Positions 1 to 64,000 of a DNA stretch of 64,000 bases are shown one piece after another. The stretch lies in the NCBI RefSeq assembly GCF_031624495.1, contig NZ_JAMQOP010000004.1, positions 372,001-436,000 of the forward strand, in the 5' to 3' direction. Both the position numbers and the translations under genes were made by a program. This stretch comes from Halogeometricum sp. S1BR25-6. Lineage in GTDB: Archaea > Halobacteriota > Halobacteria > Halobacteriales > Haloferacaceae. A model generated the notes under the pieces. It was not told the DNA's origin and did not search any database. It worked only from the letters and a program-made list of their open reading frames with translations. How positions within the stretch are numbered: the first letter of the stretch is position 1; every line of letters begins with the position of its first letter.

Positions 1-155
1 AGGCGTTCCTCGAAGCGATCGAGACGGGCGAGGAACCCGCGGCGACGGCGCTCGACGGCCTCCGGGTGACTGCCGTCACCGAGGCGGCCTACGAGTCCGC
101 CCGGAGCGACGGGTCGTTCGTCGCCGTCGACCCCGAGGACGTGGCGCTGGACTGA
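1..155 (+). CDS. C-terminal end of a Gfo/Idh/MocA-type oxidoreductase (partial)
   Basis: Only the last 50 codons are present, read from base 3 to the TGA at 153-155. The segment AFLEAIETGEEPAAT followed by ALDGLRVTAVTEAAYESA resembles the C-terminal helix region of NAD(P)-dependent sugar/inositol dehydrogenases of the Gfo/Idh/MocA family, where a dimer-forming sheet is followed by a helix bearing FLxAIxxG. The Rossmann domain and catalytic Lys lie outside the window. The family call rests on this short tail only. Confidence 0.5.
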   Translation, partial: AFLEAIETGEEPAATALDGLRVTAVTEAAYESARSDGSFVAVDPEDVALD

Positions 156-190
156 ACTCGACCGACACGCAGAGGGCGGAGGGCGTTGTT

Positions 191-808
191 CTATTCCACG
201 CCGCCGACGCCCGAGGCGGCGTCCGGCAGGTCGTGCGCCGTCGCGTCGAGTCCGAGGGCTTCGAGCGCCTCCGCGAGGTGTTCGTCCTTGGCGTAGTCCG
301 CGCCGTCGGCCTCGCGTATCTCCTGGGTCTTCGCGAGCACCTCGGCGCGCCGGTCGTCGGGGATGTCGTATTTGTCCGTCGAGAGTTCGATGACGAGACC
401 GTTGTTGTCGTGGGTGTACAGCGAGTAGAAGATGCCCCGGTCGAAGATGTTGTAGTTGCGGCCGTCGTCCTCGATGGCCTGCACCATCTCGCCGAACTCC
501 TCGGGGGCGACGCTGAAACAGAGGTGGTGGACGGAACCGACGCCGCCGCGTTGGCCCCCGCGGTTGGACTGCCGGTCGTCGCTGACGAAGAACGTCACGA
601 TGCGGCCGTCGCCGGTGTCAAAGAACAGGTGCGTCTGCGAGGGGTCGTCGAGGTTCGGTTGCCGGAGGACGAGGCGCATCCCCAGGAGGTCGCGGTAGAA
701 CGCGACGGTGTCCTCCTCGTTGCTTCCCCAGATGGTCACGTGGTCGGTGCCGGTGGTGTGGAAGGGGCTGTCCGGGAGGTCCGCGGTGACGGGATTCTCT
801 TCACTCAT
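191..808 (-). CDS. VOC (glyoxalase/extradiol dioxygenase fold) family protein, 205 aa
   Basis: After a short leader the protein shows a VOC module: HVTIWGSNEEDTVAFYRDLL at about residues 22-41, HLFFDTGDGRIVTFFV, then VGSVHHLCFSV opening the second beta-alpha-beta-beta-beta unit and LYTHDNNGLVIELST closing it. Metal-ligand positions are plausible (His near the start of each half, Glu in VIELS). Such proteins bind a divalent metal and act as ring-cleaving dioxygenases or lyases; the substrate cannot be told. The ATG at 808 is chosen over upstream in-frame codons because the VOC fold starts soon after it and a TATA-like CTTATTG (minus strand) sits about 25 bases upstream. It is divergent from the flavoprotein gene. 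Confidence 0.8.
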   Translation of the reverse strand: MSEENPVTADLPDSPFHTTGTDHVTIWGSNEEDTVAFYRDLLGMRLVLRQPNLDDPSQTHLFFDTGDGRIVTFFVSDDRQSNRGGQRGGVGSVHHLCFSVAPEEFGEMVQAIEDDGRNYNIFDRGIFYSLYTHDNNGLVIELSTDKYDIPDDRRAEVLAKTQEIREADGADYAKDEHLAEALEALGLDATAHDLPDAASGVGGVE

Positions 809-977
809 ATCAGGACGTACACGCGGAACGACAATAAGTCGGGTAGTAACATTCGAGTCTCCCCGTGCGGTGCGTGCCGGTCCGTTCGGCCGCCCGTCGG
901 CGACGACCCCCGTCGGTACCGGCGAGAACCCATAGCCGTACAAACACATTTTGCGCTGAAGCGAGTGTCCCCCGGAC

Positions 978-1565
978 ATGGCAAACGTAATCGTCGTCGG
1001 AGGCGGTCCCGCCGGTCTGAGCGCCGCGATGTTCGCGCGGAAGAACGGTCTCGAAACCACCGTGTTCGACACCGACAAGACGTGGATGCACAAGGCCCAC
1101 CTGTTCAACTATCCCGGAATCGGCTCGCAGGACGGAACCGTGTTCATGGAGACGCTCCGCCGGCAGGTGGACGCGTTCGGCGTCGAACGCGAGGAGGCCG
1201 AGGTGACCGACGTGTCGTCGGACGGCGACGGCTTCACCGTCACCGTCGACGGCGAGGACCACGAGGCCGACTACGTCGTCCTCGCGACCGGCGCGAACCG
1301 CGACCTCGCGGAGTCGCTGGGCTGTGACCTCACCGACGAGGACACCGTCGACGTCGGCGTGACGATGGAGACGAGCGTCGAGGGCGCCTACGCCACGGGC
1401 GCGATGGTCCGCACCGAGGAGTGGCAGGCCGTCATCGCCGCCGGCGACGGCGCCGCCGCCGCGCTCAACATCCTCTCGACGGAGAAGGGCGAGAACTACC
1501 ACGACTTCGACGTGCCGGCCGACGCCGACGAGACGTTCGGCGGCATGGTCGACGAGGACGTCTGA
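978..1565 (+). CDS. Small FAD/NAD(P)-binding oxidoreductase, thioredoxin-reductase-like, 195 aa
   Basis: The N-terminus VIVVGGGPAGLSAAMFARKN is a typical FAD Rossmann GxGxxG dinucleotide fold, followed by an acidic strand end (TTVFDTD). DYVVLATGANRDLAESLG matches the ATG motif of pyridine-nucleotide-disulfide oxidoreductases, and AYATGAMVRTEEWQAVIAAGDGAAAALNIL matches the C-terminal FAD-contacting motif. At 195 residues it is shorter than thioredoxin reductase (about 310) and lacks both the NAD(P) domain and a CxxC, so it is a minimal FAD-domain protein rather than a true TrxB. The electron donor and acceptor are unknown. Confidence 0.8.
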   Translation: MANVIVVGGGPAGLSAAMFARKNGLETTVFDTDKTWMHKAHLFNYPGIGSQDGTVFMETLRRQVDAFGVEREEAEVTDVSSDGDGFTVTVDGEDHEADYVVLATGANRDLAESLGCDLTDEDTVDVGVTMETSVEGAYATGAMVRTEEWQAVIAAGDGAAAALNILSTEKGENYHDFDVPADADETFGGMVDEDV

Positions 1566-1666
1566 GCGGTCGCCGCGCGGACCCGTTTCTCTCTTTATTT
1601 CGACAGTTTCGCCCCGTCCGAACGGAAACTGCAAAGAGCGTCGGACGCGGTGGGAGTACCGGACCC

Positions 1667-2803
1667 GTGCGATACCACCGAAGCGCAGTGCTCGTCGGCC
1701 TCGTCGTTCTCGCCCTCGCGGGGAGCATCCTGCTCGGCGCGCCCGGGAGCGAGGAGACGGTGCTGCCGCGGGAGAACCAACTCATCCAACCGGAGGACAC
1801 CGGGACGCAGGTGTGGCCGTACACCAGTCGGAGTCGGTCCGTGACGGGCCGAACCCTCGCGCTCAACGTCCTCATCGTCGGCGACCCCGACCGGACGAAG
1901 CGGGCGCTGACGAACCGCGCGGAGACGAACTGGACGACCGTCGAGGGTGACGAGGCCACTGCCGGCGAGTCGGAGTGGCAACCGGCCCGCGGCGCGTCGC
2001 GCTACACCTACGTCACCGTCGACCCGAACATCACCGGCCGCTGGTTCGAGTCGGAGTACCAGTTGGCGACCGGCACCTACCTCGGCCAACGAGTGCACAT
2101 CCGCGCGTACCCGGCGCCCTCGGGCAACTGGACGGCGTTTCAGGCGCACACCGAGTACTGGGATTGGCTCCGCCTGCGGCACACCGTCACCGGCGTCGCC
2201 CCCGGCGCCAGATTCCTCGAACGCGACCTGCGCGACGAACCGTTCGTCGAGCGCATCAGCCGCGAGTACCACGGTCTCGGCGGGGGCGGCAGCGACGGCT
2301 GGATAACGATAATCGAACTCGTCTCGGCCGCGGGCGCGGCCGGCGCGGCCGCCTCCATCGTACCGCTCGGGGACCGACACCGCGACGTCGCCGACGCCGC
2401 CGTCCTCCCGGTGACGCTCGCGGGTCTCGTCCTAGGCGTCCGGTCGGCCGGAATCGCGCTGGAGCACGCGATTCCGGGCGTCACCCCGAAACTGTTCGCC
2501 GCGGTGCTCTACCCCGTCGTCGTCGCCGGCCCGCCGTTCCTCGTCACCATCTTCGCGCGCGACCGGCCGGCGACGCGGTCGGCGCTGCTCGCCGCCGCGG
2601 GACTGGGCGCCGGCGTCGTCCTCGACCTCGGCGCCGTGGGCGCGACGACCGTCTCCGTGCAGTTCGTCCTCCACCGGGTGGCGCTGGTCAGCGCGCTCGG
2701 CCTGTTCGCGGTCGGCGTCGCGCGCCAGGACAGGCGGACCATCAGCGCCGGAGCCGTGGCGTGGCTCGTGGCGCTGGGGCTACCGCTGTTCGGCATCGTG
2801 TGA
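1667..2803 (+). CDS. Polytopic membrane protein with extracytoplasmic LssY_C-like domain, 378 aa
   Basis: Starting at GTG 1667, residues 5-25 form a membrane helix (SAVLVGLVVLALAGSILLG). About 160 extracytoplasmic residues follow, in which ALNVLIVGDPDRTKRALTNR, YLGQRVHIRAYPAP and AHTEYWDWLRLRHTVTG resemble the LssY C-terminal domain (proposed phosphatase-associated; function unproven). The C-terminal third has about five to six hydrophobic helices. In-frame codons further upstream overlap the flavoprotein gene, so the GTG just before the first membrane helix is preferred. The LssY resemblance is from memory of the family pattern and is moderate. Confidence 0.6.
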   Translation: MRYHRSAVLVGLVVLALAGSILLGAPGSEETVLPRENQLIQPEDTGTQVWPYTSRSRSVTGRTLALNVLIVGDPDRTKRALTNRAETNWTTVEGDEATAGESEWQPARGASRYTYVTVDPNITGRWFESEYQLATGTYLGQRVHIRAYPAPSGNWTAFQAHTEYWDWLRLRHTVTGVAPGARFLERDLRDEPFVERISREYHGLGGGGSDGWITIIELVSAAGAAGAAASIVPLGDRHRDVADAAVLPVTLAGLVLGVRSAGIALEHAIPGVTPKLFAAVLYPVVVAGPPFLVTIFARDRPATRSALLAAAGLGAGVVLDLGAVGATTVSVQFVLHRVALVSALGLFAVGVARQDRRTISAGAVAWLVALGLPLFGIV

Positions 2804-2838
2804 ACCGAAACGGTGAGTGAACAGGGTCGACGAGGCGG

Positions 2839-4428
2839 CTACTCCTCGCCGAGCGAGCGGTAGATGGCGACGCCGTCGTTCTCGAAGGCGAGTTCCCAGC
2901 GCTGCGAGGCCTCGAAGGAGCGTTCGAGCGTGCCGAACTGCACCTCGCTGGCGCCGCGGACCGTGTAGTGGCCCTTCGGGACGTAGACGTAGTCGGGGTT
3001 CGCGTCCACCGACTGCATCGCCGTCTCCACGCAGGTTGCGCTCTGACAGGTCGAGGCGTTCACGTAGGCGTCCGTCTGCCCCTCGTACACCTCCGGCTCC
3101 TCCCACTCGACGCCCCACATCCCGACCAGAATCGTCCGCTGGGTCAGCGCCGGGAACCACTCGGCGGCGTCGCCGAGGACGACGAACGTCGCGTCCGACG
3201 GCGTCTCGGCCGCGGCCCACGCCATCGCGTCCACCGCCTCGTCGTCGAGGAACTCGGGCGTCGAGGGGTCTGACGGGAGCGTGTTCTGGTAGGCGAGAAC
3301 CGTCCCCCCGCCGAGGGACGCGACGACGACCAAGAGCGCGACGCCCGCGGCGCGCCAGTCGAGGCCGCCCGTCCGGCCGTCGAGGGTCCGCGCGAACCGT
3401 TCGGTGGGGGAGAAGCGACGCACGGCGTCGAAGCCGGCGGCGACGAGGGCGAACGTTCCGACGGTGTAGACGAACCGGGGCTGTTGGAACAGCAGTTCCG
3501 CGGCGGCGACCCACGCCGGGAGCAGTAGGTCCCGGCGGACGGCGAGGAGGTAGGCCGCGGCGAGCAACGGGACGAGCGTGTACAGCGAGATGCCGCCGAA
3601 TATCGCCTCGACGCCGCCGCCGATGCCGCCGTGGGTCCCCGCGGCGGAGGTGAACACGTCGGGACCGTGCGTGGAGACGGCCCAGAGGAGCCACGGGCTG
3701 GCGATGACCGCGCCGCCGACGCCGACGACGGCGCCGCGGAGGAGACCGGCGAGCGAGCGGTCGAGCACGAGCCAGAGCAACAGGTAGCTCACGACGGTGA
3801 ACAGGGTGTACGTCGGGTGCGACAGCACCGTCAGTCCGAAGGCGACGACGCCCGCGACCAGTGCGCGGCGGTCGCCGGTCGTAAACAATCGGTAGCCCGC
3901 GCAGATGGCCGTCAGCGCGTACAGGAAGGCGAACCCGCGGACGACCCCACCCGCCGAGAGGTGCCACTCCAGTATCTGCGGGTTCAGCGCGACGCCCGCC
4001 GCCGCGACGGTCCCCGCCGGCCGCGAGTCCAGCAGGTCGCGGGCGAGCACGTACACGGGAATCTGAACGGCGACGACGGCCACCGCGGGGAGGAAGCGCG
4101 CGACGGCGACCGGGCCGAATCCGATGTCGCGGAGCACCGCGAACACGTAGAACTGCAGCGGCGGGTAGGCGAAGGGGACGCCGTCAGCCGTGTAGCCGGG
4201 GATGCGCGCCGGCGGGAGGTAGCCGTTCGCGGCGATTTCGCGGGCGATCTGCGCGTACAGGCCCGCGCCGTAGGCCGGGTAGGGGTTCGTCGCGAGGTAC
4301 ACGGCAACGGAGACCAGTGCCGGGAGGACCGCCAAGACGAGCCACCTGCGGTCGCGCACGTCGAGGGGGTGGCCGCCCTCGTGCCGGGGTGAGCGGGCGA
4401 ACCGGGAACGAAGCGAAGAGTCTGCCAC
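2839..4428 (-). CDS. GT-C type membrane glycosyltransferase-like protein, 529 aa
   Basis: A basic cytoplasmic N-terminus is followed by about ten membrane segments in the first 370 residues and a roughly 130-residue C-terminal extracytoplasmic domain containing two close Cys (NASTCQSATCVETAM). The first large loop after helix 1 (YPAYGAGLYAQIAREIAANG) and the overall layout resemble PMT/ArnT/DolP-mannose mannosyltransferases, which move a sugar from a polyprenyl phosphate donor to a lipid or protein outside the cell. No acidic catalytic pair can be assigned with confidence. It starts 2 bases after the stop of the arylsulfotransferase-like gene, so the two form an operon and may act on the same surface glycan or lipid. 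Confidence 0.6.
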   Translation of the reverse strand: MADSSLRSRFARSPRHEGGHPLDVRDRRWLVLAVLPALVSVAVYLATNPYPAYGAGLYAQIAREIAANGYLPPARIPGYTADGVPFAYPPLQFYVFAVLRDIGFGPVAVARFLPAVAVVAVQIPVYVLARDLLDSRPAGTVAAAGVALNPQILEWHLSAGGVVRGFAFLYALTAICAGYRLFTTGDRRALVAGVVAFGLTVLSHPTYTLFTVVSYLLLWLVLDRSLAGLLRGAVVGVGGAVIASPWLLWAVSTHGPDVFTSAAGTHGGIGGGVEAIFGGISLYTLVPLLAAAYLLAVRRDLLLPAWVAAAELLFQQPRFVYTVGTFALVAAGFDAVRRFSPTERFARTLDGRTGGLDWRAAGVALLVVVASLGGGTVLAYQNTLPSDPSTPEFLDDEAVDAMAWAAAETPSDATFVVLGDAAEWFPALTQRTILVGMWGVEWEEPEVYEGQTDAYVNASTCQSATCVETAMQSVDANPDYVYVPKGHYTVRGASEVQFGTLERSFEASQRWELAFENDGVAIYRSLGEE

Positions 4429-4430
4429 GT

Positions 4431-5822
4431 CTACTTCCTCCGAACGCGGAGCGGCGACTGAAAGCTAACGGTACGGCTCGACCAGCGGTACTCGAGCGTC
4501 CCCCAGACGGCGAGCGACCCGAGGAGCGCGAGGACGGCGAGGCCCTCGAGGAAGCCCACCCAGCGCGGGAAGGCGTAGGAAATCGCGTTGCGCACCGTCG
4601 CCGGAACCAGCGACGCGACGCGCGAGGTCAGCGTCGGTTCGAGGTCCGACGCCGTCCGCGAGGGGAGGCCGAGGCTCGCGGCGCTCTCGCCGCCGGCGCT
4701 CTCGTCGCCCGTCCCGAGTCGTTCGGATTCGTAGGGGAAGCCCACGGAGGCGGTCCAGACGACCTCCCCCTCCTCGTCGATTTCGAACGTGCGGTCGCCG
4801 TTCGAATCGGTGATGAGCGTGTGGCCGTTCGGCAGGCGGTCGGCGTCGCGCGGCCACTGCATCCGTCGGTCGACCCACGTCCACGACTCGACCCACTCGC
4901 CGTTCTCGCGCTGGTACTCTATCACGCGGCCGTTTTCGGAGTCCGCGACGAGCAGCGCCGGACCGCCCTCGTCGGCGGGGATGAAGTCGGGGTTGTGCTG
5001 CTCGTACAGTATCGAGTGATTGTCGTCAGTCCCGAGGGTCCACTCCTCCATCAGCCCCCGTCCGGGGTCGATGAACACGACTTGGTCGTGGTTGCGGAGG
5101 CTCACCATCACCGCCCGTTCGCCGTCGACGGTGACGGACTCCACGTCGTTGAGGTGCGTCCAATCTTCGGGAAACGGCCCGCCGCTGGTCGCCACGTCGA
5201 AATCCGACTGCGCGTCCCACTCCCACGTCGTCAGGTTCGTCGTCGTGTTGACGACGAACACGCGGTCCTGGTAGATGTCGGCGACGAGGAGGCGGTCGGG
5301 ACCGAGGCGGTCCACGTCGTGCCACCGGGTGGAGTGTTTCCCCGGCGTGATGCGGCTGAACACCTCTTCTGACTCGCCGGTGGTGAGGTTCACCCGTTCG
5401 ACGCCGTTGCGGGTGCAGACCGTCTCGCCGCACTCGTCGGCGTCGAGGTGGTCGGCGTAGACGAACTCGACGGTCGCCGTCGTGTTCGGGACCGGGTCGA
5501 CGTCCCAGTACCGGGTGTGCTCGTTCTGGTAGTAGTAGATGCTGCCGTCGGGCGCGAAGGCGACGAGTTCGGCCTGCGCGCGGGGACTGTCGCTCTCGTC
5601 GCTGACGAACGCGTTCGAGTCCGTCGCCACGACGGTGATATCGTCTCGGGGCGGGACGACCGGTGCCCGGTCGCCCGTCCGGAACGCCTGTTCGACCGCC
5701 GGGTCGCCCGTCACCCGGTCGTTGTTCCGCTGCGCGTCCACGTAGCCGACGGCGAGGACGACCGACGAGACGAGGACCACCGCCGCGAGCAGACCGCGGA
5801 GGGCTCGCCGATTGGAAGCCAT
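4431..5822 (-). CDS. Arylsulfotransferase-family (ASST-like) membrane-anchored beta-propeller protein, 463 aa
   Basis: One N-terminal membrane helix (residues 7-27) leads to a secreted-side domain with repeated propeller-like blades, each with an aspartate-rich turn: LVAFAPDGSIYYY, WHDVDRLGPDRLLVADIYQDRVFV, THLNDVESVTVDGERAVMVSLRN, NPDFI and ALLVADSENGRVIEYQ, RDADRLPNGHTLITDSNGDRTFEI. This is the pattern of archaeal arylsulfotransferase (PF14269-type) proteins. A second hydrophobic helix (about 430-450) and basic tail end the protein. True ASSTs transfer sulfate between phenols through a catalytic His; His residues occur in the blades but activity is not proven. The gene lies upstream of the GT-C gene with a 2-base gap. 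Confidence 0.65.
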   Translation of the reverse strand: MASNRRALRGLLAAVVLVSSVVLAVGYVDAQRNNDRVTGDPAVEQAFRTGDRAPVVPPRDDITVVATDSNAFVSDESDSPRAQAELVAFAPDGSIYYYQNEHTRYWDVDPVPNTTATVEFVYADHLDADECGETVCTRNGVERVNLTTGESEEVFSRITPGKHSTRWHDVDRLGPDRLLVADIYQDRVFVVNTTTNLTTWEWDAQSDFDVATSGGPFPEDWTHLNDVESVTVDGERAVMVSLRNHDQVVFIDPGRGLMEEWTLGTDDNHSILYEQHNPDFIPADEGGPALLVADSENGRVIEYQRENGEWVESWTWVDRRMQWPRDADRLPNGHTLITDSNGDRTFEIDEEGEVVWTASVGFPYESERLGTGDESAGGESAASLGLPSRTASDLEPTLTSRVASLVPATVRNAISYAFPRWVGFLEGLAVLALLGSLAVWGTLEYRWSSRTVSFQSPLRVRRK

Positions 5823-5874
5823 TACGCGCAGTTCTGCCGTGGGGGTAATAAGGAAGGCGTCTTACGGTCGCCGG

Positions 5875-6411
5875 TCAGCGGCGGGGGGTTCCGGGCGTCT
5901 CGGAGGCGTCCTGAGCCTCCGCCTCCACCGCGCCGCCGGCCGATTCCGTCGCGTCGGTCGACCGGCGGCCGACGACGATGCCGAGGGCGACGACTCCCCA
6001 GAGGAGGGCCGCGCCCCACCCGGAGTGAATCGATGCCGCGACGCCCACACGCTCGGTCGTCAGGGGGTAGAGCCACGCGACGCCGCTCTTCGTGAACGAG
6101 TCGACGAGGAGGTGCGAGGAGAGGCCGAGCGCCGCCGCCCCGGCGGACCACCGCGGGCGCCTCGCGGCGGCGACGAGGGCGACGACGGCCGCGGCGAACG
6201 CGAGCGTGTGCGTCAGTCCGCGGTGGTTCAGCGGGAACGCCCACGCGAGCGGGAACAGCAGGTCGACGTCCGGGAGGACGGCGCCGACGACGCCGGCCCG
6301 CGGCGGACGGTCGGTGAACGCGACGACGAGCGCGTACCCGACCGCGGCGTGCGTCGCAACGGCGAACAGGAGGTACGCGAGGTGGTCGAGCGCGGGACCG
6401 AGAAGCGACAC
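5875..6411 (-). CDS. YdjM-type membrane-bound metal-dependent hydrolase, 178 aa
   Basis: Motifs of the LexA-regulated YdjM/DUF457 membrane hydrolase family are clear: LPDVD, HRGLTHTL and SHLLVDSFTKSGVAWLYPL supply conserved Asp and His metal ligands between about four membrane helices. The GTG at 6411 is chosen because a TATA-like element (CTTATGA read on the plus strand at 6434-6440) lies about 27 bases upstream, giving a leaderless transcript; a longer in-frame extension to 6486 would place that box inside the coding region. The C-terminal tail is hydrophilic. The substrate is unknown; an envelope or lipid substrate has been suggested for the family. Confidence 0.75.
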   Translation of the reverse strand: MSLLGPALDHLAYLLFAVATHAAVGYALVVAFTDRPPRAGVVGAVLPDVDLLFPLAWAFPLNHRGLTHTLAFAAAVVALVAAARRPRWSAGAAALGLSSHLLVDSFTKSGVAWLYPLTTERVGVAASIHSGWGAALLWGVVALGIVVGRRSTDATESAGGAVEAEAQDASETPGTPRR

Positions 6412-6522
6412 GGTCGGCGGTACGGCGAGTGTACTTATGAAAACGGGGTTCGTAAGTTCCGTACGAACACCGACTCGGATTCCCAACGGATAAGAGCGAG
6501 CCGAGAGGAGTGAAGAGAAGAG

Positions 6523-8490
6523 ATGCCACAGTCGTCGCCCTCCACGGTCCGTCGGCGAGCCGTCCTCGGGACGCTCGCGACAGGCGTGACTGCGCTGTCA
6601 GGCGGGTGTGTGCGCCGGTTGCGGACGGTCGCGGGCTGGCGGTCGGCGAACCAAGTCTCGCTCGAAATCAAAACCGTGCCGGCCGACGCGGACCCCTACG
6701 CCCTGCGCATCGCGCGTCAGGTCGCGGCGTGGTTCCGGGCGGCCGGTATCGACGCGCAGGTCACGCCGATGGCCAGCGAGGAACTGCTCCGGCAGGTGCT
6801 GGTGCAGAACGACTTCGAGCTGTTCGTCGCGCGGCTCCCCGACCAGTTTCACGAACCCGACGGACTCTACTCGCTCTTGCACTCGCGGTTCGCCGACGCC
6901 CCCGGGTGGCAGAACCCGTTCGGCTACGCGAACCTCGACGTCGACGACCTGCTGGAGACGCAGCGCACGACCACCGGCGAGGAGCGGCGCGAGGCGGTGT
7001 ACGAACTCCAGCGGAGCATCGCGCGGACCCAGCCGTTCACACTCCTCTCGTTCCCGGACGACATCCGCGCGGCGCGCACCGACAACTACGGGAACTGGCG
7101 GACCGCCGACCTCGACTCCCCGCTGGGCTATCTGTCGCTGACGCGCAGCGGTGGCGACGGCGACAACGCCGCCCTCGCGTCCGGTACGTCGACGTCGAAC
7201 GGGGCCGACGGAACGGCCGGAGCGGTCCCGAACAGAGGCTCGAATGCGTCGTCGCCGACCGCGACCCCGACCCGGACGCCGACGCCGACTCCCACGCCGA
7301 CGCCGACCGACGTCGCGACGACGACGGACGAGGCGCGCACCCTCCGGACGGCGACAACCGACAAGCGGGCGACGGAGAACCTCAACCCCCTGTCGGTCGA
7401 GTACCGCCGCGACGGGCTCATTACGGGCCTCCTGTACGACTCGCTCGGCGTCGAAACGGGCGACGGCGTCGAGGCGTGGCTGGCGGAATCGTGGGCGTTC
7501 TCCGGGGGCGGAAACGCCCCGAGCGCGTCCGTTCGGCTCCGTCCGGACCTGACGTGGCACGACGGCGAGTCGCTCACCGCCGAGGACGTGGCGTTCACGC
7601 ACCGCCTCCTCGCGGACACCGCGATGGAGACGGGGACGACGACCGAAGACGAGAGCGACGCCCGCATCCCCGCGCCGCGGTTCCAGGGGCGGAACAGCCT
7701 CGTCGCCGACGTGCGCGCGACGGGGACCCGCACCGTCGAGTTCGACTTCGTCGAGTGCGAACCCCAACTGGCGACGCGCGCGTTCACCGTTCCGGTGCTC
7801 CCCGAACACGTCTGGACGGAGCGGACCTCGCGGGCCTCGGTCAGCGGTATCGAAATCGGCCCCGCAACCGAGGCCATCGTGACGAACAACATCCCGCCGG
7901 TCGGGAGCGGTCCCCTCGAGTTCGCCCAGAACACGCCGCGGGAGTCGCTCGTGCTCGAACGGTTCGACGAGCACTTCCTCTTCGAGGCGTCGGCGGAGGC
8001 GGGCGTCCCGGCCCGACCGCCCGAGTTCGAGCGGTTGTCCGTGCAGGTCGTCGGCTCCGACGCGACGGCCGTCGAGATGGTGGCCGACGCCGACGCCGAC
8101 GTGACCGGAACGACCGTCGGCGCCTCGACGGTCCCGCGCATCGGCCGCGCGCCGGACCTCGAACTGCTCGTCGGGCGGTCGGAGACGCCGTTCATCCTCG
8201 GACACAACGCCGGCCGGTCGCCGACGACGAACCCCCGGTTCAGGAACACGCTGGCGCGACTCGTCGACCAGTCGTTCCTCGTGAACGACGTGTTCGGCGG
8301 CTACGCCCGACCCGCGGTGAGTCCGCTCGCGGGGACCAAGTGGCTCCCCGACGACCTGCGGTGGGGAGACGAGAACCCCGTGACGCCGTTCATCGGGAGC
8401 GACGGGGAACTGAACGTCGACCGGGCGAGGGAGGCGTTCCGCGACGCGGGCTATCAGTACTCCGACGGACGGCTATTGGAGGGCAACTGA
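6523..8490 (+). CDS. Oligopeptide-type ABC solute-binding lipoprotein with apparently circularly permuted lobes, 655 aa
   Basis: The N-terminus has a twin-arginine run and lipobox (VRRRAVLGTLATGVTALSGGC, lipid Cys 29). Residues 44-200 look like the C-terminal part of family-5 solute-binding proteins: IARQVAAWFRAAGIDAQV, then NDFELFVARL, then EPDGLYSLLHS, YANLDVDDLLETQ and PFTLLSF. A Ser/Thr-Pro linker (TPTRTPTPTPTPTPT, about 209-270) follows. Residues 272-655 then look like the N-terminal part: TENLNPLSVEYRRDGLITGL, LAESWAF, RLRPDLTWHDGESLTAEDVA, and finally LARLVDQSFLVNDVFGG and AREAFRDAGYQYSDGR, which normally precedes the segment found here first. No permease or ATPase genes are adjacent. 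The ligand is unknown. The start overlaps the PAP2 gene at its end (TGATG). Confidence 0.75.
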   Translation: MPQSSPSTVRRRAVLGTLATGVTALSGGCVRRLRTVAGWRSANQVSLEIKTVPADADPYALRIARQVAAWFRAAGIDAQVTPMASEELLRQVLVQNDFELFVARLPDQFHEPDGLYSLLHSRFADAPGWQNPFGYANLDVDDLLETQRTTTGEERREAVYELQRSIARTQPFTLLSFPDDIRAARTDNYGNWRTADLDSPLGYLSLTRSGGDGDNAALASGTSTSNGADGTAGAVPNRGSNASSPTATPTRTPTPTPTPTPTDVATTTDEARTLRTATTDKRATENLNPLSVEYRRDGLITGLLYDSLGVETGDGVEAWLAESWAFSGGGNAPSASVRLRPDLTWHDGESLTAEDVAFTHRLLADTAMETGTTTEDESDARIPAPRFQGRNSLVADVRATGTRTVEFDFVECEPQLATRAFTVPVLPEHVWTERTSRASVSGIEIGPATEAIVTNNIPPVGSGPLEFAQNTPRESLVLERFDEHFLFEASAEAGVPARPPEFERLSVQVVGSDATAVEMVADADADVTGTTVGASTVPRIGRAPDLELLVGRSETPFILGHNAGRSPTTNPRFRNTLARLVDQSFLVNDVFGGYARPAVSPLAGTKWLPDDLRWGDENPVTPFIGSDGELNVDRAREAFRDAGYQYSDGRLLEGN

Positions 8491-9329
8491 TGGCGCTCGT
8501 CGACGTCGTCCTGCAGGTGGGGGCGGGCGTGTCCGCGCTCCTCGTCGTCGCCGCGGTGCTCGTCGTCGGACCGTCGCGACTCCGAACCGCCCCCCGGACC
8601 GTCCGGTCGAACGCCCGCGCCGTCGCCCCGACGTTCGTCGCCCTCGTCGCCGTCCTCGCCGCCAACGGCGTCATCCGCGACATCGGCGTCGAACTGTCGT
8701 GGCTCATCGGGCTGAACATCACCGGCTACATTCACGCCATCGAGGGAAGCACCGTCGCGTTCGTGCAGTCGTTCGCGACGCCGGCGCTGACCGCGTACTT
8801 CGGGTTCGTCTACATCTTCGGCTACGTGTTCCTCCTCGTGTTCCCGCTGGCGGCGTACGCGATGTACGAGGACGCCCGCCCCCTCCGCGTCGTCCTGTTC
8901 GCCTACATCGTCAACTACGGCGTCGGCCTGCTCTGTTACATTCTGTTCGTCGCCTACGGCCCGCGGAACTTCATGCCCGACATGGTGGAGCCGCTCCTGT
9001 ACAACAGTTGGCCGCAGGCGCAGTTGCTGACGAGTCAGGTGAACGTGAACACGAACGTGTTCCCCTCGCTGCACACCTCGCTGTCGGGCACCGTCGCGCT
9101 CCTGGCGTGGCGGTTCCGCGGCGTCTACCCCCGGTGGGTACCCGTCGCGCTCTTTCTGGCGGTGTCCATCGCCGTCTCGACGATGTACCTCGGCATCCAC
9201 TGGGCGACGGACGTGGTCGCCGGTGCGCTCGTCGCGTTCGCGAGCGTCGAGGCGGCGAGCCGCGCCGCCGACCGACAGGAACGGGGCGAGAGCCTGACGC
9301 CGACTCGACTCCGGAAACTGCGCGAGTAG
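8490..9329 (+). CDS. PAP2 superfamily phosphatase, inositolphosphotransferase-like membrane protein, 279 aa
   Basis: Seven or so membrane helices carry the PAP2 catalytic motifs of the AUR1/PAP2_3 subgroup: YGPRNFMPD (motif 1 region), NVFPSLHTSLSG (motif 2, catalytic His in SLHTS) and STMYLGIHWATDVVAG (motif 3, His and Asp). Such proteins hydrolyse or transfer lipid phosphate groups at the outer face of the membrane. The ATG overlaps the stop codon of the solute-binding protein gene in a TGATG, indicating translational coupling and suggesting the two products function together, possibly on a phosphorylated lipid or sugar. Confidence 0.85.
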   Translation: MALVDVVLQVGAGVSALLVVAAVLVVGPSRLRTAPRTVRSNARAVAPTFVALVAVLAANGVIRDIGVELSWLIGLNITGYIHAIEGSTVAFVQSFATPALTAYFGFVYIFGYVFLLVFPLAAYAMYEDARPLRVVLFAYIVNYGVGLLCYILFVAYGPRNFMPDMVEPLLYNSWPQAQLLTSQVNVNTNVFPSLHTSLSGTVALLAWRFRGVYPRWVPVALFLAVSIAVSTMYLGIHWATDVVAGALVAFASVEAASRAADRQERGESLTPTRLRKLRE

Positions 9330-9391
9330 TCGAAGAGCGGCGATCGAGATCGAGACCGGGACTCACCGCCGCGAGTGTCGAACCCGACGCC

Positions 9392-10879
9392 TCAGAACGG
9401 GTAGTCGCGGGCGTCGTGCTGGACGGATATCCACTTCGTCTCGGTCAGTTCCTCGAGGATGGTGTCGCTGTTGTAGCCGCCCATCCCGGAGGCGGCGGTG
9501 CCCGAGAAGGGGACGTGCGCCTCGTCGTTGATGGGTTGGTCGTTGATGTGGACGTGCCCCGTCTCCATGCGGTCGGCGACGTCCATCGCGGTGTCGAGGT
9601 CGCCGGCGTGGACGGACCCCGAGAGGCCGTACTCGGTGTCGTTGGCTATCTCGACGGCCTCGTCGATATCGGAGAACGGGATGACCGGCGCGATGGGGCC
9701 GAAGTGTTCGTTGCACGCGGCGGCCATGTCGTTCGTCACGTCCGAGAGGACGGTCGGTTCGACGACCAAGGAGTCCTCGACGCCGTCGAGGTCGACCGTC
9801 TCGTCGCCGGTTTCGAGCGTCGCGCCGGCGTCGACCGTCTCCTCGACGTAGCCGAGCATCTCGTCGCGTTGGGACTCGTCGATGATGGGGCCGACGGCGG
9901 CGTGCTCGTCGTGGGCACTGCCGACCGGCAGTTCCGCCGCTCGTTCGGCGAGTCGCTCGACGTACTCGTCGTAGACGCTCTCGTGGACGACGTGGCGATT
10001 GATGGAGATGCACACCTGTCCCTGATGGACGAACGACCCGAACACCGCGCCGTCGATGGCGCGGTCGAGGTCCGCGTCTCCGGTGACCACGTGGGCGTTG
10101 TTGCCGCCGAGTTCCATCGCCTGCACGGCGAGGTTCTCCGCGGCGGTGGCGGCGACGCCGCGCCCGACTTCGGTCGACCCCGTGAACGCGACGGCGTCGC
10201 TCTCGGGGTGGCCGGCGACGGCGTCGCCGATGTCGGAACCGCGACCAGTGACGACGTTCAGGACGCCGTCGGGCAGACCAGCCGCCTCGAACAGTTTCGC
10301 CACGAGGAGGCCGCCGAGGACGGGCGTGTTCGTTGCCGGCTTCAGGACGACGGTGTTACCGAGGGCGATGGCGGGCGCGACGGCCCGAATCGAGAGGTTC
10401 AGCGGGAAGTTCCACGGCGAGATGACCGTGACGACGCCCTTCGGCTTCCGCTGGACGATATTTTCTTTTCCGGGGATGTTCGACTCCTTGTGCTCGCCCG
10501 ACATCCGGTTGGGGAGCGTCGCCGCCTCGTTCAGGTGGTCGCTCGTGATGGCGACCGACGTGTGGCCCATCACGGACGTCCCGCCCGCCTCGTCGGCGAA
10601 CAGTTCGACGATGGCCTCCTCGTTGGCCTCCAGTTCCTGCAGCGCCTTTCGGACGACCTCGGCCCGACGGGCGGGCGGTTGCTCGGCCCACTCGGACTGC
10701 GCGGCCGCCGCGGCCTCGTAGGCGTCGTCCACGTCGGCTTCCGTCGCCGCCGGCACTTCCGTGACCGTCTCGCGCGTCGAGGGGTCCTCGTCCGCGATGG
10801 TGTCGCCGTCGTGGGACCGCCACTCGCCGTCGACGTACAGCGCGTTCCAGTCGGCGTCGATGGAGTAGTCTGTGGGCAT
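9392..10879 (-). CDS. NAD(P)-dependent aldehyde dehydrogenase, 495 aa
   Basis: Full-length ALDH superfamily member. Visible catalytic residues: Asn157 in SPWNFPLNLS, Lys180 in VVLKPATNT, GSTEVGR (cofactor loop), general-base Glu256 in MELGGNN and nucleophile Cys290 in HQGQVCISINR. The protein oxidises an aldehyde to an acid; the sequence is nearest in feel to vanillin/benzaldehyde dehydrogenases, but the substrate cannot be fixed. A TATA-like GCTTTACCCC (minus strand, centre about 10906) lies 27 bases before the ATG, implying a leaderless mRNA. An inverted-repeat arm begins one base upstream of the ATG (see regulatory entry), and a small HTH gene is divergent. Confidence 0.9.
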   Translation of the reverse strand: MPTDYSIDADWNALYVDGEWRSHDGDTIADEDPSTRETVTEVPAATEADVDDAYEAAAAAQSEWAEQPPARRAEVVRKALQELEANEEAIVELFADEAGGTSVMGHTSVAITSDHLNEAATLPNRMSGEHKESNIPGKENIVQRKPKGVVTVISPWNFPLNLSIRAVAPAIALGNTVVLKPATNTPVLGGLLVAKLFEAAGLPDGVLNVVTGRGSDIGDAVAGHPESDAVAFTGSTEVGRGVAATAAENLAVQAMELGGNNAHVVTGDADLDRAIDGAVFGSFVHQGQVCISINRHVVHESVYDEYVERLAERAAELPVGSAHDEHAAVGPIIDESQRDEMLGYVEETVDAGATLETGDETVDLDGVEDSLVVEPTVLSDVTNDMAAACNEHFGPIAPVIPFSDIDEAVEIANDTEYGLSGSVHAGDLDTAMDVADRMETGHVHINDQPINDEAHVPFSGTAASGMGGYNSDTILEELTETKWISVQHDARDYPF

Positions 10880-11003
10880 GTGTCACCCACTACGGTGCGA
10901 GGGGTAAAGCGACGGGCGAAACAAGAGAGAACGCTCGTTACCACCACGTTCAAGTCGCTCGCCGGGGTCGAACGTCGGTTACGGAGGTGTAACCGGGTGA
11001 CAC
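10880..11003. promoter_or_regulatory. Candidate operators between aldehyde dehydrogenase and HTH gene
   Basis: Two inverted-repeat systems occupy the 239-base divergent region. GTGTCACCC (10880-10888) is matched by its reverse complement GGGTGACAC (10995-11003). A second perfect 7-bp inverted repeat, CGGTTAC / GTAACCG with a 6-base spacer, lies at 10976-10995. The first arm covers the expected transcription start of the dehydrogenase. The other elements lie just upstream of a TATA-like CTATATGCG (11019-11027) that could serve the HTH gene. Direct reading; binding by the adjacent regulator is inference. Confidence 0.5.
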
Positions 11004-11118
11004 GCACGCCCTAAAATGGCTATATGCGTGGCGTCCGTACCCCCGGTGTGGTCGGTCGGACCGACTCCGCGCGCGACGCGCGACCGGAGCAGTCGGCGAC
11101 CGGACCGAACACAATTCT

Positions 11119-11361
11119 ATGTCACAGGCTCAACAAACCGCGGCGACGATCGACGACCTCCCTCCCAGCGCAAAGTTCGTCCGCTACGTCCTCAAACAGG
11201 AGTCGAACCTGACGCAGACCGACCTGACCGACCGGACGCACCTCTCGACGCGGACCGTGCGCGACGCCCTCCGGAAACTGGAGGAGGCCGACATCGTTCA
11301 GGAGGACGTCTGCCTGCGAGACGCCCGAAAGCGCGTCTACTCGCTGGACGACGCGAACTGA
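11119..11361 (+). CDS. Small winged-helix (MarR/TrmB-like) transcriptional regulator, 80 aa
   Basis: The whole protein is one winged helix-turn-helix: PPSAKFVRYVLKQESNLTQT (helix 1-2), LTDRTHLSTRTVRDALRKLE (recognition helix) and EEADIVQEDV followed by a basic wing (RDARKRVYSL). There is no effector domain. It lies divergent from the aldehyde dehydrogenase gene with paired inverted repeats between them, so autoregulation and control of the dehydrogenase are plausible but not shown. The best TATA-like element is at 11019-11027, which would give a leader of about 70 bases. Confidence 0.75.
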   Translation: MSQAQQTAATIDDLPPSAKFVRYVLKQESNLTQTDLTDRTHLSTRTVRDALRKLEEADIVQEDVCLRDARKRVYSLDDAN

Positions 11362-11436
11362 CCGCGGCGACGCCCGTTCCCGACCGACGCCGGCGACTCC
11401 CCACCGAGATGCATCTCCACCGGGTAGAGACGAGGT

Positions 11437-12054
11437 TCAGCGCCGCGCCCGGAGCAGTCCGAGTCGACCGGCGACGAGCCCCATCGCCGCGCCCGCGAAG
11501 TGGGCGACGAGGGCGCTGCCGGGCGCGCTGAACGAGAGCGTCAGCGCGACGGCGACGGCCGCGACGACGGCGATGACCGCCCGCGGCGCGAGGCGGAGCG
11601 TCCCGAAGAACGCGTCGGCGGCGGGGTTGGCCGCGAGGACGTAGCCGACGAGCGCGAACGCCGCGCCGCTAGCGCCGAGCACCGCGGTCCGCGCGCCGAG
11701 GAGGCCGCTCGCCCAGACGTGCGCGACGCCGGCCAACGCCCCGGTGACGACGAAGAAGGCGTAAAAGCGGAGTCGCGTCGTCGACGGGGCGACGAGCGTC
11801 CCGGCGACGGCGACGACGACGGCGTTCGAGAGCAGGTGCGCCGGGCCGGCGTGGGCGTAGACGCTCGTGAGGAGCGCCCACGGCGGGAGCCACACCGGCG
11901 GTCCGAGGGCGAACAGTCCCAGCAGACCGACGAGCGAGGCCGCCCACGCGAGGAGGGAGACGACGACCATGGCGAGGAGCGTCTCGATAACGGGGTTACC
12001 GTGGAGGACGGAGGAGCGCCGGCCGTGACCGGCGTCGTACGCGGTGGAGGACAC
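11437..12054 (-). CDS. Rhomboid-family intramembrane serine protease, 205 aa
   Basis: Six hydrophobic segments carry the rhomboid signature: HAGPAHLLSNAVV (His73, Asn77), the catalytic Ser129 in VLGASGAAFALVGY and catalytic His185 in ALVAHFAGAAMGL. These form the Ser-His dyad that cleaves substrate membrane helices within the bilayer. The HxxxN motif before the catalytic Ser is complete. Length fits a minimal archaeal rhomboid without an extra domain. The substrate is unknown. Confidence 0.85.
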   Translation of the reverse strand: MSSTAYDAGHGRRSSVLHGNPVIETLLAMVVVSLLAWAASLVGLLGLFALGPPVWLPPWALLTSVYAHAGPAHLLSNAVVVAVAGTLVAPSTTRLRFYAFFVVTGALAGVAHVWASGLLGARTAVLGASGAAFALVGYVLAANPAADAFFGTLRLAPRAVIAVVAAVAVALTLSFSAPGSALVAHFAGAAMGLVAGRLGLLRARR

Positions 12055-12175
12055 GGTTTCTCTGCCGATGTCGGGTCCGGCGAAGCAAAGCTCTTCTCCC
12101 GCGGAGCGCCGTCGCGGCGGCGGGAAGCGGTCGCGTCACGTCTCCGGCCGTCCGTACCGCCGTCGGTCGCCCGCG

Positions 12176-12976
12176 TTATCGGTCCGACCCGTTCTCGGAC
12201 CCCGCGGTCAACGTCCGCCCGCGGTCGGTTCCGACGTCGCCCGTGTGACAGAGTTGGCCTTCAAATCGGGCCTCGGCTCCCGCGTCCGCGGCCGTGAACG
12301 TCGCGTCGGGGACGTCGGGTGTGCCGGACGAGTCCGAAGAGCCCCCGCGGCGCGCGTCTCGGCGCTCCGCCTCCCGGAGGCGGAAGAACTGCCGATGGAC
12401 GCCGGCGAGGTAGGCGGCGAGGAGGAGGCCCGCGCCGGCGACGGCGACGACGACGGGGGGGAGCGGTCCGGTGAGCGCCTGGATGCTTCCGAGAGCGAGT
12501 CCGACGGCGCCGGCGACGACGAACAGGATGGCGACGGTGATGAGCAGGGCGGCGCGGGCGTTCGCCGCGGCGTTGAACCGAATCCAGTCGGCGTAGCTCC
12601 GGACGAGCGTCCGGCGGAACGCCCGTTCGGAATCGGTCTCGGCCGCGCGCTCCAAGTCCGCCGGCGAGGCGCCGGCGACGCGGGGCGAGGCGGTGTAGGT
12701 GACGCCCGCGGCGACGGCGCCCACCACGAGGAAGGCGAGGCCGCCGCCGAGGTACGGCATCGACCGCAGGCCGACGGTTCCATCGGTCAGCGACAGCACG
12801 GAGACGACGACGCCGAGCAGTCCGACGGAGAACCGAAGCAGACGCATCGCCTTCCGGTCGATGTCCTCGAGGGTGTCGAGTTGCTGGTCCAACGTCCGCC
12901 GGGCCTCGGTCGTCGCCACTCGGAGCGCGGCGTCGGGGTCGCCGTCCGAAGCCGAGCCGTCTGGTTCGTCTGGCAT
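12176..12976 (-). CDS. Haloarchaeal four-helix membrane protein of unknown function, 266 aa
   Basis: An acidic N-terminal tail and a helical stretch (ATTEARRTLDQQLDTLEDID) precede two membrane helices (about 47-65 and 75-95), a soluble segment (TDSERAFRRTLVRSYADWIRF) and two more helices (about 143-165 and 172-192). The C-terminal 70 residues are hydrophilic and rich in Asp, Gly and Ser. No catalytic motif is seen. It is divergent from the YjbQ gene, sharing a roughly 100-base promoter region containing GGTTATACTG. Confidence 0.6.
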   Translation of the reverse strand: MPDEPDGSASDGDPDAALRVATTEARRTLDQQLDTLEDIDRKAMRLLRFSVGLLGVVVSVLSLTDGTVGLRSMPYLGGGLAFLVVGAVAAGVTYTASPRVAGASPADLERAAETDSERAFRRTLVRSYADWIRFNAAANARAALLITVAILFVVAGAVGLALGSIQALTGPLPPVVVAVAGAGLLLAAYLAGVHRQFFRLREAERRDARRGGSSDSSGTPDVPDATFTAADAGAEARFEGQLCHTGDVGTDRGRTLTAGSENGSDR

Positions 12977-13082
12977 CGACGCTTGCGACTGCGCGCGCCG
13001 GTCAGGTTATACTGTCGACCGGAGCGGTCGCGGGTCGGGGACATCACGGTCGTTCAAGGCGGCGCCGGCGGTAGGGGTGGGC

Positions 13083-13469
13083 GTGACGCTCGAAATTCGC
13101 AGCGACGAACGGGTCGACGTGAGAGACGTGACGGCGGACGTGGCTGAGGAGGTCCCGGAGGGAGCAGACGGCGTCTGCACCGTGTTCGTGCAGCACACCA
13201 CCGCCGGCGTCGTCGTCAACGAGGCGGAAGGACGTCTCCTCGCTGACGTGGAGGGGGCGCTCGAACGACTGGTCCCCCGAGAGGACGGATACGGACACGA
13301 CGAACTGGACGGCAACGCCGACGCGCACCTGCGGTCGATGCTGCTCGGGTCGAGCGTCTCGATTCCGGTCGAAGACGGCGAACTCGCCCTCGGGACGTGG
13401 CAGTCGGTACTGTTCGTCGAGTGCGACGGGCCGCGGACGCGGTCGCTGCGGGTGGCGGTGACGGAGTAG
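13083..13469 (+). CDS. YjbQ/UPF0047 family protein (secondary thiamine-phosphate synthase-like), 128 aa
   Basis: The protein matches the compact YjbQ fold: VCTVFVQHTTAGVVVNEAE (conserved HTTA), a central acidic region, and DGNADAHLRSMLLGSSVSIP followed by LGTWQSVLFVECDGPR with the family's conserved His, Ser and Glu. A side thiamine-phosphate synthase activity has been reported for bacterial YjbQ; the main role is unsettled. The GTG at 13083 gives the usual length; GTG at 13077 is an alternative. A GGAGA repeat follows the stop. Confidence 0.8.
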   Translation: MTLEIRSDERVDVRDVTADVAEEVPEGADGVCTVFVQHTTAGVVVNEAEGRLLADVEGALERLVPREDGYGHDELDGNADAHLRSMLLGSSVSIPVEDGELALGTWQSVLFVECDGPRTRSLRVAVTE

Positions 13470-13510
13470 AGGAGAGGAGAGGAGAGGAGAGGAGAGCAGA
13501 GGAGAGGAGA
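13468..13510. repeat. GGAGA pentanucleotide tandem repeat
   Basis: About eight tandem copies of GGAGA, with one C interruption, begin at the yjbQ stop codon and end at an A-rich TAAAAATAG. The tract is purine-only on the plus strand. It may act in transcription termination or be a slippage-prone tract; nothing further can be read from it. Confidence 0.8.
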
Positions 13511-13548
13511 TAAAAATAGACCGTCGAGAGGCGAAACCGGGTTCGCGG

Positions 13549-13722
13549 TCACCGACGGCGCGTCGTCAGGTCGCCGGCGACGATTTTGCCCCCCTGTTCG
13601 AGGAGCGGCGGGGCGTCGTCCCAGCAACTGTACCAGAGACGGTGGCCGCGGGCGACGACGATATCGGCCCGTTCGCCGCACTCGTGGCAGCGTTCCCGGT
13701 TGGGAGAGTGAATGAGACGCAT
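13549..13722 (-). CDS. Small zinc-finger-like protein, 57 aa
   Basis: Starting at the ATG at 13722, the product contains RERCHECGERADIV (CxxC knuckle), later WYSCWDD with a third Cys, and a His in RGHRLW, giving a plausible single zinc site. Haloarchaea encode many small zinc-finger-like proteins of this size. The upstream in-frame extension (to 13896) is Arg/Gly-rich without any motif and is taken as non-coding. Function unknown. Confidence 0.55.
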   Translation of the reverse strand: MRLIHSPNRERCHECGERADIVVARGHRLWYSCWDDAPPLLEQGGKIVAGDLTTRRR

Positions 13723-13940
13723 CCTCAGCGGCGGTCCTCGGCGGGGGTTTCGTCCCGGTCCGCGGCGGTCGTACCGCCTCGACCGTCCGGTGACTTGCGG
13801 CGCTCGTTCGTCATGTTCCGGACGACGACCCCCAGCGTCAAAGCAGTACGCGTCGCCCGTCGGACGACGCGAAATCTTACTTGAGACTATTTTCACTCCG
13901 CACCGAACGCTTATGTAAGTTTGCTAACAACCTGCACACA

Positions 13941-14966
13941 ATGTTCGAGATACGAACGGACCACAACATCACGACCGGGCGGTCCGGTCCCGTGGTCACG
14001 GTTTCGGACGTCCGCCAGATACACGGGTTCCCCGCCCCCTCCGACGACGACGCCCCCACCGGTGCCGGCCTGACCGTCGCCGTCATGGACTCCGGCGTCG
14101 ACGAGAGCCACGGGGTGTTCGACGACATCGCCGTGGAGCACCACAACTTCACCAAAGCGCCCGACGAACCGTACGACCAGGTCGGGCACGGAACCGGCGT
14201 CGCGGGCCTCATCGCACAGCTTTCCCCGGGTATCGAGAAGATAGTCGACCTCCGAATCTTCGGCGAGAGCGGGAGCGGCAACGGTCGGTCCATCTTCGAC
14301 GCCTACGAGTGGGCGCAGTCGCACGCCGACGAACTGGCCACTATCAACCTCTCGTGGGGCGCGCAGACGCAGTCGCCCGACATCGACCGCGAGCACACGA
14401 AGCTGATGAACGCGGACGTGCAGGACGTGGTGGCGGCCGGGAACACCGGCGACACCAGCGGCAGTCCGGCGACGGCCGAGGACGCCTACGGCATCGGCGC
14501 CATGAACGAGGAGAAGGAGATGACCCGGTTCAGCAGCTACAACCCCGGCGCGGTGGAGAACCCCGACGTCGTCGGTCTCGGGAAGGACGTGAAACTGCCG
14601 CGCGCCTCCGGCACGTCGATGGGTACGGTGCTCGACGAGAACTACGTGAAAGCGAGCGGAACGAGCTTCAGCGCCCCAATCGCCGCCGCGGCGATGAATC
14701 TCTACATCGAAGTACGGGGCGAGGGATCACAACGGCCGTTCGAGCGCACCGCCGTCGACATCCCGGGGACGCCGCGGGACGTGTACGGCTACTTCCGCTA
14801 CGACCGCGCGGTGACCGCCGAGGCGACGACGGGCGAGGTGGAGACGTTCGACCTGCCGTTCACCGACCACGAGGGCGTGGCGCTGCCGGAGGGGTGGCTC
14901 GAATCGCCGACCCGCGCGGTGCTGGAACGGGACGAGGAGGGCGAGACGGTCATCCGGTTCGAGTGA
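13941..14966 (+). CDS. Subtilisin-like (S8) serine protease without visible secretion signal, 341 aa
   Basis: The catalytic triad is complete: Asp50 in VAVMDSGVD, His83 in VGHGTGVAGLIA and Ser242 in SGTSFSAPIAA; Asn168 in AAGN is the oxyanion residue. The protein begins directly with MFEIRTDHNITTGRSG, with no Tat or Sec signal and no recognisable pro-domain, unlike secreted halolysins. The ATG at 13941 is chosen because a TATA-like CGCTTATGTAAG (13908-13919) is centred 27 bases upstream. After the protease domain about 75 residues (from about 265) form a beta-rich tail. It may act inside the cell or be released by another route. Confidence 0.8.
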   Translation: MFEIRTDHNITTGRSGPVVTVSDVRQIHGFPAPSDDDAPTGAGLTVAVMDSGVDESHGVFDDIAVEHHNFTKAPDEPYDQVGHGTGVAGLIAQLSPGIEKIVDLRIFGESGSGNGRSIFDAYEWAQSHADELATINLSWGAQTQSPDIDREHTKLMNADVQDVVAAGNTGDTSGSPATAEDAYGIGAMNEEKEMTRFSSYNPGAVENPDVVGLGKDVKLPRASGTSMGTVLDENYVKASGTSFSAPIAAAAMNLYIEVRGEGSQRPFERTAVDIPGTPRDVYGYFRYDRAVTAEATTGEVETFDLPFTDHEGVALPEGWLESPTRAVLERDEEGETVIRFE

Positions 14967-14990
14967 GAGTCCGAAGAGAGAACGGCGAGG

Positions 14991-15641
14991 CTACGACGCA
15001 CCGGGTTTGCCGCGGCCGTCTCCCGCATCCCGGCGCGTCGCGAGGACGTGATGGACGAGAACCGCCGCGACGACGCCGGCGACGCCCCCGACGGGGATAC
15101 CCACGAGGAGCGACGGCCACACGTACGGGTCGAGGGCGGCGGTGACGGCGAGGCCGACGGCGACGAAGGCGACGAGACCGACGGCGAGGCTTCCGACGAC
15201 GGCGACGAACGACGAGCGCGAGCCGTCCGTGCCGAGGCGCGCGGCGAACCGGGTCCGGTCAGCCTCAACGACGGCGCCCGCCGCCCCGCCGACCGCGCCG
15301 GCGACCGTCTGCGCGGCCGCCGAAGCGGTCCACAGCGCGCCGGCGAGGAGCAGGCCGAGGAACGGGACGCCGTCCGCGAAACCGCCGACGGCGCCGTTCG
15401 CGACGGCGACCCCGAGCGTGACGGCGCTCGTGAGGAGGGAGACGCCGAGACCCGTCGCCGCGCCGACGAGGGCGCCGCGGCGAGCGCCGGCGCGTTCGAG
15501 GTACGCTGTGATGCCACCGGCGAGGAGTGGCGCGAACAGCGACAGGAGCGGGAGGAACGCGGCGACGACGCCGACGGCGACGCCCGCCGAGACGTTCCGG
15601 GCGGTGCGGCGAGTGACGGCGCGACGAATCGAGAGGTTCAT
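14991..15641 (-). CDS. DUF5518-like membrane protein, 216 aa
   Basis: A basic N-terminus (RRAVTRRTARN) is followed by five to six Gly/Ala/Val-rich membrane helices. The opening FLPLLSLFAPLLAGGITAYLERAG resembles the haloarchaeal DUF5518 family, where an FAPLLGG-like motif is characteristic. No function is assigned to that family. It is convergent with the S8 protease gene, 24 bases apart. The DUF label is from memory and moderate. Confidence 0.55.
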   Translation of the reverse strand: MNLSIRRAVTRRTARNVSAGVAVGVVAAFLPLLSLFAPLLAGGITAYLERAGARRGALVGAATGLGVSLLTSAVTLGVAVANGAVGGFADGVPFLGLLLAGALWTASAAAQTVAGAVGGAAGAVVEADRTRFAARLGTDGSRSSFVAVVGSLAVGLVAFVAVGLAVTAALDPYVWPSLLVGIPVGGVAGVVAAVLVHHVLATRRDAGDGRGKPGAS

Positions 15642-15750
15642 GCGAAGAGCTACGTCGCCGGAGAGCCGGTCCGTGTCGATGGTTCTCGAAACTGGAGAGG
15701 GAGCGTCAGCTCACGGGTCGAGCAGTCGTCAAAAATGGGTGGAGTCGCGC

Positions 15751-16602
15751 TTATCGGCGTCGTCGTCGGACGGCGACGAGCGCCGCCACTAACGCCGCTG
15801 CGGCGATAACGGCGGTCCACGTCGGGACGTCCTCCGGACCGAGTCGGAGCGGTTCATCGTTCGGGACCGATCGTTCGCCCTCTGTGGGCGCGTCCAGCGC
15901 CGCCGGCGCGTCGCCGGACGTCTCGGCGTCGTCGTCGAGCGCAACGTCGTCCGCGCCGTCGGCCGATTCGGTGACCGGATCGTCGTCGGCCGCGGGACCG
16001 TCGGACGCGTCGTCGGAGGGGGAAACGGCCGCGTCGTCCGGTTGGTCGACCGAGTCGTCCTCGGCCGCTGAATCGTAGACGCCCGAATCGGTCGCGCCGA
16101 CGGCGTCGACGGTCACGGACGCCGCGCTGACGTCGGTCGGGTAGGGGGACCCGTCCTCGTCGCCGAGCGCCGACACGGATACCGAGACGTCGGTCGTTCC
16201 GGGGGCGACCCCCGAGAGCGTGACCGCCGCGACGGTGACGGGGCCGGCGTCGTCCGTGTCCATCAGCGCGGCCTTGAGGTCGGCGCTCGCGCCGTCCTGC
16301 GCCACTTCGACCGTGTGCAGTTTCGGCTCCCCGAGTAGCGTCACGTCCGTGATGGTCGCGACGGAGGAGTCCGAGAGGCCGACCGCGAGGTCGTACGCGC
16401 CGACGCCGCCGTCGACGCCGTCGACCACGAGGTGGACGGTGGTCGTCTCCGAGACGGCCATCCGTTCGGTCGCCGCGTCCACCCGCACGGTCGTCACCCC
16501 GGCCGTCGCCGTCGCCGACGCCGAGACCACGGCGAGGAGGACGAACGCCACCGCAACAATCCGAACGAGGCGTCCGGCCGCGCTGCGAGACGTGTTTACC
16601 AT
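15751..16602 (-). CDS. Secreted cohesin-like domain protein with C-terminal membrane anchor, 283 aa
   Basis: A signal peptide (LVRIVAVAFVLLAVVSASATATA) is followed by a beta-rich domain at about 35-165: TTVHLVVDGVDGGVGAYDLA, SDSSVATITDVTL, and VAAVTLSGVAPGTTDVSVSV. This spacing (early strand with GxxxxV, then GGVGAY, late VTLSGVAPGTT) is that of the cohesin fold. A 90-residue Asp/Ser/Ala linker leads to a C-terminal helix (WTAVIAAAALVAALVAV) and RRRRR stop-transfer tail, so the domain is displayed outside the cell. It starts 24 bases after the stop of the neighbouring PKD-cohesin-dockerin gene and shares its SDSSV(A/G)TITDV motif. An operon partner role is inferred. Confidence 0.65.
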   Translation of the reverse strand: MVNTSRSAAGRLVRIVAVAFVLLAVVSASATATAGVTTVRVDAATERMAVSETTTVHLVVDGVDGGVGAYDLAVGLSDSSVATITDVTLLGEPKLHTVEVAQDGASADLKAALMDTDDAGPVTVAAVTLSGVAPGTTDVSVSVSALGDEDGSPYPTDVSAASVTVDAVGATDSGVYDSAAEDDSVDQPDDAAVSPSDDASDGPAADDDPVTESADGADDVALDDDAETSGDAPAALDAPTEGERSVPNDEPLRLGPEDVPTWTAVIAAAALVAALVAVRRRRR

Positions 16603-16626
16603 CGTCGGACCTCCGTCGTCATGGTC

Positions 16627-18336
16627 TCAGGCGACCTCGTTGTAGTACAGCCACTGCACGTCCAGGACGTCGAACTGTCCGTCGCCGTTGAAGTCGAAGG
16701 CGTCGGGGTTCTGCGTCGTGGTCGGGCCGTTACGGGCCGCGAACAGCGTCTGCACGTCGAGCACGTTCACGACGCCGTCGCCGTTGACGTCCTCGTGGAC
16801 GCCGTCGCCGTCGGCGTCGATCGCGGGACCGGCGGAGTCGCCGACGACGAGGGTCGAGACGGTCAGCGTCGCGCCGTCGACTTCGGTGACGTCGTACGCC
16901 TCTCCGGACTCGGTGCCGAGCGTCTCGACGTCGAGGACGAGGTCGGTCTCGCCCTCGGCGACGCCCTGCACCGAGACGGTGCCGAGCGTGACCGCGCCGG
17001 TGTCGTTCGTGTCGACGAGGACCGCCTCTATCGTGACAGACGAGCCGTCCTCGGCCATCTGCACGTCCGAGAGGCTTCCGTCGCCCGCGAGTTCGACGTC
17101 GGTGATGGTACCGACGCTCGAATCCGAGAGCGAGACGGTGATGCTGTACGCGCCGACGCCGCCGGCGGCGGGGTCGACCACGATGTCGTACGAGCCGGTC
17201 TGGTTCACGCCGAGAAGGTCGTCCTCGGGCGAGAGCGAGACGGTCGTCGAGCCGGTTTCGACCGGCGCGTCGGACTCGTCGGCTTCGACGGTCACGGTGA
17301 CCGTGTCGGTGTCGATGCCGCCGTTACCGTCGGCGACTTCGACCTCGAAGGTGAGCGTCGCGTCGTTCTCCACGTCCGGTGCGGTGAACGTCGGGGACGC
17401 CGCCGAGGCGTCCGAGAGCGTGACAGACGGGCCACCCGTCTGCGTCCACGCGTAGGTGAGCGCGTCCGAGTCGGCGTCCGAGGAGCCCGATGCATCGAGC
17501 ATCACGGACGTTCCCTCGTCGGCCGTCTGGTCCGCACCGGCGTCAGCGACCGGCGAGGTGTTCGTCGGTTCGTCCGGTTCGTCGGCTTCGACCGTCACGG
17601 AGACGGTGTCGGTGTCGATGCCGCCGTTACCGTCGGCGACTTCGACCTCGAAGGTGAGCGTCGCGTCGTTCTCCACGTCGGGCGCGGTGAACGTCGGGGA
17701 TGCCGACGAGTCGTCCGAGAGCGAGACCGACGGACCGCCCGTCTGCGTCCACGCGTAGGTGAGCGCGTCCGAGTCGGCGTCCGAGGAGCCCGACGCATCG
17801 AGCGTCACGGAAGCGCCTTCGTCGACCGTCTGGTCGGCGCCGGCGTCAGCGACCGGCGAGGTGTTGGGCTGTTCGGTCGTGACGGAGACGGTCGTCGTGT
17901 CGGTGGTGCTTTCGCCACCCTCCGTGGACGCCGTCACGTCGACGTCGTAGTCCCCGGTCGCGGCGTCGTTCGGGACGGCAACCGTGTACTGCACGGTGTC
18001 GGAGCCCGAGACACTCGTACCGGCGAACCAGAGCCAGCCGTCGGGGCCGGGGATGAACTGGTTGCCCGCACTTCGACTAGTGACTGTCCAGCCGTCCGGG
18101 AGGTCGGTCTGCAGCCCGATGCTGGCAGCTTGGATCTGCGCGTCGTCGACGCCGACCTCCGTCGTGAACGTTATCGTGTCACCGGGGGAGACTGTCGTAC
18201 TGTTCGCCTGCTGCGAGACGGTTACGCCGTCGACCGCCGCGACCGTCCCGATCGGTCCGAAAACCGAGAGGACGAGCGTGAGCGCGACGAGTGTGGCGGC
18301 CGTCTTCGTGTACCGCTTCTGTGTCTTGTTTTTCAT
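16627..18336 (-). CDS. Secreted PKD-PKD-cohesin-dockerin protein, 569 aa
   Basis: Start at ATG 18336 gives a classical signal peptide (about residues 1-34). Order of parts: a beta domain (37-155); two nearly identical PKD/K319L-like repeats (158-252 and 259-353), each beginning TSPVADAGADQT and containing DASGSSDADSDALTYAWTQT; a cohesin-like domain (362-495) with GGVGAYSITVSLSDSSVGTI and LGTVSVQGVAEGETDLVL; and a C-terminal type-I dockerin-like pair of calcium loops (507-569), DADGDGVHEDVNGDGVVNVL and FDFNGDGQFDVLDVQWLY. There is no C-terminal membrane helix, so surface attachment would rely on other proteins such as the anchored cohesin-like neighbour. Upstream in-frame codons past 18336 lack the signal and are rejected. 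Confidence 0.75.
   Translation of the reverse strand: MKNKTQKRYTKTAATLVALTLVLSVFGPIGTVAAVDGVTVSQQANSTTVSPGDTITFTTEVGVDDAQIQAASIGLQTDLPDGWTVTSRSAGNQFIPGPDGWLWFAGTSVSGSDTVQYTVAVPNDAATGDYDVDVTASTEGGESTTDTTTVSVTTEQPNTSPVADAGADQTVDEGASVTLDASGSSDADSDALTYAWTQTGGPSVSLSDDSSASPTFTAPDVENDATLTFEVEVADGNGGIDTDTVSVTVEADEPDEPTNTSPVADAGADQTADEGTSVMLDASGSSDADSDALTYAWTQTGGPSVTLSDASAASPTFTAPDVENDATLTFEVEVADGNGGIDTDTVTVTVEADESDAPVETGSTTVSLSPEDDLLGVNQTGSYDIVVDPAAGGVGAYSITVSLSDSSVGTITDVELAGDGSLSDVQMAEDGSSVTIEAVLVDTNDTGAVTLGTVSVQGVAEGETDLVLDVETLGTESGEAYDVTEVDGATLTVSTLVVGDSAGPAIDADGDGVHEDVNGDGVVNVLDVQTLFAARNGPTTTQNPDAFDFNGDGQFDVLDVQWLYYNEVA
17281..17865. repeat. Direct repeat encoding two near-identical PKD modules
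   Basis: The segments 17587-17865 and 17281-17562 encode two PKD-like modules that differ at only a handful of residues (for example SVSLSDDSSASP versus SVTLSDASAASP). The copies are similar in DNA as well as in protein, pointing to recent duplication or gene conversion. Confidence 0.8.
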
Positions 18337-18665
18337 TCTGTGTGTTGGGTTTGCTTGTCTCACTGTGCTGGTCGACGCACGCGACGGGTCGGCCGAGAGT
18401 GGCCGGTGTCGCGCTGCGACCGATGAGGGTCGAAGCCTCGGGCATCGCGGGATCAGTTCGACCGGCGCGGTTCGGTGTAGATGGTTACCCCCGAGGGTGC
18501 CGGCCGGTGCCGACCGCCGACGTTCCAGGTGTATCTGGGCCGTCATCGGTCCACGTCCGCGCGTCGTCGGTGCCCGTCCGCGGTCGACCACTTTGGTCGA
18601 CCGTGCGATCGGCAGCGACGACGAGTGCGGAGTTTCGGCTCATCGGTTCAGAGGTTCGAGTGTCG
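18337..18665. other. Intergenic region between two secreted-protein genes
   Basis: 329 bases lie between the end of the giant malectin-domain gene and the start of the PKD-cohesin-dockerin gene. No convincing ORF was found. The bases just upstream of the 18336 start are rich in A and C on the minus strand and may hold the promoter, but no clear TATA box was seen. Confidence 0.5.
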
Positions 18666-21600
18666 CTACTGCGAGCCACCCTCCGTCGTGAGAATCTCGA
18701 TGGCTCGAACCTCGGGGTTCTCCGCCGAGCCCTTCTCGAAAGCGATAGTGACCGTGCCGTCGCCGTTCTCGGTCACGGTGAAGCTCTTCATCGTCCCCGT
18801 CGCGTGGCCGACGTCGGCCACCGGGTCGTACTGCGTGAGGACCTGCTGGCCCTCGACGGAGACGTTGAACGCGCGGTCGCCGGGTTCGCTCGCTCCGGAG
18901 AACGAGTTGGCGAAGTACAGACGCACTTCGACCTCCTGACCCGAGTCCGCCGCGAACTCCCACGTCATCGGTCCGTAGCGCTCGGTGTCGAACACGGCGT
19001 CGGGCGTGGACGACGGAACGGTGTCGTCAGGCGTGACGTCCGCGCCGGCGGCGTAGTTGCCGGCGTCGGGTCCGACCGAGGCGAGGTACGGCGAATCGGT
19101 GCCGGTCGCACCGACCCACTCGGGACCGTCGTCGGTGGCATCGAGCGCATCCCCGCCCGCGTTCACGCGGTAGAGGACCTGCGCACCCGACGAACCGTCG
19201 TCGCCCGCGCTCTCGTCGTACTTCAGCACGACGACGTTCGAGGTGAGGCCGGTGTCGGCGTCGCCGTCCTGTACGGCGGCGACGAAGTGATTGAAGCCGC
19301 CCTCGGCACCAGAGCTCGACGTGTTGATGAGGGAGACGTCGACCGTCGCCTCGCCGTTTCCGTCGAGTTGGACGGTCTGGTAGTCGACGTTCTCGGCCGT
19401 GTTGGCCTCGAAGTCGACGAGTTCGTAGCCGTTCGCCTGGTTGGCGAGTTCGAGCTGTCCCTCAACGTGGAGCAGGGAAACCGTCGCGCCGGCGGGACCG
19501 GAGACCGTAACGGTCTGGTCTGCCTGCGAGACGGTCGCCGCGCCGTGCTGTGCGTCGAGCGCGCTCGAGTCGAGCGAGACGCCGTCGACGCCGAGCGTCG
19601 GCGCGGGGGCGACGTCGGCCTTCGCGGCGGCTTCCGCGCCGCCGTCGGTGCCGTCGCCGAACAGCGCCGTCGTCTGCGTGCTGCCGTCGGCGTACTCGAC
19701 CGTGACGGTCGCACCGGTCATCTCTAACCCGGAGACGGAGCCGGCCGCGCCCGTGCCCTGCGCGTTCTTGATGCTGGTCGGGTCGATGTCGACGGAGAAG
19801 GCGAACGTCTCGCCGGCGTCGAAGTCGTCGAACGTCGCCGTCAGTTCGTCGTAGCCGTCGGCGCTGCTCTGTCCGTCGTGCGGTGCGGCGAACGACCCGC
19901 CCTGCAGGCCGGTCGCACTCGCGCCGCTGTCGGGGGAGAAGCCCTTCGAGCCGGAGTCACCGGCGGTGCCGTCGGGGTCGAAGACGACGTCCGAGAGCAC
20001 CGCGGTGCTCAGGTCGTAGGTGACCGAGGTGATCTGCTCGTCCCCAGTGTTCGTGATCGACAGCGAGTCACCGCCGTAGGTGCTCGCGTCGATACCGCTG
20101 TTCGCGGTGACCGCGAAGTCGGCGGCGGCTGTGGAGTCGCCGTCGTCACCGGAGCCGTCGACCTCAGTCACCGTGAACGCCGAGAGCTTCGCGTTGTCCT
20201 CGACGGTGGCGAAGTCAACGTTCAGTTCGCCGTCGGTGACGTTTACGACGAACGTCTCCGTGGTCGCGGCGTGCGCGCCGCCGGCGGTCGCATAGATGTC
20301 GTAGTCGTTCAGGACCTGCTGGCCCTCGATGGAGGCGTCGAAGACGCGGTCGCCCTCGCCGCCGTCGTTCGCGACACCCTGGTAGAGTTCGGCGAACTGC
20401 AGGGTGACCTCGTACTCACCGTTCTCGACGGGGACGGCGTACGAGAAGTCGCCGTACCGCTCGGTGTAGTACAGTTCGTCGTCCTGCGTGTTCGCTATCT
20501 CGGGGGTCGCCGGCGTGCCCGCGTTGCCCGTCGTGAACGTCTCGCCGCCGTTGAAGTTCGCGTCGGCCGCGTAGACCGTTCCGTCGGCCGCGGCGTACTC
20601 CGGACCGCCCGCGTTCACGGCGAAGACGACGTCACCGGACTGGCCGTCGTCGGTGCCGTCGCCCGCGCTCTCGTCGTACTTCAGGACGACCACGTCGGAG
20701 GCGAGGCCCATGTCGCCCGAGGCCTCACCGTGCGCGGCCACGAAGTAGTTGTAACCGGCCTCGTCGCCGTCGTCGGCCGAGCTAGTCAGCGTGACCGGCA
20801 CCGTCGCCTCGCCGTTCGAGTCGAGGGTGACGGTGTAGTACTGGACGTCGACCGCGTTGTTCGCTTCCAGGTCTTCGACGTCGTAGCCGCCGTTCGGGAC
20901 GTTGCTCAGCGCGAGTTCGCCCTCGACGCGAACGAGCGTGACGGTCTCGCCGGGCTGACCGGTGACCGTGACGGTCTGGTCCGCCTGCGAGACGGTCGCC
21001 CCGTCGTGGTAGTCGTCAAGGACGTCGGTGTCGAGCGAGACGCCGTCGACGCCGAGCGTCGGCGCCGGTGCCTCGTCATCGGTCACGACGGCGGTCGCGC
21101 CGGCGACGCTGCCGTCACCCATCAGTTGGGTGGTCTGAGTCGTGCCGTCCTCGTAGGTGACAGTGACCGTCGCGCGAGCGAGTTCCAGACCCGAGACCGG
21201 ACCGGCCTCCTGAGAGCTGATCGTGGCACCCTTGATGCTGGTCGGGTCGTTGTCGGCCCAGAACGTCGCCGTCTCGCCCGACTGGAAGTCGTCGAACTCG
21301 ACGGTCATGACGTCGTAGCCGTCGTCGGCGTTCTGGCCATTGCGCGGCTGGGAGAACGCTTCGCCGGTGCCGGGTTGGGTGACGATGCCCGTTCCGCCGT
21401 CGCTGGCGATGTTGAGCCCTTCACCGGTCGGGTCGCCCGCGGTTCCCTGCGGGTCGAACACCATGTCCGGCAGCGTCGCCGTGCTCAGGTCGAACGACAC
21501 TGAGGAGATGTTCTTCTCGCCGGTGTTCGTCACCTGGAACGTGTCGCCGCCGTAGGTCGACTGGTCGATGTTACCGCTGTCGGGCGTGATCTCGACCAGC

Positions 21601-24600
21601 GCCGAGCCGGTCGCGTCGCTCCCGTCGCCGTCGCCGACGGTAGCGCCGTTCGACCACACGTTGATCAGCTGCTGCAGTTCCGTAAGCGAGATAGTCTCGC
21701 CGCCGGTGTTCGGCACTTCGGAGCCCGACGACCAGAGGGTGATCGCCCACTGGAGCTCGCCGAGCTGGATGGTCGCGTCGTCGCCGTCGCCGTGACTCGC
21801 GACCGCCTGTACGACGGTCAGGTTACCGTCTCCACCGTCAGTGTCGGTGTCCTCGACCGTGACGTTCACGATGTCGGTCGCAGAGTCCTCGCCGTCCGAG
21901 ACGCTCAGCTGAAAGGTGAACGTCGCGTCGCCGTCCACGTCGGGGGCGACGAACGGCGCCTGCTGACCGTCGCTCATGTCGAGCAGTCCGGACGGGCTCC
22001 CGGCCGTCTGCGTCCACGTGTAGCCGAGCGCGTCGCCATCCGCGTCGGACGAACCGGACCCGTCGAGGGTGACCTGCTGGCCCTCCTCAACGGTGACGTC
22101 CGCGCCGGCGTCGGCCGTCGGCGGCGTGTTCGCGGGCGGGTTCACGTAGTCGACCGAGATGTCCGTCCACGTCGCCGGGAACGCGCTCGCGCCGTTGGAC
22201 GTCGAGATGACGCCCACCGCCGGCGCGACGCCGTCGGACGAGTCGAACCAGCTCGCCGGCACCGCCGTGGTGTCGACCTGGGTCGTCTCGCCGTCAATCT
22301 CGTACTCGGCGGTGACTGCGAACTCCTCGACGCCGTTGTTCGGCGCGGGATCGGTCGTCGGGTCCACGGTCATCCGAAGCGTCGGAGAGCCGCCCGCGAC
22401 GGCGCTGTCGCTGGTGGTGCCCTGATCTTGGAATGTGTCGTCGACTTCCTTCGCGAACTGGACCCCACCGGAGCCGCCGTCGGCTGCGGCGACCAGTTTC
22501 ACGTAGTCCGACTGGTCACCAGTACCGATGAACAGACCGGCCGACTGGTAATTAGCCGGGTTTTCCGGGAAGCTGCTCACCGTCGTCTCGACGGTGAACG
22601 GCTGGTCGGGCGTGTCAACACCGAACTGGAAACCGTACTGCTGCGTGTTGGTGTCCGAGTAGGCGTCGCCGTTCGGGACTCCTTCGACCGTCAGCACCTC
22701 AGCGGCGCCGCCGACGGTCATCTCCGTCGGGTCGTACAGCTCCTGGTAGTCCTGCCCGTTCGTCATCAGTCCGGTCCAGCCCTGACCGCTCTCGCCGAAC
22801 AGACCGAGTTCGGAGAAGTCGTACTGGACGGGGAGCGTCGTGTCGAGACCGTTGTTCGGGTCGACGGCGAACGGGTCCTCGGTGTCGTCGAGACCGTCGT
22901 TGTCGTCGTCCGGGTCGTTGAGGTTCGACTCGCCGTCGCCGTCGAAGTCGACGGGCGTGGATGCCGCGGAACACGGGTCGGTGCCCGCGTCGAGTTCGTC
23001 GGCGTTGTCGTAGCCGTCGCCGTCCTCGTCGAGCGAGGCGTCGTCGGCGCCGGTGCACTGCTGCCCGTCGCCGCTACCGTCGGTGCCGTAGTCGACCGGC
23101 TCGAAGATCGTCACGTCGCCGCTACCGCGGTTCGCCGTCAGCACGATACCCGGGAACGGGCCGTCGTCGCCGACCGTCGCGATACCGAGCGGCTGCGAGC
23201 CGGTGTTGAACACCGTTTCGACGTTCGTCGCCGTCTCGCCGTCGGCGCTTAGCTGGATGCGCTTGACCGAGCCGCCGAGTTCGACCTGCAGGAGGTCCCC
23301 CTGCATCGCACTGCCGAAGTTCGAGGCGGTGTACTCGGCCGTGCCGCCGGTGGGACCGAACAGGACCTTGTCGCCGTTCTGGTCCACCATCGTGTTTGCG
23401 CTACCGGCGGGCGCGCCCGGGTCGGGCGACCCGCTCGTCGGCGGGATGTAGTCCGCCTCGGCCGGGTTCACCACACTCGCCGGAACGGGCGAGTTCGATT
23501 CCGTGATGTCGAACACCAGGTTCCCGTTCTCGTCGTAGATGTCCGCACCCGTCGGGTTCGCGCGGATAGGCGCGGCGTGGCCGCCGTAGACGCCCTCGTC
23601 GACCTTGACGAGTTCGTCGCTCTTCGAGTAGCTCCCGTCCTCGTTCGGGTGGTTCGTCACCGACGCAGCGTCGGCCACGATGTTCCCGCTGGCGTCGGCC
23701 GGTTGGCCACCCCAGCCGCCGTTCGGTCCGTGGTCGGCGGCGTAGATCTGGCCGCTCGTCGTGACGACGAGGTCGTACGGGTTGCGGTAGCCGGGCGAGT
23801 AGACCTGGACCGGCCCGTCTTCGACTATCTTGGCCTGGTTGATCCCGTCGTTCCCGCCGAAGGGAAGGTCGTCGCCGTCCGTCCCGTCGTCGTTCTGAAT
23901 CGTGGGGATGGCGTAGTAGAACTCCAGGTCAGGGTAGCTGCCGTCGTAGTTCTGGAGATTCTTCGCCTGGTAGTCGGCCTCTATCTGCGCGAGATCGACT
24001 TCCAGAATGGCGGCCGAGAGCGCGAACTCGGGGGTGTGTCCGAAGTTGTCGCCCGGCGCGCCCTTGTTCGTGTTCCCGCCCTGAGCGACGTACAGCGTGT
24101 CGCCGTCGGCCGAGAGGTCGAGTCCGTTGGTCGCGTGGTTCTCCTCGGACCGCGGCAGTCCGAGCACCATCACGTCGTGGTCGACCTCGCTCGATTGAAG
24201 CACGCCGTCGCTTCCCGGCGAGAGGGTCAGTCGAGAGATCGTACCGGAGTTCGTGTCCGTGTCGTCATCGTCCTGCCCCACGTCGATCGACGGGTCGCTG
24301 GAAGAAACGTAGACGATCGGATTCTCGGCCGTCCCGCCGACGGTCAGACCGGTGATCTGCCGGTCGTTCTCGCCCGCGTTGTACTCCCCGAAGTCGTCGT
24401 GGTTGGGAATCTGCTTGATCGCGTCGGTCGCGACCTGTCCGACGACCTCGTAGCTGTTGTCGCCCGTGCGCTCGACGTCGAGCACGTAGACGGTGCCGCT
24501 CTGCACCGAAACGTAGAAGCGCCCGTCGGGACCGACGTCGATAGCCGTCGGGTTACCCGCGCTGAACCCGTCGAGCTTGCTCTTCGTGAAGTCGGGGTCG

Positions 24601-25517
24601 ACCGCGCTCGCGCCGTCGCCGGAGAGCGACACCGTCAACGGGTCGTTCGACCCCGTGTGTGCGACGGAGAGTGTCGCGCTCGCGGAGTCGGCGCTCGACG
24701 GCGAGAACGTCACCGGAATATCCGTGGACTCGCCGGGGGCGAGCGTCGTCTGGGACGCCGACCCCGCCGAGAACGCACCGTCGCCGTCGACGGAGACCCC
24801 GTCGATGGCGATGCTGGTGTCGCCGTCGCCGCCGAGATTGGTCACAGTGACTGTCTGTGTCTCGGACTGGCCGCTGAGAACCGAGCCGAAGTTGACGCTC
24901 GACGGACCGCCGAGCGTGTTCGGTTCGGGCGTCGCCGGGACGATCTCGATGGCCGAGAGCTTCGCGTTGTCCTCGACGGTCGTGAGGTCGACGTCGATTG
25001 CGCCGTCGGAGGGCGTCACGACGTACGACTTCATCACGCCCGCGTCGTGGCCGACGTCAGCGTGGATGTCGTAGTCGTCCAGCACCTGCTCGTCCTCCAC
25101 GGAAACGTCGAAGAGTCGCTCTCCGTCGTCCTCGGCGTATATCTCGGCGAAGTACAGGCGGACCTCGTACTGCTGGCCGCTCTGCACGCCCTCCGAGAAC
25201 GTCCACTGCTGGTCGCCGTACACCTCGGTCTGGAAGACGCTCGCCGGCGTCCCCGAGGGAACGGACGGCTCCAAGGAAACGGCGTCGCCCGTCTGGTACG
25301 TCTCACTGCTTCCGGAGTGGTACTGCTGCCAGTCGCCGGACCAGTCCGGTCCGTCGACCGCTGAGACGTCTCCTCCGCCCGCGTTCACGCGGTAGAGGGC
25401 GTCTCCCGGTGCCGCCGCTGCCGTGCCCGAGAAGGCCACGGAACCGGCGACCACTGACGTGATCATTAGCACCGCTACTAGAACGGCGGTGATTCGGTTC
25501 GTCTCTCGTTCTATCAT
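18666..25517 (-). CDS. Giant secreted multidomain protein (malectin / sugar-dehydrogenase-like propeller / PKD / dockerin-like), 2283 aa
   Basis: Signal peptide 1-36 (VAFSGTAAAA). Parts in order: malectin-like domain 40-194; choice-of-anchor-D-like Ig domain 203-300; beta-propeller resembling glucose/sorbosone dehydrogenases 310-806 (RSEENHATNGLDLSADGDTL, PGYRNPYDLVV); thrombospondin-3-like calcium repeats 828-890 (DEDGDGYDNADELDAGTDPC); concanavalin-like domain 898-1126; PKD 1130-1222; dockerin-like tandem helix-loop segment 1232-1293 (LGELQWAITLWSSG, LTELQQLINVWSNG); a 310-residue module 1306-1615; malectin-like 1628-1785; the module again 1798-2102; malectin-like 2112-2277. Malectin domains bind sugars in known cases. 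There is no C-terminal anchor. It is probably a secreted carbohydrate-binding, perhaps sugar-oxidising, protein that could attach to cohesins through its dockerin-like part. Confidence 0.8.
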   Translation of the reverse strand: MIERETNRITAVLVAVLMITSVVAGSVAFSGTAAAAPGDALYRVNAGGGDVSAVDGPDWSGDWQQYHSGSSETYQTGDAVSLEPSVPSGTPASVFQTEVYGDQQWTFSEGVQSGQQYEVRLYFAEIYAEDDGERLFDVSVEDEQVLDDYDIHADVGHDAGVMKSYVVTPSDGAIDVDLTTVEDNAKLSAIEIVPATPEPNTLGGPSSVNFGSVLSGQSETQTVTVTNLGGDGDTSIAIDGVSVDGDGAFSAGSASQTTLAPGESTDIPVTFSPSSADSASATLSVAHTGSNDPLTVSLSGDGASAVDPDFTKSKLDGFSAGNPTAIDVGPDGRFYVSVQSGTVYVLDVERTGDNSYEVVGQVATDAIKQIPNHDDFGEYNAGENDRQITGLTVGGTAENPIVYVSSSDPSIDVGQDDDDTDTNSGTISRLTLSPGSDGVLQSSEVDHDVMVLGLPRSEENHATNGLDLSADGDTLYVAQGGNTNKGAPGDNFGHTPEFALSAAILEVDLAQIEADYQAKNLQNYDGSYPDLEFYYAIPTIQNDDGTDGDDLPFGGNDGINQAKIVEDGPVQVYSPGYRNPYDLVVTTSGQIYAADHGPNGGWGGQPADASGNIVADAASVTNHPNEDGSYSKSDELVKVDEGVYGGHAAPIRANPTGADIYDENGNLVFDITESNSPVPASVVNPAEADYIPPTSGSPDPGAPAGSANTMVDQNGDKVLFGPTGGTAEYTASNFGSAMQGDLLQVELGGSVKRIQLSADGETATNVETVFNTGSQPLGIATVGDDGPFPGIVLTANRGSGDVTIFEPVDYGTDGSGDGQQCTGADDASLDEDGDGYDNADELDAGTDPCSAASTPVDFDGDGESNLNDPDDDNDGLDDTEDPFAVDPNNGLDTTLPVQYDFSELGLFGESGQGWTGLMTNGQDYQELYDPTEMTVGGAAEVLTVEGVPNGDAYSDTNTQQYGFQFGVDTPDQPFTVETTVSSFPENPANYQSAGLFIGTGDQSDYVKLVAAADGGSGGVQFAKEVDDTFQDQGTTSDSAVAGGSPTLRMTVDPTTDPAPNNGVEEFAVTAEYEIDGETTQVDTTAVPASWFDSSDGVAPAVGVISTSNGASAFPATWTDISVDYVNPPANTPPTADAGADVTVEEGQQVTLDGSGSSDADGDALGYTWTQTAGSPSGLLDMSDGQQAPFVAPDVDGDATFTFQLSVSDGEDSATDIVNVTVEDTDTDGGDGNLTVVQAVASHGDGDDATIQLGELQWAITLWSSGSEVPNTGGETISLTELQQLINVWSNGATVGDGDGSDATGSALVEITPDSGNIDQSTYGGDTFQVTNTGEKNISSVSFDLSTATLPDMVFDPQGTAGDPTGEGLNIASDGGTGIVTQPGTGEAFSQPRNGQNADDGYDVMTVEFDDFQSGETATFWADNDPTSIKGATISSQEAGPVSGLELARATVTVTYEDGTTQTTQLMGDGSVAGATAVVTDDEAPAPTLGVDGVSLDTDVLDDYHDGATVSQADQTVTVTGQPGETVTLVRVEGELALSNVPNGGYDVEDLEANNAVDVQYYTVTLDSNGEATVPVTLTSSADDGDEAGYNYFVAAHGEASGDMGLASDVVVLKYDESAGDGTDDGQSGDVVFAVNAGGPEYAAADGTVYAADANFNGGETFTTGNAGTPATPEIANTQDDELYYTERYGDFSYAVPVENGEYEVTLQFAELYQGVANDGGEGDRVFDASIEGQQVLNDYDIYATAGGAHAATTETFVVNVTDGELNVDFATVEDNAKLSAFTVTEVDGSGDDGDSTAAADFAVTANSGIDASTYGGDSLSITNTGDEQITSVTYDLSTAVLSDVVFDPDGTAGDSGSKGFSPDSGASATGLQGGSFAAPHDGQSSADGYDELTATFDDFDAGETFAFSVDIDPTSIKNAQGTGAAGSVSGLEMTGATVTVEYADGSTQTTALFGDGTDGGAEAAAKADVAPAPTLGVDGVSLDSSALDAQHGAATVSQADQTVTVSGPAGATVSLLHVEGQLELANQANGYELVDFEANTAENVDYQTVQLDGNGEATVDVSLINTSSSGAEGGFNHFVAAVQDGDADTGLTSNVVVLKYDESAGDDGSSGAQVLYRVNAGGDALDATDDGPEWVGATGTDSPYLASVGPDAGNYAAGADVTPDDTVPSSTPDAVFDTERYGPMTWEFAADSGQEVEVRLYFANSFSGASEPGDRAFNVSVEGQQVLTQYDPVADVGHATGTMKSFTVTENGDGTVTIAFEKGSAENPEVRAIEILTTEGGSQ
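19212..21602. repeat. Duplicated 310-residue module plus malectin unit inside the giant gene
   Basis: Codons for residues 1306-1615 (20673-21602) and 1798-2102 (19212-20126) encode homologous modules sharing TYGGD, ITSVTYDLSTA-type strands, DPTSIK, APAPTLGVDGVSLD, ATVSQADQTVTV and VVLKYDESAGD. Each is followed by a malectin-like domain, so the C-terminal half is a tandem duplication of module plus malectin. The copies have diverged more than the PKD pair of the neighbouring gene, so this duplication is older. Confidence 0.8.
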
Positions 25518-25967
25518 GTCGTCATCTGATTATTTGGTTGAATCGCGTCTGATCGTCCGATCGATTCCGCACCTACCCCAGAAACAGCGAATTCACACGC
25601 CGAACCGGGTGAATAGTTGACGTCCCGATTGAACTATCAGTATTAGTACAATACCGAGGCGTATCGAACCATTACGAATCCATAACGTCTCGTTGAGCGA
25701 GTTGTGTCGAAAGTAGGACGAACGCAGGTCGGGGTTAGGGACGTGTGAACTGTACACGCTGGTCGGTCCCCCTGTCGAGGGGAGCATCGGCGACCCGCGT
25801 CGGCGTTCGCGGACCGTCGCGAGTGATGCGGTTAGGGAACGGGCGGAGGGGTTCGAGCGAGAGCGACGGCGCAAACGAGGGCAGCGGAAAGGTCGTCGTA
25901 AAGCCGTACCGAAGCGGCGTTCGAGGGCGGCGGCGTCCGACCGAGCGTCGGGTACGATCGCCGGACT
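25518..25967. other. Gene-free region upstream of the giant secreted-protein gene
   Basis: 450 bases between two minus-strand genes. The first 40 bases upstream of the 25517 start hold A/T-rich AACCAAATAATCAG (minus strand), a likely promoter. The rest is moderately AT-rich near 25620-25700 and GC-rich further on; no gene, RNA or repeat was recognised. Confidence 0.5.
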
Positions 25968-26492
25968 CTACCGGGAGCGCGGGGACACAGAGAGAACTAA
26001 CAACGCGACGAAGACGACGCCGAAGGAAGCGACAACGGTGAGAGGTGACAGCAGTTCGGCGAAGAACCCCGCGACCAGGGCGAGACCGAACAAGGAGAGC
26101 GCAGCCGGGTAAGGAGTCGAGCGGCGAATCTCCTCCTCCTCCGGGAGTGCGAAGTCGAAGTCGAGGTCCGCCGCCGCCGCGGTGAGTTCGACGTCGACCC
26201 ACCGGCGGTCCGCTCGCACGAACCCGGCGTCGGCCAGCTTGACGAGGTGGTTCTGGTAGAGGGCCGTGTAGGCGCTCTTTCGCTGTGCGTGCGTGACCTC
26301 GGCGACCGAGATGCCGTGCTCCGCCGCGGCGACGTGTTCGGCGAGTTCGCCGATGGAGACGGGACAGCCGCACTCGCGGAGGTGCCGAAGTACGTGTCGT
26401 CGACGTGGGTTTCCGAGCATCTCGTAGAAGTCGTCCTCCTCGATATCGACCGGACCGTCGCCCCCACTGGACGACTGAATGGCTACCGACAT
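25968..26492 (-). CDS. Winged-helix (DUF7344-like) protein with two C-terminal membrane helices, 174 aa
   Basis: Residues 20-105 form a winged helix typical of haloarchaeal regulators: FYEMLGNPRRRHVLRHLREC, VSIGELAEHVAA, then AYTALYQNHLVKLADAGFV and a wing with a Trp-Val. An acidic linker leads to two hydrophobic helices (about 127-147 and 150-168) and a basic end, so the DNA-binding part would be tethered to the inner face of the membrane. The ATG at 26492 is used; AT-rich boxes lie about 19 and 33 bases upstream. The target is unknown. Confidence 0.7.
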   Translation of the reverse strand: MSVAIQSSSGGDGPVDIEEDDFYEMLGNPRRRHVLRHLRECGCPVSIGELAEHVAAAEHGISVAEVTHAQRKSAYTALYQNHLVKLADAGFVRADRRWVDVELTAAAADLDFDFALPEEEEIRRSTPYPAALSLFGLALVAGFFAELLSPLTVVASFGVVFVALLVLSVSPRSR

Positions 26493-26607
26493 GATACTAC
26501 GTGAGAAATAAAGATACATTGTTATATGAGCAGTACCGAAGTATCCGGAGTCGGGCGAGGGTCCAAGAATCGGAGCGAAGACCGCGACTAGAAGCGAAAC
26601 GAGGGCT

Positions 26608-27009
26608 TTAGACGGCTAAACCGGCCGTTAGCGGGTGGTCGAGCGGGGTCACGCTCCCGGAGAATCCTGTCGCACCGGTCGTCTCATCGACCCCCCAGAC
26701 GACGAACAGCACGTAAGAGCCGAGCAGTCCATACGCCTCGGGGTCCGGTAGCGAGCGGTCGGTCCGGAGCGCAGTGAAGAAAAGAACTGTCGCGAGCGTG
26801 AGAAAACTCGACCCGAGGCGGCGACGACCACCCCTACACGACAAAGAGGAGGCCGACAGCGTCTCGCGGAACTCCGCCAGCCGGCCGCTCCCCGCGTAGA
26901 TTGCCGCCGTCGCGGCGAGGATGGTCCGCCGTGTACCGCCAGCGACTCGTCCATACCGCCCTCCGGCCGACGCGGGAAGGCCAAATCGGATTGAACTCCC
27001 CGCTCGAAA
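26608..27009 (-). pseudogene. Probable decayed small membrane-protein gene
   Basis: A minus-strand frame stays open for about 133 codons and looks protein-like (RRTILAATAAIYAGSGRLAE, then LGSSFLTLATVLFFTALRTD and AYGLLGSYVLFVVWGV, two membrane helices), but it has no ATG or GTG start; a TTG at 26844 would remove the first helix. An ATG at 26954 lies in another frame (MDESLAV), as if a frameshift separated start and body. Either a frameshifted gene or one using a rare start. Function unknown. Confidence 0.35.
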
Positions 27010-27044
27010 TCAATCTGAATTGTCTTAGTGCAACTCCGTTGGAA

Positions 27045-27116
27045 AGCTTTATCACCGTCTCGTGGACACTACATGTTGCGACCGATATCACCGACCCACG
27101 ACATGTGGGTTAAACA
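27045..27116 (+). promoter_or_regulatory. nrd promoter with tandem NrdR-box-like palindromes
   Basis: A TATA-like GCTTTATC lies at about 27044-27051. Downstream are two ACATGT-centred imperfect palindromes: ACACTACATGTTGCGA (27066-27081) and CCACGACATGTGGGTT (27096-27111; inner CCCAC/GTGGG stem 27095-27109). Their centres are exactly 30 bp apart. Known NrdR boxes come as tandem pairs about 30-31 bp apart with a consensus near ACACTATATATAGTGT; the first box here agrees at 11 of 16 positions. They would cover the transcription start. Confidence 0.6.
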
Positions 27117-27142
27117 GCCCGGAGGGTCGAGTAGTGGCAACC

Positions 27143-27685
27143 ATGGACTGCCCCGACTGCGGTCACGACCGGACGAGCGTCGTCGACACCCGGACCGGCG
27201 AGGACGGAGCGACCGTCCGCCGTCGACGGGAGTGTCAGCGGTGCTCGTTCCGCTTTACGACGTACGAACGACCCGAGTGGGAGACCCTCCAAGTGAAGAA
27301 ACGCGACGGACGTATCGAACCGTTCGACCGGGGGAAACTCCGCGCCGGCGTCGAACGGGCCGTCGAGAAGCGGCCCGTGGACGCGGCGACCGTCGAGTCG
27401 CTGGTCGAGGCGGTGGAGCGGGAACTGGCGGGGCGGGGGACGCGTATCGTCTCCTCCAGCCTCGTCGGCGAACTCGCCTCCGACCGCCTCCGAGACCTCG
27501 ACTCGGTGGCCTACATCCGGTTCGTCTCAGTGTACGAGGCGTTCTCGGACCCCGAGGAGTTCCTCGACGAACTCGACCGGGTGCTGGACGACCGGTTCGA
27601 GCGGTCCGACGGTTCCGACGACCCCGACGCGACGACGGACGACGACTCACCAGATGGCACGCACACAGACGACGCAGACGACTGA
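27143..27685 (+). CDS. nrdR: Ribonucleotide reductase regulator NrdR, 180 aa
   Basis: The N-terminal zinc ribbon has MDCPDCGHDRT and RRECQRCSFRFTTYER (two CxxC pairs). The ATP-cone follows: VKKRDGRIEPFDRGKLRAGV, then AVEKRPVDAATVESLVEAVE and SVAYIRFVSVYEAFSDPEEF. NrdR senses ATP/dATP and represses nrd genes. A 25-residue acidic tail exceeds bacterial NrdR (about 150-155 aa). The ATG at 27143 starts exactly at the zinc ribbon. The gene overlaps nrdA by 32 bases and lies behind tandem NrdR-box-like palindromes, so it likely represses its own operon. Confidence 0.95.
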   Translation: MDCPDCGHDRTSVVDTRTGEDGATVRRRRECQRCSFRFTTYERPEWETLQVKKRDGRIEPFDRGKLRAGVERAVEKRPVDAATVESLVEAVERELAGRGTRIVSSSLVGELASDRLRDLDSVAYIRFVSVYEAFSDPEEFLDELDRVLDDRFERSDGSDDPDATTDDDSPDGTHTDDADD

Positions 27686-30119
27686 CGCACAGCCACGAGC
27701 CATACTCGAACGCGCGCGACGCGGTCACGAAGACGTGCTCACCGACGAAGTGACCGACCGACTCCTCGAAGAGGCCGAGCGCAACCTCTACGATGGCGCG
27801 TCGGCCGACGAGGTGTACGAGGCTCTCGAAGGCGTGACGACGGCGCGAATCGAACGCGACCCCGCCTACAAGTACGTCGCCGCCGACGTGCACCGGCAGC
27901 GCTACTTCCGCCGGGTGACCGACGAGCGACTGACGGGCGAGGCGGCCGACGGCGAGACCGAGACGACGTACCGCGAGACGTTCCGCGCGAACCTCGAACG
28001 CGGCGTCGAGGAGGACCTACTCGACGAGCGACTCCTCGACGGCCGGTTCGACCTCGACGAACTCGCCGCGTCGCTCGCCCTCGAACGCGACGAGAAGTTC
28101 GACTACATCGCGATGTCGACGCTGACCCAGCGGTACTTCATCAAGACCGAACAGGGTGGCGAGCCGCTGGAACTGCCGCAGGCGTTCTGGATGCGAGTGG
28201 CGATGGGTCTCGCCATCGAGGAGGACGACCCCCAAGAGCGGGCCTTGGAGTTCTACGACGTGCTCTCGCGGCTCCTCTTTACCCCCTCGACGCCGACGCT
28301 GTTCCACAGCGGGACGACCCACCCGCAGCTGTCTTCCTGCTATCTCACCACCGTCGAGGACGACTTAGAGCACATCTTCGAGTCCTACAAACACCACGCG
28401 CAACTGTCGAAGTGGAGCGGCGGCCTCGGCAACGACTGGACGAACCTCCGCTCGGAGGGGGCGCTCATCAGTAGCACGGGCGTCGAGTCGACGGGGACGG
28501 TGCCGTTCCTGAAGATAAGTAACGACGTGACCGCAGCGATAAATCGGTCGGGCAAGCGTCGCGGCGCGGCGTGCGCCTACCTCGAAGCGTGGCACATGGA
28601 CTTTCCCGCCTTCTTGGACCTGCGGCGGAACACCGGCGACGAACGCCGCCGCACGCACGACATGAACACCGCGGCGTGGGTGCCCGACCTGTTCATGGAG
28701 CGGGTGGAGAACGACGAGGAGTGGACGCTGTTCTCGCCCGACGAGGTGCCCGAACTCCACGAGACCTACGGAGAGGAGTTCGCCGAATTGTACGAGGAGT
28801 ACGAGACGAAAGCCGAGAACGGGGAACTGCGGCAGTACGAGACGGTCGACGCCGCGGACCTCTGGCGGACGATGCTCACCCGCCTGTTCGAGACGGGGCA
28901 CCCGTGGATCACGTTCAAGGACCCCTGCAACGTCCGGTCGCCGCAGGACCACGTCGGTACCGTTCACTCCTCGAACCTCTGTACCGAGATAACGCTCAAC
29001 ACGAGTTCCGACGAGCACGCCGTCTGCAACCTCGGGAGCGTCAACCTCTCGAACCACGTTTCGGGCGAGGAACTGGACCGCGACGCGCTCTCCGAAACCA
29101 TCGAGACGGCGATGCGGATGCTCGACAACGTCGTCGACCTCTGTTTCTATCCCACCGACGAGGCCGAGTACTCCAACATGCGCCACCGACCCATCGGTCT
29201 CGGCGTGATGGGGTTCCACGAGGCGCTGATGCAGACGGGAACGTCGATGGCCTCCGAGGACGCCGTCGAGGCGGCCAACCGCTGGCAGGAGTTCGTCTCC
29301 TACCACGCCCTCCTGAACAGTTCCCGCTTGGCGAAGGAGCGAGAACCGTACGAGACGTTCGAGGGGAGCAAGTGGGACCGCGGACTCCTCCCGCACGACA
29401 CGGTCGACCTGCTGGAAGAAGAGCGCGGCCGCGAGATTCCGACCGACCGCTCGGAGACGATGGACTGGGACCGGGTGCGCGAGCACATCGCCGAGCACGG
29501 CATGCGCAACTCCAACACGATGGCCGTCGCGCCGACGGCGACGGTGTCGACCATCAACGGGACGACGCCCTCCATCGAACCCATCTACTCGAACCTCTAC
29601 GTTAAATCGAACATGAGCGGCGACTTCACCGTCGTCAACGAGCAGTTGGTCGAGGAACTGAAAGACCTCGACCTCTGGGACGAGGGGATGGTCGACCGGA
29701 TGAAATTCCACGACGGGTCCATCCAGGAGATAGCGGACATCCCCGAGGAGACGCGCGAACTGCACCGGAGCGCCTTCGAGATAGACCCGCGACACCAACT
29801 CCGCCTCACCGCCCACCGCGGGCAGTGGATCGACCAGTCCGTCTCGCACAACGTGTTCTTCCCGAGCACCGACGGCTCCCTCCTCGACAGCGTGTACAAG
29901 ACGGCGTGGCGACTCGGGATGAAGACGACGTACTACCTGCGGACGCTCGGCGCCTCGCAGATAGAGAAGTCGACGCTCGACATGGACGAGTACGGCCGGA
30001 CGCAGCGACGGGGCGGAGACGCGGCCGACGGAGACGAGGGCGCGGCGACCGACGGTGGTTCCGACCCCGACTCCGGTCTCGCCCGCGTCGAGGACCCGAC
30101 GTGCGACGCCTGTCAGTGA
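27654..30119 (+). CDS. nrdA: Ribonucleoside-diphosphate reductase, class I alpha subunit, 821 aa
   Basis: The radical-site residues are visible: Cys229 in PQLSSCYL (redox partner), Asn441/Cys443/Glu445 in SSNLCTEITLNT (thiyl radical and acid-base residues), Cys458 in VCNLGSVNL, and a Tyr-Tyr pair in TTYYLRTLGAS for radical transfer. The final residues PTCDACQ give the C-terminal redox Cys pair (817, 820). It reduces NDPs to dNDPs using the radical delivered by NrdB. Its start lies inside nrdR, and nrdB follows 20 bases after its stop, so nrdR-nrdA-nrdB are co-transcribed. Confidence 0.93.
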   Translation: MARTQTTQTTDAQPRAILERARRGHEDVLTDEVTDRLLEEAERNLYDGASADEVYEALEGVTTARIERDPAYKYVAADVHRQRYFRRVTDERLTGEAADGETETTYRETFRANLERGVEEDLLDERLLDGRFDLDELAASLALERDEKFDYIAMSTLTQRYFIKTEQGGEPLELPQAFWMRVAMGLAIEEDDPQERALEFYDVLSRLLFTPSTPTLFHSGTTHPQLSSCYLTTVEDDLEHIFESYKHHAQLSKWSGGLGNDWTNLRSEGALISSTGVESTGTVPFLKISNDVTAAINRSGKRRGAACAYLEAWHMDFPAFLDLRRNTGDERRRTHDMNTAAWVPDLFMERVENDEEWTLFSPDEVPELHETYGEEFAELYEEYETKAENGELRQYETVDAADLWRTMLTRLFETGHPWITFKDPCNVRSPQDHVGTVHSSNLCTEITLNTSSDEHAVCNLGSVNLSNHVSGEELDRDALSETIETAMRMLDNVVDLCFYPTDEAEYSNMRHRPIGLGVMGFHEALMQTGTSMASEDAVEAANRWQEFVSYHALLNSSRLAKEREPYETFEGSKWDRGLLPHDTVDLLEEERGREIPTDRSETMDWDRVREHIAEHGMRNSNTMAVAPTATVSTINGTTPSIEPIYSNLYVKSNMSGDFTVVNEQLVEELKDLDLWDEGMVDRMKFHDGSIQEIADIPEETRELHRSAFEIDPRHQLRLTAHRGQWIDQSVSHNVFFPSTDGSLLDSVYKTAWRLGMKTTYYLRTLGASQIEKSTLDMDEYGRTQRRGGDAADGDEGAATDGGSDPDSGLARVEDPTCDACQ

Positions 30120-30139
30120 ACGTCTGAACTCGATTACCA

Positions 30140-31132
30140 ATGCCCATACTCAATCACGACGCGGAACACGACCCGAACAAGATACTGCCCATCGACTACG
30201 ACTGGGCGCGCCAGTACTACCGCGACGGCGTCGCCAACAACTGGGTGCCCGAGGAGATACCGATGCAGGACGACGTCGCCCAGTGGAACGGCGACGAACT
30301 CACCGACTCGGAGAAGCAGTTAGTCGAGTGGAACCTCGGCTTCTTCTCCACCGCCGAGTCGCTGACGGCGAACAACATCGTCCTCGCCCTCTACGAGTAC
30401 GTCACCGCGCCGGAGTGCCGGCAGTACCTCTTGCGGCAGGCGTACGAGGAGGCTATCCACACGGACACGTTCATCTACTGCTGCGACTCGCTGGGGTTCG
30501 ACCCCGACTACCTCTACGGGATGTACGAGCGCGTTCCCTCCATCCAAGAGAAAGACGACTTCGTCGTCGACCTGACGCGGAACCTCGACGACCCCGATTT
30601 CGAGGTCGAGGACACCGAAGACGTCCGCGACCTGCTCCGGGACCTCGTCGGGTTCTACGTCGTCATGGAGGGGGTGTTCTTCTACGCCGGATTCGCCATG
30701 ATGCTCGCGCTCCGACGGCAGAACAAGATGGTCGGCATCGGCCAGCAGTTCGAGTACATCATGCGCGACGAGTCGCTGCACGTGGGGTTCGGCGTCGACC
30801 TCATCAACCAGATCCGCACGGAGAACCCCGGCGTCTGGACCGACGAGTTCGGCGCGGAGGTGCGCGACCTCGTGGAGAGGGCCGTCGACCTCGAACAGAT
30901 ATACGCCCGCGAGGCCTGCCCCGACGACGTGCTCGGGATGAGTTCCGAACAGTTCGCCGAGTACGTCGAGTACATCGCCGACCGCCGACTGGGCCAGTTG
31001 GACCTCGAGGCGAGTTACGGAACGGAGAACCCCTTCCCGTGGATGAGCGAGGCGGTCGACCTGAACAAGGAGAAGAACTTCTTCGAGACGCAGGTGACCG
31101 AGTACCAGAGCGGCGGGTCGCTGGATTGGTGA
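30140..31132 (+). CDS. nrdB: Ribonucleotide reductase beta subunit, class Ic-like (no radical Tyr), 330 aa
   Basis: Metal-ligand pattern of R2 proteins: Glu73 (FFSTAES), Glu104 and His107 (AYEEAIHTDTFIYCC), Glu177 (VVMEGVFFYAGF), Glu211 and His214 (MRDESLHVGFG). The residue four after His107, where class Ia proteins have the radical Tyr, is Phe111, with Tyr113 two further on. The first ligand is Glu rather than Asp. This is the pattern described for chlamydial R2c, which uses a Mn/Fe cofactor in place of a tyrosyl radical. The C-terminus ends YQSGGSLDW, with an aromatic tail residue as needed for docking to alpha. Last gene of the nrd operon. Confidence 0.93.
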   Translation: MPILNHDAEHDPNKILPIDYDWARQYYRDGVANNWVPEEIPMQDDVAQWNGDELTDSEKQLVEWNLGFFSTAESLTANNIVLALYEYVTAPECRQYLLRQAYEEAIHTDTFIYCCDSLGFDPDYLYGMYERVPSIQEKDDFVVDLTRNLDDPDFEVEDTEDVRDLLRDLVGFYVVMEGVFFYAGFAMMLALRRQNKMVGIGQQFEYIMRDESLHVGFGVDLINQIRTENPGVWTDEFGAEVRDLVERAVDLEQIYAREACPDDVLGMSSEQFAEYVEYIADRRLGQLDLEASYGTENPFPWMSEAVDLNKEKNFFETQVTEYQSGGSLDW

Positions 31133-31281
31133 GGCCGGTCGGTCCGCGGTAGGCAGGTCCGAACGGAGGTGTAATGAGTCGCTACGCCCCGGTAGGGACG
31201 TTCAACCGCGCTGCGAGTCGACCTCGTCGACGGCGTCGCGCATCGCGTCGACGTCCTCCGAGTCGAGGCCTGAGTACTCGC

Positions 31282-32592
31282 TTACTCGCCTCCTAACCGC
31301 ACGACTGCGTCGCTCAGTACGTCGACGGCGATGTCGAGGCTCCGCTCGTCGATATCGAACGTGGGGGAGTGGTGCCCGCCCGGGTGGTTCGTGCCTACCA
31401 CCGCGTACGCCGCGTTTCCGCCGTTCTCCTTCACCCGTTTCATCAGGTACGTCGCGTCCTCGCTGGCGCCGAAGTCGGCGGACGGTACTGTCTCGGTCAC
31501 GTCGGGGTGCGCCCGCGCCGCCGCCTCGACGGCCCCCGCCGTCGCCGGGTCGCTGTCCTCCCGCGGCGCCTCGCCCTCGACGGTCACGCTCACGTCGCAC
31601 CCGTGCCGCTCCGCGGCGGTCCGAATCACCGTCGAGCACTCTTCGAACATGTACTCCATCAGTTCCGTCTCTTCGCCTCGGACCTCCGCCTCGAAGGCGG
31701 CGCGGTCGGCGACGACGTTCGTGTGGCCGGGCGCGCCGCCCTCGACGTGGCCGACGTTGACCCGCGTCGCGCCGCCGCCGTGACGGGGAATCGCGTACAG
31801 GTCCGACGCCGCCGACACCGCGGCCTGAATCGCGTTGTCGCCCGCTTCGGGGTTCTTCGCCGCGTGGGCGGACGTTCCCGAAAACTCGACGCGGAACCGG
31901 CGGACGGCGAGCGTCTTGACGACGCCGGCGACGACGGTGCCCGTCGGTCTGTCGAGGCCGAGGTGGACGGCTAAGAGGGAATCGACGTCGTCGACGCATC
32001 CGCCCGTCGCCATCGCCTTCGCGCCGCCGGCCACCTCCTCGGCGGGTTGGAAGAGGACCTTCAGCGTCCCCGAGAAGTCGCTCTCTTTCACCGCTTCGAG
32101 GACACCGAGACCAATGGTCGCGTGCCCGTCGTGGCCGCAGGCGTGCATCAGCCCCTGGTTCTCCGAGCGGAAGCCCTCGGCCGTCGGACGGTGGTCCGGG
32201 TCGTCCGACTCGGTGACGTGCAGGGCGTCGATGTCGACGCGGAGGGCGATAGTCGGTCCGGGGCCGCGTTCGAGAACCGCCACCGCGCCGGTGTGGCCGC
32301 CGTGGAGGCGTTCGAGCACGTCGGGGTCGACGCCGCGTGCTCGCGCTCGTTCGAGCCACCGCTCCAGTTCCGCCTCGGGCGGCACCGACAGGCGGTTCTC
32401 GGGGTCGGTGATATCCGACCCGTAGCGGAGTTCGTCGACGCCGATTCGCTCGGCGTACTCGACGACGCGAGCGGTCGCGGCGAACTCGCACCACGCCGGT
32501 TCGGGGTAGCGGTGGAACTCCCGGCGAACCTCGCACAACCGGTCTCGAACCGTCCGCGACGCTGACCCGCCGGGGTCGCCCCCGTGACTCAT
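31282..32592 (-). CDS. M20 family amidohydrolase/aminoacylase, 436 aa
   Basis: Di-metal peptidase motifs are present: LRVDIDALHVTE, GLMHACGHDGHATIGLG (Cys/His/Asp ligands), LFQPAEEVAGGAKAM (catalytic Glu-Glu), the lid domain (FSGTSAHAAKNPEAGDNAIQ) and the late His in VVGTNHPGGHHSPTFDID. This places it in the M20D group with hippurate, indole-acetyl-amino-acid and aminobenzoyl-glutamate hydrolases; it probably cleaves an N-acyl amino acid or small dipeptide. Its ATG directly abuts the stop of the threonine dehydratase-like gene (zero spacing), so both are translated from one mRNA and may serve amino-acid catabolism. Confidence 0.85.
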   Translation of the reverse strand: MSHGGDPGGSASRTVRDRLCEVRREFHRYPEPAWCEFAATARVVEYAERIGVDELRYGSDITDPENRLSVPPEAELERWLERARARGVDPDVLERLHGGHTGAVAVLERGPGPTIALRVDIDALHVTESDDPDHRPTAEGFRSENQGLMHACGHDGHATIGLGVLEAVKESDFSGTLKVLFQPAEEVAGGAKAMATGGCVDDVDSLLAVHLGLDRPTGTVVAGVVKTLAVRRFRVEFSGTSAHAAKNPEAGDNAIQAAVSAASDLYAIPRHGGGATRVNVGHVEGGAPGHTNVVADRAAFEAEVRGEETELMEYMFEECSTVIRTAAERHGCDVSVTVEGEAPREDSDPATAGAVEAAARAHPDVTETVPSADFGASEDATYLMKRVKENGGNAAYAVVGTNHPGGHHSPTFDIDERSLDIAVDVLSDAVVRLGGE

Positions 32593-33606
32593 TCAGTCGA
32601 GCACCGCCCGGAGTTTCTCGGCCGCGAGGTTGCGCCCCGAGACTTGGAGCACGACGGTCTGACCGGCGAGTTCGTCGCCTCGTTCGAGCGCCGCAGCGAC
32701 GGGCGCGCAGGCCGCCCCCTCCAACACGAGGTGCTCTTTGAGGAGCATCGTCTCCACCGCCGCCTCGATTCGCTCGTCGCTCACGAGCACCATCTCGGCG
32801 AGTCGGTCGCGGAGTATCTCGGTCGTCAGGGCGAACGGAACGCGCGATTGGAGGCCCTCGGCGTAGGTGTCGGCGTCGTCCCGAGGCCGGAGGTGGCCTT
32901 CGGCCCACGCGTGGTACATCGCGGGCGCGTTGGCCGACTGGACGCCGACGACGTCCGCGTCCGTCATCTCGCCGACGGTGAGACAGTAACCCGAGGCGCT
33001 GCTGCCGCCGCCGACGGGGCAGAACAGCGTGTCCACTCGGGGAAGTTCCTCGACGACTTCGAGGCCCGCCGTGGCGACGCCGGCGACGAGTGCGGGTTCG
33101 TTCGCCGAGTGGACGTAGCGGTAGCCCTCCGTTCGGGCCCGTTCCTCGGCCCACTCGCGCGCGTCGTCGTAGTCGCGGCCGACGGGGTGTACCTCCGCCC
33201 CCATCCGCTCCATCGCGGCCACCTTGTCGGGGTTCGGGTCGCCGGGCACGGCCACGAGGACCGGAATATCGAACGCTCGTCCCGCGTACGCGACGGACTG
33301 GCCGTGGTTGCCGGTGCTGGCCGCGATGAGACCCGGGTCGTGAAACTCCTCGTCGAGACCGGCGCAGAGGTTGACCCCGCCGCGGACCTTGAACGCGCCC
33401 GTGGGAAGAGTGTCCTCCCGCTTGAGGTAGACGTCGGCGTCGAGTTCCGCGGAGAGGTGCTCGCTCCGGACGAGGGGCGTTCGCGGGAGGTGGCGGGCGA
33501 CGACCGACCGCGCCTCGTAGACGTCCGCGAGCGTCGGCGGAGTCAGGTCGTGGTACCCGAACACCGTCGTCTCGTCCGGCGACTCCACAGTGTCGTACGC
33601 TGTCAT
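32593..33606 (-). CDS. PLP-dependent threonine/serine dehydratase family, 337 aa
   Basis: Fold-type II PLP enzyme: the cofactor Lys73 is in LPTGAFKVRGG, the phosphate loop is CPVGGGSSASGY and STGNHGQSVAYAG holds the substrate loop. The protein ends with VVLQVSGRNLA and has no C-terminal ACT domain, so it fits catabolic-type dehydratases or related serine/threo-hydroxyaspartate lyases rather than allosteric biosynthetic IlvA. The ATG at 33606 is chosen because a TATA-like TCTTTATACG (minus strand, 33628-33637) is centred 26 bases upstream. First gene of a two-gene operon. Confidence 0.85.
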   Translation of the reverse strand: MTAYDTVESPDETTVFGYHDLTPPTLADVYEARSVVARHLPRTPLVRSEHLSAELDADVYLKREDTLPTGAFKVRGGVNLCAGLDEEFHDPGLIAASTGNHGQSVAYAGRAFDIPVLVAVPGDPNPDKVAAMERMGAEVHPVGRDYDDAREWAEERARTEGYRYVHSANEPALVAGVATAGLEVVEELPRVDTLFCPVGGGSSASGYCLTVGEMTDADVVGVQSANAPAMYHAWAEGHLRPRDDADTYAEGLQSRVPFALTTEILRDRLAEMVLVSDERIEAAVETMLLKEHLVLEGAACAPVAAALERGDELAGQTVVLQVSGRNLAAEKLRAVLD

Positions 33607-33627
33607 CGGTCGTGATACGCGGTGGCA

Positions 33628-33637
33628 CGTATAAAGA
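33628..33637 (-). promoter_or_regulatory. TATA-like promoter of the dehydratase/M20 operon
   Basis: TCTTTATACG on the minus strand, centred about 26 bases upstream of the ATG at 33606, the distance expected for a leaderless haloarchaeal mRNA. Confidence 0.5.
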
Positions 33638-33762
33638 CCGGGGGAGGTGGAATCGCGAGCGAATCCGGCGAGTTGCGGTCGAACTGAAAGAAGTCGTGAC
33701 GTTCGCCGAGAGCGCCCCCTACCTGCCATGAGTTCTTTGTGAGCGTAGAGGGACAATGCCCC

Positions 33763-34569
33763 ATGAGCAACTCAACAGGCACCGTCTCGAAAGCCAAGGC
33801 GGTAGGCGAGGCATTCCGCGAGAAGAACGTCACCTTCCTCGCGGGAAGCATCGCCTACAACGCGTTCGTCTCCTTGGTACCGATTCTCCTCTTCGCCGTC
33901 TTCGTCGTCGCGTTCTTCGGAGCGGGATGGCAAGAGCAGGTGTTGTCGGTCGTCACCGAGAACGTCTCGCCCGCCATCGGAAACTTCATCGAGCGCCTCT
34001 TCGCCACGCAGTCGAGCAGCGCGACGGGGTCGTCCGTCATCGGCTTCGTCGTGTTGGTCTGGAGCGCGCTGAAGATATTCCGGGGTCTCGACACCGCCTT
34101 CTCCGAGATTTACGAGGTCACCCCCGATAGCTCCATCGTCGACCAAATCAAGGACGGCCTCGTCGTCCTCGTCAGTCTCACGCTCGCACTCGCTGCCATG
34201 GTGGCGGTGACCAGCGTGTTCGGAGCGTTCCAAGGAGTGATTCCGTATCTCGGTCTGCTCCTCCCGGTGGGTCTCGCCCTCGGTCTCATCGTCGCGTTCT
34301 TCCCCATCTACTACGTCTTCCCGGACGTCGACGTGTCCGCGCGGGAGATTCTCCCGGGGGTCGTCATCGCGGCGGTCGGATGGGCGCTCCTGCAGGGCGT
34401 CTTCCAGATATACGTCGCCCGCTCGACGGCCGGCGGGGCCGACATCGTCACCGGCATCATGCTGCTGTTGACGTGGCTGTACTTCACGGGCGTCGTGCTC
34501 CTCCTCGGAGCCGTCGTCAACGCCGTACTCGGCGGGTACACGGAGCACATGAGCAGGTCGCGAACCTAA
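33763..34569 (+). CDS. YihY/BrkB-family membrane protein, 268 aa
   Basis: Six membrane helices with the family signature FLAGSIAYNAFVSLVPILLF at the start, VLVWSALKIFRGLDTAFSEI in the first loop, LPVGLALGLIVAFFPIYYVF centrally, and IMLLLTWLYFTGVVLLLGAV near the end. The name virulence factor BrkB is historical; a transport or lipid-related role is unproven. A GTG at 33739 could add eight residues, but the ATG at 33763 fits homologue starts better. Confidence 0.85.
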   Translation: MSNSTGTVSKAKAVGEAFREKNVTFLAGSIAYNAFVSLVPILLFAVFVVAFFGAGWQEQVLSVVTENVSPAIGNFIERLFATQSSSATGSSVIGFVVLVWSALKIFRGLDTAFSEIYEVTPDSSIVDQIKDGLVVLVSLTLALAAMVAVTSVFGAFQGVIPYLGLLLPVGLALGLIVAFFPIYYVFPDVDVSAREILPGVVIAAVGWALLQGVFQIYVARSTAGGADIVTGIMLLLTWLYFTGVVLLLGAVVNAVLGGYTEHMSRSRT

Positions 34570-34674
34570 CGCAGTCTGAACCGCGCGGGCGGTGTCGTCG
34601 ACCGCGACGTCGCCGCCCGACTTTCTCGCGTACGTGCGCTCGAACTCGCTGACGAATCCTCTCATCTCCGCGTA

Positions 34675-35043
34675 CTAATCGTCGAGCAGATGCCGCGTAC
34701 CGTCGGCGGCGTCCGACGACTCGGTCGGCGAGTAGACGCGGTAGTACCCGCCGTCGTCGTGAGCCGGGAGCGGCGACGGAGAGGCTCGCTGCGAGACGGA
34801 GCGACGACGTAGCGTTCGGAAGGAGAGAAACGCGGGGGACGGTGCGGGCCGTGCGGCCGCGCGGATCAGTCTGGCCGACGCCGACATCCAGTTGATGATC
34901 TGAGTCGACGGACGCCGGGCGAGCGACTGTTTTTCTCTCAAAAGAGAGACCGTGACGACGTCCGGGCGGTACGTCGGTCGAAGGCCGGGCTTCGTCGACG
35001 CGACGGCGGACTCGTCGAACACGTCGGCGCTGCCGGACCGCAT
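34675..35043 (-). CDS. Putative small protein translationally coupled to thiD, 122 aa
   Basis: The ATG (35041-35043) overlaps the thiD stop codon in a TGATG. Third-position GC is high throughout, but the middle contains an atypical AT-rich patch (34920-34960). The C-terminal half looks most protein-like: FLSFRTLRRRSVSQRASPSP, then AHDDGGYYRVYSPTES and GTRHLLDD. An internal ATG at 34887 would give 70 residues. No domain is recognised and no membrane helix is evident. It may be a real small gene of the thi operon or chance. Confidence 0.35.
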   Translation of the reverse strand: MRSGSADVFDESAVASTKPGLRPTYRPDVVTVSLLREKQSLARRPSTQIINWMSASARLIRAAARPAPSPAFLSFRTLRRRSVSQRASPSPLPAHDDGGYYRVYSPTESSDAADGTRHLLDD

Positions 35044-35921
35044 CACTCGTCGCCGAACTCGCCGACCGTTCCCTCGCGCTCGACGAGGTGGTTTACGCTC
35101 CCGTTCTCGCCCACGGCCGCCGGACTCGCTATCGCCGCGCGGGTGAAGGCGATGCCGCGTTCGACGGCCGTCGGGAGGGCGTCGCCGCGCGCGAGTCGGG
35201 CGGCGATTGCGCTGGCGAGCGTGCATCCCGACCCGTGCGTCACGTCCGTCTCGATTCGCTCCGACGCGAACGTCTCCGCTCCGTCGGGCGTGACCAACAC
35301 GTCGCGAACCTCGCCGTCCGCGTCCTCGACGTGCCCGCCCTTGAACAGCACCGCGTCAGCGCCCCACTGGAAGAACCGGTCGGCCGCCGCCGTCCGCGAG
35401 TGCTCGGAGTCGGGCCACTCGCCGGTCAGTTCCTCCGTCTCGTCGGCGTTCGGCGTCACCAGCGTCGCGTGCGCGAACAGGTCCCGGTAGGCGTCGACGG
35501 CGTCGGCTTCGAGCAGTCGGTCGCCGGAGGTGGCGACCATCACCGGGTCGACGACGACGGGACCGCCGTAGCCGTCGACGGACTGCGTCCGTCTGCTCGT
35601 CGAGGTTTCCTCGACGCTGTCGAGGCAGTCGTCCACCGTCTCGATGGCCTCGGCCGTCGCCAACATCCCGAGTTTCACCGCGCCGACGTCGAAGTCCTCG
35701 CGCACCGCCTCGAACTGCGCGCGAATCTCCTCTGTCGGGAGGACGTGCGTCGACCGGACGCCCGCGGTGTTCTGCGCCGTGACGCCGACGACGACTGACC
35801 CGCCGTAGACGCCGAGTCGCGTCATCGTCTTCAGGTCTGCCTGGATGCCCGCGCCGCCGCCCGAGTCGCTCGACGCTATCGTCAACGCGTACGGCGGGGT
35901 CTGCGGGTCGGGGTCCGTCAT
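35043..35921 (-). CDS. thiD: Hydroxymethylpyrimidine/phosphomethylpyrimidine kinase ThiD, 292 aa
   Basis: Ribokinase-fold HMP(-P) kinase: the start ALTIASSDSGGGAGIQADLKTM, the run VVGVTAQNTAGVRSTHVLPTEEI, then VVVDPVMVATSGDRLL, VTPNADETEELTG, VLFKGGHVED and THGSGCTLASAIAARLARG (anion hole and catalytic region) are all standard ThiD signatures. It phosphorylates HMP twice for thiamine synthesis. Unlike many archaeal ThiDs there is no C-terminal ThiN domain; a separate ThiE is encoded in the same operon. It lies 3 bases after thiM. Confidence 0.95.
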   Translation of the reverse strand: MTDPDPQTPPYALTIASSDSGGGAGIQADLKTMTRLGVYGGSVVVGVTAQNTAGVRSTHVLPTEEIRAQFEAVREDFDVGAVKLGMLATAEAIETVDDCLDSVEETSTSRRTQSVDGYGGPVVVDPVMVATSGDRLLEADAVDAYRDLFAHATLVTPNADETEELTGEWPDSEHSRTAAADRFFQWGADAVLFKGGHVEDADGEVRDVLVTPDGAETFASERIETDVTHGSGCTLASAIAARLARGDALPTAVERGIAFTRAAIASPAAVGENGSVNHLVEREGTVGEFGDE

Positions 35922-35924
35922 CGG

Positions 35925-36761
35925 TTACGCCTCCGTCTCCACGACCCGCTCGATTCGTTCGTCGCCGTCGGGCAGGTCGACGCCGCCGAGGCCGGCGATC
36001 GCGTCGAGGAACGCTATCTTGTAGCTCGCGGGACCGGCGTACTCGCCGAACTGGCCGTCCGCGGCCGCCTCGCCCGCGACGCCGAACGCGAGCGTCCCGG
36101 CGAGCGCCGCGGTCAGCGCGTCGTCCATCGCCCCGGCGAACGTCGCGACGGTGACGCCCTGCATACAGCCCGTGCCGACGACTTCGGCCATCATCGGGTG
36201 ACCGGCGCGCACCTCGAAGGCCGCCTCGTCCGTCGCCACGACGTCCGTCTCCCCGGAGGCGACGACGACGGCGTCCGCTTGCCGTGCGACTGCCACCGCC
36301 GTCTCCGCGATGTCGGCGTACTCGCCGACCGACTCGACGCCGCGCACCTCGCTGTCCGCGCCCGCGATGGCGGATATCTCGCCGTAGTTGCCGTTTATCA
36401 CGTCCGGTCGCACCTCGGAGACCAGACGCTCGGCGACGCGGTCCCGCGTGGGCGTCGCACCGACGCCCACGGGGTCGACGACGAGGGGGACGCCGTTCTC
36501 GTTGGCCGCCTCGCCCGCCGCGACCATCGCCGCCTCGCCCGCCTCGCTGACCGTCCCCATGTTGAGGAGGCACGCCTGCGCGCCCGCGACCATGTCGGCC
36601 ACCTCGCGTTCGTCATCGGACATGACCGGTAGGCCGCCCCAGTATAGCGTCGCGTTCGCCACGTCGTTGACGGTCACGGCGTTAGTGAGCGAGTTGACGA
36701 GCGGTTGCTCCCGCCGGACGGTCGAAAGCGCTTCGTCGGGGTCGACGGTCGGGTCGCTCAT
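35925..36761 (-). CDS. thiM: Hydroxyethylthiazole kinase ThiM, 278 aa
   Basis: Clear ThiM motifs: PLVNSLTNAVTVNDVANATL at the substrate-binding start, SDDEREVADMV, LVVDPVGVGATPTRDR, VINGNYGEISAIAG, VVASGETDVV and VVGTGCMQGVTVATFAGA (catalytic Cys/anion-hole region). It phosphorylates 4-methyl-5-hydroxyethylthiazole, a salvage reaction. The ATG overlaps the thiE stop by 4 bases; thiD follows 3 bases downstream. Confidence 0.95.
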   Translation of the reverse strand: MSDPTVDPDEALSTVRREQPLVNSLTNAVTVNDVANATLYWGGLPVMSDDEREVADMVAGAQACLLNMGTVSEAGEAAMVAAGEAANENGVPLVVDPVGVGATPTRDRVAERLVSEVRPDVINGNYGEISAIAGADSEVRGVESVGEYADIAETAVAVARQADAVVVASGETDVVATDEAAFEVRAGHPMMAEVVGTGCMQGVTVATFAGAMDDALTAALAGTLAFGVAGEAAADGQFGEYAGPASYKIAFLDAIAGLGGVDLPDGDERIERVVETEA

Positions 36762-37411
36762 CGCTCGACCCTCCCGGTCCGTACGCCGTCGACGGCGCGA
36801 CGCAGGTCGCGCGCGGCCGCCTCGGGGTCGTCGGCGTCGGTGATGGCGGAGACGACGGCGACGCCGTCCGCGCCCGCTCCGACCACTTCGGCCGCGTTCG
36901 CCGCCGTGATACCGCCGATGCCGACGATGGGAATCTCGACGGCGTCGGCGATAGCGGTCACTCGGTCGGTGCCGACGTTCGACTCGTCGTCCGAGACGTC
37001 CTTCGTGTCGGTGGCGAAGACGGCGCCGACGCCGAGGTAGTCCGCGCCCGCGCGTTCGGCCGCGACGGCACCTTCGACCGTCGAAACCGACCGACCGACG
37101 ACGGCGTCCGGACAGAGTTGCTCGCGCGCGACGGCTATCGGCAGGTCGTCGTCGCCGAGGTGGACGCCGTCGGCGTCGACGGCGGCGGCCACGTCCACGC
37201 GGTCGTTCACGACGAACGCGACGCCCGCCTCGCGGGTGAGTGCTCGGAGTTCACGACCGAGTTCGTACCGCTCTCGGGCGGTGGCGTGTTTCTCGCGCAT
37301 CTGGACGACGTCGACGCCGCCCGCGAGGGCGGCGCGGACGGTGGCGACGGTGCCGCGGCCCCGCGAACGGTCGGCCTGCGTCACGAGGTACGTTCGCATC
37401 TCCGTATTCAT
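36758..37411 (-). CDS. thiE: Thiamine-phosphate synthase ThiE, 217 aa
   Basis: TIM-barrel ThiE: TYLVTQADRSRGRG, then VVQMREKHATARERYELGRE, VAFVVNDRVDVAAAVDADGV, HLGDDDLPI, VGRSVSTVEGAVAAERAGAD, YLGVGAVFATDTK and VGIGGITAANAAEVVGAGAD, all family hallmarks. It joins HMP-pyrophosphate and thiazole phosphate to thiamine phosphate. First gene of thiE-thiM-thiD. Start ATG 37411 is used; ATG 37399 would be four residues shorter. No TPP riboswitch signature was seen in the 159-base upstream region. Confidence 0.93.
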   Translation of the reverse strand: MNTEMRTYLVTQADRSRGRGTVATVRAALAGGVDVVQMREKHATARERYELGRELRALTREAGVAFVVNDRVDVAAAVDADGVHLGDDDLPIAVAREQLCPDAVVGRSVSTVEGAVAAERAGADYLGVGAVFATDTKDVSDDESNVGTDRVTAIADAVEIPIVGIGGITAANAAEVVGAGADGVAVVSAITDADDPEAAARDLRRAVDGVRTGRVER

Positions 37412-37570
37412 TGGTTGTATCTTCGAGTGTTCCGCGCAAAACACTGTCGGAGCGACGGGAGCGGAAGAGACCGACCGCGGTCGAAAACGACGGCGTCAAA
37501 ATCGGAGCACGCGACGGTGGGCGACGGCCGAGGGGTAGCACAAATGCTCGCTTGCGTCTACGTTGGGGTT

Positions 37571-38308
37571 ATGCCCCTCAAGGTCGATACATCTGACGTG
37601 AACACGACACGACGGTCCCTCGTCGGTACCTGCGGCATCGGAACGCTCGCCCTCCTCGCCGGATGCATGGGCAACGGGGGCGGAGACACGGAGACCGAGA
37701 CGACCACCGGAACGGAGACGGGTACTGAGACGCCAACCGGGACCGAGTCGCCGACGGACGCCGAGACGGAAACGCCGCCGGGCGAAGGCACCGGCAACGA
37801 GACCGGCGGGACGCGCCCGGAGGGAACGGGCGGGCCGGGCATCAACATCGCGTCGACGGACGACGCCCCCGACGCGCCCGTCCGTCCGTCCGTCGAGGTC
37901 ATCGAGGACACGGCCACCGAAGAGCACCCGCCGATGCTGCGCGCGACGGTGACGAACGAGAGCGACCAAGCGGTGACGCTCGGCGAGGGGCGCGCTATCG
38001 TCTTCGCCTACCAGTACGACACCGAAGAGCACCTGATGCTCCTGCCGGCCGACGAGGACTACCCGGCCGAAGCGGGATGCTGGCGGCTCACGGACGGCAT
38101 CGCGGTCACCGAAGAGTACCGGACGGTGACGCTCGAACCCGGCGAGTCGACGAGTCAGGACCTCGGTCTGTACGGCGCGCCCACGCAGGAGGACGTCTGC
38201 CTGCCGGTGGGCGAGTACCGCTTCGAGTCGACGTTCTCGGTGATGGACGAGGCGGGCGGCGAGGAGCAGTCCTCGTTCACCTGGGGGTTCGGCGTCCTCT
38301 TGGAATGA
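37571..38308 (+). CDS. Secreted lipoprotein of unknown function, 245 aa
   Basis: Twin-Arg/lipobox start: TTRRSLVGTCGIGTLALLAGC with lipid Cys32. A Thr/Glu/Gly-rich linker (about 33-100) tethers a beta-sandwich-like domain (about 105-245): LRATVTNESDQAVTLGEG, IVFAYQYDT, VTLEPGESTSQDLGLYG and CLPVGEYRFEST. Two Cys (GCWRLT and DVCLPV) may form a disulfide. The domain resembles intracellular-proteinase-inhibitor/FixG-type Ig folds common in haloarchaeal lipoproteins. No enzyme motif. Confidence 0.75.
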   Translation: MPLKVDTSDVNTTRRSLVGTCGIGTLALLAGCMGNGGGDTETETTTGTETGTETPTGTESPTDAETETPPGEGTGNETGGTRPEGTGGPGINIASTDDAPDAPVRPSVEVIEDTATEEHPPMLRATVTNESDQAVTLGEGRAIVFAYQYDTEEHLMLLPADEDYPAEAGCWRLTDGIAVTEEYRTVTLEPGESTSQDLGLYGAPTQEDVCLPVGEYRFESTFSVMDEAGGEEQSSFTWGFGVLLE

Positions 38309-38335
38309 GCGAAGAAGGGAGACCGAAAGAACCGG

Positions 38336-39271
38336 CTACCGCACGGCGACCGATTCGACCGCCTCGCGCGACGGGGCGGCCGACTGCACGCCCTCGCGTT
38401 CGGTCGAGAGGGCGCCGGCGACGGTTGCCAGCCTGACGGCCGCCTCGAAGTCGGCCCCGGCGGCCAGTTCGGCGCCCAAGTAGCCGACGAACACGTCGCC
38501 CGCGCCCGTCGTGTCGACGGGGTCTACGGCGGGCGGGGCGACGGAAAGCGTTCGCTCGCCGTCGACGACGACGCCGTCTTCTCCCCGAGTGCGGACGACG
38601 GTCCCCTCGAAGGCGTCGATGTCGCCGCGAAGTCGGTCGTACTCGCCCTCGTTGGGCGTCACCACGTCGACGCAGTCGTGAGCGAGAATCTCCGCGGCGC
38701 CGGCGGCGGGCGCGGGGTCGTAGACGACCGTCGGTCGGTCCGGGCGGTCCGCCAGTCGGTCGAGCGCCGCGCGGACCGCCTCGGGCGGGAGTTCGTTCTG
38801 CACGAGGAGGCAGTCGGCGGCACAGCAGGCGTCGAGGCGGTCGGCGACGTAGCCGTCGTCGACGCGGCCGTTCGCGCCGGCGAGGATGGCGATGTAGTTC
38901 TCGCCCGTCTCGTCGACGGCGATGTACGCCGCGCCCGTCGGCCCGTCGGTCCGCGCCACGCCGGTCACGTCCACGCCGCGGTCCGACAGCGAGTCGAGCA
39001 CGTCGTAGCGCCCCTCGTCGTCGCCGACCATGCCGAGAAGTCCCGCGTCCGCGCCGGCCGCCGCCGCCGCGACGGCCTGGTTGGCCCCCTTCCCGCCGAG
39101 ATACGTCTCCGCGTAGGACTCCCGGAGGGCGTCGGGCACCGACCCGACGGACACCGTCTCGCCCGGCGCGGGGAACCACTCGTAGCGCTCCGCCGTCGAC
39201 CGAACCCACTCGGTCGAGGTGTACTCCATATGGTCGACGTTGATGCTCCCGAGACTCACGACGCGGCCCAT
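38336..39271 (-). CDS. rbsK: PfkB-family sugar kinase, probable ribokinase, 311 aa
   Basis: Ribokinase signatures: SLGSINVDHM at the start, YLGGKGANQAVAAAAAGAD (substrate loop GGKGAN), VGDDEGR, VVTPNEGEYDRLRG, VVRTRGEDGVVV and the catalytic DTTGAGDVFVGYLGAELAAG with Asp in GAGD. Ribokinase converts ribose to ribose 5-phosphate. It is divergent from a nucleoside hydrolase gene that would release ribose, with TATA boxes for both directions in 92 bases. Another sugar or nucleoside as substrate cannot be excluded. Confidence 0.85.
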   Translation of the reverse strand: MGRVVSLGSINVDHMEYTSTEWVRSTAERYEWFPAPGETVSVGSVPDALRESYAETYLGGKGANQAVAAAAAGADAGLLGMVGDDEGRYDVLDSLSDRGVDVTGVARTDGPTGAAYIAVDETGENYIAILAGANGRVDDGYVADRLDACCAADCLLVQNELPPEAVRAALDRLADRPDRPTVVYDPAPAAGAAEILAHDCVDVVTPNEGEYDRLRGDIDAFEGTVVRTRGEDGVVVDGERTLSVAPPAVDPVDTTGAGDVFVGYLGAELAAGADFEAAVRLATVAGALSTEREGVQSAAPSREAVESVAVR

Positions 39272-39290
39272 ACTCGCCAGAGAGGCGGGT

Positions 39291-39338
39291 GGGATAAGTC
39301 ACTTCAGTTCCGCGTTCGCTCCGTTTCCATGCGATTAA
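39291..39338. promoter_or_regulatory. Back-to-back TATA boxes of ribokinase and nucleoside hydrolase
   Basis: GACTTATCCC (minus strand, about 39290-39299) is about 25 bases before the ribokinase ATG and GATTAAAC (plus strand, about 39332-39339) about 28 bases before the hydrolase ATG. Both genes are therefore probably leaderless, and a regulator binding between them could control both. Confidence 0.5.
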
Positions 39339-39363
39339 ACGACGCCGGGAGAAAAGGGAAGCC

Positions 39364-40317
39364 ATGAGCAGACGAATCATCCTCGACACCGACACCGCGG
39401 GGGACGACGCCATGGCGATTCTCCTCGCCGCGTCGGCCGACTCGCTCGACCTCGAAGCGCTAACGATGGTCGCCGGCAACGTGGAGTTCGAACAGGAAGT
39501 CGAGAACGCGAAGCACACCTTGGGCGTGGCCGACGCGACGGACGTGCCCGTCTACGAGGGCGCGCGGACGCCTCTCGTGAAGGACCACGAACACGCCGAA
39601 CAGGTCCACGGCGAGGGCGGGTTGGGCGGCGAACTCCGCCCGGAGACGGACGTGGAGTCCGCCGAGGGTCACGGCGCGAACGCCATCGTCGAACGCGCCC
39701 GCGAGTCGCCCGGCGAGATATCGCTGGTCTGTATCGGTCCGCTGACGAACGTCGCCCTCGCCCTCCGTCTCGAACCCGAACTGGACGAACTCCTCGACGA
39801 GGTGTTCGTGATGGGCGGCGCGGTGAACACGCTCGGCAACGACACTCCCTCTGCGGAGTTCAACTTCTGGGTCGACCCCGACGCGGCGAAAGTCGTCGTC
39901 GACGAACTCGACGTGACACTCGTCGACTGGGGTCTCACGCTCCGCGACGGGACGTTCGGCGCCGACACCCTCGAAGAGATAGACGCGATGGACACCGACT
40001 ACGCCGAGTTCTTCACCACCATCATGGAACGCGCCCGCGAGTTCGCCGTCGAGCAGTACGGCGAGGAGACGACGAGTCAACCCGACTCGCTGACGGTAGC
40101 TTCCGCGCTCCACCCCGACCTGATCACCGAGTCGAGCGAGTACCACGTCGACGTGGACGAACGCGAGGGGATGACCCGCGGCTACAGCCTCGTCGACGAA
40201 CTCGGCGTCACCGACGGCGAACCGAACGCCCGCGTCGTTGAGTCCGTCGACGCCGACCGCTTCGAGACGATGTTCCTCGACATGCTCCGCCACGCGGACC
40301 CGGAGCGGTCGCTGTAG
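39364..40317 (+). CDS. Nucleoside hydrolase (inosine/uridine-preferring type), 317 aa
   Basis: The N-terminal Asp cluster IILDTDTAGDDAMAILLA is the calcium-binding signature of nucleoside N-ribohydrolases. Further marks: LTMVAGNVEFEQEVENAKHT, SLVCIGPLTNVALALRLEPE, VFVMGGAVNT and AEFNFWVDPDAAKVV, where Asn and Asp bind ribose. It cleaves a ribonucleoside to base and ribose. Base preference cannot be read. Divergent from the probable ribokinase, forming a two-step nucleoside salvage unit. Confidence 0.9.
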   Translation: MSRRIILDTDTAGDDAMAILLAASADSLDLEALTMVAGNVEFEQEVENAKHTLGVADATDVPVYEGARTPLVKDHEHAEQVHGEGGLGGELRPETDVESAEGHGANAIVERARESPGEISLVCIGPLTNVALALRLEPELDELLDEVFVMGGAVNTLGNDTPSAEFNFWVDPDAAKVVVDELDVTLVDWGLTLRDGTFGADTLEEIDAMDTDYAEFFTTIMERAREFAVEQYGEETTSQPDSLTVASALHPDLITESSEYHVDVDEREGMTRGYSLVDELGVTDGEPNARVVESVDADRFETMFLDMLRHADPERSL

Positions 40318-40388
40318 GCGCCTCGCAATCCCGGTTTGCGGAGGAATCAGTTCTGACCGTCGGACGAGACGGCCACTACGTCCGGTAC

Positions 40389-40409
40389 AGCAAAACTAGC
40401 TTTGCTGTC
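40389..40409. promoter_or_regulatory. Conserved GCAAAACTAG-N5-CTGTC element, copy 1
   Basis: GCAAAACTAG, five bases, then CTGTC at 40390-40409. AGCAAA / TTTGCT here also form a 6-bp inverted repeat. The same spaced element recurs at 44771-44790, and a partial version lies upstream of parA. Confidence 0.4.
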
Positions 40410-40518
40410 AAAACCCCCGCTGACGGGTCGGCGGCGACGGATTCTATCGCGCGCCGCCGTCGCGTCCGCCGAACGGTCGACCGAACCACTGTTGAACGCC
40501 GCGCGCGTAACGCCGACG

Positions 40519-40731
40519 ATGCCCGTTCCCCCGCCGAACGTCGACGAGTTGGACGTGAGCGACGACCCCGTCGAACCGCGCCCGTACGCCGACCTCGTGG
40601 CGGCCGTTATGGAGCTTCGGTCCTGCTCGAAATCGGACGCCGAGACGTGGGTCGACGACGCCGGGACGGAACGCGCAGAGCGCGTCGTGTTGGCCCGTTG
40701 GCGAGGGACTCGCGCCGCTTCCGAAGAATAG
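40519..40731 (+). CDS. Small haloarchaeal protein of unknown function, 70 aa
   Basis: Acidic protein: PPPNVDELDVSDDPVEPRPY, then ADLVAAVMELRSCSKSDAET and WVDDAGTERAERVVLARWRG. The middle is predicted helical; there are no Cys pairs, signal or membrane helices. The ATG at 40519 is preceded by no clear TATA box at the leaderless distance. Coding is supported by strong third-position GC and the acidic composition. Confidence 0.5.
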   Translation: MPVPPPNVDELDVSDDPVEPRPYADLVAAVMELRSCSKSDAETWVDDAGTERAERVVLARWRGTRAASEE

Positions 40732-40785
40732 CGACGCTCGTGGACCGGTCCGGAGGTTTATCAACTCTCAATGCAACAGTCGCCT

Positions 40786-41643
40786 ATGCCTAACCGTCTC
40801 GGGGGGAGTCAGATCGCCGGGTACGCTTCCTCGGACGGCGGACGGACGACGAGCGAGCGGGTGCTCTGTCTGTTCGACCCCGGAGAACCGGCGGATGGAC
40901 AGTTCCTGCAGGTAGCCGAGTCCTTGGCGGACGGGGGTCGGTTCGTCGTCCCCGTGCGGGACGCGAGCGTCGCCGAGTCGCTGAAGCCCTCGTCGTCGGA
41001 CGCGTCGGCCGACTACGAGACGCGCTTTTTGGAACGGCCGTCGACGGTGACCGCCGAGTGGGTGACCGACGTCGTCGACCGCTTCGACATCACCGTCATC
41101 TTCGACATCCGCGACCGGAAGGCGATGCTCGGCGGCGGCGAACTCGCCCTCGCCTCGGGCGGTACCCACGTCACGGTGACGCGAGACTCGCAACTCGAGG
41201 GCATCTCCTCGGTGCTCGTCCCCGTCGCGCGCGGCCCCCACCTCGACGCGACGCTCGATATGGCGCGCGCGTTCGCCGAGTCGTCCGACGCCTGGGTCGA
41301 CCTGTTCCACGTCGTCGAAGAGGAGGAGACGGAGAGCGACGTCGACGACCTCTTCGAGTACTGCTCGGACCGGCTGCTCGGGTTCGCGAACTTCGATACC
41401 TGGCGCTACGAGGGCGAGGAGGGAGAGTCGCCCGCGCAGGCCATCGTCGAACAGTCGTCGTACTACGACGCGACGGTCGTCGGCGCCCCGCAGAAGGGTC
41501 GACTCCGGGAGTTCGTCGACGGGTCAACGACCGAAATCGTCCAGTCGCTGTGCGAGAACGCGGTCGTCACCGTCCGGAGCGGTGAGGTGGAGGTGTCGCG
41601 GCTCGACCGATGGCTCGGCGAGTTCCTCGCCCCCAAGCGCTGA
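40786..41643 (+). CDS. UspA-fold universal stress family protein, 285 aa
   Basis: Two alpha/beta parts are visible. The N-terminal one (ERVLCLFDPGEPADGQFLQV to GGTHVTVTRDS) is divergent. The C-terminal one (SVLVPVARGPHLDATLDMAR, then AWVDLFHVVEEE and YYDATVVGAPQKGRLREFVD) has the GxxxxG(S)-like turn of UspA proteins. The ATG at 40786 is preferred over 40771 because a TATA-like GTTTATCAA (40756-40764) is 26 bases upstream of it. Nucleotide binding is plausible, function general. Confidence 0.7.
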   Translation: MPNRLGGSQIAGYASSDGGRTTSERVLCLFDPGEPADGQFLQVAESLADGGRFVVPVRDASVAESLKPSSSDASADYETRFLERPSTVTAEWVTDVVDRFDITVIFDIRDRKAMLGGGELALASGGTHVTVTRDSQLEGISSVLVPVARGPHLDATLDMARAFAESSDAWVDLFHVVEEEETESDVDDLFEYCSDRLLGFANFDTWRYEGEEGESPAQAIVEQSSYYDATVVGAPQKGRLREFVDGSTTEIVQSLCENAVVTVRSGEVEVSRLDRWLGEFLAPKR

Positions 41644-41704
41644 ACGGGGAGAGGCGGCGACGAGCATCAGTCGAAGCGGAGACGGTCGCGCGGCGGGAGC
41701 GGCG

Positions 41705-42826
41705 TTATTCGATGGGGAACCGGAGCAGCGCGCCGACGCCGTCGAACGCCGCTTCGAGGCGCTCCGTCCGGTCGAGTCCCTCGGGCGCGACGACGCTCTG
41801 GCCGCCCTGTTCTTCGACGCGTTCGGCCAGCGACTGGACCTCCTCCTCGGCGAGCGAATCGGCGACGACGAGCGTGTCGACCGCGTCGAGTTCGAGCGCT
41901 CGCTCAACGTCCTCGCGCCCGCCGATGGCGGTCTCCTCGTCGTCGTCGAGCGCCGCGAAGAAACGTTCGAGCGTCCCTCGGGCGTCGGTCGTGCCGAGTT
42001 CGCCCGACTCCTCGGCGGCGTCGACGAGTTCGCGGAGACCCTGTTCGGAGGCGTACTCCGCGTCGAACGGGCCGACGGCGGCGTCGGCGAGCGGTTCCGA
42101 GAGGTGGTCGCCCTCCAGGAACCGCTCGGTGGTCACTTCGCTGCCGCCCACGAGGAGCGCCTCGCCCGCGAACTCGGTACCGGGGGAGGCGTCGTCGACG
42201 GCGTCGGACGGCGCGTCGTCGAGGAACACGCGGGCCGCTGCCTCGCCGATCTCGTCGTAGAACTCGTCGGCCCGCTCCTGGCTTCGGCCCTGGAAGTCGT
42301 CCTCCTGGCCGCCCGCGGCGGTCTGCTTGCTCGGCACGTCGCTCTCGACGGTGTCGACGTGCTCGATGGTCTCGCCGTCGTACCGGCCCAGCGTCGCGCT
42401 GTCGCGGGAGACGACGAGGAGGCCGTGCGTGTCTGTCTGCGTCGTCGCCGGCGAGAGCGGGTCCGTGTCGAACTCGTTACCGTACTCGTACGTCCCCGTC
42501 GAGATGGGCGTCGGCAGGTCGTCGAACACGTGCGTCACGAGTTCGGTGTCGACGACGCCGACGTAGGCGACCAGCCCGTTCTCGGGCGTCTCCTCGTACT
42601 CGTGGAGGACGCGGCGGGTCTCTTCGAGCGCCTGTTTGAGCGGTTTGCGGACCTCCTCGCGGACGTCGAGGTACTCCGCCTCGGCGTGGTCCTCTTCGAC
42701 GCGCCGGCGCGTCGCTTCGAGCGATTCCTCGGGCGGGACGGCGACGGAGACGAGTTGCTCGCCGTCGGCGTCCGCGTTCGATACCGCCTCGATCCGGTCG
42801 TGCAGGTCGCTGGCTGTCGAAGACAT
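41705..42826 (-). CDS. Vms1/aRF1-like GGQ-containing protein (probable peptidyl-tRNA hydrolase), 373 aa
   Basis: Layout follows the eRF1 superfamily: an N-terminal helical part, a central domain with GLLVVSRDSATLGRYDGETI and then the sequence KQTAAGGQEDDFQGRSQERA (GGQ at 172-174), where eRF1/Vms1 proteins release the nascent chain, and a C-terminal L7Ae-like domain (LELDAVDTLVVADSLAEEEV). Vms1/ANKZF1 proteins cleave peptidyl-tRNA on split, stalled ribosomes. The archaeal branch is little studied. The ATG at 42826 starts just before the conserved part; longer in-frame extension is rejected. The stop follows a run of charged residues. Confidence 0.65.
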   Translation of the reverse strand: MSSTASDLHDRIEAVSNADADGEQLVSVAVPPEESLEATRRRVEEDHAEAEYLDVREEVRKPLKQALEETRRVLHEYEETPENGLVAYVGVVDTELVTHVFDDLPTPISTGTYEYGNEFDTDPLSPATTQTDTHGLLVVSRDSATLGRYDGETIEHVDTVESDVPSKQTAAGGQEDDFQGRSQERADEFYDEIGEAAARVFLDDAPSDAVDDASPGTEFAGEALLVGGSEVTTERFLEGDHLSEPLADAAVGPFDAEYASEQGLRELVDAAEESGELGTTDARGTLERFFAALDDDEETAIGGREDVERALELDAVDTLVVADSLAEEEVQSLAERVEEQGGQSVVAPEGLDRTERLEAAFDGVGALLRFPIE

Positions 42827-43096
42827 GGTTGGGTGAGTCGGACGCAGGTGTCGCACCTGCTCGTGGTGGCCGTTTTTTCTGCCGTCGCGTGGAAATACCT
42901 TATCGCCGTTTCGGCGGTGTGAAGGGGTGACACCCACCGCTGTGCGAGGTTCGGTCGGGAGAACCGCGACGGTGCGGGGAGGGAACCCAGCCTCCGAACC
43001 GCCCTCACACGCGTCGGCTCCGCCGACCCGCACTCGAAAGAGGCGGTCGGATGCGTCCGGGGAAGGTACTTTGCGGAGAGGCGAGGTAAGTCAGGT

Positions 43097-44713
43097 ATGA
43101 GCGAGCCGAATCTAGACGAGTTCATCTCTCGGCGGTCGACCGTGTACGGTCGGTCCGGCGTGGTGGCGACGAGCCAACCGTTGGCCGCGCAGGCGGGTAT
43201 CGAGACGCTCCGCGACGGCGGGAACGCCTTCGACGCGGCCGTCGCGACGGCGGCCGCGCTAAACGTCGTCGAACCCACGTCGACGGGCCTCGGCGGCGAC
43301 GTGTTCGCCCTCTATCGCACCGCCGACGGCGACGTGGGCGCGATGCGTTCGTGCGGCGGCGCGCCCAGCGGTGCGACCCGAGAGCGCGTCCGCGAAGCGG
43401 TCGCCGACGAGGGTGAAGCGCCCGAAGAGGCGGAGATGCCCATGCGAGGGCCGCACACCGTGACCGTTCCGGGAACGGCGCGCGGGTGGGAGGCGACGAC
43501 GCGCGAACTCGGACGGCTGAGTCTGGGCGAGAACCTCCGGCCGGCGATTCGGTACGCCACCGAGGGCTACCCGGTGACGGAAGTCGTCGCGGCGCAGTGG
43601 AAACACGGCGACGACCTGTTCACCGACGAGCACGCCCGAGAGGCGTTCCTGCCGGGGGACCGACCGCCGACGGTCGGCGAGACGGTGGCGCTCCCCCGAC
43701 TCGGTCGGTCGATGGAGACCATCGCCGAGGAGGGCGCCGATGCCGTCTACGAGGGGGAAATCGCCGAGGCCATCGCCGAGGAGGTGCAGTCGAAGGGCGG
43801 GTTCATGACCGTCGAGGACCTCGCCGCCTTCGAACCGGAGTTTCTCGACCCCGTGAGCACGACGTACCGGGGAACGGAGGTGTACGAACTCCCGCCGAAC
43901 AACCAGGGACTCATCGCCCTGGAGGCGCTCAACATCGCCGAGGAGATAGCCGCCGGAGACGCCGACTACGACTCCGCGGACCGTATCCACTACTTCGGCG
44001 AGGCGATGAAGCGGGCGTTCCACGACGGTCACCGCTACATCACCGACCCCGAGTACGAGGAGGTGCCGCCGCTGGCCTCGAAGGAGTACGCTCGTCAGCG
44101 CGCGGCCGACATCACCGACGAACCGAGCGACGTCTCCTTCGGCGTGCCGGACGCACACGCGGAGGACGCCGACACGGTCCTACTCTGCGTCGCCGACGAC
44201 GAGGGCAACGTCGTCTCCTACATCAACTCTCGGTTCGCCGGGTTCGGGTCGGGCGTCGTCGCCGGCGACACCGGCATCGCCCTCCAAAACCGGGGGGCGT
44301 CGTTCTCGTTGGACGACGACCACCCCAATCGATTAGCGCCGGGAAAGCGGCCGTTCCACACGCTCGTCCCCGCTCTCGCGAAGTTCGGCGAGGACGACTG
44401 GGCGGCGTTCGGCGTCATGGGCGGGTACATGCAACCGCAGGGGCACGTGCAGGTGATATCCAACATCGTTGACTACGACATGCCGATTCAGGCGGCGCTG
44501 GACGCCCCGCGGTGGCGTTACCGCGAGGGCGGCGACTTGGCGCTCGAACCAGCGCTGGCCGGGTCGGTCGGCGCGACGCTGAACCGGCGGGGCCACGACG
44601 TGTCGCTCCTCCACACGGGGATGTTCGGGGGCGCACAACTCGTCCGGAACGACGGCGGCACGCTCTCGGGGGCGACCGAACCGCGGAAGGACGGCCACGT
44701 CGGGACGTACTGA
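43097..44713 (+). CDS. ggt: Gamma-glutamyltransferase family protein, 538 aa
   Basis: The early RSGVVATSQPLAAQAGIETL and GGNAFDAAVATAAALNVVEP with GLGGDVFALY are typical. The autoprocessing Thr360 is in EDADTVLLCVADDEGNVVSY, aligning with the Thr nucleophile of GGT, and FAGFGSGVVAGDTGIALQNRG plus GGYMQPQGHVQVISNIVDYD complete the small subunit. No signal peptide is seen, so the enzyme is probably cytoplasmic. Haloarchaea use gamma-glutamylcysteine as thiol, a possible substrate; acylase-type activity is also possible in this family. Confidence 0.88.
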   Translation: MSEPNLDEFISRRSTVYGRSGVVATSQPLAAQAGIETLRDGGNAFDAAVATAAALNVVEPTSTGLGGDVFALYRTADGDVGAMRSCGGAPSGATRERVREAVADEGEAPEEAEMPMRGPHTVTVPGTARGWEATTRELGRLSLGENLRPAIRYATEGYPVTEVVAAQWKHGDDLFTDEHAREAFLPGDRPPTVGETVALPRLGRSMETIAEEGADAVYEGEIAEAIAEEVQSKGGFMTVEDLAAFEPEFLDPVSTTYRGTEVYELPPNNQGLIALEALNIAEEIAAGDADYDSADRIHYFGEAMKRAFHDGHRYITDPEYEEVPPLASKEYARQRAADITDEPSDVSFGVPDAHAEDADTVLLCVADDEGNVVSYINSRFAGFGSGVVAGDTGIALQNRGASFSLDDDHPNRLAPGKRPFHTLVPALAKFGEDDWAAFGVMGGYMQPQGHVQVISNIVDYDMPIQAALDAPRWRYREGGDLALEPALAGSVGATLNRRGHDVSLLHTGMFGGAQLVRNDGGTLSGATEPRKDGHVGTY

Positions 44714-44770
44714 CGGGACGGCGCTGACCCGAGACGCATCCGACGAACCGCCCCGGTCGTTTCCAATCCG

Positions 44771-44790
44771 GCAAAACTAGTTCGACTGTC
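44771..44790. promoter_or_regulatory. Conserved GCAAAACTAG-N5-CTGTC element, copy 2
   Basis: Same 10-mer, spacing and 5-mer as at 40390-40409, in the gap between ggt and the PPOX-type gene. It is followed by a purine-rich stretch (GAGAAAAGACATCCAG) resembling other intergenic purine tracts in the window. Confidence 0.4.
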
Positions 44791-44911
44791 CCTTCCGGTT
44801 TTGTGAGAAAAGACATCCAGAATATCCAAGATGCCTAAGGTACCCAAGATTCGATGACCACGAGGCGCGCACTCGGATTGATACCGCGGGACAGCGTAGT
44901 CTCAGATACGT

Positions 44912-45358
44912 ATGGACCGCATTGAGTATGTGTACACGTTCGGGATGAGCGACGACGAGGTAGACGAACGGCTTCGGTCGGAGTCGGCGGGCGTGCTGTC
45001 GCTGGCCGACGACGGCGCCGCGTACGGGATACCCGTCTCCCACTACTACGACGGCGACTCGCTGCTGTTCCGCCTCTCCGACGACGACGACGACAGCAGG
45101 AAACTCGACGTCGCGGAGGCGACGACGGAGGCGTCGTTCGTCCTCTTCGACGCCGACGGTCCGGACCTCTCGTGGAGCGTCGTCGTGACCGGGTCGCTCC
45201 GGCGACTCTCCGAAGAAGAGCAAGCGGCGTACGACGCCACCGAACTCAACGAACGGTTCGGTCCGCTCCGGGTGTTCGACGAGAACGTCGACGAAATCGA
45301 CCTCGTGCTCTACGAGATGGAGATTTCCTCTCTCCTGGGTCGTCGCACCGACGAGTAG
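44912..45358 (+). CDS. Pyridoxamine-5'-phosphate-oxidase-fold (FMN-binding) protein, 148 aa
   Basis: Split-barrel flavin-binding fold: SESAGVLSLADDGAAYGIPV, then SHYYDGDSLLFRLSDDDDDS, EASFVLFDADGPDLSWSVVV and TGSLRRLSEEEQ. These match small haloarchaeal PPOX-family proteins that bind FMN or F420-like cofactors. The active partner is unknown. The ATG at 44912 (MDRIEYVYTFGMS) is standard for the group. Confidence 0.8.
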   Translation: MDRIEYVYTFGMSDDEVDERLRSESAGVLSLADDGAAYGIPVSHYYDGDSLLFRLSDDDDDSRKLDVAEATTEASFVLFDADGPDLSWSVVVTGSLRRLSEEEQAAYDATELNERFGPLRVFDENVDEIDLVLYEMEISSLLGRRTDE

Positions 45359-45521
45359 AGACGGTTCGTCCAGGAGTGATATCAAAACCAGCAAAGACAG
45401 AAAAGACAGATGGGATGGAAAAGATAGAAGGGTCGTCTTTTCTACTCTACTACGTATCGGTAAATACCGACTATAGCGAAGCGGAATTAAAGATAATACG
45501 ACGGGAGCGAGAGCCCGAGTC

Positions 45522-47129
45522 ATGGGAGAAACTGCGACGGTCGTCGACGTCGTCGACGGCGACACCATCGATGTCCGCCTCGACGACGGAAGCGAAGAGC
45601 GCGTTCGAATCATCGGGATAGATACCCCCGAGACGACGGATAACGCCGATGCGGAGCGCCGCGCGGAATGGGAAGGAATCGAGGACCTCTCGTACCTCGG
45701 GCGCTGGGGGGACAGAGCCAGCGAGTTCGCGAAGCGGGAGTTGACGGACGCGACGGTCGAACTCGAAGCGGACGCGAACGAACCCGACCGGGGAAGTTTC
45801 GGACGACTCCTCCGCTACGTACGCTACGACCGAAGCGGCGAGGAGGACGAAGGCGGAGAGGGGAGCGACTCCGCGTCCGGCGACGCGTCGACGGTGTACA
45901 ACCGAGCGGCGGTGGCGGAGGGGTACGCCCGAGTGTACGACTCCGGGTTCGCCCGCCACGACGACTACCTCGACCGGGAGCGCTCCGCCCGCGAGGGACG
46001 CACGCGCGTGTGGAAGCGCAGCGACCCCTCGCAGTCGCCCGAAGTGAGGGACAGGGAGGTTGAGCGACTGTTCGTTCCGGAGGCGGCGAGCGTCCGGACG
46101 GCGTCGGGAGCCGTTCCCGACGACAGAGTTCCCGTGTTCGCCTCGCCGTCCGCAACGCGGGAGGGCGGGGAGGTGAGTTACGGGGACCGGATACCCCTCG
46201 TCGCCGTGGACGGAGAGGCGCGAGTGGCGATGGTCGGCGGTCCCCTCCTCGACGAACGCTACGAAGAAGCGGAGGGGTTCGAGGCGGACACCAGTCGCTT
46301 CGGCAACTACCCGTTCGCGACGAACGTCCTCGTGTTCCTCTCGAAGGGGTCCGAACGACCCGAACGCGTCGTCGTCGACGGCGGCCACGGGCAGTTCAAC
46401 GCCGAGTACGCCCTCTCCTGTGAAGATATGGCCTACTATCTCAGATTTCTGGAGGGACAGGACGCGGCGCTCGTCCAGCAGAACGACTTGGCGGACGGAA
46501 TCGACGGCGATGCGCTGATCGTGTGCGCGCCCGCCGCGGCGTACGGCGACTCGGAACTGTCCGCGTTCCGGTCGTTCGTCGAGGGCGGCGGGGTGGTCCT
46601 CCTCCTCGGTCACGGCGCCGAGGGGATGCCCGCGGACGCGCGGGAGAACCTGAACGCCCTCGCCGAGGCCCTCGGGTCGGACCTGCGGTTGGGCGACGAC
46701 CGAGTCGTGGACGCGGAGTCGAATTTGAACGACGACGAGACGCTCCCCCGCACGTCGAACTTCGAGGACTCGTTCGACCTGTTCGGTCCCGTGACGCCCG
46801 ACGGGTCGACGGGTCCGTCGCTGAGCGTGGTCGGCGTCGACCCGTCCGGGGCGGAAGGCGGCGCCGGCGAGTCCATCTCGCTCGCGAACGAGGGCGACGC
46901 CCCGGTGGACCTCTCGGGGTGGGCGGTGGCCGACGAGGCCGGGCACGAGTACGAGTTCCCCGAGGGGACAGTCGTTCCCGCGGGTGCGACCGTCCATCTC
47001 CTCACGGGCGAGGGCGACGACGAAGTGACGGTCCACTGGGGGAGAGAACGGAGCGTCTGGAACGACGACGGCGACACCGTCTCCGTGTACGACGAGGCTG
47101 GTGACCTCGTGGCGGAACGTTCCTACTGA
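45522..47129 (+). CDS. Thermonuclease (SNase) - lamin-tail domain protein, 535 aa
   Basis: Residues 1-165 form an SNase domain: TVVDVVDGDTIDVRLDDGSE, then RIIGIDTPET, GRLLRYVRYD and YNRAAVAEGYARVYDSGFAR with the Arg/Asp/Glu active-site positions. Residues 190-420 resemble a GATase-like/DUF4350-type domain (VVVDGGHGQFN, LIVCAPAAAYGDSELSAFRS, FVEGGGVVLLLGH). Residues 425-535 form a lamin-tail-like Ig domain (ISLANEGDAPVDLSGWAVAD, then TVVPAGATVHLLTGEGDD). The first residues MGETATVVDVV hold no secretion signal. Probable nuclease acting on DNA; where it acts is unclear. Confidence 0.75.
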   Translation: MGETATVVDVVDGDTIDVRLDDGSEERVRIIGIDTPETTDNADAERRAEWEGIEDLSYLGRWGDRASEFAKRELTDATVELEADANEPDRGSFGRLLRYVRYDRSGEEDEGGEGSDSASGDASTVYNRAAVAEGYARVYDSGFARHDDYLDRERSAREGRTRVWKRSDPSQSPEVRDREVERLFVPEAASVRTASGAVPDDRVPVFASPSATREGGEVSYGDRIPLVAVDGEARVAMVGGPLLDERYEEAEGFEADTSRFGNYPFATNVLVFLSKGSERPERVVVDGGHGQFNAEYALSCEDMAYYLRFLEGQDAALVQQNDLADGIDGDALIVCAPAAAYGDSELSAFRSFVEGGGVVLLLGHGAEGMPADARENLNALAEALGSDLRLGDDRVVDAESNLNDDETLPRTSNFEDSFDLFGPVTPDGSTGPSLSVVGVDPSGAEGGAGESISLANEGDAPVDLSGWAVADEAGHEYEFPEGTVVPAGATVHLLTGEGDDEVTVHWGRERSVWNDDGDTVSVYDEAGDLVAERSY

Positions 47130-47385
47130 CCGAACCGGCGATAGTGCGACTCGCACGCCGAATCTCGACCGTATCGGCGTCGCTCGAACCGATTCGCCTC
47201 GGCCGCCGCGACCGAGTCGAACGCTCGTCCGCTCGTCGTCCCTGCCACTCACCGCACTCCGCCGTCCGTTTTTTGACCCATCACGCCGCGTTCCGCCGCT
47301 AAGCTACCGAAACCGTCGGCCATGTTTATACTGTCCCGCGAGAGTCCTCCCCGTGAGAGTCTCCTCGCAGGCGACTCGAACCACC

Positions 47386-48048
47386 ATGAATCTCGACGAA
47401 TTTGTCAGCGCACACGCACCCGAAGAGGGCGGAGAGGCGTTTCAACTGGAGAACTCGAAACTGCTCGACGTCGCCGTCAGCGGCAGCGTCATGGCGAAGG
47501 CCGGGTCGATGGTTGGCTACACCGGAGACATCTCCTTCGAGCGGAAGTCCGAGGGAGGTCTCACCGGGATGCTGAAGAAGCGAGCCACCGGCGAGGGTAC
47601 CGTGATGATGCAGGCGACGGGCGAGGGCCACCTCTACCTCGCCGACCAGGGCAAGGAGGTGCAGATACTCGAACTGAGCGAGACCGACGAGATAAGCGTC
47701 AATGGCAACGACGTGCTCGCGTTCGAGGAGGGCGTCGACTGGGACATCAAGATGATGAACAGCATCGCGGGCGCCTCGTCCGGGGGACTGTTCAACGTCT
47801 ACCTGAAGGGTCCGGGCCACATCGCCATCACGACGCACGGCAAGCCGCTGGTCGTCCCGACGCCCGTCAGCACCGACCCCAACGCCACCGTCGCGTGGAG
47901 CAGCGACGTCTCGCCGAGCGCGAAGCGCGACATCAACATCAAAGGGTTACTCGGACGCTCCTCCGGGGAGACGTTCCAACTGGAGTTCGCACAGGAGGGC
48001 GGGTTCGTCGTCATCCAACCGTACGAGGAGTTCCAGCCCGGTCAGTAA
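47386..48048 (+). CDS. AIM24 / TIGR00266 family protein, 220 aa
   Basis: Beta-rich TIGR00266-type protein: FQLENSKLLDVAVSGSVMAK, then AGSMVGYTGDISFERKSEGG, VMMQATGEGHLYLADQGKEV, LAFEEGVDWDIKMMNSIAG, and GLFNVYLKGPGHIAITTHGK. Length equals the family norm. AIM24 in yeast mitochondria is linked to inner-membrane organisation; the prokaryotic role is unknown. Of the in-frame starts the ATG at 47386 fits the conserved N-terminus. Confidence 0.85.
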   Translation: MNLDEFVSAHAPEEGGEAFQLENSKLLDVAVSGSVMAKAGSMVGYTGDISFERKSEGGLTGMLKKRATGEGTVMMQATGEGHLYLADQGKEVQILELSETDEISVNGNDVLAFEEGVDWDIKMMNSIAGASSGGLFNVYLKGPGHIAITTHGKPLVVPTPVSTDPNATVAWSSDVSPSAKRDINIKGLLGRSSGETFQLEFAQEGGFVVIQPYEEFQPGQ

Positions 48049-48131
48049 TCGGCTCCAGAATCCGTTTTCTGGGGGAGCCTCCGAATCCACTCACCGCGTC
48101 GTCGCGAGTCCGGCGCGCGACCGTACACACG

Positions 48132-49754
48132 TCAGCGCCCTACTTTTTCGTCCGCCCGGTCCCGTTCACGGTCCTCCGCGCTCCGTTTCTCGGGGTCGCC
48201 GTAGCCGCCGCCGCCGGGCGTCCGGACGGTGACCGTCGTCCCCGCCGGCACGTCGCGGGTCGTCTTCGCGGGGAGCGGCGACCCGTCGAGGAGGTTCTCG
48301 CCCACCGCACCGTTCTCGCCGCCGGCGATGCCCCGCGGCGCGACACGGCGACGCTCGGTGAGCAGCGAGACGGTGGCGTCGGCCTCGACGGTGACCGAGC
48401 GGACGATGCCGAGTCCGCCGCGGTGCTCGCCGTCGCCGCCGCTGTTCGCGCGGAGGCCGTACTCCTCGACGTACAGCGGGTACTCCGCCTCCAGCGCCTC
48501 GACGGGCGTGTTGAGCGTGTTCGTCATCCCGACCTGCGCGCCGTCGGTGCCGTCGCCGCCGGCGCGGCCGCCGGACCCGCCCCCGATGGTCTCGTAGTAG
48601 GTGAAGCCCTCGGACCCGCCGACGCGGCTGCCGATAGTGAGGTTGTTCATCGTCCCCTGCCCCTGCGCGGGGACGCGGTCGGGGGCGGCGTCCGCGAGGG
48701 CGGTGAACACTACGTCGGTCACGCGCTGACTCGTCTCGACGTTGCCGCCAACGACGGCCGCGGGCGCGTTCGGGTTCAACAGCGACCCCTCGGGCACCGA
48801 GACCTCGATGGGGTCGTAGCAGCCCTGGTTCGGCGGTATCTCGGGGTCGGTCACGCAACGGACGACGAAGTAGACCGCGCTCTTGGCCACCGCCAGCGGC
48901 GCGTTGACGTTGCCGGGCACCTGCGGGGCGGTGCCCTCGAAGTCGAACGCGACGGTGCCGCCGTCCACCGTCGCCGTCACCTCGACGGGCACGTCCTCGT
49001 CGGTCAGTCCGTCACCTTCGAGCACGTCGCGGGCGTGGTACTCGCCCTCCGGCAGGTCGCGCAGTTCCGCGGCGACGCGCTCGCGCGAGTAGTCGATGAC
49101 CGCGTCGAACGCCGCAAGAATCCGCTCTCGGCCGTGTTCGGCCACGAGATCGGCGAGTCGCTCCTCGGCGCGGTCGTTCGCGGCTATCTGCGCACGGACG
49201 TCGGCGCGGCGTTCGCCGGGATTTCGGACGTTCGCCAGAATGAGCGACAGCACGTCGTCGTTCGTCTTCCCGCCCGACACTAACCGCACCGGCGGGAGGC
49301 GGAGACCCTCCTGGTATATCTCTCGCGCGCCCGCGGGCATGCTGCCCGGCGTCATTCCGCCCACGTCGGCGTGGTGGGCGCGGGAGACGGCGAATCCGAG
49401 AATCTCCCCGTTTATCGCCAGCGGCGACACCATCGTCACGTCTGGGAGGTGCGTACCGCCCTCGAAGGGGTCGTTCAGGACGAACACGTCGCCGGGTTCG
49501 GGGTCGTACTCCAGCACCGTCTCCACGGCCTCGGGCATCGCACCGAGGTGGACCGGGATGTGTTCGGCCTGCGCGACGAGGCGCCCGTCGGCGTCGAAAA
49601 GCGCCGTCGAGCAGTCGCGCCGCTCCTTGATGTTCGGCGAGTACGAGGAGGTGATGAGCACCTGTCCCATTTCCTCGGCGACGCTCTCGAACTGGTTGCG
49701 CACGATTTCGAGCATCACCGCGTCCACGCCCGCATTGGCGTCTGCGTCGCTCAC
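48132..49754 (-). CDS. hyuB: Hydantoinase B / 5-oxoprolinase B-type subunit, 540 aa
   Basis: Family signatures: MLEIVRNQFESVAEEMGQVL, SSYSPNIKERRDCSTALFDA, VLNDPFEGGTHLPDVTMVSP, and TPGSMPAGAREIYQEGLRLP, with a Gly-rich C-terminus (TVTVRTPGGGGYGDPEKR). HyuB works with HyuA in ATP-dependent opening of hydantoin or 5-oxoproline rings. The ATG overlaps the hyuA stop by 4 bases. Last gene of the uORF-hyuA-hyuB unit. Confidence 0.9.
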   Translation of the reverse strand: MSDADANAGVDAVMLEIVRNQFESVAEEMGQVLITSSYSPNIKERRDCSTALFDADGRLVAQAEHIPVHLGAMPEAVETVLEYDPEPGDVFVLNDPFEGGTHLPDVTMVSPLAINGEILGFAVSRAHHADVGGMTPGSMPAGAREIYQEGLRLPPVRLVSGGKTNDDVLSLILANVRNPGERRADVRAQIAANDRAEERLADLVAEHGRERILAAFDAVIDYSRERVAAELRDLPEGEYHARDVLEGDGLTDEDVPVEVTATVDGGTVAFDFEGTAPQVPGNVNAPLAVAKSAVYFVVRCVTDPEIPPNQGCYDPIEVSVPEGSLLNPNAPAAVVGGNVETSQRVTDVVFTALADAAPDRVPAQGQGTMNNLTIGSRVGGSEGFTYYETIGGGSGGRAGGDGTDGAQVGMTNTLNTPVEALEAEYPLYVEEYGLRANSGGDGEHRGGLGIVRSVTVEADATVSLLTERRRVAPRGIAGGENGAVGENLLDGSPLPAKTTRDVPAGTTVTVRTPGGGGYGDPEKRSAEDRERDRADEKVGR

Positions 49755-51760
49755 TGCCCCTCACCCCCTCGGGTCAGCGCGAGCGTTCCGTCGGCCCCGA
49801 CCGTTCCCCGCCACTCCGGCGGCACGACGACGGTGCTCTCCGGTTGTTCGAGGACGGCCGGGCCGGACACGTCGTCGCCGACGTCGAGTCCCTCGCGGGC
49901 GTACACCGGCGTCTCGCGGAAGCCGTCGTCGAAGAACGCCTCGCGAGTGTCCTTGCGCGCCTCGCCGGTGCTGCGGTAGGAGACGTCGACCGCACCGCGT
50001 TCGACGACGGAGGTGGCGCGGAGATTGACCAGTTCGACGGGGTCGGAGAGCCGATAACCGTAGGCGCTTTCGTGAGCCTCGTGAAACCGTTCCCCGACCG
50101 CCTCGGGGTCGAACGTCTCCCCGACCGGAACGGTGAGTTCGAAGCTCTGTCCGTCGTACCGGAGGTCGGCCGCGCGCGACACCGTCGCGTCCGCGGGCGT
50201 CTCCACGTCCGCGAGTACGTCGTCGCGGAGGCCGTCGTACGCGCCTTCGACGGTGTCGACGTCGACGCCGGCGAGCGAACTCCGGAGCGTCCGCACGGAG
50301 TCGTGCTTCTCGTCCGCCGCGAGCAGTCCGTACGCCGACAGGACGCCGCAGGCCCGCGGGACGACGACGGTACCGATGTCGAGGCCGTCGGCGAGGGCGG
50401 CGGCGTGCATGGGGCCGGCGCCGCCGAAGGCGACGAGACCGAACCGACGGGGGTCGTGGCCCCGTTCGACCGTCACCGAGCGAATCGCGCGCGCCATGTT
50501 GGCGTTGGCGACGCGGTAGACGCCGCGGGCGGCCGCCAACGCGTCGTCGAGGCCGGCCTCCTCGGCGAGGCCGGCGAGGGCGTCGTGGGCGGCGTCGCCG
50601 TCCAAGGAGAGTTCGCCGCCGAGCGCGGAACTGCCGCCGATGTAGCCGAGGACGACGTTCGCGTCGGTCACCGTGGGTTCGGTGCCGCCGCGGCCGTAGC
50701 AGGCCGGACCGGGGTCAGCGCCGGAGGAACGCGGCCCGACGCGGAGGGCGTTGCCCGCGTCGACCCACGCGATTGACCCGCCGCCAGCGCCGACGGTGTT
50801 CACGTCGACCATCGGCGTTCTGACCGGATGGCCGTTTATCTCGGCGTCCGTCGTACGCTCGGCCTCGCCGTCGCGGACGAGACTCACGTCGCTCGACGTG
50901 CCGCCCATGTCGAACGTGACGAGGCCGGCGAGGTCGCCCGCCGTCGCCGTCTCCGCGGCGCCGACGACGCCCGCCGCCGGGCCGGACATGGTGGTCGTCA
51001 CGGCGTGCTCTCGAACGGTCGAGGCGGACGCGAGGCCGCCGTTGGCCTGCATGATGCGGGGCGTGGGGACGCCCAACTCGGCCGCCCGCTCTTCGAGGCG
51101 TCCGACGTAGGCGTCGATGGCCGGCGTCACGTACGCGTCGACCGCGGTGGTGGAGGTGCGCTCGAACTCGCGGAACTCCGCGAGCACCTCGTGAGAGGCT
51201 GAAACGGAGACGTCGAGTTCCTCGCGGAGCACCTCGGCGACGGCGCGTTCGTTCTCGGGGTGTCGGTAGGCGTGGAGCAGGGAGACGGCGACGCTCTCGG
51301 CCCCGCACGCCCGAATCTCCGCGGCGAGGTCTCTAATCTCACTCTCGTCGACCGGTGTCTCGATACCGTCCTCGGTCGCCCGTTCGGTCACCTCGAAGCG
51401 GCGGCGACGGGGTACGAGCGGCGCGGGCCGTTCGGCGGTCAGGTCGTAGAGGTCGGGGCGGTCCTGCCGTCCGATTTCGAGGACGTCGCGGAAGCCGTCG
51501 GTGGTGACGAGCGCCGTCTCTGCACCGCTCTCCTCCAAGAGCGCGTTGACCGAGACGGTCATCGCGTGCGTGAAGGCGTCCACCTCACCGGGGGCGATGC
51601 CAGCCTCCGCGCAGGCCTTCTCGATACCGTCGACGACGCCGACGCTCTGGTCGTCGGTGCTCGGTACCTTCGCGGTCACGAGTCGGTCCTCGGGGGTCAG
51701 AAGCGCTACGTCCGTGAACGTCCCACCCACGTCGACGCCGACGCGCGTTCCGTCGGCCAT
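49751..51760 (-). CDS. hyuA: Hydantoinase A / 5-oxoprolinase A-type subunit, 669 aa
   Basis: Starts with the ASKHA nucleotide-binding motif VGVDVGGTFTDVALL; further RILQ-type helix PRIMQANGGLASASTV, the phosphate-2 loop MSGPAAGVVGAAETATAGDL followed by FDMGGTSSDVSLV, and VNTVGAGGGSIAWVDAGNAL. The C-terminal part (DLRYDGQSFELTVPVG, PAVLEQPESTVVVPPEWRGT) is standard. It couples ATP hydrolysis to ring opening; whether hydantoin, 5-oxoproline or acetone is the substrate cannot be told. With ggt nearby, 5-oxoproline recycling is plausible. Confidence 0.9.
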   Translation of the reverse strand: MADGTRVGVDVGGTFTDVALLTPEDRLVTAKVPSTDDQSVGVVDGIEKACAEAGIAPGEVDAFTHAMTVSVNALLEESGAETALVTTDGFRDVLEIGRQDRPDLYDLTAERPAPLVPRRRRFEVTERATEDGIETPVDESEIRDLAAEIRACGAESVAVSLLHAYRHPENERAVAEVLREELDVSVSASHEVLAEFREFERTSTTAVDAYVTPAIDAYVGRLEERAAELGVPTPRIMQANGGLASASTVREHAVTTTMSGPAAGVVGAAETATAGDLAGLVTFDMGGTSSDVSLVRDGEAERTTDAEINGHPVRTPMVDVNTVGAGGGSIAWVDAGNALRVGPRSSGADPGPACYGRGGTEPTVTDANVVLGYIGGSSALGGELSLDGDAAHDALAGLAEEAGLDDALAAARGVYRVANANMARAIRSVTVERGHDPRRFGLVAFGGAGPMHAAALADGLDIGTVVVPRACGVLSAYGLLAADEKHDSVRTLRSSLAGVDVDTVEGAYDGLRDDVLADVETPADATVSRAADLRYDGQSFELTVPVGETFDPEAVGERFHEAHESAYGYRLSDPVELVNLRATSVVERGAVDVSYRSTGEARKDTREAFFDDGFRETPVYAREGLDVGDDVSGPAVLEQPESTVVVPPEWRGTVGADGTLALTRGGEGQ

Positions 51761-51961
51761 TCAGAACACCCCCGGACGGAACGCTCGGTGGAGGGAGTTC
51801 GGAGTCGCCGCGACGTCCGTCGCCCTCGACAAGTTCGCCGCGGCGAGGACGAAGGTTTCGCGGGCGCGTTTGCGCCGCGGTTTCTCGGTGAGGCCGGTCG
51901 GACTGCCGGGTACGACTCGGGCGTCCGCGTCGAAGAAGGCGGTGACGGGATTCGCGACCAT
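51761..51961 (-). CDS. 66-residue ORF abutting hyuA
   Basis: This ORF ends in TGA at 51761-51763, directly followed by the hyuA ATG. Its own ATG (51961) sits about 25 bases downstream of a TATA-like CGTATAAGG, so it would be the first cistron of a leaderless hyuA mRNA. Third positions are mostly G or C. The product is basic in the middle: NPVTAFFDADARVVPGSPTG, then EKPRRKRARETFVLAAANLS. No domain is recognised; it may be a real small protein or a translational leader. Confidence 0.5.
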   Translation of the reverse strand: MVANPVTAFFDADARVVPGSPTGLTEKPRRKRARETFVLAAANLSRATDVAATPNSLHRAFRPGVF

Positions 51962-51981
51962 AGGCCCCACAGACGGAGGAG

Positions 51982-51990
51982 CCTTATACG
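51982..51990 (-). promoter_or_regulatory. TATA-like promoter of the hyuA unit
   Basis: CGTATAAGG on the minus strand, centred about 25 bases before the ATG of the 66-residue ORF and about 226 bases before the hyuA ATG. Confidence 0.5.
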
Positions 51991-52029
51991 GTTTACAGAG
52001 CGAGTGAGAACGAACTCCAACACAAGACA

Positions 52030-52069
52030 GCAAAACTGTGAAAACCGTCTTTGTCGGAAAGTATAAGTT
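52030..52069 (+). promoter_or_regulatory. parA promoter region
   Basis: TATA-like GTATAAGTT at 52061-52069 is centred 26 bases before the parA ATG. Upstream, GCAAAACT (52030-52037) with GTC 9 bases further on is a partial copy of the element seen twice elsewhere in the window. Confidence 0.5.
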
Positions 52070-52090
52070 TTGACGGAAAAGCCGTGTCGT

Positions 52091-52891
52091 ATGAGTGGCC
52101 CGGCAAAACTCTGCGTCTCGAACCAGAAAGGCGGGGTCGGAAAGACGACCATCGCCATCAACGTCGCCGGCGCGATAAGCGCCCGCGGACACGACGTGCT
52201 GTTCGTCGACTTGGACCCGCAGGGGAACGCGACGGAGAACCTCGGTCTGATGGACGCCTACGACGACGAACCGCCGACGCTGTTCGACTGCCTCACGGAC
52301 CCCGAAGAGCGAGAGACGGTCGCCGACATCGTCCGCGAACACGAGGAGATGGACGTCATCCCGTCGAACATCGACATGACCGCCGCCGAACCCGAACTGA
52401 CGCTCGCGCGGCGGAGCGGCGAGCAACTGTCGCTCGTCCTGCGCGAGGTGGAGGACGACTACGACTACGTCATCGTCGACTGCCCGCCCAACCTCGGCAA
52501 CCTCATGGACAACGCCCTGTTCGCCACGCAGAACGTCCTCATTCCCGCCCTCGCAGAGTCGACCTCCAAGCGGGCGTTCGAACTCCTGTTCGATCACGTG
52601 GACGCCTTGGAGTACGACTACGAGATAGACATCCACGACCGCGGCGTCGTCGTCAACCGGATCGACGTGCGGAAGACGCAGGCGCGCGAGATGGTCGACT
52701 GGATAAACGCCGCCTTCGACGACGTGCCGGTGTGGCAGATTCGCGAACGCGCCGACGTGCAGAAGGCCCTCGACGCGGGCGTCTCGCTCCTCGAGTACAA
52801 TCCCGACTGCGACATGTGCGAGGTGTTCCGCGACATCGCCGCCGACCTCGACGAGCAGTTCGGTATCGAAGACGTGGAGGTGGAAGCATGA
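52091..52891 (+). CDS. parA: ParA/Soj-family partition ATPase, 266 aa
   Basis: Deviant Walker A (VSNQKGGVGKTTIAINVAGA) near the N-terminus, Walker A' FVDLDPQGNATENLG, Walker B YVIVDCPPNLGNLMDNALFA and PALAESTSKRAFELL complete a ParA-type ATPase without an N-terminal DNA-binding extension. It forms ATP-dependent dimers on the nucleoid to move replicon copies. The ATG at 52091 is chosen because of the TATA box 26 bases upstream, which excludes the in-frame extension to 52070. A small charged partner gene overlaps its 3' end by 4 bases. Confidence 0.93.
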   Translation: MSGPAKLCVSNQKGGVGKTTIAINVAGAISARGHDVLFVDLDPQGNATENLGLMDAYDDEPPTLFDCLTDPEERETVADIVREHEEMDVIPSNIDMTAAEPELTLARRSGEQLSLVLREVEDDYDYVIVDCPPNLGNLMDNALFATQNVLIPALAESTSKRAFELLFDHVDALEYDYEIDIHDRGVVVNRIDVRKTQAREMVDWINAAFDDVPVWQIRERADVQKALDAGVSLLEYNPDCDMCEVFRDIAADLDEQFGIEDVEVEA

Positions 52892-53328
52892 GCGGCGAGG
52901 ACCGCGCCGACCGTCTCCGCCGCCGCCGTCAGCGCTCTCGGGACAGAGCGCTGACCGACGAGTCCGGCGAGTCCGACGAATCGGCCGAATCGGAGACGGA
53001 CGAAACGACCGAATCGGCAGAGACGGCAAAACCGAACGACGCGGGCGAGACCGACGGGACGGACGAAACGAGCGAGGCGGACGAGAGCGACGGGCCGAAA
53101 CCCTCGGTCAAAGACGAGCAGAAACCGACGTACATGTACCTCCCGCACGGGGTCCGACGCGATTTGGACCGCGCCTACTCCATCCTCAAAGCCGAGTACG
53201 AGTACGAGTACGAGGAGTCGTTCGAGAAGAACCGCCACTTCTACCCGCTCGTCGTCTCGCTCGGATTAGAGGCGGTCGACGAACTCGACGCCGAGGACGT
53301 GCGCTCTCGTCTCGAAGAAGACCGCTAA
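52888..53328 (+). CDS. Small charged ParA-partner protein, 146 aa
   Basis: Start overlaps the parA stop by 4 bases. The N-terminal 80 residues are unordered and extremely Asp/Glu/Ser/Thr-rich after a basic start (ADRLRRRRQRSRDRALTDES). The C-terminal 65 residues look folded: KPTYMYLPHGVRRDLDRAYS, then ILKAEYEYEYEESFEKNRHF and YPLVVSLGLEAVDELD. Position suggests the centromere-binding or ParA-stimulating partner; the YMYLPHGVRRDLD part resembles short ribbon/helix DNA-binding partners. Function is inferred from context. Confidence 0.7.
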   Translation: MSGEDRADRLRRRRQRSRDRALTDESGESDESAESETDETTESAETAKPNDAGETDGTDETSEADESDGPKPSVKDEQKPTYMYLPHGVRRDLDRAYSILKAEYEYEYEESFEKNRHFYPLVVSLGLEAVDELDAEDVRSRLEEDR

Positions 53329-53412
53329 ATCTGCGAGGCGGCGCCGATGCCGACTGTCGGTTCGGTCAGTGAGTCGTACCGAGTAAAAGACGAAAGCCGC
53401 GCCGGGGTCAGT

Positions 53413-53652
53413 TCAGAGGCTGCGGAGGCGGATTTCGTCGTCGGTGACGGTGTCGATACGCGCCTCCTGGAGCGGGTAGTCCTCCTCGTCGGAGTTGTCC
53501 CAGCCGAGTTTGGCGAGGAGTTTGTCGGTGACTCCGGGGTCCGGATCTACGAGTGCGGTCCCGTGCTCGACCGACGAGACGACGCCGATCTGGTTTCCGT
53601 CGCTGTCAACGACTGGCTTGCCGGTTTCGTCGTCCGTGATGGTGGTCGCCAT
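53413..53652 (-). CDS. PRC-barrel-like small protein, 79 aa
   Basis: Short beta-rich protein starting at ATG 53652: TTITDDETGKPVVDSDGNQI, then GVVSSVEHGTALVDPDPGVT and LLAKLGWDNSDEEDYPLQEA, ending in IRLRSL. The opening G(K/R)PVVDSDGxxIGxV is the classic PRC-barrel start. Such proteins occur in RNA processing or photosystem assembly; a role here is unknown. Confidence 0.65.
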   Translation of the reverse strand: MATTITDDETGKPVVDSDGNQIGVVSSVEHGTALVDPDPGVTDKLLAKLGWDNSDEEDYPLQEARIDTVTDDEIRLRSL

Positions 53653-53811
53653 GCGGATACACCGTTCGACGGAGAGCCTGATGTGAAGTGTGGCTGTATT
53701 TTCAAGCATCATTTATATCAGCGACCTCTGCTGACAGTTTCCGACTCTCGCCTCGTGCAGGTGGTGCCGGCGTAACGAATCACTCCTCGCTCCGCGTCCG
53801 GTGCGAAGAAC

Positions 53812-53855
53812 GAAAAGAGCAAAAAGAGCAAAAAGAGCAAAAAGAGCAAAAATGG
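53812..53855. repeat. 9-bp purine-rich tandem repeat
   Basis: About five tandem copies of AAAAAGAGC, decaying at the right end to AAAAATGGC, followed by further purine tracts (GGAAAAACAGGAAGGACGG). It lies in the non-coding region beside an HTH remnant. The read-through of this tract on the minus strand would encode a Leu/Phe run, which is not taken as coding. Confidence 0.85.
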
Positions 53856-53993
53856 CAAGAGCGGGAAAAACAGGAAGGACGGAAAAGACAGATATGGAAG
53901 AAAGGGCCGGGGTTCGGGGGGAAAACTGCGGAGTATGGGAAATCGAGGTCGATAGAAATGGTACGTGTCGGAATCCGGAGAGTGGTCCTCGGT

Positions 53994-54167
53994 TTGACGG
54001 ATGAGGCGGACGACGCCGTGTTCGAGTATCTCCCGTCCGTCGGGAATGACTTCGTAGTACGTATCCCGCGCGTTCGCCCCGGCAGTCGCCTCGCGCCGTT
54101 TGCGCACTAAGCCGACGTCTTCGAGTTTGTTGAGGTGGTAGTGAAGCGTGTTCGCGCGGACGCCCAC
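53994..54167 (-). pseudogene. Remnant of a winged-helix regulator
   Basis: VGVRANTLHYHLNKLEDVGL followed by VRKRREATAGANARDTYYEV and REILEHGVVRLIR is the recognition helix and wing of an ArsR/MarR-type regulator, but the first helices are missing: upstream codons in frame are Cys/Arg-rich and not HTH-like. The frame then runs on into purine-tract DNA. Both ends are therefore lost, consistent with a decayed gene. Confidence 0.5.
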
Positions 54168-54322
54168 TTCATCGTCATGTCGACACCTGCGAAGGTCAAC
54201 TGCATAAGCGTTGTAGCCGGCACACCCTCCCGCGCGAAAGAACCCGTCTCGGCGGAGAGTTCCGGTATCAGCGGTGAGAACGAGGAATCGAATTTTTAAC
54301 CGGGGTTCGCCAAGGAGAGGTC

Positions 54323-55921
54323 GTGATAGTTGGGGGGCGAACGGAAGACATGGCGTACCTCTGCGCGGACGGTACCGTTCGGCAGGGGTACCGCCTCGAC
54401 GACGCGCGGCCGATACGGAGCCTCGGACGCATCCAGTACGCGTGGGACCGAACGACCAACGACGGCGAACGGCGCGAATACGTGACCTCCGCCGGATTCC
54501 TCGTCCGCGAGGAGCAGATGGTCGCGGCGAACGTCGCGGCGACGCTTCACTTCGAGCGCGCCGTGGAAGCCGAACACATCGGTGCCTTCGCTGACGCGTG
54601 CGAGAACCGTCCGGAGACCATCGCCTCGGACGCGGCGGCGCGGTGCGACCCGGCGGCCCTGCGGTCGCACGCCGCGGAACTGGCCGAGTTCGTGAACAAC
54701 GCCGCCCGGGGGGCAGCCGAACACCTCTACTGGGGGTGGGACCGACGGCGGACGCCCATCGGGCGAAACGGCCGGTTCGCGCAGTCGTTACCGAACGGGT
54801 TCCACGCCGACCTCCGAAACGCGCTGACGCGCGAGTTCGAGTGGATATCCGACGCGGACGCCGCCGTCGTAGCGAACCTGACGCCCGAACGCGTCAGCGG
54901 CGTGGTTCGGTTCCAACAGGGCGACCGAAAACGGCCGACGACGGCCGACGACGTGACCGACGAGATGTCCGAGGCGGTCCGCCCGTCCCGAGACGACGCG
55001 TCCGAGGACGAACCGGCGGACTGCGAGGCCGAACAGTGGCTATGCGAACCGGATATTACGTTCGACGACGTGGCCGCGATGGACGGGGTGAAAGAGCGGC
55101 TCAGACAGACCGTTCTGAACCCGCTCTCCGACCCGGAACTGTTCGAGGAGTACGGCCTCGGAACCATAAACGGTATTCTGCTACACGGACCGCCGGGAAC
55201 CGGAAAGACGTATCTGAGTCGCGCGCTCGCGGGCGAACTCGAACGGCCCTTCCTGCGGGTCACACCGGCGAACGTGACGAGCAAGTTCGTCGGCGAGAGC
55301 GCCGACAACGTCGCCGAGATATTCGAGGTCGCTCGCGCGCACCAGCCGAGTATCGTCTTCATCGACGAACTCGACGCCCTCGGAACCGACCGCGGAGCCA
55401 CGCACAATACGCAGAGCGAACGGCAGATGCAGAACCAACTTCTGATGGAACTCGCTGCGTTGGACGCCGAGGACGTCGTTGTCATCGGTGCGACCAACAA
55501 ACTGGAGGAACTCGACGAAGCGCTCGTCCGGACGGGCCGGTTCGACGAGTGGATAGCCGTCCCCCTCCCCGACCCCGAATCCAGGCGGGCGCTACTCCGG
55601 TACCACCTCGACGGACGGCCGACCGAACTCGACGCCGAGGACCTGGACGACGCAGTGGCCGCGACGGAAGGATTCAGCGCGAGTGACCTCGAATCGGTCG
55701 CGAACGAGGCAGCGAGGCGGGCGATAGCGGAGACGTACGACGCGGGGAGCAGACGACCCATCTCGGCGCGGCACGTCCGCGCCGCCGTCAAGGCGGCGTC
55801 CCCGCACGACGAACGGAGGGAGGCCGAGACGGCAGGCGCCGAGTCGGACGACGCGAACAGAGTTCGTGGCGGGTCGACGGACGACGACCCTGCGAGTCGA
55901 CACCCCCAGATGTCGTACTGA
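54323..55921 (+). CDS. AAA+ ATPase with unassigned N-terminal domain, 532 aa
   Basis: Residues 1-220 are an unrecognised domain (MAYLCADGTVRQGYRLDDAR, FVNNAARGAAEHLYWGWDRR). Residues 245-490 form a classical CDC48/PAN/FtsH-type AAA module: VAAMDGVKERLRQTVLNPLS, Walker A LHGPPGTGKTYLSRALAGEL, pore-loop-like KFVGESADNVAEIFEVA, Walker B VFIDELDALGTDRG, sensor 1 VIGATNKLEELDEA, and an arginine-finger RTGRFDEW. No protease or second AAA ring follows; the C-terminus is disordered. The GTG at 54323 is preceded by GGAGAGG, a strong ribosome-binding site. It lies between parA and orc1. Confidence 0.8.
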   Translation: MIVGGRTEDMAYLCADGTVRQGYRLDDARPIRSLGRIQYAWDRTTNDGERREYVTSAGFLVREEQMVAANVAATLHFERAVEAEHIGAFADACENRPETIASDAAARCDPAALRSHAAELAEFVNNAARGAAEHLYWGWDRRRTPIGRNGRFAQSLPNGFHADLRNALTREFEWISDADAAVVANLTPERVSGVVRFQQGDRKRPTTADDVTDEMSEAVRPSRDDASEDEPADCEAEQWLCEPDITFDDVAAMDGVKERLRQTVLNPLSDPELFEEYGLGTINGILLHGPPGTGKTYLSRALAGELERPFLRVTPANVTSKFVGESADNVAEIFEVARAHQPSIVFIDELDALGTDRGATHNTQSERQMQNQLLMELAALDAEDVVVIGATNKLEELDEALVRTGRFDEWIAVPLPDPESRRALLRYHLDGRPTELDAEDLDDAVAATEGFSASDLESVANEAARRAIAETYDAGSRRPISARHVRAAVKAASPHDERREAETAGAESDDANRVRGGSTDDDPASRHPQMSY

Positions 55922-56090
55922 ACGGCGGTCTGCCTCGGCGAACCGCGTCGGCGTGAGAAGCGACATTCGTCGACGAAAGGGTCGCTTCGAAGGAAAAGTG
56001 GCTCGGCGAAGCTACCGTTCCGGTCTGAAATGGACGAACGACGAAACTGGAGTGGAGAAAGGGAATAAGCAGGCAAGAAGATTCGACAGA

Positions 56091-56111
56091 GAACGACGGA
56101 AACGCGGGGGG
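56091..56111. repeat. ORB-like element 3' of orc1
   Basis: GAACGACGGAAACGCGGGGG, the same core as the elements at the other side of orc1, so the initiator gene is flanked on both sides by ORB-like sites. Confidence 0.65.
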
Positions 56112-56164
56112 ACTCGGAGAATCCGACGGTCGGCAGGCGCCGAAAGAGCGCTCGAGGCATCGAA

Positions 56165-56187
56165 GAAACGTCGGAAACGCGGGGTGA
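56165..56187. repeat. ORB-like element 3' of orc1, second copy
   Basis: GAAACGTCGGAAACGCGGGG followed by TGAGG; it matches the GGAAACGCGGGGT core and lies 40 bases before the orc1 stop, in the same orientation as the copy at 56091. Confidence 0.6.
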
Positions 56188-56225
56188 GGTCGACGGGATG
56201 TAGACCGAAGCGGTACGGCGGCGCC

Positions 56226-57485
56226 TCAGAAAGAGTCGAGCGAGGCGTTCTCGGCCTCGGAGTCCGTGACGACGAACTGCTCGTCGTCCATCGCGGTCTG
56301 GTGGACGATATCGAGGTCGTGGTCGGGTTGGAGACGGGCGTAGATGGTGATGCCACCCGCGCGGCCGAGGTTCTGCTTTCTGAGTTCGAGAATGTCGAGA
56401 AACGCCAGTCGTCGGACAAAGTCGCGGACGCGGCGGTCCGACCGCGTCGACGTGCCGGTCGCCTCGCAGAGTTTCGTGTAGGTCTCGATGATCTGCGCCA
56501 TCGAGAACTCGTCGTCGTCGGTCCCCTTGTGGAGCGCCGTCACCGCAGAGAGAACGAGTTTCTTCTGGACGGTGAGGCCGCCGATGAGGTCGCGGAAGCG
56601 GTCCTTCTCGGCCTCCATCTTCGCGTCCTCGACGTGGTCGCGGGTGACGACGTCGGACCCGTCCCGCTGAGCGAGCATCCCGGCGTTTCGGAGAACGTCG
56701 ATTGCCTGGCGGGCGTCGCCGTGGTCCTGCGCGGCGTAGGCCGCGCAGAGCGGAATCACGTCGTCCGAGAGGACGCCCTCGCGGAACGCGTCGCGCCGGT
56801 GGCTGAGTATCGCGCGGAGTTGGTTCGCGTCGTAGGAGTGGAAGTTGAGTTCGCGGGGTTGCAGCGACGACTTCACCCGGTCGTTCAGGTCCTCCGCCCA
56901 CCGGACCTTGTTGCTGATGGCGATAAGACCGATGCGGCAGTCGGTCTTGCCCGTCTCGACGGCGCGCGAAAGCGACATGAGAATCTGGTCGTCCGGATGC
57001 ATGTCCGCCTCGTCGAGGATGGTGATGACGACGTCGTACTGCTGGTCGAGGATAGCGTACAAGCGCGTGTAGTACGCGGCCTTCGCGAGCCCCGTCTCCG
57101 GGACGCGGATGTCGGTCACTGCCTCGTCGTTGAGGGTCCGGGCGATGCTGGAGATAGCCTGCGTTTCGGTGTCGTCGGTGGAACAGTCCACGTAGACGGT
57201 CCCGATGCGGACGTCGCCGGCGTTCGATTTGGCCGCCTTCGCGACGTGCTTCGCGACGAGGCTCTTTCCGGTTCCCGTCTCACCGTACAGAATGACGTTC
57301 TCCGGCGAGTCACCGTTGACCGCCGACCGTAGCTCCGTCGACAGGGCGCGTATCTCGTCGTCACGACCGACGATCCGTTCGGGACTCGGGACGTGCTCTA
57401 CCTCCACGAGGGATTTGTTCCTGAAGATGGGGTCTTCCTGAGCGAAAATCTCCGCGGCGATATCCTGTGACCCATCTTTCTCCAT
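56226..57485 (-). CDS. orc1: Orc1/Cdc6 replication initiator, 419 aa
   Basis: AAA+ initiator: VGRDDEIRALSTELRSAVNG, Walker A ILYGETGTGKSLVAKHVAK, Walker B VITILDEADMHPDDQ, sensor 1 IGLIAISNKVRWAEDL, sensor 2 CAAYAAQDHGDARQAIDVLR and a C-terminal winged helix (about 330-400: SMAQIIETYTKLCEATGTST, VRDFVRRLAFLDILELRKQN). It binds ORB repeats and unwinds the origin. The ATG at 57485 is supported by a TATA box 27 bases upstream; longer in-frame extension is Arg/Pro-rich and rejected. Haloarchaea carry several orc1 paralogues, each with its own origin. Confidence 0.95.
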   Translation of the reverse strand: MEKDGSQDIAAEIFAQEDPIFRNKSLVEVEHVPSPERIVGRDDEIRALSTELRSAVNGDSPENVILYGETGTGKSLVAKHVAKAAKSNAGDVRIGTVYVDCSTDDTETQAISSIARTLNDEAVTDIRVPETGLAKAAYYTRLYAILDQQYDVVITILDEADMHPDDQILMSLSRAVETGKTDCRIGLIAISNKVRWAEDLNDRVKSSLQPRELNFHSYDANQLRAILSHRRDAFREGVLSDDVIPLCAAYAAQDHGDARQAIDVLRNAGMLAQRDGSDVVTRDHVEDAKMEAEKDRFRDLIGGLTVQKKLVLSAVTALHKGTDDDEFSMAQIIETYTKLCEATGTSTRSDRRVRDFVRRLAFLDILELRKQNLGRAGGITIYARLQPDHDLDIVHQTAMDDEQFVVTDSEAENASLDSF

Positions 57486-57506
57486 GACAATGTCGTGAGA
57501 GCCATC

Positions 57507-57517
57507 GTATATAAATC
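57507..57517 (-). promoter_or_regulatory. orc1 TATA box
   Basis: ATTTATATACG read on the minus strand, centred 27 bases before the orc1 ATG. It lies next to the first ORB-like elements, so Orc1 binding could repress its own gene. Confidence 0.65.
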
Positions 57518-57528
57518 CATCCCGGGAG

Positions 57529-57987
57529 GATCCCCGAATTTCCGACGTTTCTCTCGGTTCCGGACTCTCTCGGTGCCGTACTCGGCGTTTCGTAGCTCGT
57601 CTGGACCACACCGTATTTCCGCCGTTCCGACACACACACCCCACGTTTCCGTCGTTCCGGGGGAAGGGGAGGGTCCCCTCGGGCCTGCAGTGGTTGTCTC
57701 GGCCATCGCTCGACCGCGGGCATCGTCGGAACATCTATCGTTGGTTCCGACACCTATCCTCGGCTCCGACACGCGAGTGATTCCAGCGGAAGTCGCTTCG
57801 AGTATACGCACTCCGTTCTCGACTCTTTCCCGTCTCCCTCGACCCACCCACCCCACGTTTCCGTCGTTTCGAGGTTTCCTTTCTCGGTTCTCTTTTTCGC
57901 ACCCACCCACCCCGCGTTTCCGACGTTCCTCGTCACGAAGAACAGGACCACAACGACGACACACCCACCCCGCGTTTCCGTCGTTCC
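57529..57987. repeat. ORB cluster, orc1-proximal side of origin
   Basis: Repeated element with core CCCC(A/G)CGTTTCCGTCGTTC. Good copies at 57639-57658, 57851-57870, 57910-57929 and 57968-57987; weaker copies at 57529-57551 and 57608-57628. All run in the same direction, and the last three are spaced 58-59 bp apart. Several are preceded by CCCACC runs. The reverse complement (GGAAACGNGGGG) is like the published archaeal ORB core, with its G-run. Confidence 0.85.
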
Positions 57988-58020
57988 CGCAGGAAAGCGG
58001 GCCGGGTCTCTTTCCAACCC

Positions 58021-58176
58021 CCTCGTAGTTATTATAGGGAATTATAGATAATTCGAGATAGCCCTAGTGCGTCCACCACTAGCAGCCACACCCTAGGCGG
58101 TATTGCTTCACTTGAAAAAGAAAATTTAATATAGATGGATGCCAAAAATTCCAGTAGCCGCTTTACGATTTCTAGC
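58021..58176. other. AT-rich DNA unwinding element (candidate)
   Basis: The most AT-rich stretch of the origin region, containing TTATTATAG and a second ATTATAG ten bases later, AAAAAGAAAATTTAATATAG, and a 6-bp inverted repeat CTAGTG/CACTAG (58064-58082). It lies between the opposed ORB groups, as expected for the unwinding site. Confidence 0.75.
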
Positions 58177-58201
58177 GGGGGAGGCGCTTGGTGCCTCCCC
58201 C
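58177..58201. repeat. GC-rich hairpin at the edge of the unwinding element
   Basis: GGGGGAGGC (58177-58185) and GCCTCCCCC (58193-58201) form a perfect 9-bp stem with a 7-base loop, placed exactly between the AT-rich element and the distal ORBs. Confidence 0.8.
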
Positions 58202-58219
58202 CCACCCCACCCGAGACGG

Positions 58220-58370
58220 CTAACGACGGAAACGTGGGGTGTGTGTGTTCCCCGTTCTCCTGCCAACGACAGAAAACGGAAATCGGACATCTCACCCGTC
58301 ATCTCTCGCTCTCGTCCCGAATCAGAGACAACAAAGAAAGCGCGAGGCGAGAACGACGGAAACGCGGGGT
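58220..58370. repeat. ORB pair, distal side of origin, inverted orientation
   Basis: CTAACGACGGAAACGTGGGG at 58220-58239 and GAACGACGGAAACGCGGGGT at 58351-58370 are reverse complements of the cores at 57639-57987. Each is followed by a GT- or GGGG-rich run. Confidence 0.85.
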
Positions 58371-58428
58371 GGGGACAGTCGGGTCCGAGAGCCGACGGGA
58401 AGGGGAGGTAGGACGAATCGAGAAGCGG

Positions 58429-58848
58429 TTACGTTTCCAGCAGTTCGACGAGGTTCCCTTCGGGGTCCCGCACGAAGAGAATTCGAGAACCCGTGTCGGT
58501 CGTTCGAGGTTCGCTGAGCGTCTCGACCTGCCCCTCGAGCGACTCGTACAGGGAATCGATGTCGTCAACGGAGAACCCGAGGTGTTTCGCCCCGGGACAG
58601 TTCACCGACGACTCCGCCTGCGCGTTGCCCTCCGGTTCGTACTCCACGAGTTCGACGCGGACGCCGCCGGCGTCGAGGTGAGCGAACCGACCGGTCGCGT
58701 TCTCGACGTCGACGGCCGTCGCGAACGCCTCTCCTGAGACGGAGAACTCGCTCTCGACGGGGAATCCGAGCGTGTCCCGGTAGAATTCGACGGCCTGTTC
58801 GAGGTCCGCGACGGTGACGCCAACGTGGTGTGCGCTGAGTTCTGCCAC
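58429..58848 (-). CDS. VOC/glyoxalase-family protein, 139 aa
   Basis: Single-domain VOC protein: ELSAHHVGVTVADLEQAVEF, YRDTLGFPVESEF, the middle (RFAHLDAGGVRVELVEYEP), then GAKHLGFSVDDIDSLYESLE and a C-terminus DPEGNLVELLE. Metal positions: His in HHVGVT, Glu in VELVEY, His in KHLGFS and Glu in VELLE are all present, consistent with glyoxalase I-like metal binding. The GTG at 58848 is used because upstream residues are not VOC-like. Substrate unknown; it reads toward the origin. Confidence 0.8.
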   Translation of the reverse strand: MAELSAHHVGVTVADLEQAVEFYRDTLGFPVESEFSVSGEAFATAVDVENATGRFAHLDAGGVRVELVEYEPEGNAQAESSVNCPGAKHLGFSVDDIDSLYESLEGQVETLSEPRTTDTGSRILFVRDPEGNLVELLET

Positions 58849-58925
58849 GGGGAGGGTTTCCCCGCCAGCACCCGAATAGGCACCGGACTCGCGCGTCGGT
58901 TGCCGCCTCTCCACCGCGCGATTCG

Positions 58926-59645
58926 TTACTCCTCGCTGCCCGTCTCCTCGGCTCCACTGTTCGTTCGGCACGCTCCGTCCTCCGTCTCTTCGGCATCCCC
59001 GTCCATCCGTTCGAGGAACTCCGGCGGAACGCGGGCGACGGTGTACGTTCCTGTCCCTCGGCGATTCACCTCAAACCCCTCGCGCGTCATCGCCTCCGCG
59101 TCGACCACGAGGAGCACCGGATCGTCGGCGTGTCTCCGGCCCACCTCGCGCGCCTCTTCGACCGTCTCCGAGAGGTGAACTCGTTGGCGGCTCATGGGTT
59201 TGAGTCCTTCTTCGAGTATCGTCCCGACATTCCGAGGTGCGGTTCCGTGGTAGAGGCGTTCGAGGACGGCGGATTCGGTCGATTCCAGCGTCACGTCTAT
59301 TGAGTGACCGTACGCCGCGCGAATCCGGTCCCCGCGGCGCTCGAAGCGCCCTTTGGGGTCAGTCGCGGTCACTGCCTCGACGTGTTCCGAATCCGCCCAC
59401 GAGTAGCGGTCCGTGACCGCCTCGACGAGTTCCTCGTACTCGGTCCACCCTCCGTCGTCGACCGACAGGCCGGCGTCGTCGGGAAAGTGGCGTAACGCTC
59501 CGCTGACGAACTTCGAGAGGCGCGTGCGGCGCCCGTCGCCGAGAACCTCCCGTCCGTCGTCGCCGCACGCCGGGCAGTCACTACCCTCGAAGTAACCGTG
59601 CTCCTCGCAGACGCGAATCACGTCGACGCGTAGCCTCTCTGGCAA
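58926..59645 (-). CDS. kptA: RNA 2'-phosphotransferase KptA/Tpt1, 239 aa
   Basis: KptA/Tpt1 hallmarks: RRTRLSKFVSGALRHFPDDA, VTATDPKGRFERRGDRIRAA, YGHSIDV, then ERLYHGTAPRNVGTILEEGL, MSRQRVHLSETVEEAREVGR and VLLVVDAEAM, giving the Arg-His-Arg-Arg set of this ADP-ribosyl-transfer enzyme. It removes a 2'-phosphate from RNA using NAD+. The N-terminus adds VCEEHGYFEGSDCPACGDDG, a Cys/His zinc-knuckle-like patch seen in some archaeal members. The C-terminal 20 residues are disordered. Confidence 0.92.
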   Translation of the reverse strand: MPERLRVDVIRVCEEHGYFEGSDCPACGDDGREVLGDGRRTRLSKFVSGALRHFPDDAGLSVDDGGWTEYEELVEAVTDRYSWADSEHVEAVTATDPKGRFERRGDRIRAAYGHSIDVTLESTESAVLERLYHGTAPRNVGTILEEGLKPMSRQRVHLSETVEEAREVGRRHADDPVLLVVDAEAMTREGFEVNRRGTGTYTVARVPPEFLERMDGDAEETEDGACRTNSGAEETGSEE

Positions 59646-59718
59646 CTACTGGCTGTCGGCCGTCCGAGACTTCCTCTTCGGAGAACGGCGCGAACACTAA
59701 ACCGGTTCCGACGGTGCG

Positions 59719-60159
59719 CTACTCCCGTTCATCTGCTCCTCTGGGGGACTCGTCTCCCTCGCCCACGACCGAGGCCATCGCCTCGCCGTCGACGCGCGTC
59801 CACTCGTACCGCCGCATCAACCCCCGCACCGCGGCCTCCGAGAGCGACCACGCCTCGCCGACGGGTTCGCCGTTCTCGGCGTCCCAGGCGCCGTACGTCC
59901 GGGACTCGCCCGCCCGCGTGACGAGTATCGGCTCGCGGGAACGGATGTGGACGGTTTGGCCGCGAACGATGGGTGGACCGTCGCCGCTCGCGATGCGTCG
60001 CTTTTGTCGGAGAACCTCCCGCTTCGACTCGATTCGCTCGACGAGTTCGCGTTCGGTCTCGGGAGAGAGCACCTCCGTCCGCTGTCGACACTCCAAACGC
60101 TCGATCTCCGCTTCGAGTTCGTCGATGTCGTCGGCGTTCGCGTCCGTTCCTGTGGTCAT
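59719..60159 (-). CDS. Coiled-coil protein of unknown function, 146 aa
   Basis: Residues about 10-65 form a charged heptad-like coiled coil (DDIDELEAEIERLECRQRTE, ERELVERIESKREVLRQKRR). The rest is a small beta/alpha domain: PPIVRGQTVHIRSREPILVT, then RTYGAWDAENGEPVGEAWSL and SEAAVRGLMRRYEWTR. No known family recognised. An ATG at 60216 would add 19 residues. No strong promoter was seen for either start. Confidence 0.6.
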   Translation of the reverse strand: MTTGTDANADDIDELEAEIERLECRQRTEVLSPETERELVERIESKREVLRQKRRIASGDGPPIVRGQTVHIRSREPILVTRAGESRTYGAWDAENGEPVGEAWSLSEAAVRGLMRRYEWTRVDGEAMASVVGEGDESPRGADERE

Positions 60160-60438
60160 GGATTTCGCCTGCGTTCCGGACGACGTCGCGGCGTCCTCGA
60201 CGCTCCGGGCACTCATCGGCGTCCCGAGCGACTCGCGTCACCCGTTCCGGCCGTCCCGTAGCGTCGACAGTCGGTTAGCGGTCGTATCCCCTCTACTCCC
60301 CGCCGAACCTAAACGAGTTCGCTCTCCGACCGGACCGTCCGCTCGGGGCGGTCCCTCGCTCCGGTCAGTCGCCGGCGAAACAGTCTCTCCCACCCTACGA
60401 CTTTCCGGACGCGTGAGCGCATCCCGAGAACGCGGCGG

Positions 60439-60612
60439 TCAGTGGTGCGAGCAGCACCCGCTGAGGTGGTATCGGACGGGCGCCTCGCCGAAACTGAAAC
60501 ACGCCGCGAGCGACTCCGTCGAGTACCCCAACTCCGCGGCCGAACGCATCTCCGCGCATTCGTCCGCGTCTACCGGCCCGAATTCGTCGACGAGTTCTGC
60601 TTTCGTGTACAT
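60439..60612 (-). CDS. Small HTH-like Cys-rich protein, 57 aa
   Basis: TKAELVDEFGPVDADECAEM followed by RSAAELGYSTESLAACFSFG and APVRYHLSGCCSHH. A helix-turn-helix-like core with four Cys and two His at the end, which could hold a metal. The ATG at 60612 gives the compact form; an ATG at 60717 would add 35 residues of different, less acidic composition. Function unknown. Confidence 0.5.
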   Translation of the reverse strand: MYTKAELVDEFGPVDADECAEMRSAAELGYSTESLAACFSFGEAPVRYHLSGCCSHH

Positions 60613-61090
60613 ACTCTCCCATTCGGTTACGGGGGAATCGAAGTTGTGCGTATACTCATAGCTATTAGGAAATCGGTCCGCTATAATACGACCGTCTCTC
60701 CAACGATTTAATTTCAACTTCTACATACATAGCAAATTTATCGTATATCTCGATACAGTGCGTATCTGGACAGGTCTACAGTCGTCATCACCGTCGTATC
60801 CCGCCCGAAGCACTCGCCGTCCCTCCGTCAGCAGTCGCGGGCGGCCCCGTCTCGGACTTCGAGCCGTCGTATCCGTATATCGGCATGAGATTTACGACCG
60901 CTCCGAGACGTATGAATACGTCGCGTTCGACGGGCGAGTCCACCTATCCGACGAACCCGAACCCGTCGGCTCCGTTCGGTCTCTCCGGCGAGTAGGACTA
61001 AGCGCCGGGCGTCGTATCACTACCCGATGTCACCGACAGTATTCGAGGGCGACGGCTCCCTGCGCGACACCCGCGGAACGTCGAACGCAG
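60613..61090. other. Gene-poor AT-rich region
   Basis: 478 bases with an AT-rich centre (60650-60770, including TATACTCATAGCTATTAGG and AATTTATCGTATATCTCG) that could hold promoters for both flanking genes. No convincing ORF was found; a plus-strand frame is open through part of it but its composition is unlike the neighbours. Confidence 0.45.
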
Positions 61091-61348
61091 ATGGATAGTT
61101 CGGATCCGTGGTATCGGGGAGCACTCGTCCCGGACCGGGACGGCGACTGGCGAGTCACGGCGGTCGCTCGCCGGTCGCTCGCTTCGGAGGAGACGTTTGT
61201 CTGCGAGGCGACGGGCGCGGCGGTGCCGGCGAGTTCAACCCACCTCCTCGTCACTGTCCGCCGGCGCGGACGATTCCGCGATAAGACGGATGAATTCGTC
61301 GTTCTCGACGAAGACACTCTCAGACGGTGGTTAGAAGTGGGAGACTGA
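61091..61348 (+). CDS. Small haloarchaeal protein of unknown function, 85 aa
   Basis: MDSSDPWYRGALVPDRDGDW, then VTAVARRSLASEETFVCEAT, STHLLVTVRRRGRFRDKTDE and FVVLDEDTLRRWLEVGD. A predicted small beta-rich domain with one Cys in a GAA loop. It resembles short haloarchaeal proteins of unknown function, but no exact family was recognised. ATG at 61091; an in-frame extension upstream lies in AT-rich sequence. Confidence 0.5.
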   Translation: MDSSDPWYRGALVPDRDGDWRVTAVARRSLASEETFVCEATGAAVPASSTHLLVTVRRRGRFRDKTDEFVVLDEDTLRRWLEVGD

Positions 61349-62317
61349 AGGCTCACCCAGCGCCCGACGGCGCATCGCCGCCCGTTCGCATCGAAGTTCG
61401 GTATCACTTCCACACATGTTCGAGTGAATCTAGAAACAAATAATCGAACAAGTATCTATAAATGCGGATTAGAATCTGTATCGGCTCTAAATGAATCAGG
61501 ACTAGCTGCAGATACCTAATACTTAGATAGTCGAATTCAGACGGGTAGAGCCTTGAGAAAACTGACTGGATTATTTTCTCGTACCGTTGGTGAGACTACA
61601 ATAATAATAGACAAACGGCGCATCAGACGAATCCACCGTAATAGGATAGTATAAACCGCTTTCGGCTACCGTATCTGTTAAATGTGCCGGCTGTAGTACT
61701 AACCGAACTCGATACGACGACGTACGGAAATAAAGCGGACAAAGAGAAAATCAGAACGGCCTATTAAAATTTGCTTTTTCAAACCCTCTCCTTTCAGGAA
61801 AGACGGCGAACTTCGGCGCCGGCCTGCCGTCTCATTACCGATAGAGTGTGATAGAAACGAACTCTCCGAAGACGCGTTCTTCGATGCAGAAGCGAGCACC
61901 TACGTCCGTGATAGACTACGAGTGCGCGAGAGGACGCGCGACGAGTCCTCAGAACGAAAACATCCTGCTTCTCTTCTCACTCTCGTTTTACTCTACAGAA
62001 CAGAATCCCGAAGAGACCCGAGTACACGAGTTGCGGTTACTTCCGTCATCCGGAAGAAAACTGCATCTGCTGCGAACGTCCCCACCGAACGGGTTGAAAC
62101 GGCTTCTGAGCGGGAGTTCAAATATTGCCACATAGGATTACGAACATAGTTCTGTAATGAGAAGTCGCAGGCGACTGAAACGATGTGTTTTGTTCTACAG
62201 AACGACGACGAGCGGTCTCATTGGGCGCACGAATGCCGAGCGGAAGAAAAACGTTTATCGGCGGTGTCGAATCCGGGACAACCTATTTGTGGCCCGTATC
62301 CGAAGCGAAAGCTGTCG
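61349..62317. other. Long AT-rich gene-free stretch
   Basis: 969 bases, far more AT-rich than the rest (for example 61440-61640 and 61700-61800). No full gene was found. A short plus-strand frame near 61855-61935 (ELSEDAFFDAEASTYVRDRL) might be the tail of a decayed gene, but this is weak. The distal part holds two copies of TTTT-NN-TCTACAGAAC (see separate entry). No transposase motif was seen. Confidence 0.5.
61986..62203. promoter_or_regulatory. Two copies of TTTTNNTCTACAGAAC upstream of the GlcG-type gene
   Basis: 61986-62001 and 62188-62203 share this 16-mer; the second is extended to GTTCTACAGAAC, a near-palindrome with GTTCT/AGAAC arms. The GlcG-type gene begins about 115 bases after the second copy. 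Possible operator pair. Confidence 0.4.
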
Positions 62318-62737
62318 ATGGCAGAAGAACTCAGTCTCGAGACGGCGACGGAGATAATCGCCGCCGCGGAGGAAAAGGCCGAAGAAATCGAACAGCCGAT
62401 GGTCGTCACCATCGCGACCGATGAGGGGAACCTCATCGCCCAGCACCGGATGGACGGGGCGTGGCTCGCGTCTGTCGAGATATCGCGCAACAAGGCGTAC
62501 ACGGCCGCTGCGCTGGAGACGAGCACGGACCAACTGGCCGAACCCAGCGAACCGGGCAACTCCCTGTACGGACTACAGACGACCGACAAGAACCGCATCG
62601 TCATCTTCGGCGGCGGCTACCCGCTCACCGTCGACGGCGAAATCGTCGCCACTATCGGCGTCAGCGGCGGCGAAGTCAGCCAGGACATGGAAGTCGCCCA
62701 AGCCGGCGTCGACAAGTTCGAAGAGCTGTATAGCTAA
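62318..62737 (+). CDS. GlcG/HbpS-family protein, 139 aa
   Basis: Standard GlcG/HbpS (PF03928) pattern: LETATEIIAAAEEKAEEIEQ, then PMVVTIATDEGNLIAQHRMD, GAWLASVEISRNKAYTAAAL, and VIFGGGYPLTVDGEIVATIG followed by VSGGEVSQDMEVAQAGVDKF. The family binds haem or small cofactors, or assists glycolate/diol metabolism; its function here is unknown. ATG at 62318. Confidence 0.85.
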   Translation: MAEELSLETATEIIAAAEEKAEEIEQPMVVTIATDEGNLIAQHRMDGAWLASVEISRNKAYTAAALETSTDQLAEPSEPGNSLYGLQTTDKNRIVIFGGGYPLTVDGEIVATIGVSGGEVSQDMEVAQAGVDKFEELYS

Positions 62738-62857
62738 TCGAGGTGCGACCGGGCGCGCGCCGCCGGAGCCGAGGCGTCGCGTCCGGACCGACGACTCCAC
62801 CGGTCCGCGAGTCGGCTCCGCCCGAGCCTTTTTGTGGCCCTGTGACGACGTGCGCGC

Positions 62858-63482
62858 ATCACGAACCGAGAGCAGGTTGCACGCGCCGCGGCGGCGACCG
62901 GCGCGGACTACGCGTACGACCGGTTCCGAACCGACGTGGACGTCGAACGGAAGACGAGCGAAGTGGACCTCGTGACCGAGATAGACCGCGAGACGCAGCG
63001 TCGGATCGTCGCGGCGATACGCGAGGCGTTCCCCGGCGACGAAATCGTCTCCGAGGAGGGCGACGAGCGAGAGACCGTCTCCGAGGAGGGATACGCCTGG
63101 ATCATCGACCCCATCGACGGTACGCAGAACTACACCCGCGGGACGAGAGCCTGGGTGACCAGCGTGGCCGTCGTCGAGGACGGGCGGCCGGTGGCATCGG
63201 TCAACGCTGCGCCGGCACTAGGTAACACCTACGTCGCGAACGAGGGGTCGGTCCGCCGCGACGGCGACGCGGTGGCGGTCAACGAGACGGCCGACCCCGC
63301 GGCGTCCCTCATCGCCTCGACCCTCCGACTCCGCGACGAGGAGAGCGTCATCGCCGAGTTCGGCGAACTCAGACGAACCGAGTCGGCGCAGTTGACGCTC
63401 TCGATGGTCGCCGACGGCGCGCTGGACGCAACCGTCGGACTGAGCGACGCGCCGAACTCGTGGGATACCGTCGCGGGCATCG
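62858..63482 (+). pseudogene. Broken inositol-monophosphatase-family gene (start codon and 3' part lost)
   Basis: Family motifs are intact: DLVTEIDRETQRRIVAAIRE, PGDEIVSEEGDE and WIIDPIDGTQNYTRGTRAWV (the Mg-binding DPIDGT). Homology extends back to codon ATC at 62858 (ITNREQVARAAAATGADYAY), exactly where a TATA-like CTTTTTGTGG 27 bases upstream would start a leaderless mRNA, so ATG appears to have become ATC; the next in-frame start (GTG 62936) removes 26 residues. After WDTVAGI (about 63482) family sequence stops and unrelated residues follow, so the C-terminal third is missing. Confidence 0.6.
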
Positions 63483-63489
63483 GTTCGGG

Positions 63490-63622
63490 AGGTAGACGGC
63501 CCCCGAAGCACCGCTTTCCATCCCTCGGCCGACGGTTCGCCGACGTCGCCGCTCCCGTCGTACGCGGTGACGCGGACGCTCGACAGGGCGAGGTCGATTC
63601 CGACGAGGAACGTGTTGTTCAT
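63490..63622 (-). pseudogene. 5' fragment of an FGGY-family sugar kinase
   Basis: From ATG 63622 the minus strand reads MNNTFLVGIDLALSSVRVTA then YDGSGDVGEPSAEGWKAVLR, the nucleotide-binding start of FGGY carbohydrate kinases (usually LGIDLGTSSVR..LFD). After about 44 codons it runs into the antisense of the broken phosphatase gene, so only the 5' end survives. The divergent IclR gene is a typical partner for such kinases. Confidence 0.5.
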
Positions 63623-63855
63623 TTCCCGAACCTGTTCCCGCCGCCAGCATCAAAGCTTCGCTCACCCCGCCCCTCGGGAGCGATTCGTTCTGCTGAATCG
63701 AACAGCGTCGACCGGTCAGCGTCGAATCTGACCGGCCCAAAACGGAATAGACGGCCGACTCGGTGGATGTAGCGCGAATATATCCGAATACTGACTCAGA
63801 CTACTTCCGTTTTGTCCATCAGAACGGTTTAGTGGTTCACGGAGGAGTTTCGACC

Positions 63856-64000
63856 ATGGACGGAGACTCCGCGAACGTGCCGATTCGGTCCGTCGAGACG
63901 ACGCTTCGTCTGCTGGAGCTACTTCGAGAACGGGACGTGGCGGGCGTCTCCGAACTCGCCGCAGAACTGGACGTCGCCAAGAGCACGGTACACAACCACC
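63856..64000 (+). CDS. IclR-family transcriptional regulator (partial, N-terminus)
   Basis: Only the first 48 codons are in the window: VPIRSVETTLRLLELLRERD, then VAGVSELAAELDVAKSTVHN, a typical IclR winged-helix start (SxETxxxLLxxL... S.LA..L...KSTVHNHL). TATA-like GTTTAGTGG (63827-63835) lies 26 bases before the ATG. The effector domain is outside the window. Divergent from the sugar kinase fragment. Confidence 0.8.
   Translation, partial: MDGDSANVPIRSVETTLRLLELLRERDVAGVSELAAELDVAKSTVHNH

Follow-up and report, generated by a model that had tools for sequence, protein, structure and literature searches.

Solute-binding proteins (SBPs) are textbook modules, which have also been permuted on purpose for biosensors. 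The locus described here lies in a stretch of 64,000 nucleotides from Halogeometricum sp. S1BR25-6 (referred to below as the window) and encodes an SBP for which an initial annotation had proposed a permutation of natural origin, together with a tie to a lipid phosphatase of the PAP2 type in place of a transporter. The question raised by this arrangement is whether a permuted binding protein is still part of an importer and, if it is not, what it might do for an enzyme of the membrane.

Domain order of the lipoprotein

The gene (6523..8490, + strand) encodes a circularly permuted family-5 (Dpp/Opp-type) solute-binding lipoprotein of 655 amino acids, a description that draws on Pfam, on a model of unpermuted SBPs and on an alignment of 53 haloarchaeal sequences of its own family (alignment A1). 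The protein starts with a Tat-type signal sequence and a lipobox leading to Cys29 (residues 1-29; 6523..6609, +). The twin arginine, Arg11-Arg12, is kept in at least 90% of the 53 sequences and Gly28 and Cys29 are invariant (53/53), and the protein is thus predicted to be exported and anchored as is usual for the family.

Against the Pfam profile SBP_bac_5 (PF00496) the protein gives a whole-profile family match of 133.8 bits (cut-off 32.4), in which residues 316-650 of the native sequence correspond to profile positions 2-284 and a second stretch is matched in addition. With the two halves swapped in silico, the test suggested by the initial annotation, a single stretch covering positions 2-360 of 368 is obtained. 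A model made only from 23 unpermuted family-5 SBPs (bacterial, archaeal and Escherichia coli DppA) agrees with Pfam: residues 47-204 of the native protein align with model positions 341-494 and residues 273-650 with positions 6-332, the two swapped-order blocks scoring 68.8 and 147.9 bits; after rotation, the sequence forms one block from 13 to 493 with 236 bits. The blocks of the family are therefore present in swapped rather than normal N-to-C order, as in a permuted family variant, and the C-terminal half does precede the N-terminal half, as had been claimed. The first block (residues 44-212; 6652..7158, +) represents the C-terminal part of a normal SBP according to the model match and the DppA alignment, and the second (residues 272-655; 7336..8487, +) its N-terminal and middle part according to the model and Pfam; a split near residue 270 had been proposed, and the second half in fact starts at about residue 272. 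When aligned to E. coli DppA, the cut falls between F372 and S373, in the loop that joins the helix ending AGLEKGF to the strand SIDLWAM.

Two outcomes that would have spoken against a permutation, a match in normal order and an unrelated domain at residues 44-200, were looked for and neither was found. The N-terminal residues are matched by the C-terminal ends of DppA models and chains, and the N-terminal piece by itself reaches 72.9 bits with the 23-SBP model, compared with a maximum of 4.9 among 1000 shuffles, which rules out two unrelated domains. That the swapped order is an artefact, whether through the fusion of separate pieces of two SBPs or through a mistake in assembly or reading frame, has a negligible probability: rotation yields one continuous match, and independent assemblies supplied over 120 open reading frames, some of them retrieved twice, with the identical order and cut, ruling out an assembly error. 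From these sequence comparisons we conclude that the circular permutation of the window SBP is real.

Between the blocks, where the ancestral C and N termini are joined, lies a Ser/Thr/Pro-rich linker (residues 213-271; 7159..7335, +; columns 208-290 of alignment A1). The Thr-Pro linker noted initially is present in the window gene and is not a defining trait: it is short or missing in most relatives, and the alignment indicates that it is lineage specific and special to near relatives. As a mechanistic part it was ruled out, since most members have a short junction instead.

Spread of the permuted order and number of origins

The host genome encodes 13 SBP_bac_5 proteins over the cut-off, and four of them are permuted at the identical cut, namely the window gene, a paralog at C1:851851-853665 and two further proteins on C4 (168.9 kb) and C2 (1001 kb). 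When all fetched SBPs were mapped on one normal-order model, unpermuted proteins appeared as single blocks and permuted ones began at about position 320-360 in all but two cases; four proteins (L067, L069, L074 and L176) are permuted too and scored normal only through the overlap rule of the mapping. The permutation as such is no peculiarity of the window gene, being a feature of a large family. By score, class A, the haloarchaeal class of the window gene, is present in 73 of the 116 Halobacteria genomes sampled, and more than 60 of its loci conserve the permuted order, genome and locus counts here and below including related genomes.

Restriction of the trait to haloarchaea was ruled out, since permuted SBPs also occur in a sample of 119 genomes from the phylum of Cytobacillus (Bacillota), nearly all of them in Dpp operons. 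No match over both halves in permuted order was found in 200 Pseudomonadota genomes (the phylum of Phyllobacterium) at the threshold used, and the SBP hits examined from other archaea were all in normal order; the search profiles were seeded with class A, and distant permuted proteins may be undercounted. Two Bacillota SBPs from Dpp operons, L195:6098-7939 (-) and L197:6099-7988 (-), are cut at model position ~196 instead of 342 and, because this is elsewhere than the usual site, permutation arose at least twice. Five Bacillota SBPs with the usual cut (L191, L192, L193, L196 and L198) are grouped by the tree with E. coli DppA, apart from the haloarchaeal permuted proteins of importer operons (class B, see below; SH-aLRT 88), a placement hinting at recurrence of the permutation at the same site. 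One permuted SBP from haloarchaea, L164:6633-8300 (+), is accompanied by Dpp genes and sits on a long branch among unpermuted SBPs; it is a possible further independent permutation. With bacteria added, the permuted label requires four changes on the tree; a single permuted clade has a support of 39 and an AU p value of 0.41, and a common permutation of classes A and B is neither shown nor rejected by the tree.

Earlier reports of natural permuted SBPs were not found in the open-licence literature, and proteins of the class B type carry only the database name "ABC transporter substrate-binding protein". Permuted proteins all being named simply substrate-binding protein, the annotation deserves a warning.

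The PAP2 partner and the two haloarchaeal neighbourhoods

The gene immediately downstream (8490..9329, +) encodes a membrane lipid phosphatase/phosphotransferase of 279 amino acids (PAP2_3; PF14378 E=2.8e-16 and PF01569 E=8e-12, both over cut-off) with intact PSxH and HxxxD-type motifs. The stop codon of the SBP gene overlaps its start codon in the sequence TGATG (8488..8492, +), in keeping with the translational coupling originally noted. A comparable overlap is seen in 27 of 64 SBP/PAP2 pairs, and in 57 of the 64 the start codon lies within 60 nt. All 64 PAP2 neighbours carry the GPRN, PSLH and HWxxD residues without variation, which makes an active enzyme very likely.

The window gene falls in class A, which forms one clade (SH-aLRT 99-100) with a PAP2 gene near 61 of its 63 loci, mostly directly downstream, and DppB or DppC near none (0/63), so that an importer operon of the DppABCDF type, with DppB/DppC and DppD/DppF, is not what these genes belong to. 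Class B proteins, permuted at the same cut, show the opposite pattern, with DppB/C near 35 of 37 loci in ordinary DppBCDF operons and PAP2 near none (0/37). No transporter genes were found beside the window SBP, as first observed; the numerous permease pairs of the host genome lie elsewhere. Among the 59 genomes that were also searched for PAP2, class A and this PAP2 are both present in 35, both absent from 24 and never found one without the other (hypergeometric 5e-17, without correction for relatedness), and the survey of haloarchaea that had been called for thus bears out the pair, next to each other at 61/63 loci and matching in presence or absence in 59/59 genomes. That the coupling merely reflects the chance neighbourhood of a housekeeping phosphatase is very improbable: PAP2 copies away from an SBP are also present in some genomes, against which stand the 61 of 63 loci, the gene overlaps and the perfect match of presence and absence.

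Several Haloferax species carry the pair. In Natrialbaceae a second permuted SBP is found downstream of PAP2, and four loci of this family (L063, L066, L081 and L082) have SBP-PAP2-SBP-PAP2 in a row as a double unit. Two loci with a second class A copy from the genus of the window (L047 and L108) have no PAP2 beside them, which indicates that the SBP can exist away from PAP2, with the pair elsewhere in the genome. Each of the two SBP copies of this genus has a YdjM-like gene next to it (window 5875-6486, -; L108:10779-11441, -), suggesting that SBP and YdjM were duplicated as a block; as a part of the module the YdjM-like gene was ruled out, since it is found only near the Halogeometricum copies and not at other class A loci. 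In Halolamina pelagica CDK2 the class A SBP (L084:7995-9778) is broken over several frames and, as judged from its reading frames, is probably either a pseudogene or the product of sequencing errors.

Further upstream in the window are genes for a GT-C (PMT_2-like) membrane glycosyltransferase (2839..4428, -; Pfam PMT_2 E=8.8e-6, just over cut-off), an arylsulfotransferase-like (ASST) protein (4431..5822, -; PF14269 E=1.2e-8) and a membrane protein with an uncertain start codon and no Pfam or NCBIfam match (1421..2803, +). Their counterparts are found near 28, 23 and 22 of the 63 class A loci, respectively, the GT-C and ASST-like neighbours each in under half. The glycosyltransferase gene is accompanied, at several loci of Haloferax and Haladaptatus, by one that was named by eye as sugar-phosphate mutase-like.

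Proposed function and comparison with known systems

We propose, with a probability of roughly 0.6, that class A is a permuted, lipid-anchored, transporter-less cluster C SBP that works with its co-translated PAP2 in lipid or glycan turnover. As the sequence comparisons show, the ancestral termini are fused and there is a new N-terminus in the helix-strand loop at DppA 372/373. Because this loop lies in what we take to be the lobe without the normal termini, the membrane anchor would have been transferred to the opposite lobe. Class A would have lost, or never had, a DppBCDF transporter of its own; it may have been permuted from its origin and have changed partner later. SBP and PAP2 would form a physical complex, meeting at the outer face of the membrane, where the SBP, positioned over the extracellular PAP2 active site, may capture and present a phosphorylated lipid or lipid-linked sugar; alternatively, within the same proposal, the ligand-bound SBP may gate PAP2. 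The setting would be surface-glycan or lipid turnover, perhaps of lipid-linked glycans, a role suggested by the chemistry of PAP2 and by the recurrent glycosyltransferase and ASST-like neighbours.

Permutation alone is not equal to loss of transport, because class B keeps the same cut within importer operons, and it is the PAP2 partnership that marks class A. The reading implied earlier, in which permutation itself is the mark of a non-transport sensor or scavenger, is therefore not supported, given the identical-cut class B proteins in complete Dpp importer operons. An unlikely, though not negligible, reading is that class A proteins are still importer SBPs which deliver in trans to a distant DppBCDF, with PAP2 acting separately, for example by acting on a phosphorylated precursor at the cell surface and so freeing the solute. 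The genome has permease pairs in number, the class B cousins sit with such permeases, and a precedent for several SBPs sharing one permease is described for DppA1-A5 of Pseudomonas aeruginosa (PMC4206461). Against this reading, DppB/C is near none of the 63 class A loci, and a permease partner in trans would not account for PAP2, whose link to class A is strict and whose co-occurrence with it across genomes is full.

Less probable still is that the SBP acts as a ligand sensor that switches PAP2 and delivers its ligand neither to an enzyme nor to a pore. The fixed pairing with one enzyme and the absence of a pore fit such a role, and in Natrialbaceae, where PAP2 is flanked by another SBP copy, two inputs could be provided. 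Among the class A neighbour clusters, however, neither a signalling domain nor a regulator is conserved, and in sequence and gene context a sensor and a subunit presenting substrate look alike.

Returning to the lipid- or glycan-turnover proposal, its wider form is offered more tentatively: permutation may be a recurrent route by which the anchor-bearing lobe is changed, with one lineage having given up the ABC pore and now serving as the dedicated substrate-presenting subunit of PAP2. If true, this would be a binding-protein-dependent lipid enzyme, which has not been described before. From the natural permutants of importer operons it can be seen at which points evolution has cut the SBP fold, and their presence there suggests that a permuted SBP remains acceptable to the permease. 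The strict SBP-PAP2 pair offers a system, in haloarchaea amenable to genetics, in which the recruitment of a binding protein by a membrane lipid enzyme can be tested.

With the SBPs of family 5 (PF00496; DppA, OppA, NikA and AppA; cluster C), class A shares both halves, lipoprotein export and, once rotated, the full domain content, and it differs from them in the parts swapped at DppA 372/373, the lack of an adjoining permease and the PAP2 partner. Class B, composed of haloarchaeal and Bacillota Dpp-operon proteins, belongs to the same family and has the same cut, but is linked to DppB, DppC and DppD/F and never to PAP2. In DppA the termini of the dipeptide are held by R383 and D436 (PMC12136057). 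Most class A proteins lack this pair of dipeptide anchors (31 aligned; Arg in 2/31 and Asp in 2/31, in a loop where the alignment is uncertain), which says little on the ligand, because many ordinary SBPs here are likewise without them. In its catalytic half, the PAP2 enzyme encoded in the window is similar to PgpB and to undecaprenyl-diphosphate phosphatase (E 2.7e-8 and 8.2e-8, below the cut-offs of the models), whereas the enzyme as a whole forms a haloarchaeal family of its own, co-translated with an SBP. LpqW of mycobacteria has an SBP fold and, as far as we know, is not permuted. This lipoprotein channels phosphatidylinositol mannosides and steers lipid mannosylation (PMC3229680), which makes it a precedent for the proposal that such a protein can serve a lipid pathway instead of transport. 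Like class A, LpqW is an importer-type lipoprotein without a transporter of its own, and it works with membrane enzymes of the lipid and GT-C types; in contrast to class A it has no PAP2 partner, and the two are likened by role and not by homology beyond the family.

Follow-up and report, generated by a model that had tools for sequence, protein, structure and literature searches.

The cohesin and dockerin operon

The window, i.e., the whole 64,000 nt stretch of DNA that was analysed, contains two adjacent minus-strand genes, separated by 24 nt, whose products P0002 and P0001 carry cohesin and dockerin modules. Positions and the basis of each assignment are in Table 1. As in the A. fulgidus pair discussed below, the gene of a protein with a C-terminal dockerin adjoins that of a cohesin protein. 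A first reading made from the letters alone (the sequence-only reading) had described P0001 as a membrane-anchored protein with a cohesin-like domain and P0002 as two PKD repeats followed by a cohesin-like domain and a C-terminal dockerin-like calcium pair. Both descriptions hold: P0001 displays a cohesin fold match together with a C-terminal membrane helix, and the P0002 modules are recovered by Pfam, by AlphaFold2/Foldseek and by the presence of two calcium loops. The two PKD repeats are identical at 86 of 93 positions. Absent from that reading were the P0002 N-terminal beta domain (residues 36-156), in the place of which some relatives have an extra cohesin, and the upstream P0003 gene, which is conserved together with the pair.

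P0003 has no dockerin; its relatives in loci of the client type have one at the C-terminus. No dockerin remnant was seen by eye in the P0003-P0002 intergenic sequence, and the propeller-like region of P0003 has no match among PDB sequences. At about residues 1226-1290, P0003 displays two helix-like repeats, ATIQLGELQWAITLWSSG and ETISLTELQQLINVWSNG, which resemble a dockerin without calcium ligands. Further upstream is the gene of a DUF7344 protein, and three Halobellus loci have similar ORFs ahead of the operon.

Table 1. Features of the operon and its upstream neighbour, with positions in the window
Feature	Position	Strand	Basis
P0001, membrane-anchored cohesin protein, 283 aa	15751..16602	(-)	
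P0001 C-terminal membrane helix and RRRRR tail	15754..15834	(-)	sequence
P0001 acidic, fast-evolving linker, residues 167-256	15835..16104	(-)	sequence; 49% identity to congener vs 82% for cohesin
P0001 cohesin, residues 31-166	16105..16512	(-)	AlphaFold2 pLDDT 93.6; VIA-align Z 15.8 to 1g1k, 14.7 to A. fulgidus 2xdh
P0002, adaptor/chain protein, 569 aa	16627..18336	(-)	
P0002 type I dockerin, residues 503-569	16630..16830	(-)	Pfam Dockerin_1 E 2.7e-10
P0002 calcium loop 2 DFNGDGQFDVLD, residues 548-559	16660..16695	(-)	pattern
P0002 calcium loop 1 DVNGDGVVNVLD, residues 516-527	16756..16791	(-)	pattern
P0002 cohesin, residues 362-497	16846..17253	(-)	AlphaFold2 pLDDT 95.4 (363-569); Foldseek; VIA-align Z 15.6
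P0002 PKD repeat 2	17275..17562	(-)	Pfam
P0002 PKD repeat 1	17578..17865	(-)	Pfam PF22352/PF18911
P0002 N-terminal beta domain, residues 36-156	17869..18231	(-)	
P0003, secreted protein with three malectin, one choice-of-anchor-D type Ig and one PKD domain, 2283 aa, upstream operon gene	18666..25517	(-)	Pfam, NCBIfam, synteny
DUF7344 winged-helix membrane protein, upstream	25968..26519	(-)	Pfam PF24035 E 2e-24

Identity of the modules

The two beta domains share the motif LSDSSV(A/G)TITDV, found as LSDSSVATITDV at residues 76-87 of P0001 and as LSDSSVGTITDV at residues 403-414 of P0002. The sequence-only reading had pointed to this likeness, and it extends beyond the motif: the full-length alignment score of 290 is far outside that of 500 shuffles (52 +/- 9, maximum 92). 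Nevertheless the two cohesins are only ~44% identical to each other, and thus their specificity may differ.

A Pfam search for both modules had been proposed, and it succeeds for one of them. The P0002 dockerin is recognised as PF00404 Dockerin_1, with 40.7 bits against a cut-off of 22.9, and displays the duplicated F-hand calcium loop of type I dockerins, i.e., two canonical 12-residue loops. Scans of the single P0001 and P0002 sequences with Pfam and NCBIfam name no cohesin. Sequence homology to cohesins is found through an intermediate. A profile built from 25 haloarchaeal domains of the window type matches solved cohesins weakly among PDB sequences (E 0.02-0.03). The same 25 align by hhalign with the Pfam-recognised haloarchaeal cohesins over 116 columns (probability 96.3%, E 1.4e-9), and that Pfam-recognised set matches many solved cohesins (best E 2e-10).

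Structure models built by AlphaFold2 from alignments of contig homologues have a pTM of 0.85 for residues 363-569 of P0002 and 0.86 for residues 30-170 of P0001. In Foldseek searches with the P0002 model, PDB ranks 1-38 are all cohesins; with the P0001 model, cohesins are found throughout the best 50 matches listed. The A. fulgidus cohesin 2xdh is at ranks 4 and 6 of the two lists, and the P0002 cohesin aligns with it at a VIA-align Z of 14.8. Both domains thus display the nine-strand jelly-roll fold of cohesins by all three methods. Some other Ig-like fold, named beforehand as the outcome that would count against the cohesin assignment, did not occur. It should be noted that cohesin folds without known dockerin binding, TTHA1873 and CLIPPER, are also among the structural matches, and that a few such folds score 11-12 in VIA-align; thus the fold alone does not establish function. 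The window modules are almost certainly a cohesin in each protein and a dockerin in P0002.

Recurrence in relatives

A search with the cohesin-dockerin tandem as query retrieves 71 loci in named genomes. The haloarchaeal loci are from Halobellus, Halorubrum, Halorussus, Haloferax, Haloarcula/Halomicroarcula and Halorientalis, and those outside the haloarchaea are from ANME-1 (Methanophagales), Archaeoglobales, Methanomicrobiales and Bipolaricaulota. The pair is kept in Halobellus, Halorubrum, Halorussus, Haloarcula and others, where the gene of a ~2000-aa malectin/PKD protein (the giant) usually precedes it. The haloarchaeal loci that most resemble the window have the order giant, adaptor with one or two cohesins and a dockerin, and cohesin anchor with a membrane tail, with intergenic gaps of -4 to 83 nt in the conserved operon. 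Among the relatives, a hydrophobic C-terminus is found in nearly all short dockerin-free cohesin proteins and not in the cohesin-dockerin adaptors. The anchor and adaptor roles recur across genera.

In comparisons with congeners, identity is 84% for the P0002 cohesin against 82% for the anchor cohesin, and 76% against 71%. Both cohesins and the dockerin are conserved, and the P0001 linker and the P0002 N-terminal domain drift. Loci picked by the dockerin alone, which are mostly from methanogens and on small contigs, have a nearby cohesin in 3 of 34 cases. Thus linkage in cis characterises this type of operon and does not extend to dockerins at large.

Loci of Halorubrum kocurii and Haloferax (L113-L116, L120, L121) display up to five cohesin-dockerin proteins, one with macroglobulin-like domains, without a separate anchor in the vicinity; a mixed chain may form there.

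Covariation of cohesins and dockerins

The giant has a C-terminal dockerin, and the adaptor a second cohesin, in Halobellus rarus, Halomicroarcula rubra, Haloarcula pellucida, Halorubrum sp. Hd13 and congener G002. A dockerin-less giant is found with a one-cohesin adaptor in the window, G004, Halobellus rufus, Halobellus captivus, Halorubrum sp. Atlit-26R, 48-1-W and Halorussus marinus. In G024 the giant is also dockerin-less, and a separate 929-aa dockerin protein is found with a two-cohesin adaptor. A tree of 60 cohesins places the extra adaptor cohesins in one well-supported group (100/98). Dockerins with a GDAQ signature are present in 7/7 loci that have this clade and in 0/10 that do not (p 5e-5, a value that ignores phylogeny among related loci and refers to a pattern noticed after seeing the data). 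Both states, with and without client dockerin and extra cohesin, occur within the window genus and within Halobellus; thus either the traits changed in concert on more than one occasion or they were exchanged as a set.

At the genome level, a cohesin is present in 15 of 17 dockerin-bearing relatives, compared with 10 of the 43 that are dockerin-free (60 genomes, Fisher p 5e-6). Halobellus rufus and Halorussus marinus each have two window-type cohesins and no Pfam cohesin, and genome-wide searches with both dockerin profiles reveal one dockerin and no other in either. In Halocatena marina, a single protein carries the one window-type cohesin and the one window-type dockerin, and two further Pfam dockerins are present in the genome.

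The genome of the window itself has two window-type cohesins, one close dockerin, and two further, divergent dockerin-like proteins with FG-GAP repeats. The latter are 8 kb apart on contig C5 (272018-279799, L103); one carries a Pfam dockerin of divergent sequence, and the other combines a PKD domain with a weak match to dockerins. A second, Pfam-type cohesin/dockerin pair and another lone cohesin are located at C2:594264-594937 (L070, L101) and C3:24510-24791 (L084). They differ in detail from the window pair, and the C-terminus of the cohesin protein in the second pair is a PGF-CTERM-like tail.

A cellulosome in this genome was considered and rejected. No carbohydrate-active enzyme with a dockerin is found among the further dockerin proteins annotated, i.e., the two FG-GAP proteins (the genome count also includes one separate class-A pair protein), and no scaffoldin with several window-type cohesins is found, each protein having one.

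Proposed assembly and alternatives

The operon probably encodes an anchored socket and a self-linking chain of P0002. P0001 would provide the membrane-anchored socket, its cohesin, and P0002 would be a secreted stalk with one socket and a C-terminal plug, the dockerin. When loaded with calcium, the P0002 dockerin would dock in the P0001 cohesin, and P0002 would be fixed to the cell. The P0002 cohesin would in turn take the dockerin of a further P0002 molecule, and the resulting head-to-tail chain would display PKD and beta domains at the surface, beside the large, carbohydrate-binding P0003, any contact with which would be part of the same prediction. Docking in the anchor is predicted with considerable confidence, and for the self-chain the chances are about even. 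With two cohesins and one detectable dockerin, as in Halobellus rufus and Halorussus marinus, the only detectable sockets are those of the anchor and of the dockerin's own protein; thus the second cohesin is most simply explained by an anchored chain that links to itself. The sequence-only reading, which had also suggested a chain held by the anchored partner, was correct in its observations and mostly so in its interpretation.

Because the genome has two divergent FG-GAP dockerin proteins, a client in trans should also be considered. P0002 would then be a tether whose dockerin docks only in P0001 and whose cohesin takes dockerin proteins encoded elsewhere, e.g., the FG-GAP pair of contig C5 (one with the Pfam dockerin, one with PKD). 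An added adaptor cohesin does accompany an added client dockerin in relatives. However the adaptor cohesin is retained in Halobellus rufus and Halorussus marinus, where neither profile detects another dockerin, and of the contig C5 dockerins, both divergent, one is a weak match, so that a tether with outside clients appears unlikely. Still less probable is that the cohesin-fold domains bind something else, such as carbohydrate, glycans or the S-layer, the pairing being suggested by dockerin resemblance only. Cohesin-like folds without known dockerin partners exist, and the single window cohesin sequences fall below Pfam detection, but cohesins and dockerins co-occur in genomes and covary in loci, the A. 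fulgidus pair binds (PMC9705933), and dockerin-bearing GH5 enzymes adjoin the same cohesin type in Natrinema.

The adjacency of cohesin and dockerin in the P0002 chain, in a confident two-domain model (pTM 0.85), would also fit an intramolecular clasp, with the dockerin turned back onto the cohesin of its own protein until export or anchoring sets it free. The linker between them, however, consists of a few conserved residues and should hinder such folding back, and the CDCD forms of Bipolaricaulota and the CCD forms of haloarchaea do not suggest one-to-one masking; a clasp is therefore very improbable.

Larger assemblies in relatives

Halococcoides cellulosivorans (L182-L204) has 56 Pfam dockerins, and about 18 window-type and two Pfam-type cohesins in some ten proteins. 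Recognisable glycosidase domains (e.g., GH5, GH16 and GH43) are present in most of the ten dockerin proteins scanned. An archaeal cellulosome made of the same modules, unmentioned in PMC10267330, is likely the correct prediction for this species. In Natrinema salsiterrestre (L143 551-13620), dockerins are found on four GH5 proteins and one beta-helix/ricin-lectin protein, some of them below the Pfam cut-off and found by the dockerin profile. The cluster also encodes two cohesin proteins: one has two cohesins, FN3/PKD domains and a weak match to CBM5/12, and the other is an anchor with a single cohesin and a PGF-like tail. The predictions for both species thus place this cohesin type beside enzymes with dockerins, and it seems that in distant relatives these parts have been multiplied into enzyme assemblies resembling cellulosomes.

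Halobacteriales archaeon QS_4_69_34 (L131 6585-17524) has five dockerin proteins close together, and its unusual dockerin clients include MmgE/PrpD-like, rhamnosidase-like and GMC oxidoreductase-like proteins.

One haloarchaeal toolkit may have been used at several scales, an idea that we put forward tentatively and at slightly less than even chances. These would be a minimal self-polymerising chain (window, Halobellus rufus, Halorussus), two- or three-tier scaffolds with matched plug/socket types (Halobellus rarus, Haloarcula) and true cellulosomes (Halococcoides cellulosivorans, Natrinema salsiterrestre).

Comparison with known systems

The dockerins of Natronoglomus and Halococcoides have been read as substrate-binding, with no cohesin mentioned (PMC10963439), and haloarchaeal dockerins are described in the same manner, without cohesins, in PMC13260240. 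Neither module is named in a study that compares haloarchaea growing on cellulose (PMC10267330). Window-type cohesins are mostly below single-sequence Pfam detection; thus the haloarchaeal papers cited here report dockerins without sockets and call them substrate-binding. The Natronoglomus and Halococcoides enzymes carry type I dockerins of the same family as P0002, but the window has both halves. Neither haloarchaeal cohesins nor an archaeal cellulosome are reported in these papers, which come from the open-licence literature, and earlier reports may exist elsewhere; PMC9012536 and PMC10267330 are in line with the earlier statement that a cellulosome-like structure is not yet established for archaea. 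Once the sockets are recognised, archaeal cellulosome-like complexes become directly testable, both the minimal one of two genes and the large one of Halococcoides. A salt-stable, calcium-dependent self-linking pair, if true, would be a useful building block.

The cohesin fold, the type I dockerin and the logic of an adaptor plus an anchoring scaffoldin are common to the window and to the Clostridium thermocellum type of cellulosome. However the window operon is without glycosidase clients or a multi-cohesin scaffoldin, and its anchor is a membrane helix, whereas that of bacterial cellulosomes is SLH or sortase. Among ANME archaea, a dockerin protein can have as many as five cohesins (PMC9012536). 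As in P0002, one dockerin is found with one or more cohesins per protein, and a Methanophagales locus (L126) is retrieved by the window query. ANME differ in their many clients and in the number of cohesins, which reaches five in a single protein; the window set is the minimal form.

A. fulgidus reportedly has two cohesins and one dockerin, both cohesins binding the dockerin (this is said to be the finding of Voronov-Goldman in 2011). By experiment, the dockerin of ORF2375 (residues 432-506) binds the cohesin of ORF2376 (residues 29-162) with calcium present (PMC9705933). The C-terminal dockerin and the N-terminal cohesin of that pair are at nearly the same positions as in P0002 and P0001. However the cohesins are 14-18% identical, and the window has a PKD stalk, an upstream malectin protein and a halophile host. 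The window pair, with its predicted binding, is the haloarchaeal counterpart of A. fulgidus ORF2375/2376 and not a cellulosome. To the archaeal cohesin-dockerin pairs already known outside cellulosomes it adds a form that belongs to an operon conserved among haloarchaea, in which plug and socket types visibly match.

Follow-up and report, generated by a model that had tools for sequence, protein, structure and literature searches.

The nrdB gene of Halogeometricum sp. S1BR25-6 very probably codes for the cofactor-bearing subunit of a class Ic ribonucleotide reductase, situated in an nrdR-nrdA-nrdB operon and using a Mn/Fe centre as in Chlamydia trachomatis. The following features were located in the window, i.e. 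the whole stretch of 64,000 nucleotides that was analysed:

27066-27081, no strand assigned: candidate NrdR box 1 (ACACTACATGTTGCGA)
27095-27110, no strand assigned: candidate NrdR box 2 (CCCACGACATGTGGGT), read by eye
27143-27685, + strand: nrdR, Zn-ribbon and ATP-cone repressor
27654-30119, + strand: nrdA, class I catalytic subunit, 821 amino acids
30140-31132, + strand: nrdB, class Ic R2 subunit, 330 amino acids

The nrdB gene is a single open frame of 330 codons and a stop, and its product is the only R2 of its own genome. Pfam Ribonuc_red_sm matched residues 13-298 (E-value 2e-86), and the NCBIfam R2 model PRK07209.1 scored 546 bits (cut-off 309). On the basis of alignment, NrdB is a member of the R2 family with all six metal ligands (Glu73, Glu104, His107, Glu177, Glu211 and His214), an electron path of Trp35, Tyr206 and Tyr322, and Phe111 at the radical site, with Tyr113 two residues further, and it is accompanied by an intact NrdA. 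When NrdB was aligned by MAFFT with its E. coli counterparts NrdB and NrdF, residues Trp35, Glu73, Glu104, His107 and Phe111 corresponded to E. coli Trp, Asp, Glu, His and Tyr. Phe111 thus replaces the radical Tyr, with which it shares a column, and Glu73 likewise replaces the Asp ligand. The preliminary description had placed Phe111 at the radical position, which this alignment confirms, as the column contains no Tyr in NrdB. Class Ia or Ib was rejected for NrdB on the same Phe111/Glu73 pair versus Tyr/Asp in E. coli. A pseudogene or frame artefact was also considered and rejected, the frame being intact and the key residues identical in 92 of 92 relatives.

In a phmmer search against PDB chains, the top four matches of NrdB were 1syy, 4d8f, 2ani and 6y2n (E-values from 2e-124 to 7e-122), and the fifth match (5e-41) fell far behind these four R2c-type sequences. 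Three of them, 1syy, 4d8f and 2ani, are C. trachomatis R2c, including the F127Y mutant (2ani). Residues 10-330 of NrdB aligned with 26-346 of 1syy without gaps, so that each window position equals the 1syy position minus 16. The ligands paired as Glu73/Glu89, Glu104/Glu120, His107/His123, Glu177/Glu193, Glu211/Glu227 and His214/His230, the radical site as Phe111/Phe127 and Tyr113/Tyr129, and the second sphere and electron path as Phe181/Phe197, Tyr206/Tyr222, Trp35/Trp51 and Tyr322/Tyr338. Glu73 and Tyr113 accordingly stand where they had been placed at the outset, in the residue set of the chlamydial R2c. Tyr222 and Trp51 serve in the electron path of that enzyme (PMC4118035). In all, NrdB shares with C. 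trachomatis R2c (PDB 1SYY, 4D8F, 4M1I) the fold, all six ligands, the radical-site Phe with a Tyr two residues after it, the Trp/Tyr path and the C-terminal Tyr. It differs in its identity of only about 50%, in its archaeal, halophilic host, and in its haloarchaeal NrdA partner, which is without a recognisable ATP cone. The features by which an R2c was recognised, i.e. Phe111, Glu73, Tyr206, Trp35, Tyr322 and an adjacent NrdA partner, were all found.

The pairing of Phe and Glu at the radical and first-ligand sites is that of R2c (PMC8463856). Class Ic proteins have no stable Tyr radical; they form a Mn(IV)/Fe(III) centre with the help of O2 or H2O2, and this centre drives formation of the Cys radical in NrdA (PMC8463856, PMC4118035). 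By analogy, NrdB probably carries a Mn/Fe centre instead of a tyrosine radical; we infer the metal from the C. trachomatis enzyme because no purified archaeal R2c was found in the literature searched. As in that enzyme, Mn(II) would bind site 1 and Fe(II) site 2, O2 or H2O2 would oxidise Mn(II)Fe(II) to Mn(IV)/Fe(IV), and one electron entering via Tyr206 and Trp35 would bring the centre to Mn(IV)/Fe(III), its active form. The Mn(IV), in place of a Tyr radical, would then oxidise the active-site Cys of NrdA via Tyr322 and NrdA Tyr760-Tyr761, and the oxidised Cys would start ribonucleotide reduction. The initial wording of a radical-free design holds in so far as a stable Tyr radical is concerned, but a Cys radical is still made in NrdA, where the catalytic Cys and the Tyr pair are kept. 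The accompanying suggestion of oxygen tolerance was not borne out, since the class Ic centre needs O2 or H2O2 to assemble (PMC8463856, PMC4118035); the gain reported for R2c is stability to peroxide, and perhaps to other radical scavengers (PMC4118035).

The three genes follow in the order nrdR-nrdA-nrdB, with a 32 bp overlap between nrdR and nrdA and a gap of 20 bases between nrdA and nrdB; the nrdR start was set at MDCPDCG instead of an upstream GTG. NrdA residues Cys229, Cys443, Cys458, Asn441 and Glu445 aligned with the E. coli catalytic set, and Tyr760-Tyr761 and the C-terminal Cys817/Cys820 also aligned with E. coli NrdA. The E. coli positions concerned (Cys225, Cys439, Cys462, Asn437, Glu441, Tyr730, Tyr731 and two C-terminal Cys) all have the same residues in the window NrdA. 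The genome holds two large-subunit matches, the second of which is the B12-dependent NrdJ (NrdJ_Z, 729 bits; cut-off 400), and no NrdD was found in it. Class II reductase (NrdJ) works without oxygen, and NrdJ would supply DNA precursors when oxygen is absent.

Two ACATGT cores, at 27071-27076 and 27101-27106, precede nrdR at a distance of 30 bp from each other. Box 1 was the best match of the box scan of the window, and box 2 completes the pair from reading by eye. In similar upstream regions of 18 other haloarchaeal nrdR genes, box pairs 27-30 bp apart were present in 13, a count which is circular because the consensus came from the same sequences. Bacterial NrdR boxes are bound with spacers of 14-17 bp (PMC12051234), a spacing near that of the candidate pair. 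NrdR probably represses nrdR-nrdA-nrdB at this putative box pair ahead of nrdR. The 380 bases ahead of nrdJ showed no box pair on reading by eye.

A PF00268 profile search returned matches in 186 of 292 genomes from the taxonomic class to which the window's genome belongs. Matches above 180 bits fell into two groups, and none lay between 56 and 180 bits among the matches listed. Group 1 consists of the window and 92 fetched loci (30 + 62), the window standing outside the following counts. The 12-residue signature WEEHFYEFYEHY of the window NrdB and the Phe at the radical site were both present in 92/92 of the fetched loci, which were 74-91% identical to the window NrdB. Group 2 consists of 41 loci with 20-23% identity to it, all of them with Tyr at the radical site. 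Counted by eye, 93 genomes including the window's own had group 1 and 38 had group 2, the two occurring together only in G090. In Haladaptatus pallidirubidus, identical class Ic NrdB proteins are encoded at two places on one chromosome (L047 and L048).

In a 32-row alignment of proteins 56-88% identical to the window NrdB, Glu73, Glu104, His107, Phe111, Tyr113, Glu177, Glu211, His214 and Tyr322 were invariant. As read by tblastn, Phe also occupied the radical site in all 80 named loci, a sample biased by its selection for likeness to the window NrdB, which included Dependentiae, Spirochaetes, Verrucomicrobia, Nanohaloarchaea SG9 and one Woesearchaeota record. The suitability for the haloarchaeal habitat suggested at the outset is speculative, and the R2c-type subunit also occurs in Chlamydia, Dependentiae, Spirochaetes and Verrucomicrobia. 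In record L104, residue 73 is aligned as Pro but reads Glu by tblastn, probably owing to a frameshift in the record; L086 carries an X at residue 211. Four bacterial R2c-like proteins (L092, L098, L099 and L100) have Phe at position 206, the place of the C. trachomatis relay Tyr222, which indicates that this relay is not universal in R2c.

Three other readings of NrdB were weighed. A di-iron enzyme of class Ia type could hold its stable radical on another Tyr, e.g. Tyr113, only two residues away from Phe111 and among the invariant residues of the 32-row alignment; the same Tyr, however, occurs at the aligned place in C. trachomatis R2c, whose high activity depends on Mn/Fe (PMC4118035, PMC8463856), and we regard this reading as highly unlikely. 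The possibility that the class Ic scaffold is loaded with two Mn or two Fe in haloarchaeal cells is somewhat less remote, though still improbable: mismetallation of R2c is known (PMC8463856) and the second R2 group of haloarchaea is similar to class Id with its Mn2 centre, but the ligands and the second-sphere Phe181 and Tyr206 (C. trachomatis Phe197 and Tyr222) are the same as in the Mn/Fe enzyme. Class Id itself was rejected for NrdB. Class Id R2 proteins (F. johnsoniae, L. blandensis, F. ignava) share with it Glu as the first ligand and a metal-based oxidant, but they carry Tyr in the radical position, Lys and Trp at Glu+4 and Glu+7, respectively, and a Thr four residues before the last Glu ligand, motifs which the window's group is without; each of three motif patterns for the class was found in 0/93 members of that group.

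The reading of NrdB as an R2-like ligand-binding oxidase (R2lox) instead of a reductase subunit is the least credible of the three, with a next to negligible chance. Phe at the site and Glu as first ligand also occur in R2lox, as seen in six weak haloarchaeal matches, and the NCBIfam R2lox models do match NrdB weakly, but at 27-54 bits against cut-offs of 194-346, and both Tyr322 and an nrdA partner are present at the window locus. The six weak-match rows that were read (L220 was missed by a small profile; the census holds at least this many weak matches) have no C-terminal Tyr when aligned, and show GExxV where the window has AESLT; NrdB lacks the Val three residues after the first Glu, which is the crosslink site of R2lox. 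The loose motif GExxV occurs somewhere in 5/93 members of group 1 and is weak evidence alone.

The class Ic assignment of NrdB also agreed with a structure model and a tree. An AlphaFold2 model built from the 32 rows had a mean pLDDT of 79.4 and a pTM of 0.81; the 14 N-terminal and 26 C-terminal residues had pLDDT below 50. In a Foldseek search of the model against the PDB, C. trachomatis NrdB chains took ranks 1-13 and 6y2n rank 14 (TM about 0.8, E-values from 4e-22 to 2e-19), followed by an E-value of 4e-12 at rank 15. The rmsd was high (about 7.5 Å over about 306 columns), and together with the low-pLDDT ends this means that the model can be taken as evidence of the fold but not of the site geometry. 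In a quick maximum-likelihood tree of 99 rows with long branches, one branch (SH-aLRT 99) set off the haloarchaeal R2c, with other R2c as neighbours, and the window NrdB grouped with Halogeometricum limi and Halobellus. The tree took 12/41 rows of the second group (those with locus numbers divisible by three) and left out L086, L104 and L198 as well as L004-L033 and L116-L177. The nearest named record to the window NrdB is that of Halogeometricum limi (L052, 90%). The class Ic-like character, as first proposed, was backed by all sequence tests, i.e. PDB and NCBIfam searches, census, tree and model.

The window NrdA has no ATP cone above the Pfam cut-off (13.7 bits against 25.8, covering profile positions 22-78 of 88). 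N-termini were compared in the window NrdA (region 27654-28130), 41 other haloarchaeal NrdA (from L034-L074 and L104) and 31 NrdA from other R2c loci, the latter two sets being the 72 of L034-L113 with the NrdA start in view, no stops and no X. At an E-value of 0.01, PF03477 matched 2 of the 42 haloarchaeal sequences, window included (best 0.002), versus 27 of the 31 others (best 2e-37), which retain at least one cone each. The class Ic NrdA of haloarchaea has, as judged by this profile, lost a recognisable ATP cone, and dATP control of overall activity may be absent from it.

The group 2 type of haloarchaeal NrdB was called a normal tyrosyl-radical enzyme in 2010 (PMC3019208). The signs of class Id, which was recognised only afterwards, are Tyr paired with Glu, Lys at Glu+4, Trp three residues later, and a Thr by which the Tyr is kept at a distance from the metals (PMC8463856, PMC6754362). 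In group 2 (L178-L218), the Thr four residues before the last Glu ligand was present in 41/41 and the Glu-x3-Lys-x2-Trp pattern in 39/41; L205 was missed by Val for Ile before Glu only, and L198 is without that part. Glu is the first ligand in 40/41, the 41st again being without that part. Glu73, which had been pointed out as the first metal ligand, is indeed present in NrdB but is not a mark of R2c alone, because these Tyr-bearing R2s share it. One group 2 protein searched against the PDB had its best match in 6sf4/5olk, L. blandensis NrdB (E-value 2e-127), followed by 8dq3 and 6cwo, the latter of F. johnsoniae type, and the first C. trachomatis chain came at 3e-18. Haloarchaeal group 2 NrdB carries the sequence signature of class Id, and it follows that no R2 of class Ia or Ib type was found among the strong matches in the 292 genomes. 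A published statement of class Id for this group was not found in the literature searched, and we do not claim the assignment as unpublished. Genome G260 has two class Id-like nrdB copies: one is free of stops, and the other, L198, is interrupted by an in-frame TAG and is probably a pseudogene.

Class Ic NrdB in haloarchaea has been known since 2010. Lundin et al. 2010 distinguished two groups of haloarchaeal class I reductases and reported for Halogeometricum borinquense an nrdR-nrdA-nrdB order, NrdJ and a 'Radical Y to F substitution'; the group with the substitution (Halobacterium, H. borinquense, Halorhabdus utahensis and Natrialba magadii) was assigned to class Ic, and a transfer from bacteria was argued (PMC3019208). 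A phylogeny of 2013 also placed H. borinquense within the R2c clade (PMC3824934). The window NrdB shares with the 2010 group the change from Tyr to Phe, the H. borinquense operon order and an NrdJ in the same genome (PMC3019208), and no difference was found between them. The window adds a member to this group and the census widens its sample.

We would give about even chances to a wider reading, in which stable tyrosyl radicals are absent from the class I enzymes of all haloarchaea, Ic (Mn/Fe) and Id (Mn2) being two separate imports with a Mn-based oxidant, and the Ic line has dropped the ATP cone, with dNTP control left to NrdR and class II. Every strong R2 match in the 292 genomes is Ic-like or Id-like, a pattern that would make haloarchaea manganese-dependent for class I synthesis of DNA precursors. 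How structure directs the choice of metal in R2c was described as far from resolved, and in vivo use of Mn/Fe as shown, at that date, for no R2c (PMC4118035). High intracellular salt could change the metal loading of NrdB, and the haloarchaeal R2s are salt-adapted proteins for testing how scaffolds select metals.
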